Below are positions 1 to 32,262 of a DNA stretch of 32,262 nt, in pieces; positions within the stretch are counted from its first letter, which is position 1; each line of letters begins with the position of its first letter. Origin of the DNA: SAR202 cluster bacterium. Lineage in GTDB: Bacteria > Chloroflexota > Dehalococcoidia > Lucifugimonadales > VGZY01. The stretch covers positions 1 to 32,262 of the forward strand of contig VGZY01000027.1 of assembly GCA_016872355.1 (NCBI GenBank), read 5' to 3'. The notes beneath the pieces were generated by a model that searched no databases, was not told the DNA's origin, and saw only the letters and a list, made by a program, of their open reading frames with translations. The position numbers and the translations under genes were made by a program.

Positions 1-132
1 GATATCTGACACCAGCTTTCCCATCTTTTCCCAGTCCACAACTTGGGCTATCCTCTCCAATCGCTCGTTACGCCCAACCTGCTCGGGAAGGAACGCTTCG
101 ATCATGGACGGGTTTCCCATATTGCGGCGCAT
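1..132 (-). CDS. IS5-family transposase, N-terminal part (runs off left edge)
   Basis: This is an open frame of 44 codons from ATG at 132 down to base 1 with no stop. It has a GGAG ribosome-binding site about 9 bases before the ATG. The product contains FLPEQVGRNERLERI followed by VVDWEKMGKLVSDI. In IS5-group transposases the same layout (a short leader, an N-E-R-L stretch, then a V-D-W patch) opens the N-terminal domain that precedes the DDE catalytic core. The catalytic part lies outside the window, so I cannot say whether the element is intact. I could not define its inverted repeat between 133 and 247. Confidence 0.72.
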   Translation of the reverse strand, partial: MRRNMGNPSMIEAFLPEQVGRNERLERIAQVVDWEKMGKLVSDI

Positions 133-198
133 GGCTCACTCCATTTTGCTATATCTTCCTCGCACAGGTATGATTATCGCCTCTACCTCGGGTTATGC

Positions 199-239
199 AA
201 AGGTCTCCTCGGGGAGAGGAGGAATCAAACAGCCCCCTG
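199..239. repeat. Solo partial copy of the 30.3-30.9 kb repeat arm
   Basis: The stretch CTCGGGGAGAGGAGGAA is identical to part of the right-hand arm flanking the DUF559 gene (30792-30856). It is preceded by AAAGG and followed by CCCCCT at nearly the same spacing as in that arm. It contains the small palindrome TCTCC/GGAGA. It lies in the gap between the IS5-like gene and the prepilin gene, with no endonuclease gene beside it. Confidence 0.5.
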
Positions 240-247
240 GGGCGCGC

Positions 248-1015
248 CTACGGGAAGACGCCCTTGTAGCCGGTGCTGTCCGGCTTGGGATAGAAGTAGT
301 ACAGGCTCTTTACCTGGCCGTTGCTGTCCACGTACCAGCTGTAGCTGCCGGTGGCAGTGGCGTTGTTGTCGGGGGATGCCGACTTGGGCACTGACTCCAG
401 GAAGCCGGCTCGCACCAGCTCATCAAAGTCGATGAAGTAGTCGCGGCTGTCGATCAGGTACTGGGTGCCGTTATGAACGACCGTATTCGTTTCCCAGTGG
501 TCTTCCCTTGCCAGGCTGGTCTGGACGCTGGGGTCTTTATACCAGAGGTCTTCTGGCCTCCGCGTCGACCGCTCTCCGTCGCCATTCACGTCAACCCACT
601 TGGGGCTGCCGCCCTCTGTGCCTCCGTTGGGGTTGCTGTCGGGTATGCCGAGCCTGGTAGTGTATGGTGTTCCGGCGCTGGCCGAAGCGAGCGGCTGGTA
701 CTTCCTCGTGGGGTCCGGGGTGCCTGTGGGGGTGGCGACGGGGGTGCCCACGGGCGCGGCGACGGGGCCGTGCTTCTTGCCGAGTGTGGGGTACTGGCGC
801 TTGCCGTCCAGCCGCTGGTTGGAGGGGCTGGTGTTGTAGGCGTCCACAGCCACCTGCAGCCTCAGGAGCTCTGCCTCTTAGGCGCGCTCTTTCGAAATGC
901 CGAGCTGGCTGGATATGACCGGCACTGCGATTGCCGCCAGGATGCCGAGGATTGCGATGACGACCACCAGCTCGATAAGTGTGAAGCCGTGTTGTGTTGA
1001 AGCGGTGTGCTTCAT
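248..1015 (-). pseudogene. Type IV prepilin / pseudopilin with internal TAA stop
   Basis: The ATG at 1015 opens a classic class III prepilin leader: a short basic peptide, then the cleavage site G10|F11 and the methylated-helix motif FTLIELVVVIAILG. A TAA at 880-878 (codon 46) interrupts the frame. The same frame then continues without shift through EAELLRLQVAVDAYN to the stop at 248, giving 255 residues if the stop is ignored. The C-terminal part has a Pro/Thr-rich linker (about residues 80-105), a calcium-loop-like DVNGDGE and an aromatic, Asp-rich globular end. The block 853-248 is open from a GTG but has no leader, so alone it would not be an exported pilin. It is last in the pilC-N-O-D order, and its leader is the substrate type for the adjacent peptidase. 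A nonsense mutation or a base error is likelier than recoding. Confidence 0.8.
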
Positions 1016-1122
1016 AGCCGTATGAGTCCGTTTCTAGTCATTGGCAGAGCATGCCTGCCGCGATACATTGTGCGCCATATCGTGCATGCGGGCAAGGCTT
1101 ATGGAGGCTTCAACAGACACAC

Positions 1123-1923
1123 TCAATAGCCTATCGTCAGGTCCAGGTACGCCTGGACGAGGTCGGGGCCGATCAGGAGCGCCACAATGCCGCCCATGGA
1201 GAGGAACGGCCCAAAGGGGATGGCGTCCTTTCGTCCCTTCCTCCGCGTGAGGATCAGCGCAACCGCTACGGAACCACCGGCGATGACGGCCACCCAGAGT
1301 CCCAGGAGCACGGCAGGGAAGCCCACCATCAGACCGATAATCCCGGCGAGCTTTACGTCGCCGCCGCCCATGCCGGCGGGGTAGATAATGGCCATGGCCA
1401 TAAACAGCGCAAACGCGCCGAATCCTGCCGCCAGGGAACTTGCGACGGAACCGCCGGCGCCTTCCCACAGGAGGAACGGTCGCTCGAAACCGAGGGATGG
1501 CCACAGGGGCGACATCGCCAGCAGCACCACCCCCGCAGGCAGCACGATCTTGTTGAGGATGAGCCTGTGCTCCAGGTCGATGATCGCCACGACCACCAGG
1601 ACGGCGACGCACGAGGCGATGACCGAGAACTGGACGCCGAAACCGTACAGGAAAAATACGGCGGCGAAAAGGATGCCGGTGATCACCTCCACCCAGAAGA
1701 CGCGGACCGGTATGCGCGCGCCGCACTGCCTGCACTTGCCGCGCAGGGCGATGTAGTTGGCGACGGGTATCAGCTCGCTGTTGGGTATCAGCCTCTTGCA
1801 GCCGGGGCAATGCGAGCGGGGGCGAAGGAGGGACTGCCCGGCGGGCACCCTGTCCGCCACAACGTTCAGAAAGCTCCCCACACTCGCTCCCAGCGCAAAT
1901 ACGATAAGCGCAACTAATGGCAC
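1123..1923 (-). CDS. pilD: Prepilin peptidase / N-methyltransferase (A24 family)
   Basis: This polytopic membrane aspartyl protease cuts prepilin leaders and methylates the new N-terminus. Visible features are an N-terminal helix with GASVGSFLNVVADR, two zinc-type pairs (CPGC and CRQC, about residues 40-70), the first catalytic Asp in IIDLEHRLI and the second in GMGGGDVKLAG. The remainder is hydrophobic helices. The length of 266 aa is normal for the family. I chose GTG at 1923 because it overlaps the pilO stop (TAGTG) and has GGGGAG 8 bases upstream; a longer frame would run into pilO. It lies directly upstream of its probable substrate, the prepilin gene at 1015. Confidence 0.93.
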   Translation of the reverse strand: MPLVALIVFALGASVGSFLNVVADRVPAGQSLLRPRSHCPGCKRLIPNSELIPVANYIALRGKCRQCGARIPVRVFWVEVITGILFAAVFFLYGFGVQFSVIASCVAVLVVVAIIDLEHRLILNKIVLPAGVVLLAMSPLWPSLGFERPFLLWEGAGGSVASSLAAGFGAFALFMAMAIIYPAGMGGGDVKLAGIIGLMVGFPAVLLGLWVAVIAGGSVAVALILTRRKGRKDAIPFGPFLSMGGIVALLIGPDLVQAYLDLTIGY

Positions 1924-2504
1924 TAGCTTTGCTCCCCGTACGCCACCTTGAGCACCAGCTCCAGCATCCACCCGCCGGACTCCTCGGCTGTCAGCCTTAC
2001 ACGCTCCACCAGGCCCGTCGGCGTCTGGGCGGCGATATCCAGCAGCCCGGACAGCTCCGCCGCGTCCCCTGTGGCAACGAGCGTGTAGCTGACGGCGGGC
2101 AGGCTGTGCTCGCCCACAACGGCGGTGGCCTGGGACGTCTCGTACTCATTCAGGGTGACGCTCCGGGATGACGCATAGGAAATGAGCCTCGCCCCAACGG
2201 CATTCGCGTCCTGGCGGCTCGCCTTCCCGGGCAGGAGCGCCCCCCGGCCCGCGGATTCCGCCTCGGCTTGCCTGGCCGCCAGCTCGGCCTGCTTCGCGGC
2301 CAAAGCGGCGCTCGCCGCGTCCTTCTCCGGCGCAATCGCCTCCAGGTCAGACTCGTAGACATCGCGCATCTGGAGCACACGCGCCCGCTCCGCCCGGGCG
2401 TCCGCGCGCTCCATGAACGGGTAGCCGACCGCCAGAGCGCCGAGCGCGGCGGCAATGGCAAGGAGAATGTAGATCCGAGGGGTATTCGCGAGGCGCTCAG
2501 TCAT
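1923..2504 (-). CDS. pilO: PilO-like inner-membrane pilus assembly protein
   Basis: The 193-aa product has one transmembrane helix near residues 11-30, a long Ala/Glu/Gln-rich coiled coil (about 35-85) and a small alpha/beta C-terminal domain ending near VLKVAYGEQS. This is the PilO/GspM-type layout. The ATG overlaps the pilN stop (ATGA) and its own stop overlaps the peptidase GTG, so the genes are translationally coupled. PilO normally pairs with PilN to link the cytoplasmic motor ring to the envelope. Sequence identity in this family is low, so the call rests on architecture and gene order. Confidence 0.75.
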   Translation of the reverse strand: MTERLANTPRIYILLAIAAALGALAVGYPFMERADARAERARVLQMRDVYESDLEAIAPEKDAASAALAAKQAELAARQAEAESAGRGALLPGKASRQDANAVGARLISYASSRSVTLNEYETSQATAVVGEHSLPAVSYTLVATGDAAELSGLLDIAAQTPTGLVERVRLTAEESGGWMLELVLKVAYGEQS

Positions 2505-3147
2505 TTCGACGCCTCCTTCACCGCCAGCCGCGCCGCGAAGCGGAGCCCGGGACCGTCGGCCTCCCAGTGGAGGGTCGTCAGGTCGAGGGGGCTCCCGGCG
2601 GCGGCGACGTGCGACTGGAAGCGGCCCATCGCGGCAACGCCGGTGGCGGCGCCCGAAACGTCGAGCGCCCTATCCTGCCCGGCGGAGATGGACTCGAACC
2701 GGAGGTCCGGGCCCTCAGCGGCCAGCACGGCTTCGATAGCGCCCCCCCCCAGTCCGTGCGTCCCGCTGCTATGGCGTCCGCGGCGGCGCGCGCGCTCTCC
2801 CCCTCCGCCGCCAGTCCGGCGATCCGGCCGTCCATGTCGCGGAGGGCGGATTGCGCCTCGGCAATGGCGTACTGCTCGTCCGAAAGCAGCGCGCGTAGCT
2901 GGTCGGCCTCGCGCTGCGCGGCAGCCTGCAGCTCGCGGTTGTTGCCTATTCCATCGTTCAGGAAGAGCGCGGCCAGGAGCTCCACGACCAGGAGCGCGCC
3001 AAGAGCTAGCGCTGCGACCGAGACCTTCCGCTCGCGCTTCTCGTGAAGAAGGTCAATAAAGGGGACGCGCCGCCAATCGGACTCTTCCCCGTCCGGGCGC
3101 TCCCCGCCGGAGAGCCATGGTATTCGCATTCCAAGGAAAGTATTCAA
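2501..3147 (-). CDS. pilN: PilN-like pilus assembly protein, frameshifted at a G9 tract
   Basis: Residues 1-40 are cytoplasmic and contain VPFIDLLHEKRERKV, followed by one transmembrane helix (ALALGALLVVELLAALF) and a coiled coil. The frame then reaches nine G (plus-strand C at 2742-2750) and continues into a poor Pro/Ser/Arg tail that stops at 2578. Adding one G restores a frame running through AIEAVLAAEGPDLRFESIS to the stop at 2501, a normal PilN periplasmic domain, for 215 aa in total. That second frame ends in ATGA overlap with pilO, which supports it as the true C-terminus. The start is either TTG at 3147, overlapping the pilC stop, or ATG at 3129; neither has a strong ribosome-binding site. 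Error, slippage or phase variation are all possible. Confidence 0.75.
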
Positions 3148-4412
3148 TGCACGGTGCCCAGTGTTGTATAGATGCCCGAAATCACCGCAACCGCAACGAA
3201 GCCGACGAGGCCGGCGATCATCCTGATGATCGCCGGCTGGATAAGCTCCATTGCGCTGCCGACTGCGAGCTCTGTGACGTCTTCGTAGTATTCTGCCAGC
3301 CCGTTGAGAGTCTCAACAAGGCTACCGCGGATCTCTCCCATGACAATTGCCTGCTCAAGGAGGGCCGGAAACCCATTCCGCTCGCTAAACGCCTCGCCAA
3401 GCCGCATGCCCTCAACCGCCATCTGGTTCGAGCGCGCGATGCGGTCCCGGATGACAGTGTTTCCCATGCCCTCCTGCGCGAGCTTCAGCGCCTCTATGGG
3501 CGAGACGCCCGCCCTGAGCAGCGTAGACATGTTGGTGGAGAAGGTGAACATGCTGCTTGCCGTGAGGATCTTCCCTACCACGGGCAAGCGCAGCAGGAAG
3601 CCGTCTCGGAGCCGCTTGCCGCGGTGCGTTCGTTGGGCTATCAGGCCGGCTGCCACCAGGGTAGCCGCCGCCGCGCCGGCCCGGAATGCGTACTGCTGGA
3701 GCCAGTCTGAGACGGCGATCATCACCCGCGTGGCCACCGGAAGCTGCCCGCCGAACTCGCGGAGGAGGTCCGTCAGTGTCGGCAGGGAGTAGGTGACGAG
3801 GACGGTTGCCGCCACCAGCGCCACGGCCAGGCTGATCGCCGGGTAGGTCAGCGCCTTGCGTACCCTGTCCGTCACAGCCTTGCGCCGCCTGAGGTTCTGC
3901 GTGAGCTGCTCAAGCGCGAAGGCGACTCCGCCGGTCGCCTCCCCCACGCGCAGCATCCGCAGGTAGAACTCGGGGAATACGGTTGTGTGGCGCGCAAAGG
4001 CCTCGTGAACGCGCGCGCCGCCCTCTATATCTGCAATTATCTCCGTCAGCGCCTGCTTCAGCCCCAGGTTGCGCGCCTGGTCGCGCTGGGCGGCCAGGCC
4101 GCGGCGGAGGGGAATGCCGGAGTTCAGGAGCGCGGCGAGCTGGCGGGTGAAGTCGATAATGTCCTGGGGGCGGGGGCTGAAAAGGCTGGGCGCAAGCCGC
4201 ACCAGAGAGAAGCCGCCCGTGCTGACCGGCCGTAGCCGGTACGGGATGAGGTCGTCTTTTTCGAGAATAGCGTAGGCCTCGTCTTCTGACTCCGTCCGGA
4301 GGACTCCCCTCACCTTCCGACCCTGCCTTGTAAAGGCCTCGTACCTGATTTCCGTTGCTACACCTTCAGCTTGTAGAACGCGATAGCCGTCCCGCCCATC
4401 AGCTTGGCCCAC
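3144..4412 (-). CDS. pilC: PilC/GspF-type inner-membrane platform protein
   Basis: This is the polytopic platform protein of type IV pilus and type II secretion machines. An N-terminal cytoplasmic piece (YEAFTRQGRKVRGVL) is followed by two T2SSF repeats, the first near residues 85-215 (DIIDFTRQLAALLNSGIPL) and the second near 285-410 (FTFSTNMSTLLRAGVSPIEA). Three strong hydrophobic helices can be seen. The start is uncertain. GTG at 4412 gives 422 aa but overlaps the lactonase gene by 55 bases and adds an unconserved 18-residue leader. Family members normally begin a few residues before YEAF, where no ATG, GTG or TTG exists in frame. No pilB or pilT ATPase gene is next to it, which is unusual. 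Confidence 0.88.
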   Translation of the reverse strand: MGQADGRDGYRVLQAEGVATEIRYEAFTRQGRKVRGVLRTESEDEAYAILEKDDLIPYRLRPVSTGGFSLVRLAPSLFSPRPQDIIDFTRQLAALLNSGIPLRRGLAAQRDQARNLGLKQALTEIIADIEGGARVHEAFARHTTVFPEFYLRMLRVGEATGGVAFALEQLTQNLRRRKAVTDRVRKALTYPAISLAVALVAATVLVTYSLPTLTDLLREFGGQLPVATRVMIAVSDWLQQYAFRAGAAAATLVAAGLIAQRTHRGKRLRDGFLLRLPVVGKILTASSMFTFSTNMSTLLRAGVSPIEALKLAQEGMGNTVIRDRIARSNQMAVEGMRLGEAFSERNGFPALLEQAIVMGEIRGSLVETLNGLAEYYEDVTELAVGSAMELIQPAIIRMIAGLVGFVAVAVISGIYTTLGTVH

Positions 4413-5221
4413 TCTTCGTACGTACAGTCGCCGATCGCCTCAACAGCGGCGACGCGCGCCTTGTCGTAGTCGGAAGCCAGGAGCACCACGGGCCAGTCGC
4501 TGCCCCACATGAGCCTGTCGTAACCGAAGAGCTTGACCACGTGCTCAACGTACGGTCGCAGGTTCGCGGTCTTCCACTTCTTGTGATCGGCCTCGGTCAC
4601 CATTCCGGAGATTTTGCAGTACACATTCGGCAGTGCGGCCACCTTCGCGATCTCCGACGCCCACGGCTCAAGTTCGCCCTTCGCGATCGGAGGTTTGGCG
4701 ATGTGGTCCACGACCATCCGCAGGCCGGGCGCCTGGTCTGCGACCTTCTTGACGTGCTTCAGGTGCTGCGTGCGCACGAGGAGATCGTACGCCAGGCCGC
4801 GCTCAGCCACGGCCTTGAGGCCGCGGATGACCTCCGGCCTGGTGATCCACGCATCGTCCGTCTCATCGTGGACGGGGTGACGGATACCCACCAGCTTCGG
4901 GTACTTCTTCAGCTCGTCCAGCGTTTTGCCCACATCCGGCTTCGCAAGGTCTACCCACGTCACGACGCCGGCGACGAAGTCGTTCGCCTTCGCGATGTCC
5001 AGCATGTAGCGCGCCTCGTCGACCGACTTGTGAGCCTGCACGAGGACGGTCTTGCTGACAAGGTTGCCCTTGAGCACGTGCTCAAGGTCCTTAGGCGCGT
5101 AGGTGCGGCGCAAGACGCCGTCCGCAGGCATCCACGGATAGCTGAACTTCGCAATGTCCCAGAAGTGCTGGTGGCTGTCTACGACGGGAAATACATCCGG
5201 CTCACGGGACTGGGCGCACAT
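4358..5221 (-). CDS. Amidohydrolase-2 family sugar lactonase (L-fucono/L-rhamnono-lactonase type)
   Basis: A metal-dependent TIM-barrel hydrolase of the COG3618 lactonase group, 287 aa. The N-terminal metal motif is VDSHQHFWD, followed by YPWM as in many deoxysugar lactonases. Later ligands are GIRHPVHDE, the His in VVDHIAKPP and the Asp in MWGSDWPV. The expected role is opening the 1,4- or 1,5-lactone of an oxidised deoxysugar to the aldonate. The gene follows the mutarotase (12-base gap) and the aldo/keto reductase, which would supply the correct anomer and the lactone. Exact sugar specificity cannot be read from sequence. The end overlaps the longest pilC frame. Confidence 0.85.
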   Translation of the reverse strand: MCAQSREPDVFPVVDSHQHFWDIAKFSYPWMPADGVLRRTYAPKDLEHVLKGNLVSKTVLVQAHKSVDEARYMLDIAKANDFVAGVVTWVDLAKPDVGKTLDELKKYPKLVGIRHPVHDETDDAWITRPEVIRGLKAVAERGLAYDLLVRTQHLKHVKKVADQAPGLRMVVDHIAKPPIAKGELEPWASEIAKVAALPNVYCKISGMVTEADHKKWKTANLRPYVEHVVKLFGYDRLMWGSDWPVVLLASDYDKARVAAVEAIGDCTYEEWAKLMGGTAIAFYKLKV

Positions 5222-5233
5222 CAGGGTCCTCCG

Positions 5234-5569
5234 TTAACTCTTCAAGTCGTATACCTGGCGCATTGATGCCCACCACTCGCCCGGCCCAGCCTCGGGTACC
5301 TTCTCCTGAAAGGTGCGCATCAGCGCGTCCCACTCCTGGGCGCGCTTGCTGTTCATGTACCTCTGGAAGTCACGTAAAGGCTCGAAAGAGTCCACCGCTT
5401 CCATATACATAAACAGCCTCCTGCCAAGGAGGTATATCTTCATACTTGTCACGCCCACGCTCTTCAACCCCGCCTCAACCTCCGGCCACACCGCGGCGTG
5501 GTAACGGACGTACTCATCTATAACAACGGGATCGTCCCGCAGGTTGAGGGTGAGGGCGTAGGACTTCAT
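5234..5569 (-). CDS. L-rhamnose/L-fucose mutarotase family protein
   Basis: A small ferredoxin-like protein of 111 aa, the usual RhaM length. It has the early Asp/Glu-rich strand, the catalytic-type His in YVRYHAAVWPEV, the Tyr/Phe strand MKIYLLGRRLFMYME and the C-terminal WW pair in GEWWASM. It interconverts alpha and beta anomers of a 6-deoxy sugar. The ATG overlaps the stop of the aldo/keto reductase (ATGA), so the two are coupled. Rhamnose and fucose mutarotases of this fold are hard to tell apart by eye. Confidence 0.88.
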   Translation of the reverse strand: MKSYALTLNLRDDPVVIDEYVRYHAAVWPEVEAGLKSVGVTSMKIYLLGRRLFMYMEAVDSFEPLRDFQRYMNSKRAQEWDALMRTFQEKVPEAGPGEWWASMRQVYDLKS

Positions 5570-6558
5570 ACCGTCTCCCCAGGCACCGGCGCGTGCTTTG
5601 GTATCAGGCCGGCTTCGATTAGCTCTCGCCAGAGCGTGCCGGGGATTGGGAAGTTCGCCATGTTGACGTTGTCTTCAAGCTCCGCTACCGACCGCGGGCC
5701 AGGAATCACCGCCGCAACGGCGGGGTGCGCCAAACAGAACTGCAGCGCGGCAGCCTTCATTGGCACCTGGTGGCGCTCGCACACCGCCTTGATCCTGCGC
5801 GCCTGCGCCACCACCTCCGGCGGCGCGGCCTCGTAATTGTACCGCACGGTCGTGGAGAGGTTGGACGCCAGGATGCCGCTGTTGTAAGGGCCGCCGATGA
5901 TCACGCTGACGTTCCGCTCCCGGCACAGCGGCATGAGCTCGGCCAGTGCGGACTGGTCCAGGAGCGTGTAGCGACCCGCCAGGAGGAAGCAGTCGAAGTC
6001 CCCCTCCTTCGCGAAGCGGGCGAGCATCTGCCACTGGTTCATCCCGACGCCGATTGCCTTGACCACTCCCCTTGAGCGGAGGTCCGCCAGCGCCGGGTAC
6101 GCCTCCTTTATCGCCTGCTCCCAGTGGTTATCGGGGTCGTGTATGAGGGCGATATCGATCCGGTCCAGCCGTAACCTTCTCAGGCTATCCTCTACGGACC
6201 TCAGAATGCCGTCCCTGCTGTAATCGAAGTAGACGTCGAACATCGGCGCGTTCTTGAAGAGCCCGGCGTTAGGCCGTGAGGACGGCCGAAGCAGCCTGCC
6301 GACCTTTGTCGAAAGCACATAGCTGTTTCTCGGGACCCCGGCGAGTGCGTCTCCAAAATACCCCTCGCTCTTGCCGTGCCCGTACAGAGGCGCAGTGTCC
6401 ATGAAGTTGATGCCGAGCTCCAGCGCGCGCCGGATTGTCCGGAACGCCTGCGCCTGCGACACATCGTTGTAGAGGCCGCCCAGCGGCGCGCCGCCTATTC
6501 CCAGCGGGGTCACCTTAAGGCCGGTCTTGCCAATCTCGCGCATCTCCATCGGCTTCAT
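5566..6558 (-). CDS. Aldo/keto reductase, probable sugar 1-dehydrogenase
   Basis: NAD(P)-dependent (beta/alpha)8 oxidoreductase, 330 aa. The catalytic tetrad is visible: Asp in INFMDTAPLYG, Tyr in the same motif, Lys in LSTKVGRLL and His in ALIHDPD. The C-terminal cofactor-binding patch is VIPGPRSVAELEDN. The subgroup resembles L-fucose / D-threo-aldose 1-dehydrogenases, which oxidise the anomeric carbon to a lactone and so fit the lactonase downstream. I use ATG at 6558. A GTG at 6594 gives 12 more residues but has no ribosome-binding site, and ATGs at 6549 and 6543 are also possible. It is the first gene of the minus-strand run. Confidence 0.86.
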   Translation of the reverse strand: MKPMEMREIGKTGLKVTPLGIGGAPLGGLYNDVSQAQAFRTIRRALELGINFMDTAPLYGHGKSEGYFGDALAGVPRNSYVLSTKVGRLLRPSSRPNAGLFKNAPMFDVYFDYSRDGILRSVEDSLRRLRLDRIDIALIHDPDNHWEQAIKEAYPALADLRSRGVVKAIGVGMNQWQMLARFAKEGDFDCFLLAGRYTLLDQSALAELMPLCRERNVSVIIGGPYNSGILASNLSTTVRYNYEAAPPEVVAQARRIKAVCERHQVPMKAAALQFCLAHPAVAAVIPGPRSVAELEDNVNMANFPIPGTLWRELIEAGLIPKHAPVPGETV

Positions 6559-6682
6559 GTGCTTACTGCACCTGCTCGTGGAAGTATGGGTCACGGGGAA
6601 GTGTAAGTTCGGGCTACCGCCCTGTCAACGCGGTCGCCGCGCCGTACCCCGGACGGCTTGCTGTGGTATGTTACAGCCACTC

Positions 6683-6691
6683 TGGTATAAT
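6683..6691 (+). promoter_or_regulatory. Extended -10 promoter candidate upstream of the ECF sigma gene
   Basis: TGGTATAAT is a perfect extended -10 (TGnTATAAT) in the divergent gap between the aldo/keto reductase and the sigma gene. No good -35 sits 16-18 bases upstream, as expected for extended -10 promoters. The leader would be about 150 nt. It holds a small hairpin (GCTGCC 6743-6748 with GGCAGC 6761-6766) and a second short one (GCCC/GGGC). Confidence 0.45.
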
Positions 6692-6848
6692 TGGCGCAGA
6701 GCTACTCCTTTTACGTCAACGTCCGCATCCACTATTGCTGAAGCTGCCAGGCAACCCGCCGGCAGCAGCACTTAACGCCCAACACCGGGCCTTTCGATAA
6801 TCGTAAACGTCCAACCGGCCATTCGTTCAGACTGAGACGGATTTCAAC

Positions 6849-7562
6849 ATGGACGGGGAATTCTCCACCGGCAAGCGAAATCTGAATCCGGGCATCCATA
6901 CGTATATACCTGTAGAGGCGGGGCAGAATCGTGCCGCCCGCAAGCTTGGCAAGTCTGGCTCAATGAAGAAAGAGGACCTTGAAAAGCTTGCGGATGACGA
7001 GCTGCTGGACCTGATTATCCAGCGGCGCCGTGAGGCGCTGGAAGCCCTTTACGACAGGTTCGGGAACGCCGTCTTTTCCCTGGCCGTCCATATACTGCGG
7101 GACGTGGGCGCTGCCGAAGAGGTAACGCAGGACACGTTCTTCAACGTATGGAGACGGGCGCCGAGCTACGATTCGGCACGGGGCAAGGTGAGCGCGTGGC
7201 TGTTCTCCATCGGCCACCACCGCATCATCGACGAGCTTAGAAGGCGAAAGCGGCGTGACCAGAGCGAGGTCTCACAGGACGTGGAGGTCCTGCACCGGGC
7301 TGCGGACGATTCTTCAGACCCCGCACTCTATCTGGCGCTGCAGATGCAGCGCAGCCAGATCCACATGGCGCTCGCTGAGCTGCGGCCGGAGCAGCGCGAG
7401 GCTGTGATGCTGGCCTACTACGGCGGCCTCACGCACACGGAGATAGCCGCCCGGCTGCAACAGCCGCTGGGCACCGTGAAAACGCGCATGCGGCTGGCGC
7501 TGAAGCGATTGCGGGAACTCATGGGCAATGAAGCCCGGGAGATAGTTGAGGATGGACTGTAA
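6849..7562 (+). CDS. ECF-type RNA polymerase sigma factor
   Basis: Sigma-70 family factor with region 2 (ALYDRFGNAVFSLAVHIL, then AEEVTQDTFFNVWRRA, about residues 65-115) and region 4 (LRPEQREAVMLAYYGGLTH, then GTVKTRMRLALKRLRE, about 175-225). Regions 1 and 3 are missing, which defines the ECF group. The ATG at 6849 gives 237 aa with an unconserved 38-residue leader. ATG at 6963 (MKKEDLEKLADDELLDL) would give a more typical 199 aa, and neither has a strong ribosome-binding site. The end overlaps the anti-sigma gene by 11 bases. The pairing resembles SigK/RskA: the membrane anti-sigma factor should hold this factor until released by a signal. Confidence 0.92.
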   Translation: MDGEFSTGKRNLNPGIHTYIPVEAGQNRAARKLGKSGSMKKEDLEKLADDELLDLIIQRRREALEALYDRFGNAVFSLAVHILRDVGAAEEVTQDTFFNVWRRAPSYDSARGKVSAWLFSIGHHRIIDELRRRKRRDQSEVSQDVEVLHRAADDSSDPALYLALQMQRSQIHMALAELRPEQREAVMLAYYGGLTHTEIAARLQQPLGTVKTRMRLALKRLRELMGNEAREIVEDGL

Positions 7563-8376
7563 AGAGGTAGAAGAAGGCCTGGCCTCGTATTTACTTGGGG
7601 CCATGGAATCTCTCGATAATTCAAAGATGAACTTCCATATAGACGGCTGCGCCGCCTGCAAGGCAATGGTGCGCCGCGAGTCCGAGCTCATAGTGGCCCT
7701 TTCCAAAGGGGCGCCCGAGATAAAGGCACCGGCCCGTATCAAGAGCCAGCTGATGGAGAAGATCGGCGCAGAGGCCGAGCCGTATAGCGAGCCCGAGCCT
7801 GCCGCAGGCATCCGCACGCGGATTGTGCACATAGGTCGGTGGACGGCCGCCCAGTCCGGCGCAATCGCCGCGGCCGTCGCAGTAGTATTCCTGGTCTATG
7901 GCGTCTACTGGTACAGCGGCCGCATGGACACGATTGACGATCTCAAAGCCGCGCTGGACGCGCAGATAACTTCGGCCGCCCTTGACGAGGCCGAGCTTCA
8001 GCAAAAGCTCAGGATCCAGCGGGACCTCACCGCGATGGTCGCCTCGCCGGACGTATCTATCGCCAAGCTCACCGGCACGTCCGTTGCCGCGAACTCCAGG
8101 GGCATCCTGGCCATCTCCGCAACCGGAACCTCCGCGATTATATCCGCCTCTAACCTTCCTCTCCTGCCTGCAGGCAGGATATACAGGATATGGCTGATGC
8201 GGGACGGCAATGAGTTCGAGGCAGGCAGCTTCTCGGTTGACGAGGCCGGGTTCGGCCAGGCCATCGTTGACCTCACCGACCCCCTGACCGCCTACTCCTC
8301 GATCAAGATCACGATCGAGCGGACCGAAGGGAGCCCGAGCGCCATCGGCGAGAGCGTCATGCGGGGCGACTTATAG
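7552..8376 (+). CDS. RskA-like membrane anti-sigma factor
   Basis: The 274-aa product has an N-terminal zinc anti-sigma fold with the H-x3-C-x2-C signature (FHIDGCAACKAM, about residues 30-40). A single transmembrane helix follows near 105-122 (IAAAVAVVFLVYGVYW), then a short coiled stretch. The extracytoplasmic C-terminal domain matches the RskA sensor type (IYRIWLMRDGNEFEAGSF, ending ITIERTEGSPSAIGE). The start is ATG at 7552 inside the end of the sigma gene, so the two are coupled. In related systems regulated proteolysis of the outer domain frees the sigma factor; no protease gene is seen nearby. Confidence 0.9.
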   Translation: MDCKEVEEGLASYLLGAMESLDNSKMNFHIDGCAACKAMVRRESELIVALSKGAPEIKAPARIKSQLMEKIGAEAEPYSEPEPAAGIRTRIVHIGRWTAAQSGAIAAAVAVVFLVYGVYWYSGRMDTIDDLKAALDAQITSAALDEAELQQKLRIQRDLTAMVASPDVSIAKLTGTSVAANSRGILAISATGTSAIISASNLPLLPAGRIYRIWLMRDGNEFEAGSFSVDEAGFGQAIVDLTDPLTAYSSIKITIERTEGSPSAIGESVMRGDL

Positions 8377-8516
8377 AAAACCCGCGCTAAATACTGTTTG
8401 CAGACACTACCCCTCTTGACTGAGTTGTGATAGGGTATTCTCGGTGCGCAATACACTATCACTTCGGTTCATAACTGTTCGCGTTTACTAACTGTCACAG
8501 GAGGAATGCACCGCTT

Positions 8517-9647
8517 ATGTTCAGAGCAAGGATCCTGATGGTACTTGCCCTCGTACTACTGCTCGCCGTACCTATGGGCACGGTATTTGCGCAGCAGGCG
8601 CCCGCCTTCGAGGGCACTGCCGTAGTTTCTGACGGCAACTCAAAGGGCGATTCGATCACAGTCAAACTGGCGAACGCCACAGCTCCCGCAGCAGGCAGGG
8701 AGTACGTCGCATGGCTTTCCGACGATGCCCAGACCGAGCGCGTTAGGCTCGGCGTTATCGACGTGAACGCCGCCCGCGAAGGCGCTCTGACGTTTGGCCC
8801 GGGCTCCACCGGCTACAACAACACTGCCCCCGTTAACCTGGCCAAGTACAACCGTATGTTCATCACGTCTGAGGCCGCTGGCTCCAAAGTGGCAACGCCC
8901 GCCGGGGCCATCGTATATCTCGACGTGATCCCAATAGCAGCGGCTGAGCATATCCGTCACCTGCTGATCGCCTGGCCCGCCGGCTCCAGCAAGGGCATCC
9001 TGACTAACCTCCGGGAGCAGCTCGCCCTGGCCAAACAGCATGCCGTTCTCTCGTCACAGGCGACGACAATGGCGAACATGCAGACGCATGCTAAACACGT
9101 CGTCAACATCATCGAGGGCACGACCGGTCCGAACTTCGCGGCGTCCTTCGGCAACCCCGGCGACGGCCAGGGCGTCCTCCTGCATGCCTCCGACCGGAAG
9201 CACGCGGGCTTCGCCGCCACTGCCGCCCCGAGCGAGACGGTGCTTGCACAGCACGCCGCGCTCGTTTCGACCGCCGGCAAGAACGCTGCGGACTACGCCA
9301 CCCTGGCCCGCAATGAGGCGCTCAGGGCCATTAACGCCAAGAGCTTGGATATCGCCGGGTTCAGCCTTGCCTACGTAATCGGTGTGCTGGACAACGCCAT
9401 CAACGGCATCGACTCCAACGCCGACGGCACGATCACCGCGCAGGAAGGCGGCGCCGTTACCGCCTACATAGAGGCTCAGCTCATGCAGACCTTCACCCTG
9501 CAGGCCGGCACGCAGCTGCCGCCTCCAGGCAACGTGGGCGACCCCGCCATCCCTGTGATGGCGCAGATCGCGCTCGCGCTCTCCGTCCTCCTGCTGGCCG
9601 GCGGCGCTGCCTCGATGGTAGCGGCCCGCCGCAAGGTACGGTCCTAG
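8517..9647 (+). CDS. Exported, membrane-anchored protein with RskA-like domain, His-rich helices and an EF-hand loop
   Basis: The 376-aa product starts with a signal peptide (basic start, VLALVLLLAVPMGTVFAQ). Residues about 30-140 look like an RskA outer-domain beta fold: REYVAWLSDDAQ, RVRLGVIDV, and a final strand after ATPAGAIVYLDVIP. Compare IYRIWLMRDG and the GSPSAIGE end in the anti-sigma factor just upstream. Residues about 140-270 are helical with many His (EHIRHLLIAW, THAKHVVNIIEG, HASDRKHAG). DSNADGTITAQE (299-310) is a complete EF-hand calcium loop. A C-terminal transmembrane helix is followed by basic residues. AGGAGG lies 12 bases before the ATG. The exact function is unknown; I infer it may be a target or partner of the sigma/anti-sigma pair. 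Confidence 0.8.
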   Translation: MFRARILMVLALVLLLAVPMGTVFAQQAPAFEGTAVVSDGNSKGDSITVKLANATAPAAGREYVAWLSDDAQTERVRLGVIDVNAAREGALTFGPGSTGYNNTAPVNLAKYNRMFITSEAAGSKVATPAGAIVYLDVIPIAAAEHIRHLLIAWPAGSSKGILTNLREQLALAKQHAVLSSQATTMANMQTHAKHVVNIIEGTTGPNFAASFGNPGDGQGVLLHASDRKHAGFAATAAPSETVLAQHAALVSTAGKNAADYATLARNEALRAINAKSLDIAGFSLAYVIGVLDNAINGIDSNADGTITAQEGGAVTAYIEAQLMQTFTLQAGTQLPPPGNVGDPAIPVMAQIALALSVLLLAGGAASMVAARRKVRS

Positions 9648-9671
9648 ACCCGGACCCGCTGACACAGACGC

Positions 9672-9706
9672 ATAAAGGCCCCGCCGGAACCCGGTGGGGC
9701 CTTTAT
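9672..9706 (+). terminator. Rho-independent terminator after the exported RskA-like protein
   Basis: The stem is 16 bp (9672-9687 with 9691-9706, one G-T pair) around the loop AAC, and T-rich sequence follows. It closes the sigma/anti-sigma/exported-protein unit and separates it from the next operon. Confidence 0.88.
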
Positions 9707-9717
9707 CTTTTGCAGGG

Positions 9718-9723
9718 TATAAT
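9718..9723 (+). promoter_or_regulatory. -10 hexamer candidate for the zinc-ribbon/lipoprotein/MFS operon
   Basis: A perfect TATAAT lies 12 bases after the terminator and 69 bases before the GTG of the zinc-ribbon gene. No convincing -35 is present because that position falls in the terminator stem. Confidence 0.35.
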
Positions 9724-9792
9724 GCGTTGTAGAAGTTGAGGACCTTGCGTGGGCGACGGCAACGCCCTCGACAGAGTTTGCAAGGAGGGAGC

Positions 9793-9927
9793 GTGGCGCT
9801 TCCGAAGATAGTCCGTTGCGATATCTGCGGCGCGGTGATGGTGGGCGTGCACTGCAAGCTGAAATGCCCCAGGTGCGGCTACGCCCGGGACTGCTCCGAC
9901 CCTTACAGGACTACCCCTGCCCCATGA
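9793..9927 (+). CDS. Small zinc-ribbon protein
   Basis: A 44-residue protein starting at GTG 9793, with a near-perfect AAGGAGG ribosome-binding site 6 bases upstream. It has two CxxC knuckles (RCDICGAVM and KCPRCGYAR) about 13 residues apart, plus two further Cys, so it should bind one zinc ion. Its stop overlaps the start of the lipoprotein gene (ATGA), making it the first gene of a coupled three-gene unit. I do not recognise a family or a function. Conservation of this gene next to the lipoprotein in related genomes would be informative. Confidence 0.7.
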   Translation: MALPKIVRCDICGAVMVGVHCKLKCPRCGYARDCSDPYRTTPAP

Positions 9928-10658
9928 GTACTCGCCGGCTTGCCAGGAAAATGCTTATTACCATCGCGGCGGCGCTCCTGCTCACGGCCTGCGGCCGTGG
10001 CGGCGAGGCGACTGCGACCGCAGTTGCCGCAACCCCGACGCCCATCAACCCCCAGGCGGCGCTGGAGCGCACCGGCGATGTGATGCAGGGAGTGAGCAGC
10101 TTTCGCTTCAGGCTCTACCACGACAACGGCTCGCTGGAGCTGATGCCCAACTTCTTCGTCGATACAGCGCAAGGGGATGTCGTGAACCCGGACAAGCTCT
10201 CGGTCTCGTTCGAGGGGAAGTACGGGACAGGATTCGCCATCAGGTCCAACGTGATAACGATCGGCGACTCCACCTACATGACAAACCCTATCAACGGATC
10301 ATGGGAGCGGTCCGATACCCTGGTGAGCCCGCTGGGATTCTTCAAGCCCACTGAGGGCATCTCGGCAATGACGCGCCAGGTGAAGGACGCGACCCTGCTG
10401 GCGGACCGGACCGGCCAGGACGGCACGTTCGTACTCTCCGGCAACCTGCCGGCGGAGGCGCTCGCTCCCCTGCTCGGGCAGACCGCGGCCAGCGCGACGG
10501 TCCGGGCGGAGCTGACTGTCAGGGCAGCCACCGGCCACCTTGAGCGCGCAAAGATCTCCGGCGCGGTGACGCCTTCGGACAAGCCGGACGTCGTCCGCAC
10601 AATCGTCCTGTCCGGCTTCAACGAGAGCATCCCGATCTCAGCCCCCACCTCGTCATGA
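9924..10658 (+). CDS. LppX/LprG-like lipoprotein
   Basis: A 244-aa lipoprotein with basic start, hydrophobic helix and lipobox LLTAC (Cys23), followed by a Thr/Pro-rich tether. The mature part has the LppX_LprAFG pattern: a helix near GDVMQGVSSFRFRLYHDNG, an amphipathic beta half-barrel through KLSVSFEGKYGTGFAIR and GDSTYMTNPINGSWERSD, and a final strand before SGFNESIPI. In mycobacteria this fold holds lipid in a hydrophobic cavity and shuttles it across the periplasm. The ATG overlaps the zinc-ribbon stop and the end overlaps the MFS ATG, so it is tightly coupled to the transporter. The family call rests on pattern and context. Confidence 0.8.
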   Translation: MSTRRLARKMLITIAAALLLTACGRGGEATATAVAATPTPINPQAALERTGDVMQGVSSFRFRLYHDNGSLELMPNFFVDTAQGDVVNPDKLSVSFEGKYGTGFAIRSNVITIGDSTYMTNPINGSWERSDTLVSPLGFFKPTEGISAMTRQVKDATLLADRTGQDGTFVLSGNLPAEALAPLLGQTAASATVRAELTVRAATGHLERAKISGAVTPSDKPDVVRTIVLSGFNESIPISAPTSS

Positions 10659-12181
10659 CCGGTCCGAACGCCTTCCCCTCCCCTCAGGGCGCGCCCGATG
10701 GGGCCGCCGCGCGGCGCAAAGTCTCCTCCTACATCGCCCTCATACCTGTCTGCCTGGGCGTATTCATCGCCGCTGACGACCAGACAGTCGTGGTCACAGT
10801 GCTTCCCCGGATGATGGTGGACCTGGGAGTTCAGGTTACCGAGCTCGACCACGCCTCATGGTCAATCACCGGCTACCTTCTGGGCTACCTGGCGGCGATG
10901 CCGCTGATTGGCCGGCTCTCGGACGCATGGGGCCACCGGCGGATGTTCATCCTCTCCATGCTCCTCTTCATGGCCGGGTCCGCGGCGGTGGCGCTGTCGG
11001 GCAGCCTGGACTGGCTGATCGCGATGCGCGTGGTGCAGGCTGTCGGCGCGGGCGCGCTGGTGCCGGTCTCCATCGCCATAGCAGGCGACCTTTTCCCATC
11101 CGGGCAGCGCGCAATCCCCTACGGCATCATAGGCGCCTCCGCGGAGGCTGGCGGCGTCATCGGCCCGCTGTGGGGCGGGCTCATAATCGACCGGCTGGAC
11201 TGGCAATGGGTCTTCTGGATCAACCTGCCGCTCGCTGCGCTGACCCTCGCTCTCCTGGTTATGCTCCTGGCGCCGAGCCCCCACCGGGAAGCACGAATCG
11301 ACTTCCTAGGCGGCGCGCTGCTGACGGTAAGCCTCTCGGCGCTCACGCTCGCCCTTTCCCTGATACCGGATGTGGACGCGTGGATGGTCGGGCTGTTTGC
11401 TGTCTCCGCCGCTTCCCTGGCCGCCTTCATCGCAAGGCAGCGGGGCTTCCCTGAGCCCCTGTTACCGTTATCGCTCTTCGCAACGCGGGCCTTCAGCGCG
11501 TCGAACGCCGTCCACATGCTCGTGGGCGCCGCGCTGATCATCGGCATGGTGACGGTGCCGCTCATGGCGAATACCGTGATGGCGCTGACGCCGCTTGAGG
11601 GGGGGTTGTGGCTGATGAGGATGACCGCCGCAATTGCAGTCGGAGGGGTCCTGGGCGGGCTCGCGGGCCGTTGGCTGGACTGGCGTCTGCCTGCTGTGAC
11701 GGGGCTGGTGCTTTCTGCCGCGGGCTACTACCTGATGAGCGGTTGGGACACAACGATCGCCGACCCGCAGCTCACAGCGCACCTGGCGTTAGCGGGCCTT
11801 GGCTTTGGGCTTCTCATCGCGCCCATAGCCCTCGCGGCTACAGAAACGGTAGGTGAAGACCGGCGCGGCGTGGCCTCCGCCACCGTTACCTCCATGCGCA
11901 TCGTGGGCATGACGCTGGGCCTTGCCGCTCTGGCCGCGTGGGGCTCCGACCGCTTCTTCAACCTCACCGGCAGCCTGCGCCTGCCCCTCGCCATCCCCGG
12001 CGAAACGCCGGCGGAGACGCTCCAGCGCCAAATGGAGTTCGATGCGCAGCTCAAGGCCGCCGGCGTGAGCCTCTTTCAGGACTTCTTCTTAATCGCCATG
12101 GCGCTCTGCCTGCTGGCCGTCATCCCTGCGCTGTGGATGAGCACAGCTAACGCCCGGCGGGCCGGACGTCGCTCCAGTTAG
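10655..12181 (+). CDS. DHA2-type MFS transporter, P55/EmrB-like
   Basis: The 508-aa product has about 14 hydrophobic helices. It has a helix-1 motif (DDQTVVVTVLPRMMVDL), motif A (GRLSDAWGHRRMF), an Arg in helix 4 (AMRVVQAVGAGALVPVS) and motif C (GASAEAGGVIGPLWGG). This is the DHA2 drug/proton antiporter subfamily. It starts at an ATGA overlap with the lipoprotein stop. The LprG lipoprotein and P55 transporter pair of mycobacteria has the same order and coupling and exports lipids, so lipid export is a stronger hypothesis here than simple drug efflux. It converges on the PspC-family gene, and the two coding ends overlap by 35 bases. Confidence 0.9.
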   Translation: MTGPNAFPSPQGAPDGAAARRKVSSYIALIPVCLGVFIAADDQTVVVTVLPRMMVDLGVQVTELDHASWSITGYLLGYLAAMPLIGRLSDAWGHRRMFILSMLLFMAGSAAVALSGSLDWLIAMRVVQAVGAGALVPVSIAIAGDLFPSGQRAIPYGIIGASAEAGGVIGPLWGGLIIDRLDWQWVFWINLPLAALTLALLVMLLAPSPHREARIDFLGGALLTVSLSALTLALSLIPDVDAWMVGLFAVSAASLAAFIARQRGFPEPLLPLSLFATRAFSASNAVHMLVGAALIIGMVTVPLMANTVMALTPLEGGLWLMRMTAAIAVGGVLGGLAGRWLDWRLPAVTGLVLSAAGYYLMSGWDTTIADPQLTAHLALAGLGFGLLIAPIALAATETVGEDRRGVASATVTSMRIVGMTLGLAALAAWGSDRFFNLTGSLRLPLAIPGETPAETLQRQMEFDAQLKAAGVSLFQDFFLIAMALCLLAVIPALWMSTANARRAGRRSS

Positions 12182-13775
12182 CAAGCTCTTCTATAATCCG
12201 GGGGCTGCCGCTGTAGATAATCACGCTGTGGTTGTTTGCCTCGGCATTTAGCCTGTCCGTCACCCCGATCTCCGCGCGCGACCTGTCCCGTGCATTCACC
12301 CACGCCTCAGCGGCAATGAAGTTTCTGCCGGACAGCACTGCATTGTTGGAAAGGTCTATCTCGGCAGACTCCGCATCCCCGAATAGTGAAAGGCGCGACC
12401 TGCTTGACACGTCGGCGGTCAACATGCCGGTGCTGATGGCTATGTCCCCAAGAGAGTTGTTATCGATCTCAATGGAGAATGAGGGAACATAGCTCAGGTC
12501 GTCCGCGATGACCTGGGAGCCGTGCCTCGCAGAGATTGAGACGAGGCCGGCCGGCACGGTCAGCCGCAATCTTGCCCGGTTGGTGTCCAGGTCCGACGTC
12601 CAGAAGAAGCTGAACTCATCGCGGTCGTCCGGCCTGCGCTCTATCACCAGCACTCCACCAACGACGCGGGCGCTGAGAATCTCCACATCCCTCCGGCGCC
12701 CGGTCGCGGTAAGAGAGACCACCTCCGACTCGACGATGTCCACGGAGAGGTTGTCCTCAATATCGACCCTGTCGAACTCGCCCGTAATTTCGATTGGCAC
12801 AGTAACCGTCCGATAGTCGGGCGACTCATCTATGATGTTCCTGTAGCTGTCCGCCGCCCTTGCTGATCCGAAGCCCGTGACGGTAATGGCCACGAGCCAC
12901 ACGCCCAGGACCCCAAGCCCAACGGGGGCGGAGATCACGCTCTTCTTTTGCAGCAGCGAGATGCCGCCGAACAGGACGAAGAGTGCCGGAACGGCTATCG
13001 CCAGCGCTCCGCCGAATACGAACAGGGTCATTTGGCACGCGTTCGGCAAGAGCGTCTCTATAGGGATGTCGTCGATAACACCTCCACTGCCCAGGAAGAT
13101 GTACCCGACGATCATCATAATAAGGATAAGCGCCATCACCGAGACGACCGTCAGCAACGCGCCCAGGAGTATGCGCGCCACGGGACCCAGGACAATCAGG
13201 ACGGCGCCAGCGAAGCGGAACGGCAGGGTTATTACCTTCCGCAGGGTGCTCTGGTTCCTGACCTCGTCTATTCGTTCCTTTACCGATGCGCTCAACGTAC
13301 TGAGAGTCACCGGCTTGCCGGCCATTTCGAGCCTCTGGCCGCCGGTCTTTGCGACCGGCATCAGGACCCACATGACGATGTAAAGCGGGATGCCAATGCC
13401 CCACGCGAAGGTCAGCAGCACGAAAACAAGGCGCACCCAAATCGGATCGATGCCTATATACGCGGCCAGGCCGGAGCTCACGCCCGTCAGCATAGCGTCG
13501 TCAGGGTTGCGGTAGAGCTTCTTCACGCCCCCCTGCGGCGCGCTCGCGGTGTGCTCCGCACGCTGCTGCCGGTCACGGGCATGGTTCTCCTCGTCGTCGA
13601 ATTCCTCGGCTTTGCCCATCGCAGCAATCACGCGCTCGACAGTGGAGAGAGTGATGATGTTTTCCTTGCTCTCCAGGAGCTGCTCCGCAATCCGGCTCTC
13701 AATGTCGGCGACTATCTCGTCCTTGCCCTCGGTGCGCCCGAAATGTCTCTTGACGGACGAGAGGTATATGTCCAA
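12147..13775 (-). CDS. PspC-domain membrane protein with C-terminal DUF2807 (head-GIN) beta domain
   Basis: The order of parts is an acidic N-terminal region, a PspC domain (KKLYRNPDDAMLTGVSSGLA through VMWVLMP, about residues 85-140), several transmembrane helices (165-305), and an outer beta-repeat domain of DUF2807 type (FDRVDIEDNLSVDIVES to SVIIYSGSPRI). It is probably an envelope-stress or surface protein. The TTG at 13775 is only the first possible start in this frame and gives 542 aa. Family members begin about 20 residues earlier, and that sequence is present (ISLAQTLFIIEEDAY) but has no usable start. GTG at 13845 would join the frame if the adjoining A7 tract (13842-13836) were A6. 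It is downstream of padR, which probably controls it. Confidence 0.85.
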   Translation of the reverse strand: MDIYLSSVKRHFGRTEGKDEIVADIESRIAEQLLESKENIITLSTVERVIAAMGKAEEFDDEENHARDRQQRAEHTASAPQGGVKKLYRNPDDAMLTGVSSGLAAYIGIDPIWVRLVFVLLTFAWGIGIPLYIVMWVLMPVAKTGGQRLEMAGKPVTLSTLSASVKERIDEVRNQSTLRKVITLPFRFAGAVLIVLGPVARILLGALLTVVSVMALILIMMIVGYIFLGSGGVIDDIPIETLLPNACQMTLFVFGGALAIAVPALFVLFGGISLLQKKSVISAPVGLGVLGVWLVAITVTGFGSARAADSYRNIIDESPDYRTVTVPIEITGEFDRVDIEDNLSVDIVESEVVSLTATGRRRDVEILSARVVGGVLVIERRPDDRDEFSFFWTSDLDTNRARLRLTVPAGLVSISARHGSQVIADDLSYVPSFSIEIDNNSLGDIAISTGMLTADVSSRSRLSLFGDAESAEIDLSNNAVLSGRNFIAAEAWVNARDRSRAEIGVTDRLNAEANNHSVIIYSGSPRIIEELANWSDVRPAGR

Positions 13776-13798
13776 CGCGGCATACGCATCTTCCTCTA

Positions 13799-14188
13799 TT
13801 ATGAAGAGCGTTTGGGCCAGGCTAATTTGAAGTGCTTTTTTTCACGGTTGATTGACTCCGAAAGTGCTGCCATGGATTCGACCAGAGACTGCCAGGTTGC
13901 TTTTAGCTGCTCGAGCTTCTCCTCGCCCCTGCCGGTGAGCCTGAAGTATTTGCGCGGAGGGCCCGCGCGCGACTCCTCCCAGTCGTATTCGAGTAAGCCA
14001 TCGGCCTTCAGACGGCTCAGGAGCGGGTAAAGGGTGCCTTCCACGACTATCAGGTCCGCCTTCTTCAGCTCGCTCAAGATGTCCGACGAGTACGCCCTGC
14101 CGCGAGAGATGATCAGGAGCGTGCAGAATTCGAGCATGCCCCTGCGCATTTGGGATTTTGCTTCTTCGAACTCGGTGCCGTTTCTCAT
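13799..14188 (-). CDS. PadR-family transcriptional regulator
   Basis: A 129-aa winged-helix protein: helix MRRGMLEFCTLLIIS, recognition region YSSDILSELKKADLIVVEGT, then LYPLLSRLKADGLLEYDW and the wing GPPRKYFRLTGRGEEKL, with a C-terminal dimer helix. This is the short PadR-s2 type. The ATG at 14188 is preferred; a GTG at 14206 lies inside the promoter. No ribosome-binding site precedes the ATG, and TATACT ends 9 bases before it, which suggests a leaderless message. If the A7 tract near the end is really A6, the protein would end in EKSTSN and overlap the PspC gene. It is likely a repressor of itself and that gene. Confidence 0.92.
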   Translation of the reverse strand: MRNGTEFEEAKSQMRRGMLEFCTLLIISRGRAYSSDILSELKKADLIVVEGTLYPLLSRLKADGLLEYDWEESRAGPPRKYFRLTGRGEEKLEQLKATWQSLVESMAALSESINREKKHFKLAWPKRSS

Positions 14189-14194
14189 AGTGGG

Positions 14195-14226
14195 TACAGT
14201 ATACACAACAGTACTATGTTTGTTCA
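14195..14226 (-). promoter_or_regulatory. padR promoter with overlapping palindromic operator candidate
   Basis: On the minus strand TGAACA (14226-14221), a 17-base spacer and TATACT (14203-14198) form a good sigma-70 promoter. Only 9 bases separate TATACT from the padR ATG. An imperfect palindrome with outer halves GTACnGT and ACnGTAC spans 14195-14215, overlapping the -10. This placement fits autorepression by PadR. Confidence 0.6.
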
Positions 14227-14232
14227 GGTACC

Positions 14233-14270
14233 TTGTTCGTAGTCAGTAGTTGGTTGTCGGTAGTCGGCCA
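14233..14270 (+). repeat. Heptamer tandem array A, ending in GGCCAG
   Basis: Consecutive seven-base units read TTGTTCG, TAGTCAG, TAGTTGG, TTGTCGG and TAGTCGG, then CCAGG. The period is exactly seven, and the last unit joins a GGCCAG end shared with arrays at 27934 and 31744. Confidence 0.65.
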
Positions 14271-14310
14271 GGACATGGGACGCGGCCCGATGTACCGGGC
14301 TGGAAGGGTG

Positions 14311-14361
14311 AAAATGTCCGGTTTTGGCTTTTTTCGGGCGGGCGGACATTTCAGGACATTT
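14311..14361. repeat. Inverted and direct GGACATTT repeats, possible IS-end remnant
   Basis: AAAATGTCCG (14311-14320) is inverted to CGGACATTT (14343-14351), and AGGACATTT (14353-14361) follows as a direct copy 10 bases on. Repeated short boxes of this kind are seen at termini of IS21- and IS481-type elements. No transposase is attached. Confidence 0.4.
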
Positions 14362-14616
14362 GAGTACATCTCGATAAGCCTCACCCGGGAAAATAGAGAG
14401 ACCGACCCTTGTGGAGGTCGGTCCCATTGCAGTTATTATAGCACTGGTGTGCGCTTTTATCAGTGGAGGGGGCGGAAACACAAACCGGGATCGAAATCGC
14501 AACTGGGGCGCGCGCCCGACGAGATTGTTGCCAGCGTGGGGAGGGCTGACTACAATGGGGCGCGTAGAAGCCGGACGGCGGTCCGCTGAAAAGTTTACCT
14601 GATTGGAATTCTACCT

Positions 14617-15867
14617 ATGAACCGACCTGTTGAACGCCTTGACCTGCGCTCCCATGACATTGCGGAGGACAAACGCGAAGAGATGTTAAGGCTCTTTCCG
14701 GAGGCCCGCACTGAGGGCGGCAAGATCGACTTCGAACGTCTCAAGCTGGCGCTTGGGAATACGGTCGATGCGGGCAGGGAGCGGTACGGCATGAATTGGC
14801 CGGGCAAGGGGGACTGCTTCAAGACGATACAGGCGCCGAGCCTTGGGACTTTGCTGCCCTGTCCAAGCGAGAGCATCAACTCTGATACAACGGAGAACCT
14901 GATCATAGAGGGCGATAACCTAGAGGTGTTAAAGCTCTTACAGAAGTCCTACATGGGCAAGGTCAAGATGATATACATCGACCCGCCTTATAACACAGGC
15001 AATGACTTCATCTACCCGGACAACTACGCTGAGAGCCTTGCCACCTATCTGGAATACACCGGCCAGGTTGACGCGGAAGGCCGCAAGTTTGGCACCAACA
15101 CCGACACCGACGGTCGGTTCCACTCAAAGTGGCTGAACATGATGTACCCACGGCTATATCTGGCAAGGAATCTCCTACGGGACGACGGGGTAGTGTTCAT
15201 AAGCATAGACGAGAAGGAGCTTTCGAACCTTAAGAGCATCATGAATGAGATTTTTGGCGAAGAGTCTTTTGTAACAGTTATCACGCTACTGTGTAATCCA
15301 AAAGGTCGTTCTCAGGATAAGTACTTCGCGACTAACCATGAGTATGTTGCCGTATATAGCAAGGCACCAATGCCAAAAGGCTCCTTCTCATTGGCAAAAG
15401 ATGAAGATCAGATTAGCCAGGAATACACGGAAGAGGATGACCTCGGTAAGTTCAGGTTACTGGAGTTACGGAATACGCACAGGGAATTTGGAAAGCACAA
15501 CAGGAAGAACCTCTACTATCCGTTGTACGTCAATACTGAAAATGGGGAGGTCTCGATTGAAGCGGAGGAAGGTTACCTCAAGATTTTTCCTATTTGGGAT
15601 GACGGCTTCGAAGGATGTTGGGGATGGGAACGCCCCAGGGCATCCCGAGACGTAGCTTATCTAACTGCTCGTAATGTGAAAGATCGATGGAAAATATACC
15701 GAAAAAGCTACGCGATGGGCGCAGAGAAGATGCTCAAGACTATTTTTTTGAAAAGGACTTCTTTACCGAGCGGGGACAAAAAGCCTTTAGCGAACTGTTC
15801 GTCACGAAGACCAAAATATTCCAATCGCCCAAATCGCCTGGCCTTATTTCCAAACTGGTTGAGATAA
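14617..15867 (+). CDS. mod: Type III restriction-modification DNA methyltransferase (Mod), 5' part before frameshift
   Basis: N-terminal part of a beta-class N6-adenine methylase. The catalytic motif IV is IYIDPPYNTGNDF, after the typical NLIIEGDNLEVLKLLQKSY. Next come YLARNLLRDDGVVFISIDE and a target-recognition region to about residue 370. In frame, the protein then runs into a Ser/Arg-rich non-family tail (LKRTSLPSGDKKPLANCSS) after a T7 tract at 15743-15749. One extra T, or a -1 slip, would join it to the second frame, giving 635 aa, a normal Mod length. Bases about 15240-15800 are clearly AT-richer than the flanks, as often seen for exchanged recognition domains. Mod would methylate the site recognised with the Res subunit. 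Confidence 0.88.
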   Translation: MNRPVERLDLRSHDIAEDKREEMLRLFPEARTEGGKIDFERLKLALGNTVDAGRERYGMNWPGKGDCFKTIQAPSLGTLLPCPSESINSDTTENLIIEGDNLEVLKLLQKSYMGKVKMIYIDPPYNTGNDFIYPDNYAESLATYLEYTGQVDAEGRKFGTNTDTDGRFHSKWLNMMYPRLYLARNLLRDDGVVFISIDEKELSNLKSIMNEIFGEESFVTVITLLCNPKGRSQDKYFATNHEYVAVYSKAPMPKGSFSLAKDEDQISQEYTEEDDLGKFRLLELRNTHREFGKHNRKNLYYPLYVNTENGEVSIEAEEGYLKIFPIWDDGFEGCWGWERPRASRDVAYLTARNVKDRWKIYRKSYAMGAEKMLKTIFLKRTSLPSGDKKPLANCSSRRPKYSNRPNRLALFPNWLR

Positions 15868-16523
15868 CTCTTTCAACCGATGACGTTTTTATGGATTTCT
15901 TTGCCGGCTCAGGCACTTCTGGTCAAGCGGTTCTTGAACTCAACAGTAAGGACGGCGGAAAACGTAAATTCATTCTCGTTCAGCTCCCCGAATCTACTGG
16001 CCGTGAGGACTATCGGACTATTTCTGATATCACGAAAGCGCGTGTTGGGAAGGTCATTACCAAACTCAACCAAGATAGCGCGGAATCCAACGGGGGCAAC
16101 AAGGAAGATCGTGGGTTCCGTGTGTTCAAATTAGCAGAATCAAACTTCAAGCCGTGGGCCGCTACGGTGCCGCCAGATGCCGACGCTCTGACCGCTCAGT
16201 TGGAAATGCATGTGGAGCATTTGAGGATCGGTCGGACTGATCAAGACATCCTCTATGAGATTCTTCTGAAAAGTGGATTCCCGCTCACTGTTTCCCTTCA
16301 GACCATTCAGATTGCCGGGAAGACCGCATACTCCATTCCTAATGGAGCGCTCTTCATTTGCCTAGAACGCCATTTGACGTTGGAATCAATTCGGGCGATG
16401 GCGGAGCGCAGGCCAGCCCGTGTTGTATGCCTCGACGAAGGCTTCGCAGGAAACGACCAGCTCAAGGCTAACGCCGTCCACATATTCAGGGGCAGCGGCG
16501 TCGTCAGCTTCAAGACCGTATAG
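15687..16523 (+). CDS. mod: Type III methyltransferase (Mod), 3' part after frameshift
   Basis: This is the C-terminal part of the same methylase in the next frame. True homology begins around the T7 tract (FFEKDFFTERGQKAFSELF). It holds the S-adenosylmethionine motif I (VFMDFFAGSGTSGQAVLEL) and the family patch FILVQLPESTGREDY, and ends at FRGSGVVSFKTV. In beta-class enzymes motif I comes after motif IV, so both halves are needed for activity. The ATG at 15687 only opens the frame and is probably not used. The stop lies 9 bases before the Res gene. Confidence 0.85.
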   Translation: MENIPKKLRDGRREDAQDYFFEKDFFTERGQKAFSELFVTKTKIFQSPKSPGLISKLVEITLSTDDVFMDFFAGSGTSGQAVLELNSKDGGKRKFILVQLPESTGREDYRTISDITKARVGKVITKLNQDSAESNGGNKEDRGFRVFKLAESNFKPWAATVPPDADALTAQLEMHVEHLRIGRTDQDILYEILLKSGFPLTVSLQTIQIAGKTAYSIPNGALFICLERHLTLESIRAMAERRPARVVCLDEGFAGNDQLKANAVHIFRGSGVVSFKTV

Positions 16524-16532
16524 AGACTGAAA

Positions 16533-18917
16533 ATGAAGCTCCAGTTCGACGCCAACCAGCAGTTCCAACTTGACGCAGTCGCTGCAGTGACGGACCTCTT
16601 TGAAGGTCAGCCGCAGGGCGCGCCCGATTACTCGGTCATAGACATGGGCAAGTGGGGCGATATGTTTGAGGGCCAAGACAGGACGGAGCTCGGCGTCGGT
16701 AACCGGCTCCTGCTTGCGCAAGAGAAGCTGGTCACAAACACCCGCAACGTGCAGCTGCGAAACGACATCGAAGTTCAGAACGAAGCCGCCCCGCTGTCCG
16801 GTTGGGACATCTACGACGCGCCTGCGGGCCAAGAACGCACTTGTCCTCACTTCTCCGTGGAGATGGAAACAGGGACCGGCAAGGCCTATTGCTACTTGCG
16901 CACCATCTTCGAGTTGTCACGCCAGTATGGCTTGCGGAAGTTCATAATCGTCGTACCGAGTGTTGCTGTTCGTGAAGGCGTGCTCAAAAACATTGAGGTC
17001 ACGCGAGACCACTTCTCCGCACACTTTAACAAGCCTGCGTTCGAACCCTTTGTCTACGATGCCCGTAAAGTCAACAGGCTCCGGCAGTTTGCCACGAGCA
17101 CGGTGCTGCAAATTTGCGTCATCAACATCCAGGCGTTCAACAAGAGGGATATGGCGGTGATCTACAAAGAGAGCGACAAACTCTCCGGCCGCCAACCGAT
17201 CGAGTTCGTGCAGGCCGCCCGCCCCATCGTAATAATAGACGAGCCGCAAAGCGTCGAAGGAGGGGAGGATGGCGCCGGCATTGAGGCCCTGAAGCAACTC
17301 AATCCGCTGTGCACCCTCCGATATTCCGCAACTCATAGAAATCCGCATAACCTCGTTTACCGTCTCGATCCCGTCCGGGCCTTTGAATTGAAGCTGGTAA
17401 AGCAAATTGTAGTCGCCAGCGCCACCGCTCAGGGTGCGGCAAACGACCCGTTCGTCCGGGTGGAGCAAATTGAGTACAAAACCGGAATCAAGGCGAAACT
17501 GCGCATTCACGTCCAGGACAATGAAGGCCCAAAAGAGAAGAAGGTGACCGTCAAGCAGGGCGCGGACCTTTTTGCGGTATCTAACGAACGCGCTATCTAT
17601 GCCCAGGGCTTCTCCGTGGCGGAGATAAACGCCGAGCCGGGAAATGAGTACATACGCTTTGACAACGGACGGACCCTGCGCCTGGGCGAAGAGACCGGCG
17701 GCATGCGGGACGACGTGTGGCAGGCCCAGATCAAGCATACCGTCAAGCGCCACCTTGAAAAGGAGTTGCAGGTAAGGGACCGCGGGATCAAAGTCCTCAG
17801 TTTGTTCTTCATAGACCGAGTCGCGAACTATAGGGACTATCACGAGTCCGGCTACGTGGTGAAGGGCAAGTTCGCGACGGCGTTCGAGGCAGAGCTGGCG
17901 GCGCTCGCGCAAGACGAACGATATCGCTCGCTCGCGTGGCTGAAAGAGCCGGTGGACAAACTCCACAACGGCTACTTTGCCCAGGACAAAAAGGGCATCC
18001 TGAAGGATACGCGCGGCGACACACAGGCGGATGACGAAGTCTACAACCTCATTATGAAGCAAAAGGAGAGGCTGCTCTCGCTCGAAGAGCCGCTCCGATT
18101 CCTATTCAGCCACTCCGCGCTGCGCGAGGGATGGGACAATCCCAACGTCTTCCAGATATGCACGCTCAACGAGACGCGTAGCGCCATGAAGAAGCGGCAG
18201 GAGATAGGGCGAGGCCTGCGCTTGCCAGTAGATCAGAATGGGCTGAGGGTCTTTGACGAGTCTGTGAACAAGCTATATGTGATGGCAAACGAAAGCTATG
18301 AGGACTTCGCACGGGCGTTGCAGAAGGAGTACGAAGACGACTGCGGCGTCACGTTCGGGCGGATCCCAATTGCAGCGATAGCGAGGCTGACAAGGGTCAT
18401 CAACGGCAAAGAGCAAGCCATCGGCCGTAGCGCTGCCGAAGAGAACAAGGCAGACCTAGTCAAACAGAAGCTATTGGATACGGAAGGCCGCATTCAGCCC
18501 TCTTTTGACCCTACCGGCAAGGACTTCAAACTGGTACTGCGTGCAGCCCACAGGGACCTTTCCGCGGCGGTTATCGATCTTCTTGCCTCTTACCAGATTG
18601 AGCGGCACATCCGCAAAGAGAAGGATGAAGGGGTTAACCGGCTCAAGAAACAGGTAACCGACCAGAGCCCCGAATTCAAGGCCTTGTGGGACCGCATCAA
18701 GCCCCGGACCACTTATCGAGTCGAGTTTGAGACTGACAAGCTGGTCGAGCAGGCCATGGAAGCCGTTAAGAAGATGGAATACATCGCCAAGCCGAAGGTC
18801 CTTGTCGCAGCCGGAACGATCAAAGTGCAATACGGAGGGGTGGTTGCCGCCGCAACGAGCGTCGCGGAAGAGAAGGCAGAGTACGGCAACCGACTGATCC
18901 CGGACATTCTGGCGTAA
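16533..18917 (+). CDS. res: Type III restriction enzyme Res subunit, helicase part, ended by TAA
   Basis: The 794-aa helicase portion of Res carries the nucleotide-binding motif I as METGTGKAY. The Thr of GxGK(T/S) is Ala118 (GCC, 16884-16886), which should cripple ATP hydrolysis. Motif II is IIDEPQSVEG, motif III TLRYSATH and motif VI RQEIGRGLRLPV. The frame stops at TAA 18915-18917 after RLIPDILA, but the same frame continues directly as LQNETELTRSTLVRILKSS. The protein is therefore cut just before its nuclease domain, most simply by a Tyr-to-stop change. ATP-dependent translocation or switching drives type III cleavage, so both defects point to loss of restriction. Start ATG 16533 has only a weak GAG upstream. 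Confidence 0.9.
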   Translation: MKLQFDANQQFQLDAVAAVTDLFEGQPQGAPDYSVIDMGKWGDMFEGQDRTELGVGNRLLLAQEKLVTNTRNVQLRNDIEVQNEAAPLSGWDIYDAPAGQERTCPHFSVEMETGTGKAYCYLRTIFELSRQYGLRKFIIVVPSVAVREGVLKNIEVTRDHFSAHFNKPAFEPFVYDARKVNRLRQFATSTVLQICVINIQAFNKRDMAVIYKESDKLSGRQPIEFVQAARPIVIIDEPQSVEGGEDGAGIEALKQLNPLCTLRYSATHRNPHNLVYRLDPVRAFELKLVKQIVVASATAQGAANDPFVRVEQIEYKTGIKAKLRIHVQDNEGPKEKKVTVKQGADLFAVSNERAIYAQGFSVAEINAEPGNEYIRFDNGRTLRLGEETGGMRDDVWQAQIKHTVKRHLEKELQVRDRGIKVLSLFFIDRVANYRDYHESGYVVKGKFATAFEAELAALAQDERYRSLAWLKEPVDKLHNGYFAQDKKGILKDTRGDTQADDEVYNLIMKQKERLLSLEEPLRFLFSHSALREGWDNPNVFQICTLNETRSAMKKRQEIGRGLRLPVDQNGLRVFDESVNKLYVMANESYEDFARALQKEYEDDCGVTFGRIPIAAIARLTRVINGKEQAIGRSAAEENKADLVKQKLLDTEGRIQPSFDPTGKDFKLVLRAAHRDLSAAVIDLLASYQIERHIRKEKDEGVNRLKKQVTDQSPEFKALWDRIKPRTTYRVEFETDKLVEQAMEAVKKMEYIAKPKVLVAAGTIKVQYGGVVAAATSVAEEKAEYGNRLIPDILA

Positions 18918-19496
18918 CTGCAAAACGAGACGGAGCTCACTCGGTCAACCCTGGTGCGAATTCTGAAGAGCTCCGGAAGGCTTACGGAATTCTTCAACAA
19001 CCCTCAGCTATTCATGGATAGGGTGGCGGGTATTCTAAAGGCCACGCTCCATAGCCTGCTGGTGGATGGCATCAAGTACGAGAAGGTGGGGCCGAATGAC
19101 TCTGACTCCGAATGGGAAATGCGATTATTCAAGAACGAAGAGCTGATAAATTATCTGAACGCCGTCAAGGTCAAGAACTCCGTTTATGAGTATGTCGTTT
19201 ATGAATCCGAAGTGGAGCGCGAGTTTGCCAGGACCCTGGATGGACGGGAAGACATCAAACTCTTCATGAAGTTGCCGTCGTGGTTCCTGATAGGCACTCC
19301 CGTTGGGACATACAATCCTGACTGGGCGATCTTGAAGAATGACGGGCAAGCACTTTACTTGGTGCGAGAGACAAAGGCAACACACGACTTCCTCAAATTA
19401 CGCAATACCGAAGCTGACAAGGTGCGTTGCGGCCAAAAGCATTTCGAAGTTCTCGGCGTGCCATTCGCCGTAGCTGTCTCGGCGAACGAAGTCTAA
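18918..19496 (+). pseudogene. res: Res subunit, C-terminal nuclease domain, cut off by the TAA
   Basis: In-frame continuation of Res after the stop at 18915-18917, with 192 sense codons. It has LKSSGRLTEFFNNPQLFMDR, DGIKYEKVG and the PD-(D/E)xK nuclease core: Asp in GTYNPDWAIL and Glu-x-Lys in LYLVRETKATHDF. The natural end is AVSANEV. GTG at 18954 could restart translation, but the nearest GGAG is about 20 bases away, so separate expression is doubtful. With the part before the stop, the full protein would be 987 aa, normal for Res. Confidence 0.85.
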
Positions 19497-19712
19497 GTCC
19501 GAGGGGCGGGGAAGTCTCGACTGGGGCTGATGGCTTTGGGCGAAGGTGGAGCGGGTTGTTGACGGCAGTCAGATAAAACAGTTGAGGGGGAAAAGAGAAG
19601 GCGGACGGCAAAAGGCACACTTTCGCCGCGCCGGAAAGATGAGAGCGGCGTCCAATGACTCCTCACAACCGCCATATAGACCCCATCCCTCTTACGAGCA
19701 CCCTTCAGTTCA

Positions 19713-19742
19713 TTGTTCGCCTTCTCGAGCCGCTGCTATAAT
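19713..19742 (+). promoter_or_regulatory. proBA promoter, likely giving a leaderless mRNA
   Basis: TTGTTC (19713-19718), an 18-base spacer and TATAAT (19737-19742) with an upstream TGC form a strong promoter with extended -10. The proB ATG is only 9 bases after the -10, so transcription should start at or within 3 bases of the ATG. The alternative is a weak GGGA (19744-19747) ribosome-binding site on a longer transcript. Confidence 0.75.
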
Positions 19743-19751
19743 TGGGAACCT

Positions 19752-20891
19752 ATGACCACCTCTTACAAGTACCGCCGCGTCGTCATAAAGGCAGGGACCG
19801 CGCTGCTGACCTATGGCGGATCGCGGCCGAACCTCAAAATGATGGCCACGCTCGTGGACCAGATCGCCCAGCTCCGCGCGGCGGGCGTTGAGACGCTGCT
19901 CGTAACATCCGGGGCAGTCGCCGCCGGGCGGCATGTGCTCGGAGTGCAGAAGGGCGCCAAGAACGTCCCCTTCAGGCAGGTGCTTGCCGCCATCGGCCAG
20001 GGGCGCCTCATGAACGCCTACAACGAGCTCTTCGACTGGCACGAGATCCCCATTGCACAGGCGCTCCTGACCCGGAATGACCTGGGCATCGTCCGCCAAC
20101 GGCAGCGCAAGCGGTACCTGAACGTGCGCAACACTCTGCTCACTCTCCTAGAGCTCAAGGTCATCCCGATAATCAACGAGAACGACGTTGTCGCGGTGGA
20201 TGAGCTGGCGGGAGAGGGCTTCGGCGATAACGACAACCTCTCTGCGATGGTTGCCAACGTCATAGACGCCGACCTGCTTGTAATGCTGGGCGTGGTGAAG
20301 GGCCTGTTCACGGCCGACCCGAACGTGGACCCCGAAGCCAGGATGCTAGAAGTCGTGGACGAGATGGATGAAAAGATCATCGCCATGGGCGGCGCGCCCC
20401 GCGACAACAAGGGGCGCGGCGGCATGGCCACCAAGCTGGAGGCGGCGCGGCTGGCGACCGCTTCGGGCATCGATACCGTGATCGCCAGCGGCGTTGAGCC
20501 AAACGTGCTCACACGGCTGGCAGGGGGAGAGCGCATCGGCACCCTGTTCCCGGCCACCAGCACGAAGATGGAAAGCCGGAAGCGCTGGATGCTCAGCAGT
20601 CTCACCACGGAGTGCGATGTGGTTGTGGACGAGGGCGCTGCCGCGGCCATCCACGAACGCCACCGCAGCCTGCTGCCCGCGGGCGTGCAGGAGGTATGCG
20701 GCACTTTCGACCGGGGTGACGTCATCGCGATAGTCGATTCAAGCCGTCGGCGCATCGCCGCCGGTATCACGAACTACGACTCCGCCGACGTGGACAAGAT
20801 CAAGGGGTGCCGCTCCGACCGCATCGAGGAGATGATAGGTAACCACTACGGCGAAGAAATAGTCCACCGCAACAACATGGTACTCGTGTAG
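19752..20891 (+). CDS. proB: Glutamate 5-kinase
   Basis: First step of proline synthesis: ATP-dependent phosphorylation of glutamate, in the cytoplasm. The 379-aa protein has an amino-acid-kinase domain (VVIKAGTALLTYGG, LLVTSGAVAAGRHVLG, PIINENDVVAVDE, GDNDNLSAMVA, GRGGMATKLEAARLA) and a C-terminal PUA domain from about residue 280 (VVVDEGAAAAIHERHRSLL, then RGDVIAIVDSSRR). Start ATG 19752 fits both the family N-terminus and the promoter. proA follows after 11 bases. A frame extension upstream to 19713 runs through the promoter and is not used. Confidence 0.97.
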   Translation: MTTSYKYRRVVIKAGTALLTYGGSRPNLKMMATLVDQIAQLRAAGVETLLVTSGAVAAGRHVLGVQKGAKNVPFRQVLAAIGQGRLMNAYNELFDWHEIPIAQALLTRNDLGIVRQRQRKRYLNVRNTLLTLLELKVIPIINENDVVAVDELAGEGFGDNDNLSAMVANVIDADLLVMLGVVKGLFTADPNVDPEARMLEVVDEMDEKIIAMGGAPRDNKGRGGMATKLEAARLATASGIDTVIASGVEPNVLTRLAGGERIGTLFPATSTKMESRKRWMLSSLTTECDVVVDEGAAAAIHERHRSLLPAGVQEVCGTFDRGDVIAIVDSSRRRIAAGITNYDSADVDKIKGCRSDRIEEMIGNHYGEEIVHRNNMVLV

Positions 20892-20902
20892 TCGAGGCGC
20901 CC

Positions 20903-22180
20903 ATGCAAACGGCCATCGAAAACCTAAACGCCATGGGCGCGAGCGCGCGCCACTCTGGCCGCTTGCTCGCGCGCGTGCCCTCTGCCGTCAAGGACGCCGC
21001 CCTCCTGCGCATCGCGGACAGCCTGGCCTCCCGCCGGGACGAAGTCCTCTCCGCGAACGAGAAGGACATCGCAAACGGGAAACGGGACGGCCTATCAGCC
21101 GCCGTCCTCGGACGCCTGGTCCTGGACGCGAAAAAGCTGGAGGCAATGGCGCGTGACGTTCGCAGCGTCGCAGCCCTCCCCGACCCTACAGCCGAGACCT
21201 TCGACTCCCGCGTCCTCTCCAACGGCCTGAAGGTGGCCAAGAGGCGCGTCCCACTGGGCGTTCTCGGCGTCATCTACGAGAGCCGGCCCAACGTCACGAT
21301 AGACATCTCCGCGCTGTGCCTGAAGTCCGGCAACGCGGTCATCCTCCGCGGCGGCAAAGAGGCTATCCACTCCAACACCGCCCTTGCGCGGATCGTCAAG
21401 GAGTCCATGACGGCTTCGGGCGTCCCGGCGGACGCCGTGCAGTTCATCGAGTCCACGGACCGCGCCCTGGTGGGCCATCTGCTGGAGATGAGCGAGTACA
21501 TAGACCTCATCATCCCGCGCGGCGGTGCGGACCTGGTGCGCCGGGTGGCCGCAGAGGCCAAAATGCCGGCCATCACCGGCGGCGTGGGCGTGTGCCACAT
21601 ATACGTGGACCGCGTCGCCGATATCGAAAAGGCGGTCCGGATCGCCTTCACCGCAAAGACCTCCGCGCCCTACGCCTGCAACGCTGTGGACACCCTCCTG
21701 GTCCATGCCGCCATCGCCCCGGCGTTCCTGCCGAAGATCGCGGCTGAGATGTCCAGGGGCGGCGTGACGCTGCACTGCGACAGGCGCGCACTCACCGTGC
21801 TGGGCGCGTCCGCAGCCCGGAACGCGAAGGTTGCCCCGGCCACCGACGCGGACTGGGGCCAGGAGTTCCTCGCCCTTACGGCGTCCGTGAAGATCGTGGA
21901 CTCCATCGACGAGGCGATCGCGCACATCGACAAATTCGGCTCCGGACACACGGAGGCGATAGTAACTGAGGATTACACCTCCGCCAACCGCTTCCTGGAT
22001 GAGGTGGACTCCGGCGTCGTCGTCGTGAACGCAAGCACGCGCTTCAACGACGGCGCACAGCTGGGCCTCGGCGCGGAGGTAGCGATCAGCACAAACAAGA
22101 TGCACGCCCGGGGACCCATGGGTCTCAAGGAGCTTACCTCCTACAAGTGGACCGTCCTCGGCTCTGGCCAGTCCCGATAG
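20903..22180 (+). CDS. proA: Gamma-glutamyl phosphate reductase
   Basis: Second step of proline synthesis: NADPH reduction of gamma-glutamyl phosphate to the semialdehyde. The 425-aa aldehyde-dehydrogenase-fold protein has RVPLGVLGVIYESRPNVT, the cofactor region GNAVILRGGKEA, IIPRGGADLVRRV, and the catalytic Cys in APYACNAVDTLLVH. It ends with ARGPMGLKELTSYKW. The ATG has GAGG 6 bases upstream and it is co-transcribed with proB. Confidence 0.97.
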   Translation: MQTAIENLNAMGASARHSGRLLARVPSAVKDAALLRIADSLASRRDEVLSANEKDIANGKRDGLSAAVLGRLVLDAKKLEAMARDVRSVAALPDPTAETFDSRVLSNGLKVAKRRVPLGVLGVIYESRPNVTIDISALCLKSGNAVILRGGKEAIHSNTALARIVKESMTASGVPADAVQFIESTDRALVGHLLEMSEYIDLIIPRGGADLVRRVAAEAKMPAITGGVGVCHIYVDRVADIEKAVRIAFTAKTSAPYACNAVDTLLVHAAIAPAFLPKIAAEMSRGGVTLHCDRRALTVLGASAARNAKVAPATDADWGQEFLALTASVKIVDSIDEAIAHIDKFGSGHTEAIVTEDYTSANRFLDEVDSGVVVVNASTRFNDGAQLGLGAEVAISTNKMHARGPMGLKELTSYKWTVLGSGQSR

Positions 22181-22214
22181 CTCCCGTTCTCCCAACCCAC
22201 CAGGTGCACAACTA

Positions 22215-22529
22215 ATGTCAAACTTCTACTTCGAGCGCGAATGCCGGACCCCGTATTCCGAGTGCTACACGGTCCTGCGGGACGAGGAGGCCGTCGGACG
22301 GGTGGACATCCACTTCGCGGACAGCGTGGTCCACGCCACGCTCAACGTGGCGGACACGATGACGACAGAGGATATCAAGGACCTGATCGATACAATAGAT
22401 GAAGAGCTGGTAGACTCCGTGGGCATCACGCGGCAAGAGGTGATCGTCCACGTGCACCAGGGCAAGGACCTTGGCATATTCAGCACCCGCAACTTCGAGG
22501 GCAACGGCGGCCACCAGCGCATGGGGTGA
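22215..22529 (+). CDS. Conserved-looking 104-aa protein of unknown function
   Basis: It lies 34 bases after proA with AGGTG 9 bases before ATG 22215, so it is probably in the proBA transcript. The product is acidic, without signal peptide or membrane segment, and reads as an alpha/beta domain: FERECRTPYSECYTVLRD, a strand RVDIHFADSVVHATLNVAD, a helix EDIKDLIDTIDEELVDS, then a strand VIVHVHQGKDLGIFS. I do not recognise the family. The regular structure and good coding pattern argue that it is real. Confidence 0.75.
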   Translation: MSNFYFERECRTPYSECYTVLRDEEAVGRVDIHFADSVVHATLNVADTMTTEDIKDLIDTIDEELVDSVGITRQEVIVHVHQGKDLGIFSTRNFEGNGGHQRMG

Positions 22530-22605
22530 GTCGGCGGCATCGCAGGCGTCGTTGGTGATAGGATATAGAGAGGCGCGGCGGCGGAAAAAGGTCACGAGGT
22601 GACCC

Positions 22606-23157
22606 ATGCTCAACCCAAATGTGAAGTTCACAGTCCAGGACTACATGAACCTCCCGGAGTCGGAGGACAAGCGCTACGAGCTAATTGAGGGAGAGCTATA
22701 CATGGTGCCGGCGCCGAAGTTTGCCCACCAGATAATCTCAAAGAAGCTATTCCGTGTTATCGATGAATTCGTGGAGCGAGGCAAACTGGGTGTCGTGGCG
22801 TATGCCCCTGTTGACGTGGTCCTCTCGGTTGAGGATGTGATGCAGCCGGACATCATATATGTCTCCTCGGACCGCGAAAGCATAATCACCGAGGACAACG
22901 TACAGGGCGCGCCGGATCTTGTTATTGAAATACTCTCCCCCGGCACGGCCGGGAGAGACCGGACGATAAAGCGCGGAAAGTACGCTCGTTTCGGCGTGCG
23001 GGAGTACTGGATCGTGGACCCCCAGAAGCGCACGCTGGAAGTTACCACTGCGGGCAAGAAGGGGTTAGAAACGGTGCGTATCTACCCCGAAGGGACGAAA
23101 GCGGAGTCGCCGCTGCTCCCGGGGCTCGAAGTGGACTTGTCTGCGGTCTTCCCTTAG
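22606..23157 (+). CDS. Uma2-family (DUF820) endonuclease-like protein
   Basis: A 183-aa protein of the PD-(D/E)xK superfamily. It begins with FTVQDYMNLPESEDKRYELIEGELY, typical of DUF820, followed by the catalytic-type Asp in VMQPDIIYVS, Glu in APDLVIEILSPGT and the end patch YARFGVREYWIVDP. ATG 22606 has a GAGGTG site. DUF820 genes are very common in cyanobacteria and Chloroflexota, often in many copies, and their function is unsettled. The stop overlaps the end of the convergent RNase D gene by 4 bases. Confidence 0.93.
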   Translation: MLNPNVKFTVQDYMNLPESEDKRYELIEGELYMVPAPKFAHQIISKKLFRVIDEFVERGKLGVVAYAPVDVVLSVEDVMQPDIIYVSSDRESIITEDNVQGAPDLVIEILSPGTAGRDRTIKRGKYARFGVREYWIVDPQKRTLEVTTAGKKGLETVRIYPEGTKAESPLLPGLEVDLSAVFP

Positions 23158-24386
23158 GCCGGCGCTGCGCCCTCCGGCGCGTCGCCCTGCTCTCCATCCG
23201 CCGCGTGCCCGTCGCCGCGACCCTCCGGCTCCGCGGCCATCACGGCCAGCTTCTTCTCCAGCGACGCCCCGAACACCTTCACCTGCCACCGCCTCACTTC
23301 CGGCGCCGCCAACTCCGCCTGCAGCGTGTCCGGCTCGTGCGCCAGCCTCTCAAGACTGACAGCCGGCCAGACCAGAGCAGGGTCCATCTTGAATGCCTTG
23401 CTGTGATCGGTGCGCCACCCCTTCAGCGCGCGGAGGCGGTCCTCGATAATATCCCGCTCAGCCGAGGTCACCCGAGGCCAGCGCGGGCGGGTGGGCGCCG
23501 GTCGGCGGAACACCGGCCCGTTCACCCCGGCCTGCAGCGCCTTTACAAGGCCGTTGGCCTGTGGGTGGTGAGCGTATCGCCCGAGGCCCAGCACCTTGGC
23601 AAGGTCCGCCGCGGGGTCCATCGCAAGCTCGATGAGCGCCGAGTCCGGTATCACGCGGAAATACGCCCGGTCCATTCGCCGCGCCTCACGCTCGCGGAAC
23701 TCCACCAGCGACTTCAGTACCGCAAGCTGCCGGCCGTCCATGCCCAGGGCACCCTTCATGTTAAGGAAGTCCGTCTCGGGGTCGGGCCGCGTGTACCGCA
23801 CCCTGGTCATCCGCACGAACTCCTCCTCCGCCCACTCCAGCCTCTGTAGCTCTGCCAGCTTGCGTCCCAACGCTTCGCGAAGGTCTATCAGGTGGCGAAC
23901 ATCCGAGGCAGCGTACTCGAGGCTCTCCTGGTTGAGGGGCCGTAACGTCCAGTCCGACCGTTGCAGCTTCTTCTCCTTCGGCACGCTCACCTGCAGGTGC
24001 TCCTCAAGGATAGAACCGAGGCCAAGCCGCTCGGAGCCTGTGAATGCCGCAGCGATGCCCGTATCGAAGAGATTGGCCACCCGGAAGCCCCACTCGCGGT
24101 CCAGGCTCCGAATGTCATAGTCCGCGGAGTGGAATACCTTCTCAACGGACGCGTCCGCGAGCACCGCGCCCAGCGGCGCCATTGCGGCGACGGTCAGCGG
24201 GTCTACGATGTAGATGCCGTCAGGGACCGCGATCTGGAGGAGGCAGATTCGCTCCGGATAGCGGTGGAAGCCGTTGGACTCCAGGTCGATAGCGACCGTT
24301 CGGCTGCGGGCGATGTGCTCAAGTGCAGAAGAAAGTTGGGACTCGGTTGTGACTATCTCGGCGGGGGTCGTCGGGGCCTGGGTCAT
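23154..24386 (-). CDS. rnd: Ribonuclease D
   Basis: 3'-5' exoribonuclease used in tRNA and stable-RNA trimming, 410 aa. The DEDDy catalytic set is visible: VAIDLESNGFHRYPE (Asp, Glu), HSADYDIRSLDRE (Asp) and EYAASDVRHLIDL (Tyr, Asp). An HRDC domain (about residues 205-285, GRQLAVLKSLVEFREREAR) follows, then a Pro/Gly/Glu-rich tail. GGAG lies 4 bases before ATG 24386. A hairpin (24399-24406 with 24417-24424) stands just upstream of that site and could influence initiation. Confidence 0.95.
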   Translation of the reverse strand: MTQAPTTPAEIVTTESQLSSALEHIARSRTVAIDLESNGFHRYPERICLLQIAVPDGIYIVDPLTVAAMAPLGAVLADASVEKVFHSADYDIRSLDREWGFRVANLFDTGIAAAFTGSERLGLGSILEEHLQVSVPKEKKLQRSDWTLRPLNQESLEYAASDVRHLIDLREALGRKLAELQRLEWAEEEFVRMTRVRYTRPDPETDFLNMKGALGMDGRQLAVLKSLVEFREREARRMDRAYFRVIPDSALIELAMDPAADLAKVLGLGRYAHHPQANGLVKALQAGVNGPVFRRPAPTRPRWPRVTSAERDIIEDRLRALKGWRTDHSKAFKMDPALVWPAVSLERLAHEPDTLQAELAAPEVRRWQVKVFGASLEKKLAVMAAEPEGRGDGHAADGEQGDAPEGAAPA

Positions 24387-24398
24387 TTTACTCCGGTA

Positions 24399-24424
24399 AA
24401 GGGCCGGATTTGCCAGCGGCCCTT
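24399..24424 (-). promoter_or_regulatory. Hairpin in the 5' leader of rnd
   Basis: A perfect 8-bp stem AAGGGCCG/CGGCCCTT with a 10-base loop ends 4 bases before the GGAG site of rnd. It may tune translation. No T-run follows on the minus strand, so it is probably not a terminator. Confidence 0.35.
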
Positions 24425-24473
24425 ACTTAAAGGATATACCAAAAAACGACTACTCTGCGAGGTTTAGGAAGGC

Positions 24474-25613
24474 CTATCCCTCCTGCGGCCCCAGGTCCGG
24501 ATCGCCGCCCAGCCGGTAGTAGTTTCGCCCCATCAGGTACCTCACTTCCACCTCGACGTCCCGCAGCGCGGGCGCCGGCGTCACATCAGGGTCGCGACCT
24601 TCCAGCACCGCTTCGAACACGTTACGCCCCTGGACTGGCCAATGCTCCCTGTCCAGATGGAATACGTACCAGTAGCCCTGAACGCGGTACCGGGGGGCCT
24701 TGCCGTAGAAGGAGTTCACTGTGCGGCGCAGCGAGTCCGGCAGCTCGGCGCCGTTCAGGCTGACCCGGTACGCATCGCGCTCCGTGGAGTTCACCACCCT
24801 GCACCGCAGTACGACTTCGTGCACCCTGCCCATCGTGTCCCACCGGGAAAGGTCGTCGCTGATCATGAATTCGACTGATTCCGGGGCGCCCTGGACGAGC
24901 TCTCGTGGGAGCTGCATCGTTATGCCGGGCTCCGGCTCGGGCTCGGGGAAGCGGCCCATCGCGGTCGGCACGAAGTACAGCTTGTCCTTCGGCGCCATCA
25001 CGTCCGGGTGCGGTATCTCCCTCAGCTTCTCGTACACCCTGGCGTCGTACGGCCATAGCCCGTGCCAGTAGGCCACATACAGCCCGTCCACGCCCTGCGC
25101 CCAGTAGTTCGTCGCGGCAGCCCGGATCGCCGAAATCGGCCCGTGGTGGACGCGATCGGAGTCGATGATGCTCTGGATGGTCGCGTGCACCCGGGTACCC
25201 GTGCCCTTCGCCGCCTCCACGAGCGGCCCATAGTCGGTCATCTGGTCGCACAGCTCCGGCCCCTGATAGGTGTTACCGATTAACACGTCAACAATCCCCT
25301 CCCTCGCCCAGCCGGCCGGGTCCAGCCCGATGGACAGGCAGCCTTCGACGCTGGCCGGCACGCGCACCGCCAGCTCTCGATCCGCGCCGCTTTGCTTCAC
25401 GGCGTCATGCACGCGCCTTACCCAGGCGGTCATGACCTCAGTGCCGCGCTCCACATCGCCGGGGTGGAAATAGCACGGCACGTAGTTCAGATGAAGCTCA
25501 AAGCCGTCCACGGGGTAATTGTTCAGTACCTCCTCTATGAGGGAGAAGCGCTCCTCCCTCGCCTCCTCATGCATGAAGTCCAGCCCGGTGTACCGCCTGT
25601 CGTTTGGGTCCAC
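24474..25613 (-). CDS. TIM-barrel glycosidase-like protein, C-terminal part of broken gene
   Basis: 379 residues from a GTG (Val in the full frame) at 25613. It includes barrel strands DGFELHLNYVPCYFHPGD, IVDVLIGNTYQGPE and VDGLYVAYWHGLWPYD, followed by a C-terminal beta domain ending near VEVEVRYLMGRNYYRLGG. This looks like the family-10-like or 'hypothetical glycosyl hydrolase' barrels common in carbohydrate-degrading bacteria. A TGA at 25664-25662 separates it from its N-terminal half in the same frame. I cannot name a substrate. Confidence 0.7.
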   Translation of the reverse strand: MDPNDRRYTGLDFMHEEAREERFSLIEEVLNNYPVDGFELHLNYVPCYFHPGDVERGTEVMTAWVRRVHDAVKQSGADRELAVRVPASVEGCLSIGLDPAGWAREGIVDVLIGNTYQGPELCDQMTDYGPLVEAAKGTGTRVHATIQSIIDSDRVHHGPISAIRAAATNYWAQGVDGLYVAYWHGLWPYDARVYEKLREIPHPDVMAPKDKLYFVPTAMGRFPEPEPEPGITMQLPRELVQGAPESVEFMISDDLSRWDTMGRVHEVVLRCRVVNSTERDAYRVSLNGAELPDSLRRTVNSFYGKAPRYRVQGYWYVFHLDREHWPVQGRNVFEAVLEGRDPDVTPAPALRDVEVEVRYLMGRNYYRLGGDPDLGPQEG

Positions 25614-25661
25614 GCCTCCCTTCGCGCGTATCTCGAAGTGCTTGTTGTCGAAACGGAAGTC

Positions 25662-26065
25662 TCAGCAGCGGGTATCCACCCCGCGCTTGCCGGTCGGGCA
25701 CTGCACGAGCAGCGTCGGGTACAACAACAGCCCTTTCGCGTGCGCCCTGTCCGCGACAACCCGAAGAGGGTCGTTCCCCGTGTCGATCAGCCGCCTAACG
25801 TTCTTGGCGGCCCGGTGGAACAGGATGTGCGGCCACTTTTCCACATTGTGTCCCCACAGTTCCCCCACTTTCGTGTCGTGCATCACCGTGCGCCCATCCC
25901 CCAGGCAGAACATCAGCGCATCCACCGGCGTGCCCGCCAGCTCGTCCACCGCCGACTCCAGCTCCTCGCGCGGCATGGGGGTTCGTACTGGTAGACAAGG
26001 TTGTGGCGGCCGTCGTTGTAGAACATCATGCGGGGTTTCGACGTACGTAGTTTTTGCGCGCTCAT
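25662..26065 (-). pseudogene. N-terminal half of the same glycosidase-like gene, with a frameshift
   Basis: ATG 26065, with AGGGGG about 7 bases upstream, starts MSAQKLRTSKPRMMFYNDG. At YQYEPP the frame shifts at a C5 tract (plus-strand G at 25977-25981). One more C would join it to MPREELESAVDELAGTPVD. That second frame runs on as ALMFCLGDGRTVMHDTK and KNVRRLIDTGNDPL to TGA at 25664-25662, then continues in the same frame as DFRFDNKHFEIRAKGG into the C-terminal part. The restored product would be about 530 aa. One frameshift plus one nonsense codon makes real decay fairly likely, though base errors remain possible. Confidence 0.72.
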
Positions 26066-26240
26066 CCCGGGCCCCCTGTCTGTGCGTAGGTAAAAAACCA
26101 TTTCGAAAGTAGGTGCGCTTTAGGTGAATAAGTTGGTGAAATGGTCAATGGACAACATCGTAATACGGCCTAATAATCTACCTCTATTACGTCTCTACGC
26201 GCAATGCAACCGTTATCGTTTCCGTTATTCGGAGGCGCTT

Positions 26241-26300
26241 GAGGGAGGCAAGCTGCCGAAAAGCAGCAACGCAAACGGGGCTGCAGCATTCTTATCTTTC
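26241..26300 (+). promoter_or_regulatory. Possible riboswitch-like leader (c-di-GMP-I resemblance)
   Basis: GGCAAGCTGCCGAAAAGCAG is followed by CAACGCAAACGGGGCTGC: a GCTGC/GCAGC hairpin with a GAAAA-type loop, bracketed by GGCAA and ACGCAAA. The order GCAA, hairpin with GAAA-like loop, ACGCAAA, then CGGG-CT recalls the GEMM (c-di-GMP-I) aptamer. The usual GCC before CGGG is missing, and I cannot build a convincing third stem. It ends just before the ATG at 26314. Confidence 0.3.
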
Positions 26301-26313
26301 ACGGGGGTGGGGA

Positions 26314-26802
26314 ATGGAACTTCATGCGCGGGCCCGCAGGGGATTTCCTTTCATGGCCTATTTCTTCGTAGCCTTTGCCATAGGCATCTCCAGTCTTCAA
26401 CAGTCCGGCAATAGCGCCGATCTACCCGCTGCGGAAATCCAGGTCGCGGCCACGGCGATCGTGAGGTCTGACCAGGGGCTGCTCGTGAGTCTTGTACGTA
26501 CCCCGGCCGCCCAGATCACCGATAGCATGGCGCCGCTCGACCTCGTCCGGACCACCGTCTCGACCGTGCAGGGCACCGTCCAACCTTACGCGAACGCCGG
26601 CGACGGCCGGGAGGGAGAGATTATCCCGGCACGATTGGCCGACAGCGACGACGCGAGCCGCGCCCTGTGTATTGTGCCGAATATGGCCGACATGTGGTAC
26701 GCCGCGCTCGCACGGGGCGCGGTCCACAACCTCAATGGCCCTTTCACCGCGTGGACATTCGCGGAGATAGGGCGGGCCGGCGACGCCGGCGCGGACCAGT
26801 GA
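26314..26802 (+). CDS. Small exported or membrane protein of unknown function
   Basis: 162 aa from ATG 26314, with GGGGGTGGGGA directly before it. A basic start (ELHARARRGFPF) precedes a hydrophobic helix (MAYFFVAFAIGISSLQQ, residues 14-30), so it is a signal peptide or anchor. The mature part is mixed alpha/beta (AATAIVRSDQGLLVSLVR, then ALCIVPNMADMWYAALARG) with no motif I know. ATG 26353 is an alternative start. It is followed by a strong terminator and preceded by a possible riboswitch, so it is probably a single-gene unit. Confidence 0.6.
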   Translation: MELHARARRGFPFMAYFFVAFAIGISSLQQSGNSADLPAAEIQVAATAIVRSDQGLLVSLVRTPAAQITDSMAPLDLVRTTVSTVQGTVQPYANAGDGREGEIIPARLADSDDASRALCIVPNMADMWYAALARGAVHNLNGPFTAWTFAEIGRAGDAGADQ

Positions 26803-26837
26803 CAGGATGGCCCCGACACCGTGTCGGGGCCATCCTG
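26803..26837 (+). terminator. Perfect 17-bp hairpin terminator
   Basis: CAGGATGGCCCCGACAC and its exact reverse complement are separated by one base, then CTTTGCC. The stem is very strong but the T-run is short. It closes the gene ending at 26802 and isolates the oxidoreductase unit. Confidence 0.75.
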
Positions 26838-26910
26838 CTTTGCCTCGTTGACTGCCGATACCCGAGCTAGTATTCTGCCCGTTGACCCTATCCCACGCCG
26901 GAGACCATCC

Positions 26911-27936
26911 ATGCCCGAGACCCTCAAGGTAACCCAGATCGGCATCGCGCACACCCACGCCAACAACGCCCTTGCCGCCGCGTCGCGGCCCGTGACGAAG
27001 CAGCTCAACATGGAAATGGCAGGCATATACGAGCCGGACCCCGACATGTGGGAGGCCCGGCACAAGCGGCCGGAGTACGCAGACATCCCGAAGTTCGACT
27101 CCGTGGACCAGATTCTGAACGACCCCTCGATCAAGGCCGTATTCATCCAGACCTGGCCGTGGGAGTGCCTGTATTGGGCGCGGCTCGCGCTGCAGGCGGG
27201 CAAGCACATCCACCTGGACAAGCCTCCGGGCCTGTCTTTGCCGATGCTCAAGGAGCTGTACGCGCTGGCCGCGTCGAAAGGCCTCTTCATCCAGATGGGG
27301 TACATGTGGCGCTTCAACGCGGGCTTCGAGTGGGCGCAAAAGGCGGTCAAGGACGGGCTGATCGGACGCGTCACGTTCGCCCGATTCCGCGCGGGCAGCG
27401 TGCCGGAGTACTGGAACCGCAACCATGTGCACCAGTTCCCGGGCGGCATCATGCAGGAGGAGTCGTGCCACCTGTTCGACCAGGCGGCGGCGATGTTCGG
27501 CAGGCCGGACAAGATCACGCCGATCCTTCGCTCCGACGCGCGCGGCTTCGAGGGCATGCCGCCCGGCGTCGATAACGCCATCGTCATCATGGAGTACGAG
27601 AAGCAGGGCGCGATGGCCGTAATCGAGGCAACGGGCACCGAGAGCGACCCCGGCCCTCACCGCCACGCGGAGATCCATGGGCTGGAAGGCTCCATCGTCC
27701 TCCAGCCGATAGAGCCGCCCGCCATCGACCTGTGCCTCCGCCAGGACAAGGGCGAGTACAGGAAGGGCTGGCAAAAGATCGCCGTAGAGAACAGGCCGCG
27801 CTACACGCTGGATCTGGTGGAGTTCGCTGGAGTCATCCGCGGCGAGATCAGCCCGCGCTTCACGCCCGAGCACGACCTGATCGCCCACGAGACGCTCATC
27901 CGTGCCTGCGGCGGGGTGATGCCTGCGGGGAAGTAG
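26911..27936 (+). CDS. Gfo/Idh/MocA-family oxidoreductase
   Basis: NAD(P)-dependent sugar or cyclitol dehydrogenase type, 341 aa. The Rossmann start is VTQIGIAHTHANN, a variant without the usual GxGxxG. The domain ends with the family motif as HIHLDKPPG (normally EKP). The second domain has FIQMGYMWRFNAGFEWAQ, GGIMQEESCHLFDQAAAMFG with the catalytic-type His, and GPHRHAEIHGLEGSI. ATG 26911 has GGAGA 7 bases upstream. The stop TAG is the first base triplet of the heptamer array B. Substrate is unknown; neighbouring kinase, NUDIX and sialidase-like genes suggest carbohydrate use. Confidence 0.92.
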   Translation: MPETLKVTQIGIAHTHANNALAAASRPVTKQLNMEMAGIYEPDPDMWEARHKRPEYADIPKFDSVDQILNDPSIKAVFIQTWPWECLYWARLALQAGKHIHLDKPPGLSLPMLKELYALAASKGLFIQMGYMWRFNAGFEWAQKAVKDGLIGRVTFARFRAGSVPEYWNRNHVHQFPGGIMQEESCHLFDQAAAMFGRPDKITPILRSDARGFEGMPPGVDNAIVIMEYEKQGAMAVIEATGTESDPGPHRHAEIHGLEGSIVLQPIEPPAIDLCLRQDKGEYRKGWQKIAVENRPRYTLDLVEFAGVIRGEISPRFTPEHDLIAHETLIRACGGVMPAGK

Positions 27937-28015
27937 TTGGTAGTTAGTAGTAGGTAGTTGGCCAGAAGGCGGGAAGTAGGTAGTTGGAAGTTTGTAGTTG
28001 GTCGTTGGCCAGACG
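27934..28015 (+). repeat. Heptamer tandem array B, two blocks ending in TTGGCCAGA
   Basis: Block one reads TAGTTGG, TAGTTAG, TAGTAGG, TAGTTGG, then CCAGAAGG. Block two reads TAGTTGG, AAGTTTG, TAGTTGG, TCGTTGG, then CCAGACGGGAAA. The period is exactly seven. The first unit supplies the stop codon of the oxidoreductase gene. Confidence 0.75.
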
Positions 28016-28057
28016 GGAAATAGGGGCGTTGCCCCCAAAATAACGCGGAGCATTGTG

Positions 28058-28684
28058 ATGCGCCTCATACTCATCGGCCCCGAATACGTCGGCAAGACGA
28101 CGCTTGCGAATGCGCTTCGCGACTGGGGCAAGGCGCGCGGCCGCGTATTCCACATGGACGACGGCGACTTCACGATCCCCGACTACCACCACCTCAACAA
28201 GGCCGAGCAGGAGGCGATGGTAGCCCTCCCGCCTGTCTTGAAAGAGCGGTTCCAGCGCATGGTGATCTACTACCACCTGGACGTCATCTCGCGGTGGGAG
28301 GACTGCATCCTGGGCGGCTACCACATTGAGCAGAAGATCTACGGCCCTCGGTACTACCATCCCGGCATCCCGGTGACCTTCGAGCGCTACGTGGAGTCCA
28401 AGCTCCCGCACGACACCATCCTGGTCAACATGACCGCGAAGCCGGACGTCATCCGCGCCCGGATGAAGGCGGAACCGCACCCCTACCAGCTTCTCAAGCC
28501 GAGCGAGGTGGAGGAGGTACAGGCGGAGTTCGAGAGGGAGTTCTTCACCTCCTGGATTACGCGCAAGGTGACGCTGGACACCTCCTACGTCCAGCCGGAG
28601 CAGCTGCTCAAGCTGTTCCTCCAGGCCGTGCGGCCCAAGCTGAACACCCGTGACCTGTTGCTGACCGGCGAGGAGCGGATCTAA
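28058..28684 (+). CDS. P-loop kinase-like protein
   Basis: 208 aa beginning MRLILIGPEYVGKTTLANAL, a Walker A loop (GPEYVGKTT, residues 7-15) at the extreme N-terminus as in small-molecule kinases. Later parts include HMDDGDFTIPDYHH, DTILVNMTAKPDVIRARM (a lid- or base-binding-like segment) and a helical C-terminus. CGGAGC lies 7 bases before ATG 28058. It is followed after 21 bases by a NUDIX gene, suggesting nucleotide or sugar phosphate chemistry. The substrate cannot be told from sequence. Confidence 0.8.
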   Translation: MRLILIGPEYVGKTTLANALRDWGKARGRVFHMDDGDFTIPDYHHLNKAEQEAMVALPPVLKERFQRMVIYYHLDVISRWEDCILGGYHIEQKIYGPRYYHPGIPVTFERYVESKLPHDTILVNMTAKPDVIRARMKAEPHPYQLLKPSEVEEVQAEFEREFFTSWITRKVTLDTSYVQPEQLLKLFLQAVRPKLNTRDLLLTGEERI

Positions 28685-28705
28685 GTCCCGCCGTAAGGAA
28701 ACCCC

Positions 28706-29158
28706 ATGACCGTCGAACGCGTGGAAAAGGTTACTGCGGTCGTCCTTCGCCCCGGCAAGAGCGGCGCGGCCGAGATGCTCGTCTTCGACCACCCCTTGAA
28801 AGAAGGCGGCTCCATGATCCAGCTCCCGGCCGGCACGCTGGAGAAGGATGAGACCACGGAGGCGGGCGCCCTTCGCGAGCTGTTCGAGGAGACCGGCGTC
28901 CAGGGGGAGCCGGTGGCGCTCGCCGGAGTTCGCGATGAGGAGTGGCAGGGCCAGCTCCGCCGCCGCTGGATCTACATCGTCCGACCGCCCGAAGGGCTGC
29001 CGGGCGAGTGGCCGTACAGCTGCGACTGCGGCACCCCGATCCTCTTCCGCTGGATGCCGTTCGATACGGCGCAGATCTTCGAGCCGCAGCAGCCATGGGT
29101 AGAAATGGCGCGGGAGTGGGCGAGGAAGAGCAGCCTGGAAAAGGGAGCGAGATCGTGA
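28706..29158 (+). CDS. NUDIX hydrolase
   Basis: 150-aa pyrophosphohydrolase with a full Nudix box (G-x5-E-x7-R-E-x2-E-E-x-G, from GTLEKDE to RELFEETGV, about residues 47-69). It cleaves a nucleoside diphosphate linked to another group. AAGGAA lies 6 bases before ATG 28706. Its stop overlaps the GTG of the sialidase-like gene (GTGA), so the two are coupled. An unusual CDCG pair lies near residue 110. Confidence 0.92.
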   Translation: MTVERVEKVTAVVLRPGKSGAAEMLVFDHPLKEGGSMIQLPAGTLEKDETTEAGALRELFEETGVQGEPVALAGVRDEEWQGQLRRRWIYIVRPPEGLPGEWPYSCDCGTPILFRWMPFDTAQIFEPQQPWVEMAREWARKSSLEKGARS

Positions 29159-30285
29159 AACACCGTCTTGAGATCGTGGAGGATGGCCTGCTGTTCGCCA
29201 ACAAGTACCCGGCAGACTGGGCCATCCATGCGTATTACCCCCGGATTATCGAGCTAAAGCCGAAGGATCTGCTGTGCGTCTACCGTCGCGCCTCGGCGCT
29301 GTACGCGGACGACGCGCGGTCCTGGGTGCTGCGCTCCACGGATAACGGCAAGACGTGGCAGGACGAGGGGCGCCTTTACGACGGCTCGCAGGACGCGAAG
29401 CACTATTCGTACTCGGTAATGAACCTGACGCAGATGCGCGACGGCCAGATCGTCGTCACCGGCCACCGCTTCCACAGGCCGACACCAACGACGCCGATGT
29501 ACGACGACAAGACGGGCGGCATTCTGCCCGTTGAATTCGTCCTCCACCGGTCGTTCGACGGCTGCCGCACCTGGACGCCGCCCGAGGTCCCAACCCTTCC
29601 CGACCGCCACATCTTTCCCTACGACAGCATCACGGATCTCGATAACGGCGCGTGGCTCAGCGCCGGCGACTGGGAGGTCATCGGCGCTGAAAAGGACCCT
29701 CTCAAGCCGCACGTTATGGCCGTGGTCTCAGGCGACAAGGGCAAGACGTGGAAGGTGCTCGCGCCTATGGCCGGGGCGGGTCGCGGCTCGCCGAAAACGT
29801 TCTGGCACACCCGGGTGAACCGGTTGCCGGACCGGCGGCTGATAGCATACGCATGGACGGGGGACGAGACGGGGCAGAAGATGCTCACGCTCCACCGCAT
29901 CATCGGCACGCCTGACGCCACGAAATGGAGCGCGCCTGAGCCGACGAACCTGCAGGGCCAGACCAACCGGCCGGTGAGCATGGGCGGCCAGAACGTCGCG
30001 GTGGTGATGTCTGATAGGGAGTCGAAGAATCCGGGCATCTACGTGGCGCTGTCCGAGGATGGCGGATTGAGGTTCGACACGGACCGCTGGGTGCAGATAT
30101 GGGACGCCTACGGGACGGATAGCATCGGCGTGCCGCGGACGGACAAGTACCCGTCAAGCCACGACAACATTGCATTCGGCGCGCCGGACGCGATACGCCT
30201 CTCGGACGGCGATATCATGGCCAGCTTCTGGGGAAGCCAGCGCGGCCAGATGGTGGTGCGCTGGGCGCGCGTGCGGATGGTGTGA
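29155..30285 (+). CDS. Sialidase-like BNR/Asp-box protein
   Basis: A 376-aa beta-propeller-type protein starting at GTG 29155, with GGGAG 8 bases before it and the GTGA overlap with the NUDIX stop. Asp-box motifs S-x-D-x-G-x-T-W are visible: RSTDNGKTW, RSFDGCRTW, VSGDKGKTW and the weaker LSEDGGLRF. A YPRIIELKPKDLLCVYRR opening is typical of exo-alpha-sialidase-like proteins. No signal peptide is seen, so it should act in the cytoplasm, unlike most secreted sialidases. Glycosidase activity on sialic acid is not shown by these motifs alone. Confidence 0.88.
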   Translation: MKHRLEIVEDGLLFANKYPADWAIHAYYPRIIELKPKDLLCVYRRASALYADDARSWVLRSTDNGKTWQDEGRLYDGSQDAKHYSYSVMNLTQMRDGQIVVTGHRFHRPTPTTPMYDDKTGGILPVEFVLHRSFDGCRTWTPPEVPTLPDRHIFPYDSITDLDNGAWLSAGDWEVIGAEKDPLKPHVMAVVSGDKGKTWKVLAPMAGAGRGSPKTFWHTRVNRLPDRRLIAYAWTGDETGQKMLTLHRIIGTPDATKWSAPEPTNLQGQTNRPVSMGGQNVAVVMSDRESKNPGIYVALSEDGGLRFDTDRWVQIWDAYGTDSIGVPRTDKYPSSHDNIAFGAPDAIRLSDGDIMASFWGSQRGQMVVRWARVRMV

Positions 30286-30343
30286 GGGGGGGCGGGCCTC
30301 GATGGCGTGGAGCGATGAATTGGGGACGGCGAGGGCGGTCCTC

Positions 30344-30406
30344 CCTCCTCTCCCTGAGGGAGAGGCCTACGGGGCCTTGTCCGTAGGGTGAGGGCTATGG
30401 CTGTTG
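30344..30406. repeat. Left inverted repeat arm of the DUF559 cassette
   Basis: A 63-base arm made of two hairpins: CTCTCCC/GGGAGAG, then CCTACGG/CCGTAGG, ending GGGTGAGGGCTATGGCTGTTG except for its last base pairings. Its reverse complement matches the right arm at 30792-30856 apart from the second hairpin stem. Confidence 0.8.
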
Positions 30407-30431
30407 GGTTTCGCTCCCGGAAATCTTAACT

Positions 30432-30803
30432 ATGAAGATAGACCGCAACATGACTTCACATGCCCGAGCGCTGCGACGTGAATCGACGCCCGCAGAAGTG
30501 GTTCTCTGGGCGAGACTGAAGGGCCGGCAACTCGGCGGGTACAAGTTCCGACGACAGCAGCCAATCGGACGGTTCGTCGCGGACTTCTTGTGCGTCGAAA
30601 GGAAGGTCGTCATTGAACTGGACGGCGGGCAGCATAACGAAGATAGTCAGCTAACGCGGGATGACGAAAGGACGCGGAACATAGAGGCCATGGGTTATCG
30701 CGTCCTGAGGTTCTGGAATATCGACGTCAGCAAGAACATTGACGGGGTTATGACCAGGATATCGGAGGCGCTGTCGGCAGAGAACGAAGCACAACAGCCG
30801 TAG
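30432..30803 (+). CDS. DUF559 (Vsr-like) endonuclease-domain protein
   Basis: A 123-aa protein of the DUF559 family with the PD-(D/E)xK-type core: LWARLKGRQLGGYKFRRQQ, FVADFLCVERKVVIELDGGQ (Asp, Glu) and YRVLRFWNIDV. It resembles very-short-patch repair endonucleases. It stands between two inverted repeat arms, and its last codons and stop lie in the right arm. ATG 30432 is preceded by GGAAA. DUF559 genes are often found singly beside short repeats, which suggests a small mobile or repeat-linked unit rather than a host repair operon. Confidence 0.9.
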   Translation: MKIDRNMTSHARALRRESTPAEVVLWARLKGRQLGGYKFRRQQPIGRFVADFLCVERKVVIELDGGQHNEDSQLTRDDERTRNIEAMGYRVLRFWNIDVSKNIDGVMTRISEALSAENEAQQP

Positions 30804-30856
30804 CCCTCACCCTTTGGGTCAAAGCACCCAAAGGCCTCTCCCTCGGGGAGAGGAGG
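30792..30856. repeat. Right inverted repeat arm of the DUF559 cassette
   Basis: A 65-base arm with hairpins CCTTTGGGTG/CACCCAAAGG and CTCTCCC/GGGGAGAG. It is the inverse of the left arm in its outer and inner blocks. The variable stem differs in sequence and length but remains fully paired. It includes the stop codon of the DUF559 gene. Confidence 0.8.
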
Positions 30857-30960
30857 AAGAGGCCCCCTACCTCCTCCGAAAACAATACACAACTCCCCTT
30901 TCCCACTTACCACCCCTCAGCCACTGCCCGTCCGAATCTGTGTAACGTGCGGACACCTCC

Positions 30961-31722
30961 CTACTTCTGCACGATGTCTATGTTGGCAGGGCGGACGGCG
31001 TGGACGGTGTAGGTAAGGGATGATGGCGCGCCGCCTTCGTTGCTGGTCCACACCTCTACCTTTGTGGGGCCGTGGAGGTACTTTACCTCATTGTTCTCCA
31101 GCCGGAACGGGCGGTCGTGGCCGGGGCAGAAGACATCGGACGAGCTGCGGATTTTTTGCACGCTGTCCCTCGCGTCCGACACGTCCCAGAATACGTTGTA
31201 GGGTATGCCGCGCTTGAGCGTGCCGCCGTCCGGCATCGCGTCTCCGGCAACCAGCACCCTCTCGCCGTCCAGCTCGGCGATCACGCTCATGTGGCCCTTC
31301 GTGTGGCCGGGGGTGGATATGACGGACAGGCCGTCCATGATCCTGTCGCCGTCGTCCACCGGGTTGACCTTCATCTTCGCAACCATGTCCGCGACGGGCT
31401 TCGCCATATGCAGGTCCGCTGGATTCGGCCTGCGGGCGTAGTCCAGCTCACGCGCGTTCACGACGATGCGGGCGTTTGAGAACATGTCCGCATTCTGGGA
31501 GTGGTCCCAGTGGAGATGGGCGAGGATGACGACATCGATATCCGCCGGCTCCAGTCCCTTGGCCTGGAGCGCTTTGAACACCAGGGGCTTGCGGGACGCG
31601 GGGCCGGTGTCCACCAGAATGCGGGTCTCCCCCATCGTTACCAGGGAGACCGTTGACCATCCGAACAGCCCCTGGTCCGATACAAACGAGAACCCGTACG
31701 TCAGCACATCAAGGTTAGCCAT
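30961..31722 (-). CDS. MBL-fold metallo-hydrolase (quorum-lactonase-like subgroup)
   Basis: A 253-aa two-metal hydrolase. The ligand set is complete: ILAHLHWDH, STPGHTKGH, VAGDAMPD and FCPGHDRPF. Spacing and size resemble AHL-lactonase-like members, but this fold covers many substrates (lactones, thioesters, organophosphates). ATG 31722 has AGGA 7 bases upstream. A heptamer array lies about 20 bases upstream. Confidence 0.9.
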   Translation of the reverse strand: MANLDVLTYGFSFVSDQGLFGWSTVSLVTMGETRILVDTGPASRKPLVFKALQAKGLEPADIDVVILAHLHWDHSQNADMFSNARIVVNARELDYARRPNPADLHMAKPVADMVAKMKVNPVDDGDRIMDGLSVISTPGHTKGHMSVIAELDGERVLVAGDAMPDGGTLKRGIPYNVFWDVSDARDSVQKIRSSSDVFCPGHDRPFRLENNEVKYLHGPTKVEVWTSNEGGAPSSLTYTVHAVRPANIDIVQK

Positions 31723-31743
31723 TGCTCATTCCTGCTTTCCGGT

Positions 31744-31778
31744 CTGGCCGACTGCTCACTGTCGACTGCTCACTGCCG
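31744..31778 (-). repeat. Heptamer tandem array C, ending in GGCCAGAC
   Basis: On the minus strand the units are CGGCAGT, GAGCAGT, CGACAGT, GAGCAGT and CGGCCAG, then ACCGGAAA. The period is exactly seven, and the CGGCCAGACCGGAAA end matches array B (TTGGCCAGACGGGAAA). It overlaps the end of the 70-aa gene. Confidence 0.7.
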
Positions 31779-31968
31779 GCTTCCAATGCACTACCGGCTC
31801 GGCGGTGGACGGCGGCAGATCGGCGTGCACGCGCCACAGCGCCAGGGCCATATCATCCAGTACCGGCCGTATCTCCAGCGCGCGATGCGGCCCGTACAGG
31901 TCGGTCGCCGCGCGGGTCAGCCTTGAGGCGACGGCCGCCACGGCTTTGCGGTCCACGGGTTGCGACAT
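31756..31968 (-). CDS. Hypothetical 70-aa protein
   Basis: ATG 31968 has an excellent GGAGG 5 bases upstream. The product is mostly helical (RKAVAAVASRLTRAATDLY, then LEIRPVLDDMALALWRVHA), with no signal peptide or known motif. Its last residues (VSSRQ) are encoded by heptamer array C, so the repeat may have replaced the original end. It lies just upstream of the MBL gene on the same strand. I do not know its function. Confidence 0.6.
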   Translation of the reverse strand: MSQPVDRKAVAAVASRLTRAATDLYGPHRALEIRPVLDDMALALWRVHADLPPSTAEPVVHWKPAVSSRQ

Positions 31969-32046
31969 ATCTACCTCCGTAGCTGTGCTCCGGCTTCCGG
32001 CTGAGGGTAACTGCGGGCATGCTTCGTGTCAACACGAGCCCACCCC

Positions 32047-32262
32047 TGTCAAGGGGCAGTGAATCTGTCAGTGTTTAGGGTGCAGTGATTTTGTCAGTAC
32101 GGTTCGTCTCCATGGGTGGTCTGCAGCCGGCTTATGGGCGGTGGACTTAGCCGGATAGGGACTGAGTCCTCTCGCCCGAGGTTTCGGTTGAATTCCGGTG
32201 GGAGACTCCTGCGCTTCGGGTTTTGGCTGCTCACCGAGTGAAGATTGGGGATGAGAAAGGTC
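32047..32262 (+). mobile_element. Left end of an IS21-like element (runs off right edge)
   Basis: Starting at TGTCAAGGGGCAGTG are two 17-base direct repeats, GCAGTGAATCTGTCAGT (32056-32072) and GCAGTGATTTTGTCAGT (32082-32098), 26 bases apart. Multiple internal repeats near a TG-beginning end are typical of IS21-family termini. A transposase-like start follows at 32251. The boundary is inferred. Confidence 0.45.
32251..32262 (+). CDS. istA: Possible IstA transposase start (4 codons visible)
   Basis: TTGGGG is directly followed by ATG AGA AAG GTC, giving MRKV. IstA proteins often begin MRKI or MRKV, and the position about 200 bases inside a TG end with repeats fits. Four codons cannot prove it. 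Confidence 0.3.

Follow-up and report, generated by a model that had tools for sequence, protein, structure and literature searches.

A DUF559 nuclease gene between hairpin-bearing inverted repeats: a probable small selfish mobile element

Introduction

Why should a short nuclease gene lie between two inverted arms that each fold into two hairpins? The question is raised by a locus in a 32,262-nucleotide stretch of DNA from a SAR202 cluster bacterium (the window), whose source genome amounts to 3.07 Mb in 133 contigs. According to the original prediction the locus is REPIN-like or a small transposable cassette, and its endonuclease either has the hairpins as substrate or spreads together with them. 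The comparisons presented here support that reading, with the reservation that binding or cutting of the hairpins by the protein is unproven. We consider it probable that the locus is a small selfish mobile element, about 470 bp long, in which terminal inverted repeats enclose a DUF559 nuclease gene; that DUF559 drives the spread is the inferred part of this conclusion. We found no published link between DUF559 and hairpin repeats in the literature searched, which was open-access only, and a description elsewhere is not excluded.

Results

Both inverted arms are present in the window at the coordinates predicted, and together with the DUF559 gene that they frame they make up the cassette (Table 1). 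Each arm extends over about 85-90 nt, more than the 64 or so bases first assigned to it, and consists, toward the gene, of a conserved hairpin (H1), a single G, a variable hairpin (H2) and the tag GTGAGGG. The inverted-repeat blocks of the cassette are 79% and 88% complementary, an inner sequence beginning CTATGGCTGTTGGG... is common to the left and right sides, and the two arms align with a score of 84, compared with a maximum of 27 against the right flanks of other loci. No H1 palindrome is expected by chance in the window (100 shuffles). The H1 stem, CTCTCCC/GGGAGAG, is indeed the same on both sides, but the hairpin is not invariant as had been thought, since its loop reads TGA on the left and TCG on the right. 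The left variable stem, CCTACGG/CCGTAGG, was also described correctly; the right one pairs over 9 bp (CCTTTGGGT/ACCCAAAGG, loop CAAAGC) and not over 10. The stop codon of the gene, TAG at 30801-30803, falls within the extended right arm, in agreement with the prediction.

Table 1. Positions of the cassette and its parts in the window.
Feature	Position	Strand	Evidence
Cassette: left arm, DUF559 gene, right arm	30332..30868	+	Inverted repeats I1 and I2
Left arm, terminal inverted repeat	30332..30416	+	Inverted-repeat search, arm alignment
Left H1, CTCTCCC-TGA-GGGAGAG	30348..30364	+	80 exact copies of this palindrome type genome-wide
Left H2, CCTACGG..CCGTAGG	30366..30387	+	Pairing and covariation tests
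Left tag GTGAGGG, pointing to the gene	30388..30394	+	TGAGGG after H2 in 45 genomic copies
DUF559 gene (PF04480), 123 aa, Vsr/EDxHD-type nuclease	30432..30803	+	Pfam, AF2 model, structure matches
Right arm, terminal inverted repeat, holding the gene's stop codon	30782..30868	-	Inverted repeats
Right tag, CCCTCAC on the + strand	30804..30810	-	Sequence
Right H2, CCTTTGGGT..ACCCAAAGG	30811..30834	-	Sequence; same H2 again at another locus (L204) of the same genome
Right H1, CTCTCCC-TCG-GGGAGAG	30836..30852	-	Sequence; shuffle test

The encoded protein matches PF04480 over profile positions 2-108 of 109 (E 2.4e-38) and, weakly, the MTES_1575 nuclease family, and these are its sole matches. D51, E62 and D64 of the protein are invariant residues and are inferred to belong to its active site. 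An AlphaFold2 model built from a 45-sequence alignment (pLDDT 85) finds its best solved counterpart in NGO0050 (3hrl; Z 15.7), and also resembles the homing endonuclease I-Bth0305I (Z 11.6, rmsd 3.2, 96 aligned) and Vsr (Z 10.4). A DUF559 gene has been assigned to the EDxHD homing endonuclease family (PMC9403480), and the related YcjD of E. coli has long been classed as a member of the PD-(D/E)XK superfamily (PMC1189080). The DUF559-domain protein VsrA of Caulobacter is needed for an SOS response in cells without a certain methyltransferase (PMC12907096), which fits a DNA-cutting activity in vivo. A Pfam scan detected no transposase in the cassette. PADLOC returned only weak partial matches, so that a defence role is unsupported.

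The arm is one member of a repeat family of the source genome. Exact H1 palindromes occur there 80 times, as against none for the reversed control pattern, and the sampled regions of the genome hold 45 complete units of H1, H2 and TGAGGG. In 37 of these 45 copies, where shuffles predict 0.48, H2 can fold into a Watson-Crick stem six or more pairs long, and 23 different stem sequences are represented; when H2 halves are swapped between copies, pairing falls from 82% to 10%. In an alignment of 13 equal-length copies, pairing holds in 99% of cells and four of the eight pairs change on both sides, and the covariation score of 0.575 is reached by none of 500 shuffles and not approached in slid registers. 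The compensatory stem change with pairing kept, which had been noticed between the two arms of the window, is therefore general across the genomic copies. Pairing, swap and covariation results together indicate that selection or a copying mechanism preserves pairing and not sequence; the covariation lends support to the earlier argument for selection at the level of structure, and the alignments demonstrate conservation of the arm's secondary structure through compensatory change. The same genome also contains inverted hairpin pairs, about 230-250 bp apart, which share the arm and an inner TGAGGGCTACGGCTGTT-like sequence with the cassette and in which the DUF559 gene is absent.

The association of such arms with DUF559 genes is found well beyond this genome. 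We assembled the best 80 DUF559 matches to three query proteins, which are not a random draw, and called inverted arms where the local alignment score between flanks was at least 34. Arms were present at 52 of 75 DUF559 loci and in 2 of 399 shifted intervals of those loci; they were likewise present at 53 of 77 DUF559 loci and around 1 of 292 neighbouring genes (Fisher 5e-44), and the two controls agree. The groups sampled included Alpha-, Beta-, Gamma- and Deltaproteobacteria, Chloroflexota, Nitrospira and Gastranaerophilales. An independent and more even sample, 142 evenly drawn Alphaproteobacteria, gave inverted arms at 21 of 28 DUF559 loci and 1 of 56 controls. Arms scattered at random, without excess near DUF559 genes, would have refuted the prediction, and both samples speak against this. 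At the level of whole genomes, ten or more H1 palindromes occurred in 22 of the 37 Alphaproteobacteria with a strong DUF559 gene and in 1 of the 105 without (Fisher 5e-15), and that lone genome (G120) carries only a weak, broken DUF559 match.

Overall, 100 of 138 DUF559 loci have arms, with a median cassette of 474 bp. Recognisable arms are missing at about a quarter of DUF559 loci, helicase-fused copies included, and the armless helicase-fused domains serve as a negative control. In its strict form, GGTGAGG, the tag flanks 45 of 141 DUF559 loci on both sides in inverted orientation and none of 265 controls; a looser form, G[TGA]GAGGG, which can be satisfied by H1 itself, is so placed at 94 of 141 and again at none of 265. 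Two other tags were rejected, CGTC occurring around none of the 141 loci and GTAG being inverted at a background level (23 of 141 loci, 32 of 265 controls). Where a genome has eight full DUF559 copies, each paralogous cassette is framed by a matched pair of arms of its own. Cassettes with more similar proteins also tend to have more similar arms, if only weakly so (Mantel r 0.22; as high in 0 of 999 permutations). Within the limits of comparative evidence, these results show that arms and gene belong together.

The source genome itself has five DUF559 genes, three with clear inverted arms, and one of these three has a different type of hairpin. A second DUF559 gene of the window's own genome (L018, C17:6380-6688) is framed by another type of hairpin, CTCTCTCCGACTTCAGAGAGAG, and an identical solo hairpin lies at L218:1294; the sequence identity suggests that there may be one repeat family per nuclease.

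The presence of DUF559 does not fully explain the repeats in the window's own order, and that proposition was rejected. Two relatives of the order, G010 and G005, have 175 and 105 hairpins, respectively, and no DUF559 gene was found in either. Sampled G010 copies carry the same GGGTGAGGG tag and so belong to the same tagged family. Repeats of this kind can therefore exist without DUF559 or be moved otherwise.

Insertion of the cassette can be followed in host genes. In several genomes an open frame runs through the arms and DUF559 into conserved protein on both sides. The split or interrupted hosts, as identified by Pfam, are MetH, Mfd, HrpA, a class I tRNA synthetase, PriA, two HsdS, HsdM, PrmA and a GHMP kinase, and further HrpA again, a peptidase M14 twice at one site, and ValRS. 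In PDB alignments the homology of PriA and PrmA picks up again past the cassette, and PriA relatives of 84-90% identity are without it. No intein domain was detected in the interrupted proteins that were scanned. As judged from these reading frames and their relatives, the data show that the whole unit inserts, also in frame within housekeeping genes. The PriA loop that holds the cassette (L065) varies in length among relatives, mostly via unrelated inserts; different, partly repetitive in-frame inserts occupy it in L124, L130, L132, L134 and L135.

A single site in HrpA is known in three states. It carries the full cassette in L230-L233 and L246, and in a sixth, independently found carrier (L108); it is empty at nine loci, and L243 has a solo hairpin in frame. 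The prediction would also have failed had relatives displayed no gain or loss of the unit, and the present, absent and solo states of this one site meet that objection. The DUF559 proteins of the HrpA site share 74-90% identity among themselves but 51-60% with the compared cassettes elsewhere, while the HrpA host segments are 87-96% identical. By these identities the cassettes of the site are a site-specific lineage of patchy presence that is evolving faster than its host. Their shared position could reflect one old insertion followed by losses, and not repeated homing. At a second HrpA site, several relatives have inverted hairpin pairs without a DUF559 gene. L244 and L247 have CGTC-type palindromes in frame at that second site, where other relatives have the DUF559-type pairs. 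Inspection of the PriA and HrpA sites, whose boundaries are uncertain, revealed no consistent target-site duplication.

Discussion

The unit is very probably a mobile cassette whose ends are formed by the arms. That DUF559 drives the spread is a likely inference but a distinctly weaker one, as the role of the enzyme is deduced without a biochemical test on the arms. We propose that each end of the element would be an arm made of hairpin and G-rich tag (GGGTGAGGG type). The DUF559 protein would recognise an arm or an unoccupied related site and nick or cut it, and repair would then copy the element in, by homing or gene conversion. Solo hairpins and inverted pairs in the same genomes would be its non-autonomous copies, as REP and REPIN are for RAYTs. 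The in-frame cases would persist because translation can pass through the arms and the loops of the host proteins accommodate the insertion.

We favour homing-like spread somewhat over single-strand transposition, a peel-and-paste process like that of IS200/IS605 and RAYT in which DUF559 would nick exposed single strands at the foot of the hairpin or at the tag. Ends made of hairpin and tag in which pairing is conserved, solo and inverted-pair copies, and the lack of an obvious target duplication are all features in which the cassette resembles REP/RAYT elements (PMC3733652). However, covalent tyrosine chemistry is not expected of a PD-(D/E)XK/Vsr-type fold, and host enzymes would be needed to join the strands, which leaves this route unlikely though still in contention. 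It is less plausible again, and in our estimation quite improbable, that DUF559 is a passenger, or a VSP-like host repair enzyme, caught between two repeats that other enzymes move. Caulobacter VsrA, tied to DNA damage in cells without cytosine methyltransferase and proposed to be a mismatch nuclease (PMC12907096), offers a precedent for such a repair enzyme, and some hairpin-rich genomes lack DUF559; but capture should also strike other small genes, of which only one neighbouring gene in 292 is so framed, and neither the co-occurrence of gene and hairpins at the genome level nor the matched arm pairs of paralogous cassettes favours it. A third alternative, in which the hairpins merely regulate the gene or terminate its transcription, is scarcely tenable. 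In its favour, the stop codon lies within the right arm, which might act as a terminator, and hairpins beside genes are common; but the same structure also stands upstream, inverted, and in dozens of gene-less copies elsewhere, and whole units in frame within other genes contradict this reading, a regulatory side role not being excluded.

A mobile cassette that spreads through its own nuclease, the reading we prefer, has partial parallels in known systems. REP/REPIN sequences and their RAYTs (REPtrons) likewise comprise short many-copy palindromes with an unpaired tag, often in inverted pairs and also within genes (PMC3733652); there too, inverted palindromes flank a gene whose product cuts DNA. 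RAYT, however, is an HUH tyrosine transposase, unrelated to the PD-(D/E)XK/Vsr-type DUF559, and its tag is GTAG, where DUF559 elements have a GGGTGAGGG-like one. CGTC-tagged REPs and Rickettsia palindromic elements also lie in frame in genes, including repair and tRNA-synthetase genes (PMC3733652, PMC10969869), but the tag of the former is CGTC and no dedicated enzyme is known. The EDxHD or Vsr-like homing endonucleases, such as I-Bth0305I, share the fold and the patchy occupancy of conserved host-gene sites; DUF559 genes differ in that they were found without a surrounding intein, at many unrelated insertion sites, and with ends that are hairpin repeats having many solo copies. With the Vsr mismatch endonuclease and Caulobacter VsrA there is agreement in fold (Vsr) and in the DUF559 domain (VsrA, PMC12907096), but the gene in the window is boxed by mobile-looking repeats and has no methyltransferase gene directly adjoining.

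It is possible, although we put this forward only tentatively, that these cassettes belong to a class of transposable elements extending across phyla. Such elements would have a free-standing Vsr/PD-(D/E)XK nuclease as their sole enzyme, and this nuclease would recognise the hairpin ends, give rise to REP-like families, and home in frame into conserved loops of essential genes. No mover has so far been known for REP-like palindromes outside the GTAG/RAYT group, and what moves the CGTC-group REPs is an openly posed question (PMC3733652). If our reading is correct, a dedicated nuclease for a superfamily of G-tagged palindromes across phyla would be the mover of another large group. It would account for many hairpin repeats and in-frame 'junk' peptides that so far lack an explanation, and a domain of unknown function would become a mobility enzyme open to experiment.

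Two minor observations concern the remainder of the window. By eye only, two overlapping frames at 14617-16523 resemble one DNA methyltransferase gene with a frameshift, beside a helicase-like gene, and a type III restriction system is a possible interpretation of the pair. At the left end of the window, positions 207-224 (CCTCGGGGAGAGGAGGAA) repeat the outer portion of the right arm (30841-30858) without a mismatch, and this short match is probably a decayed solo arm.
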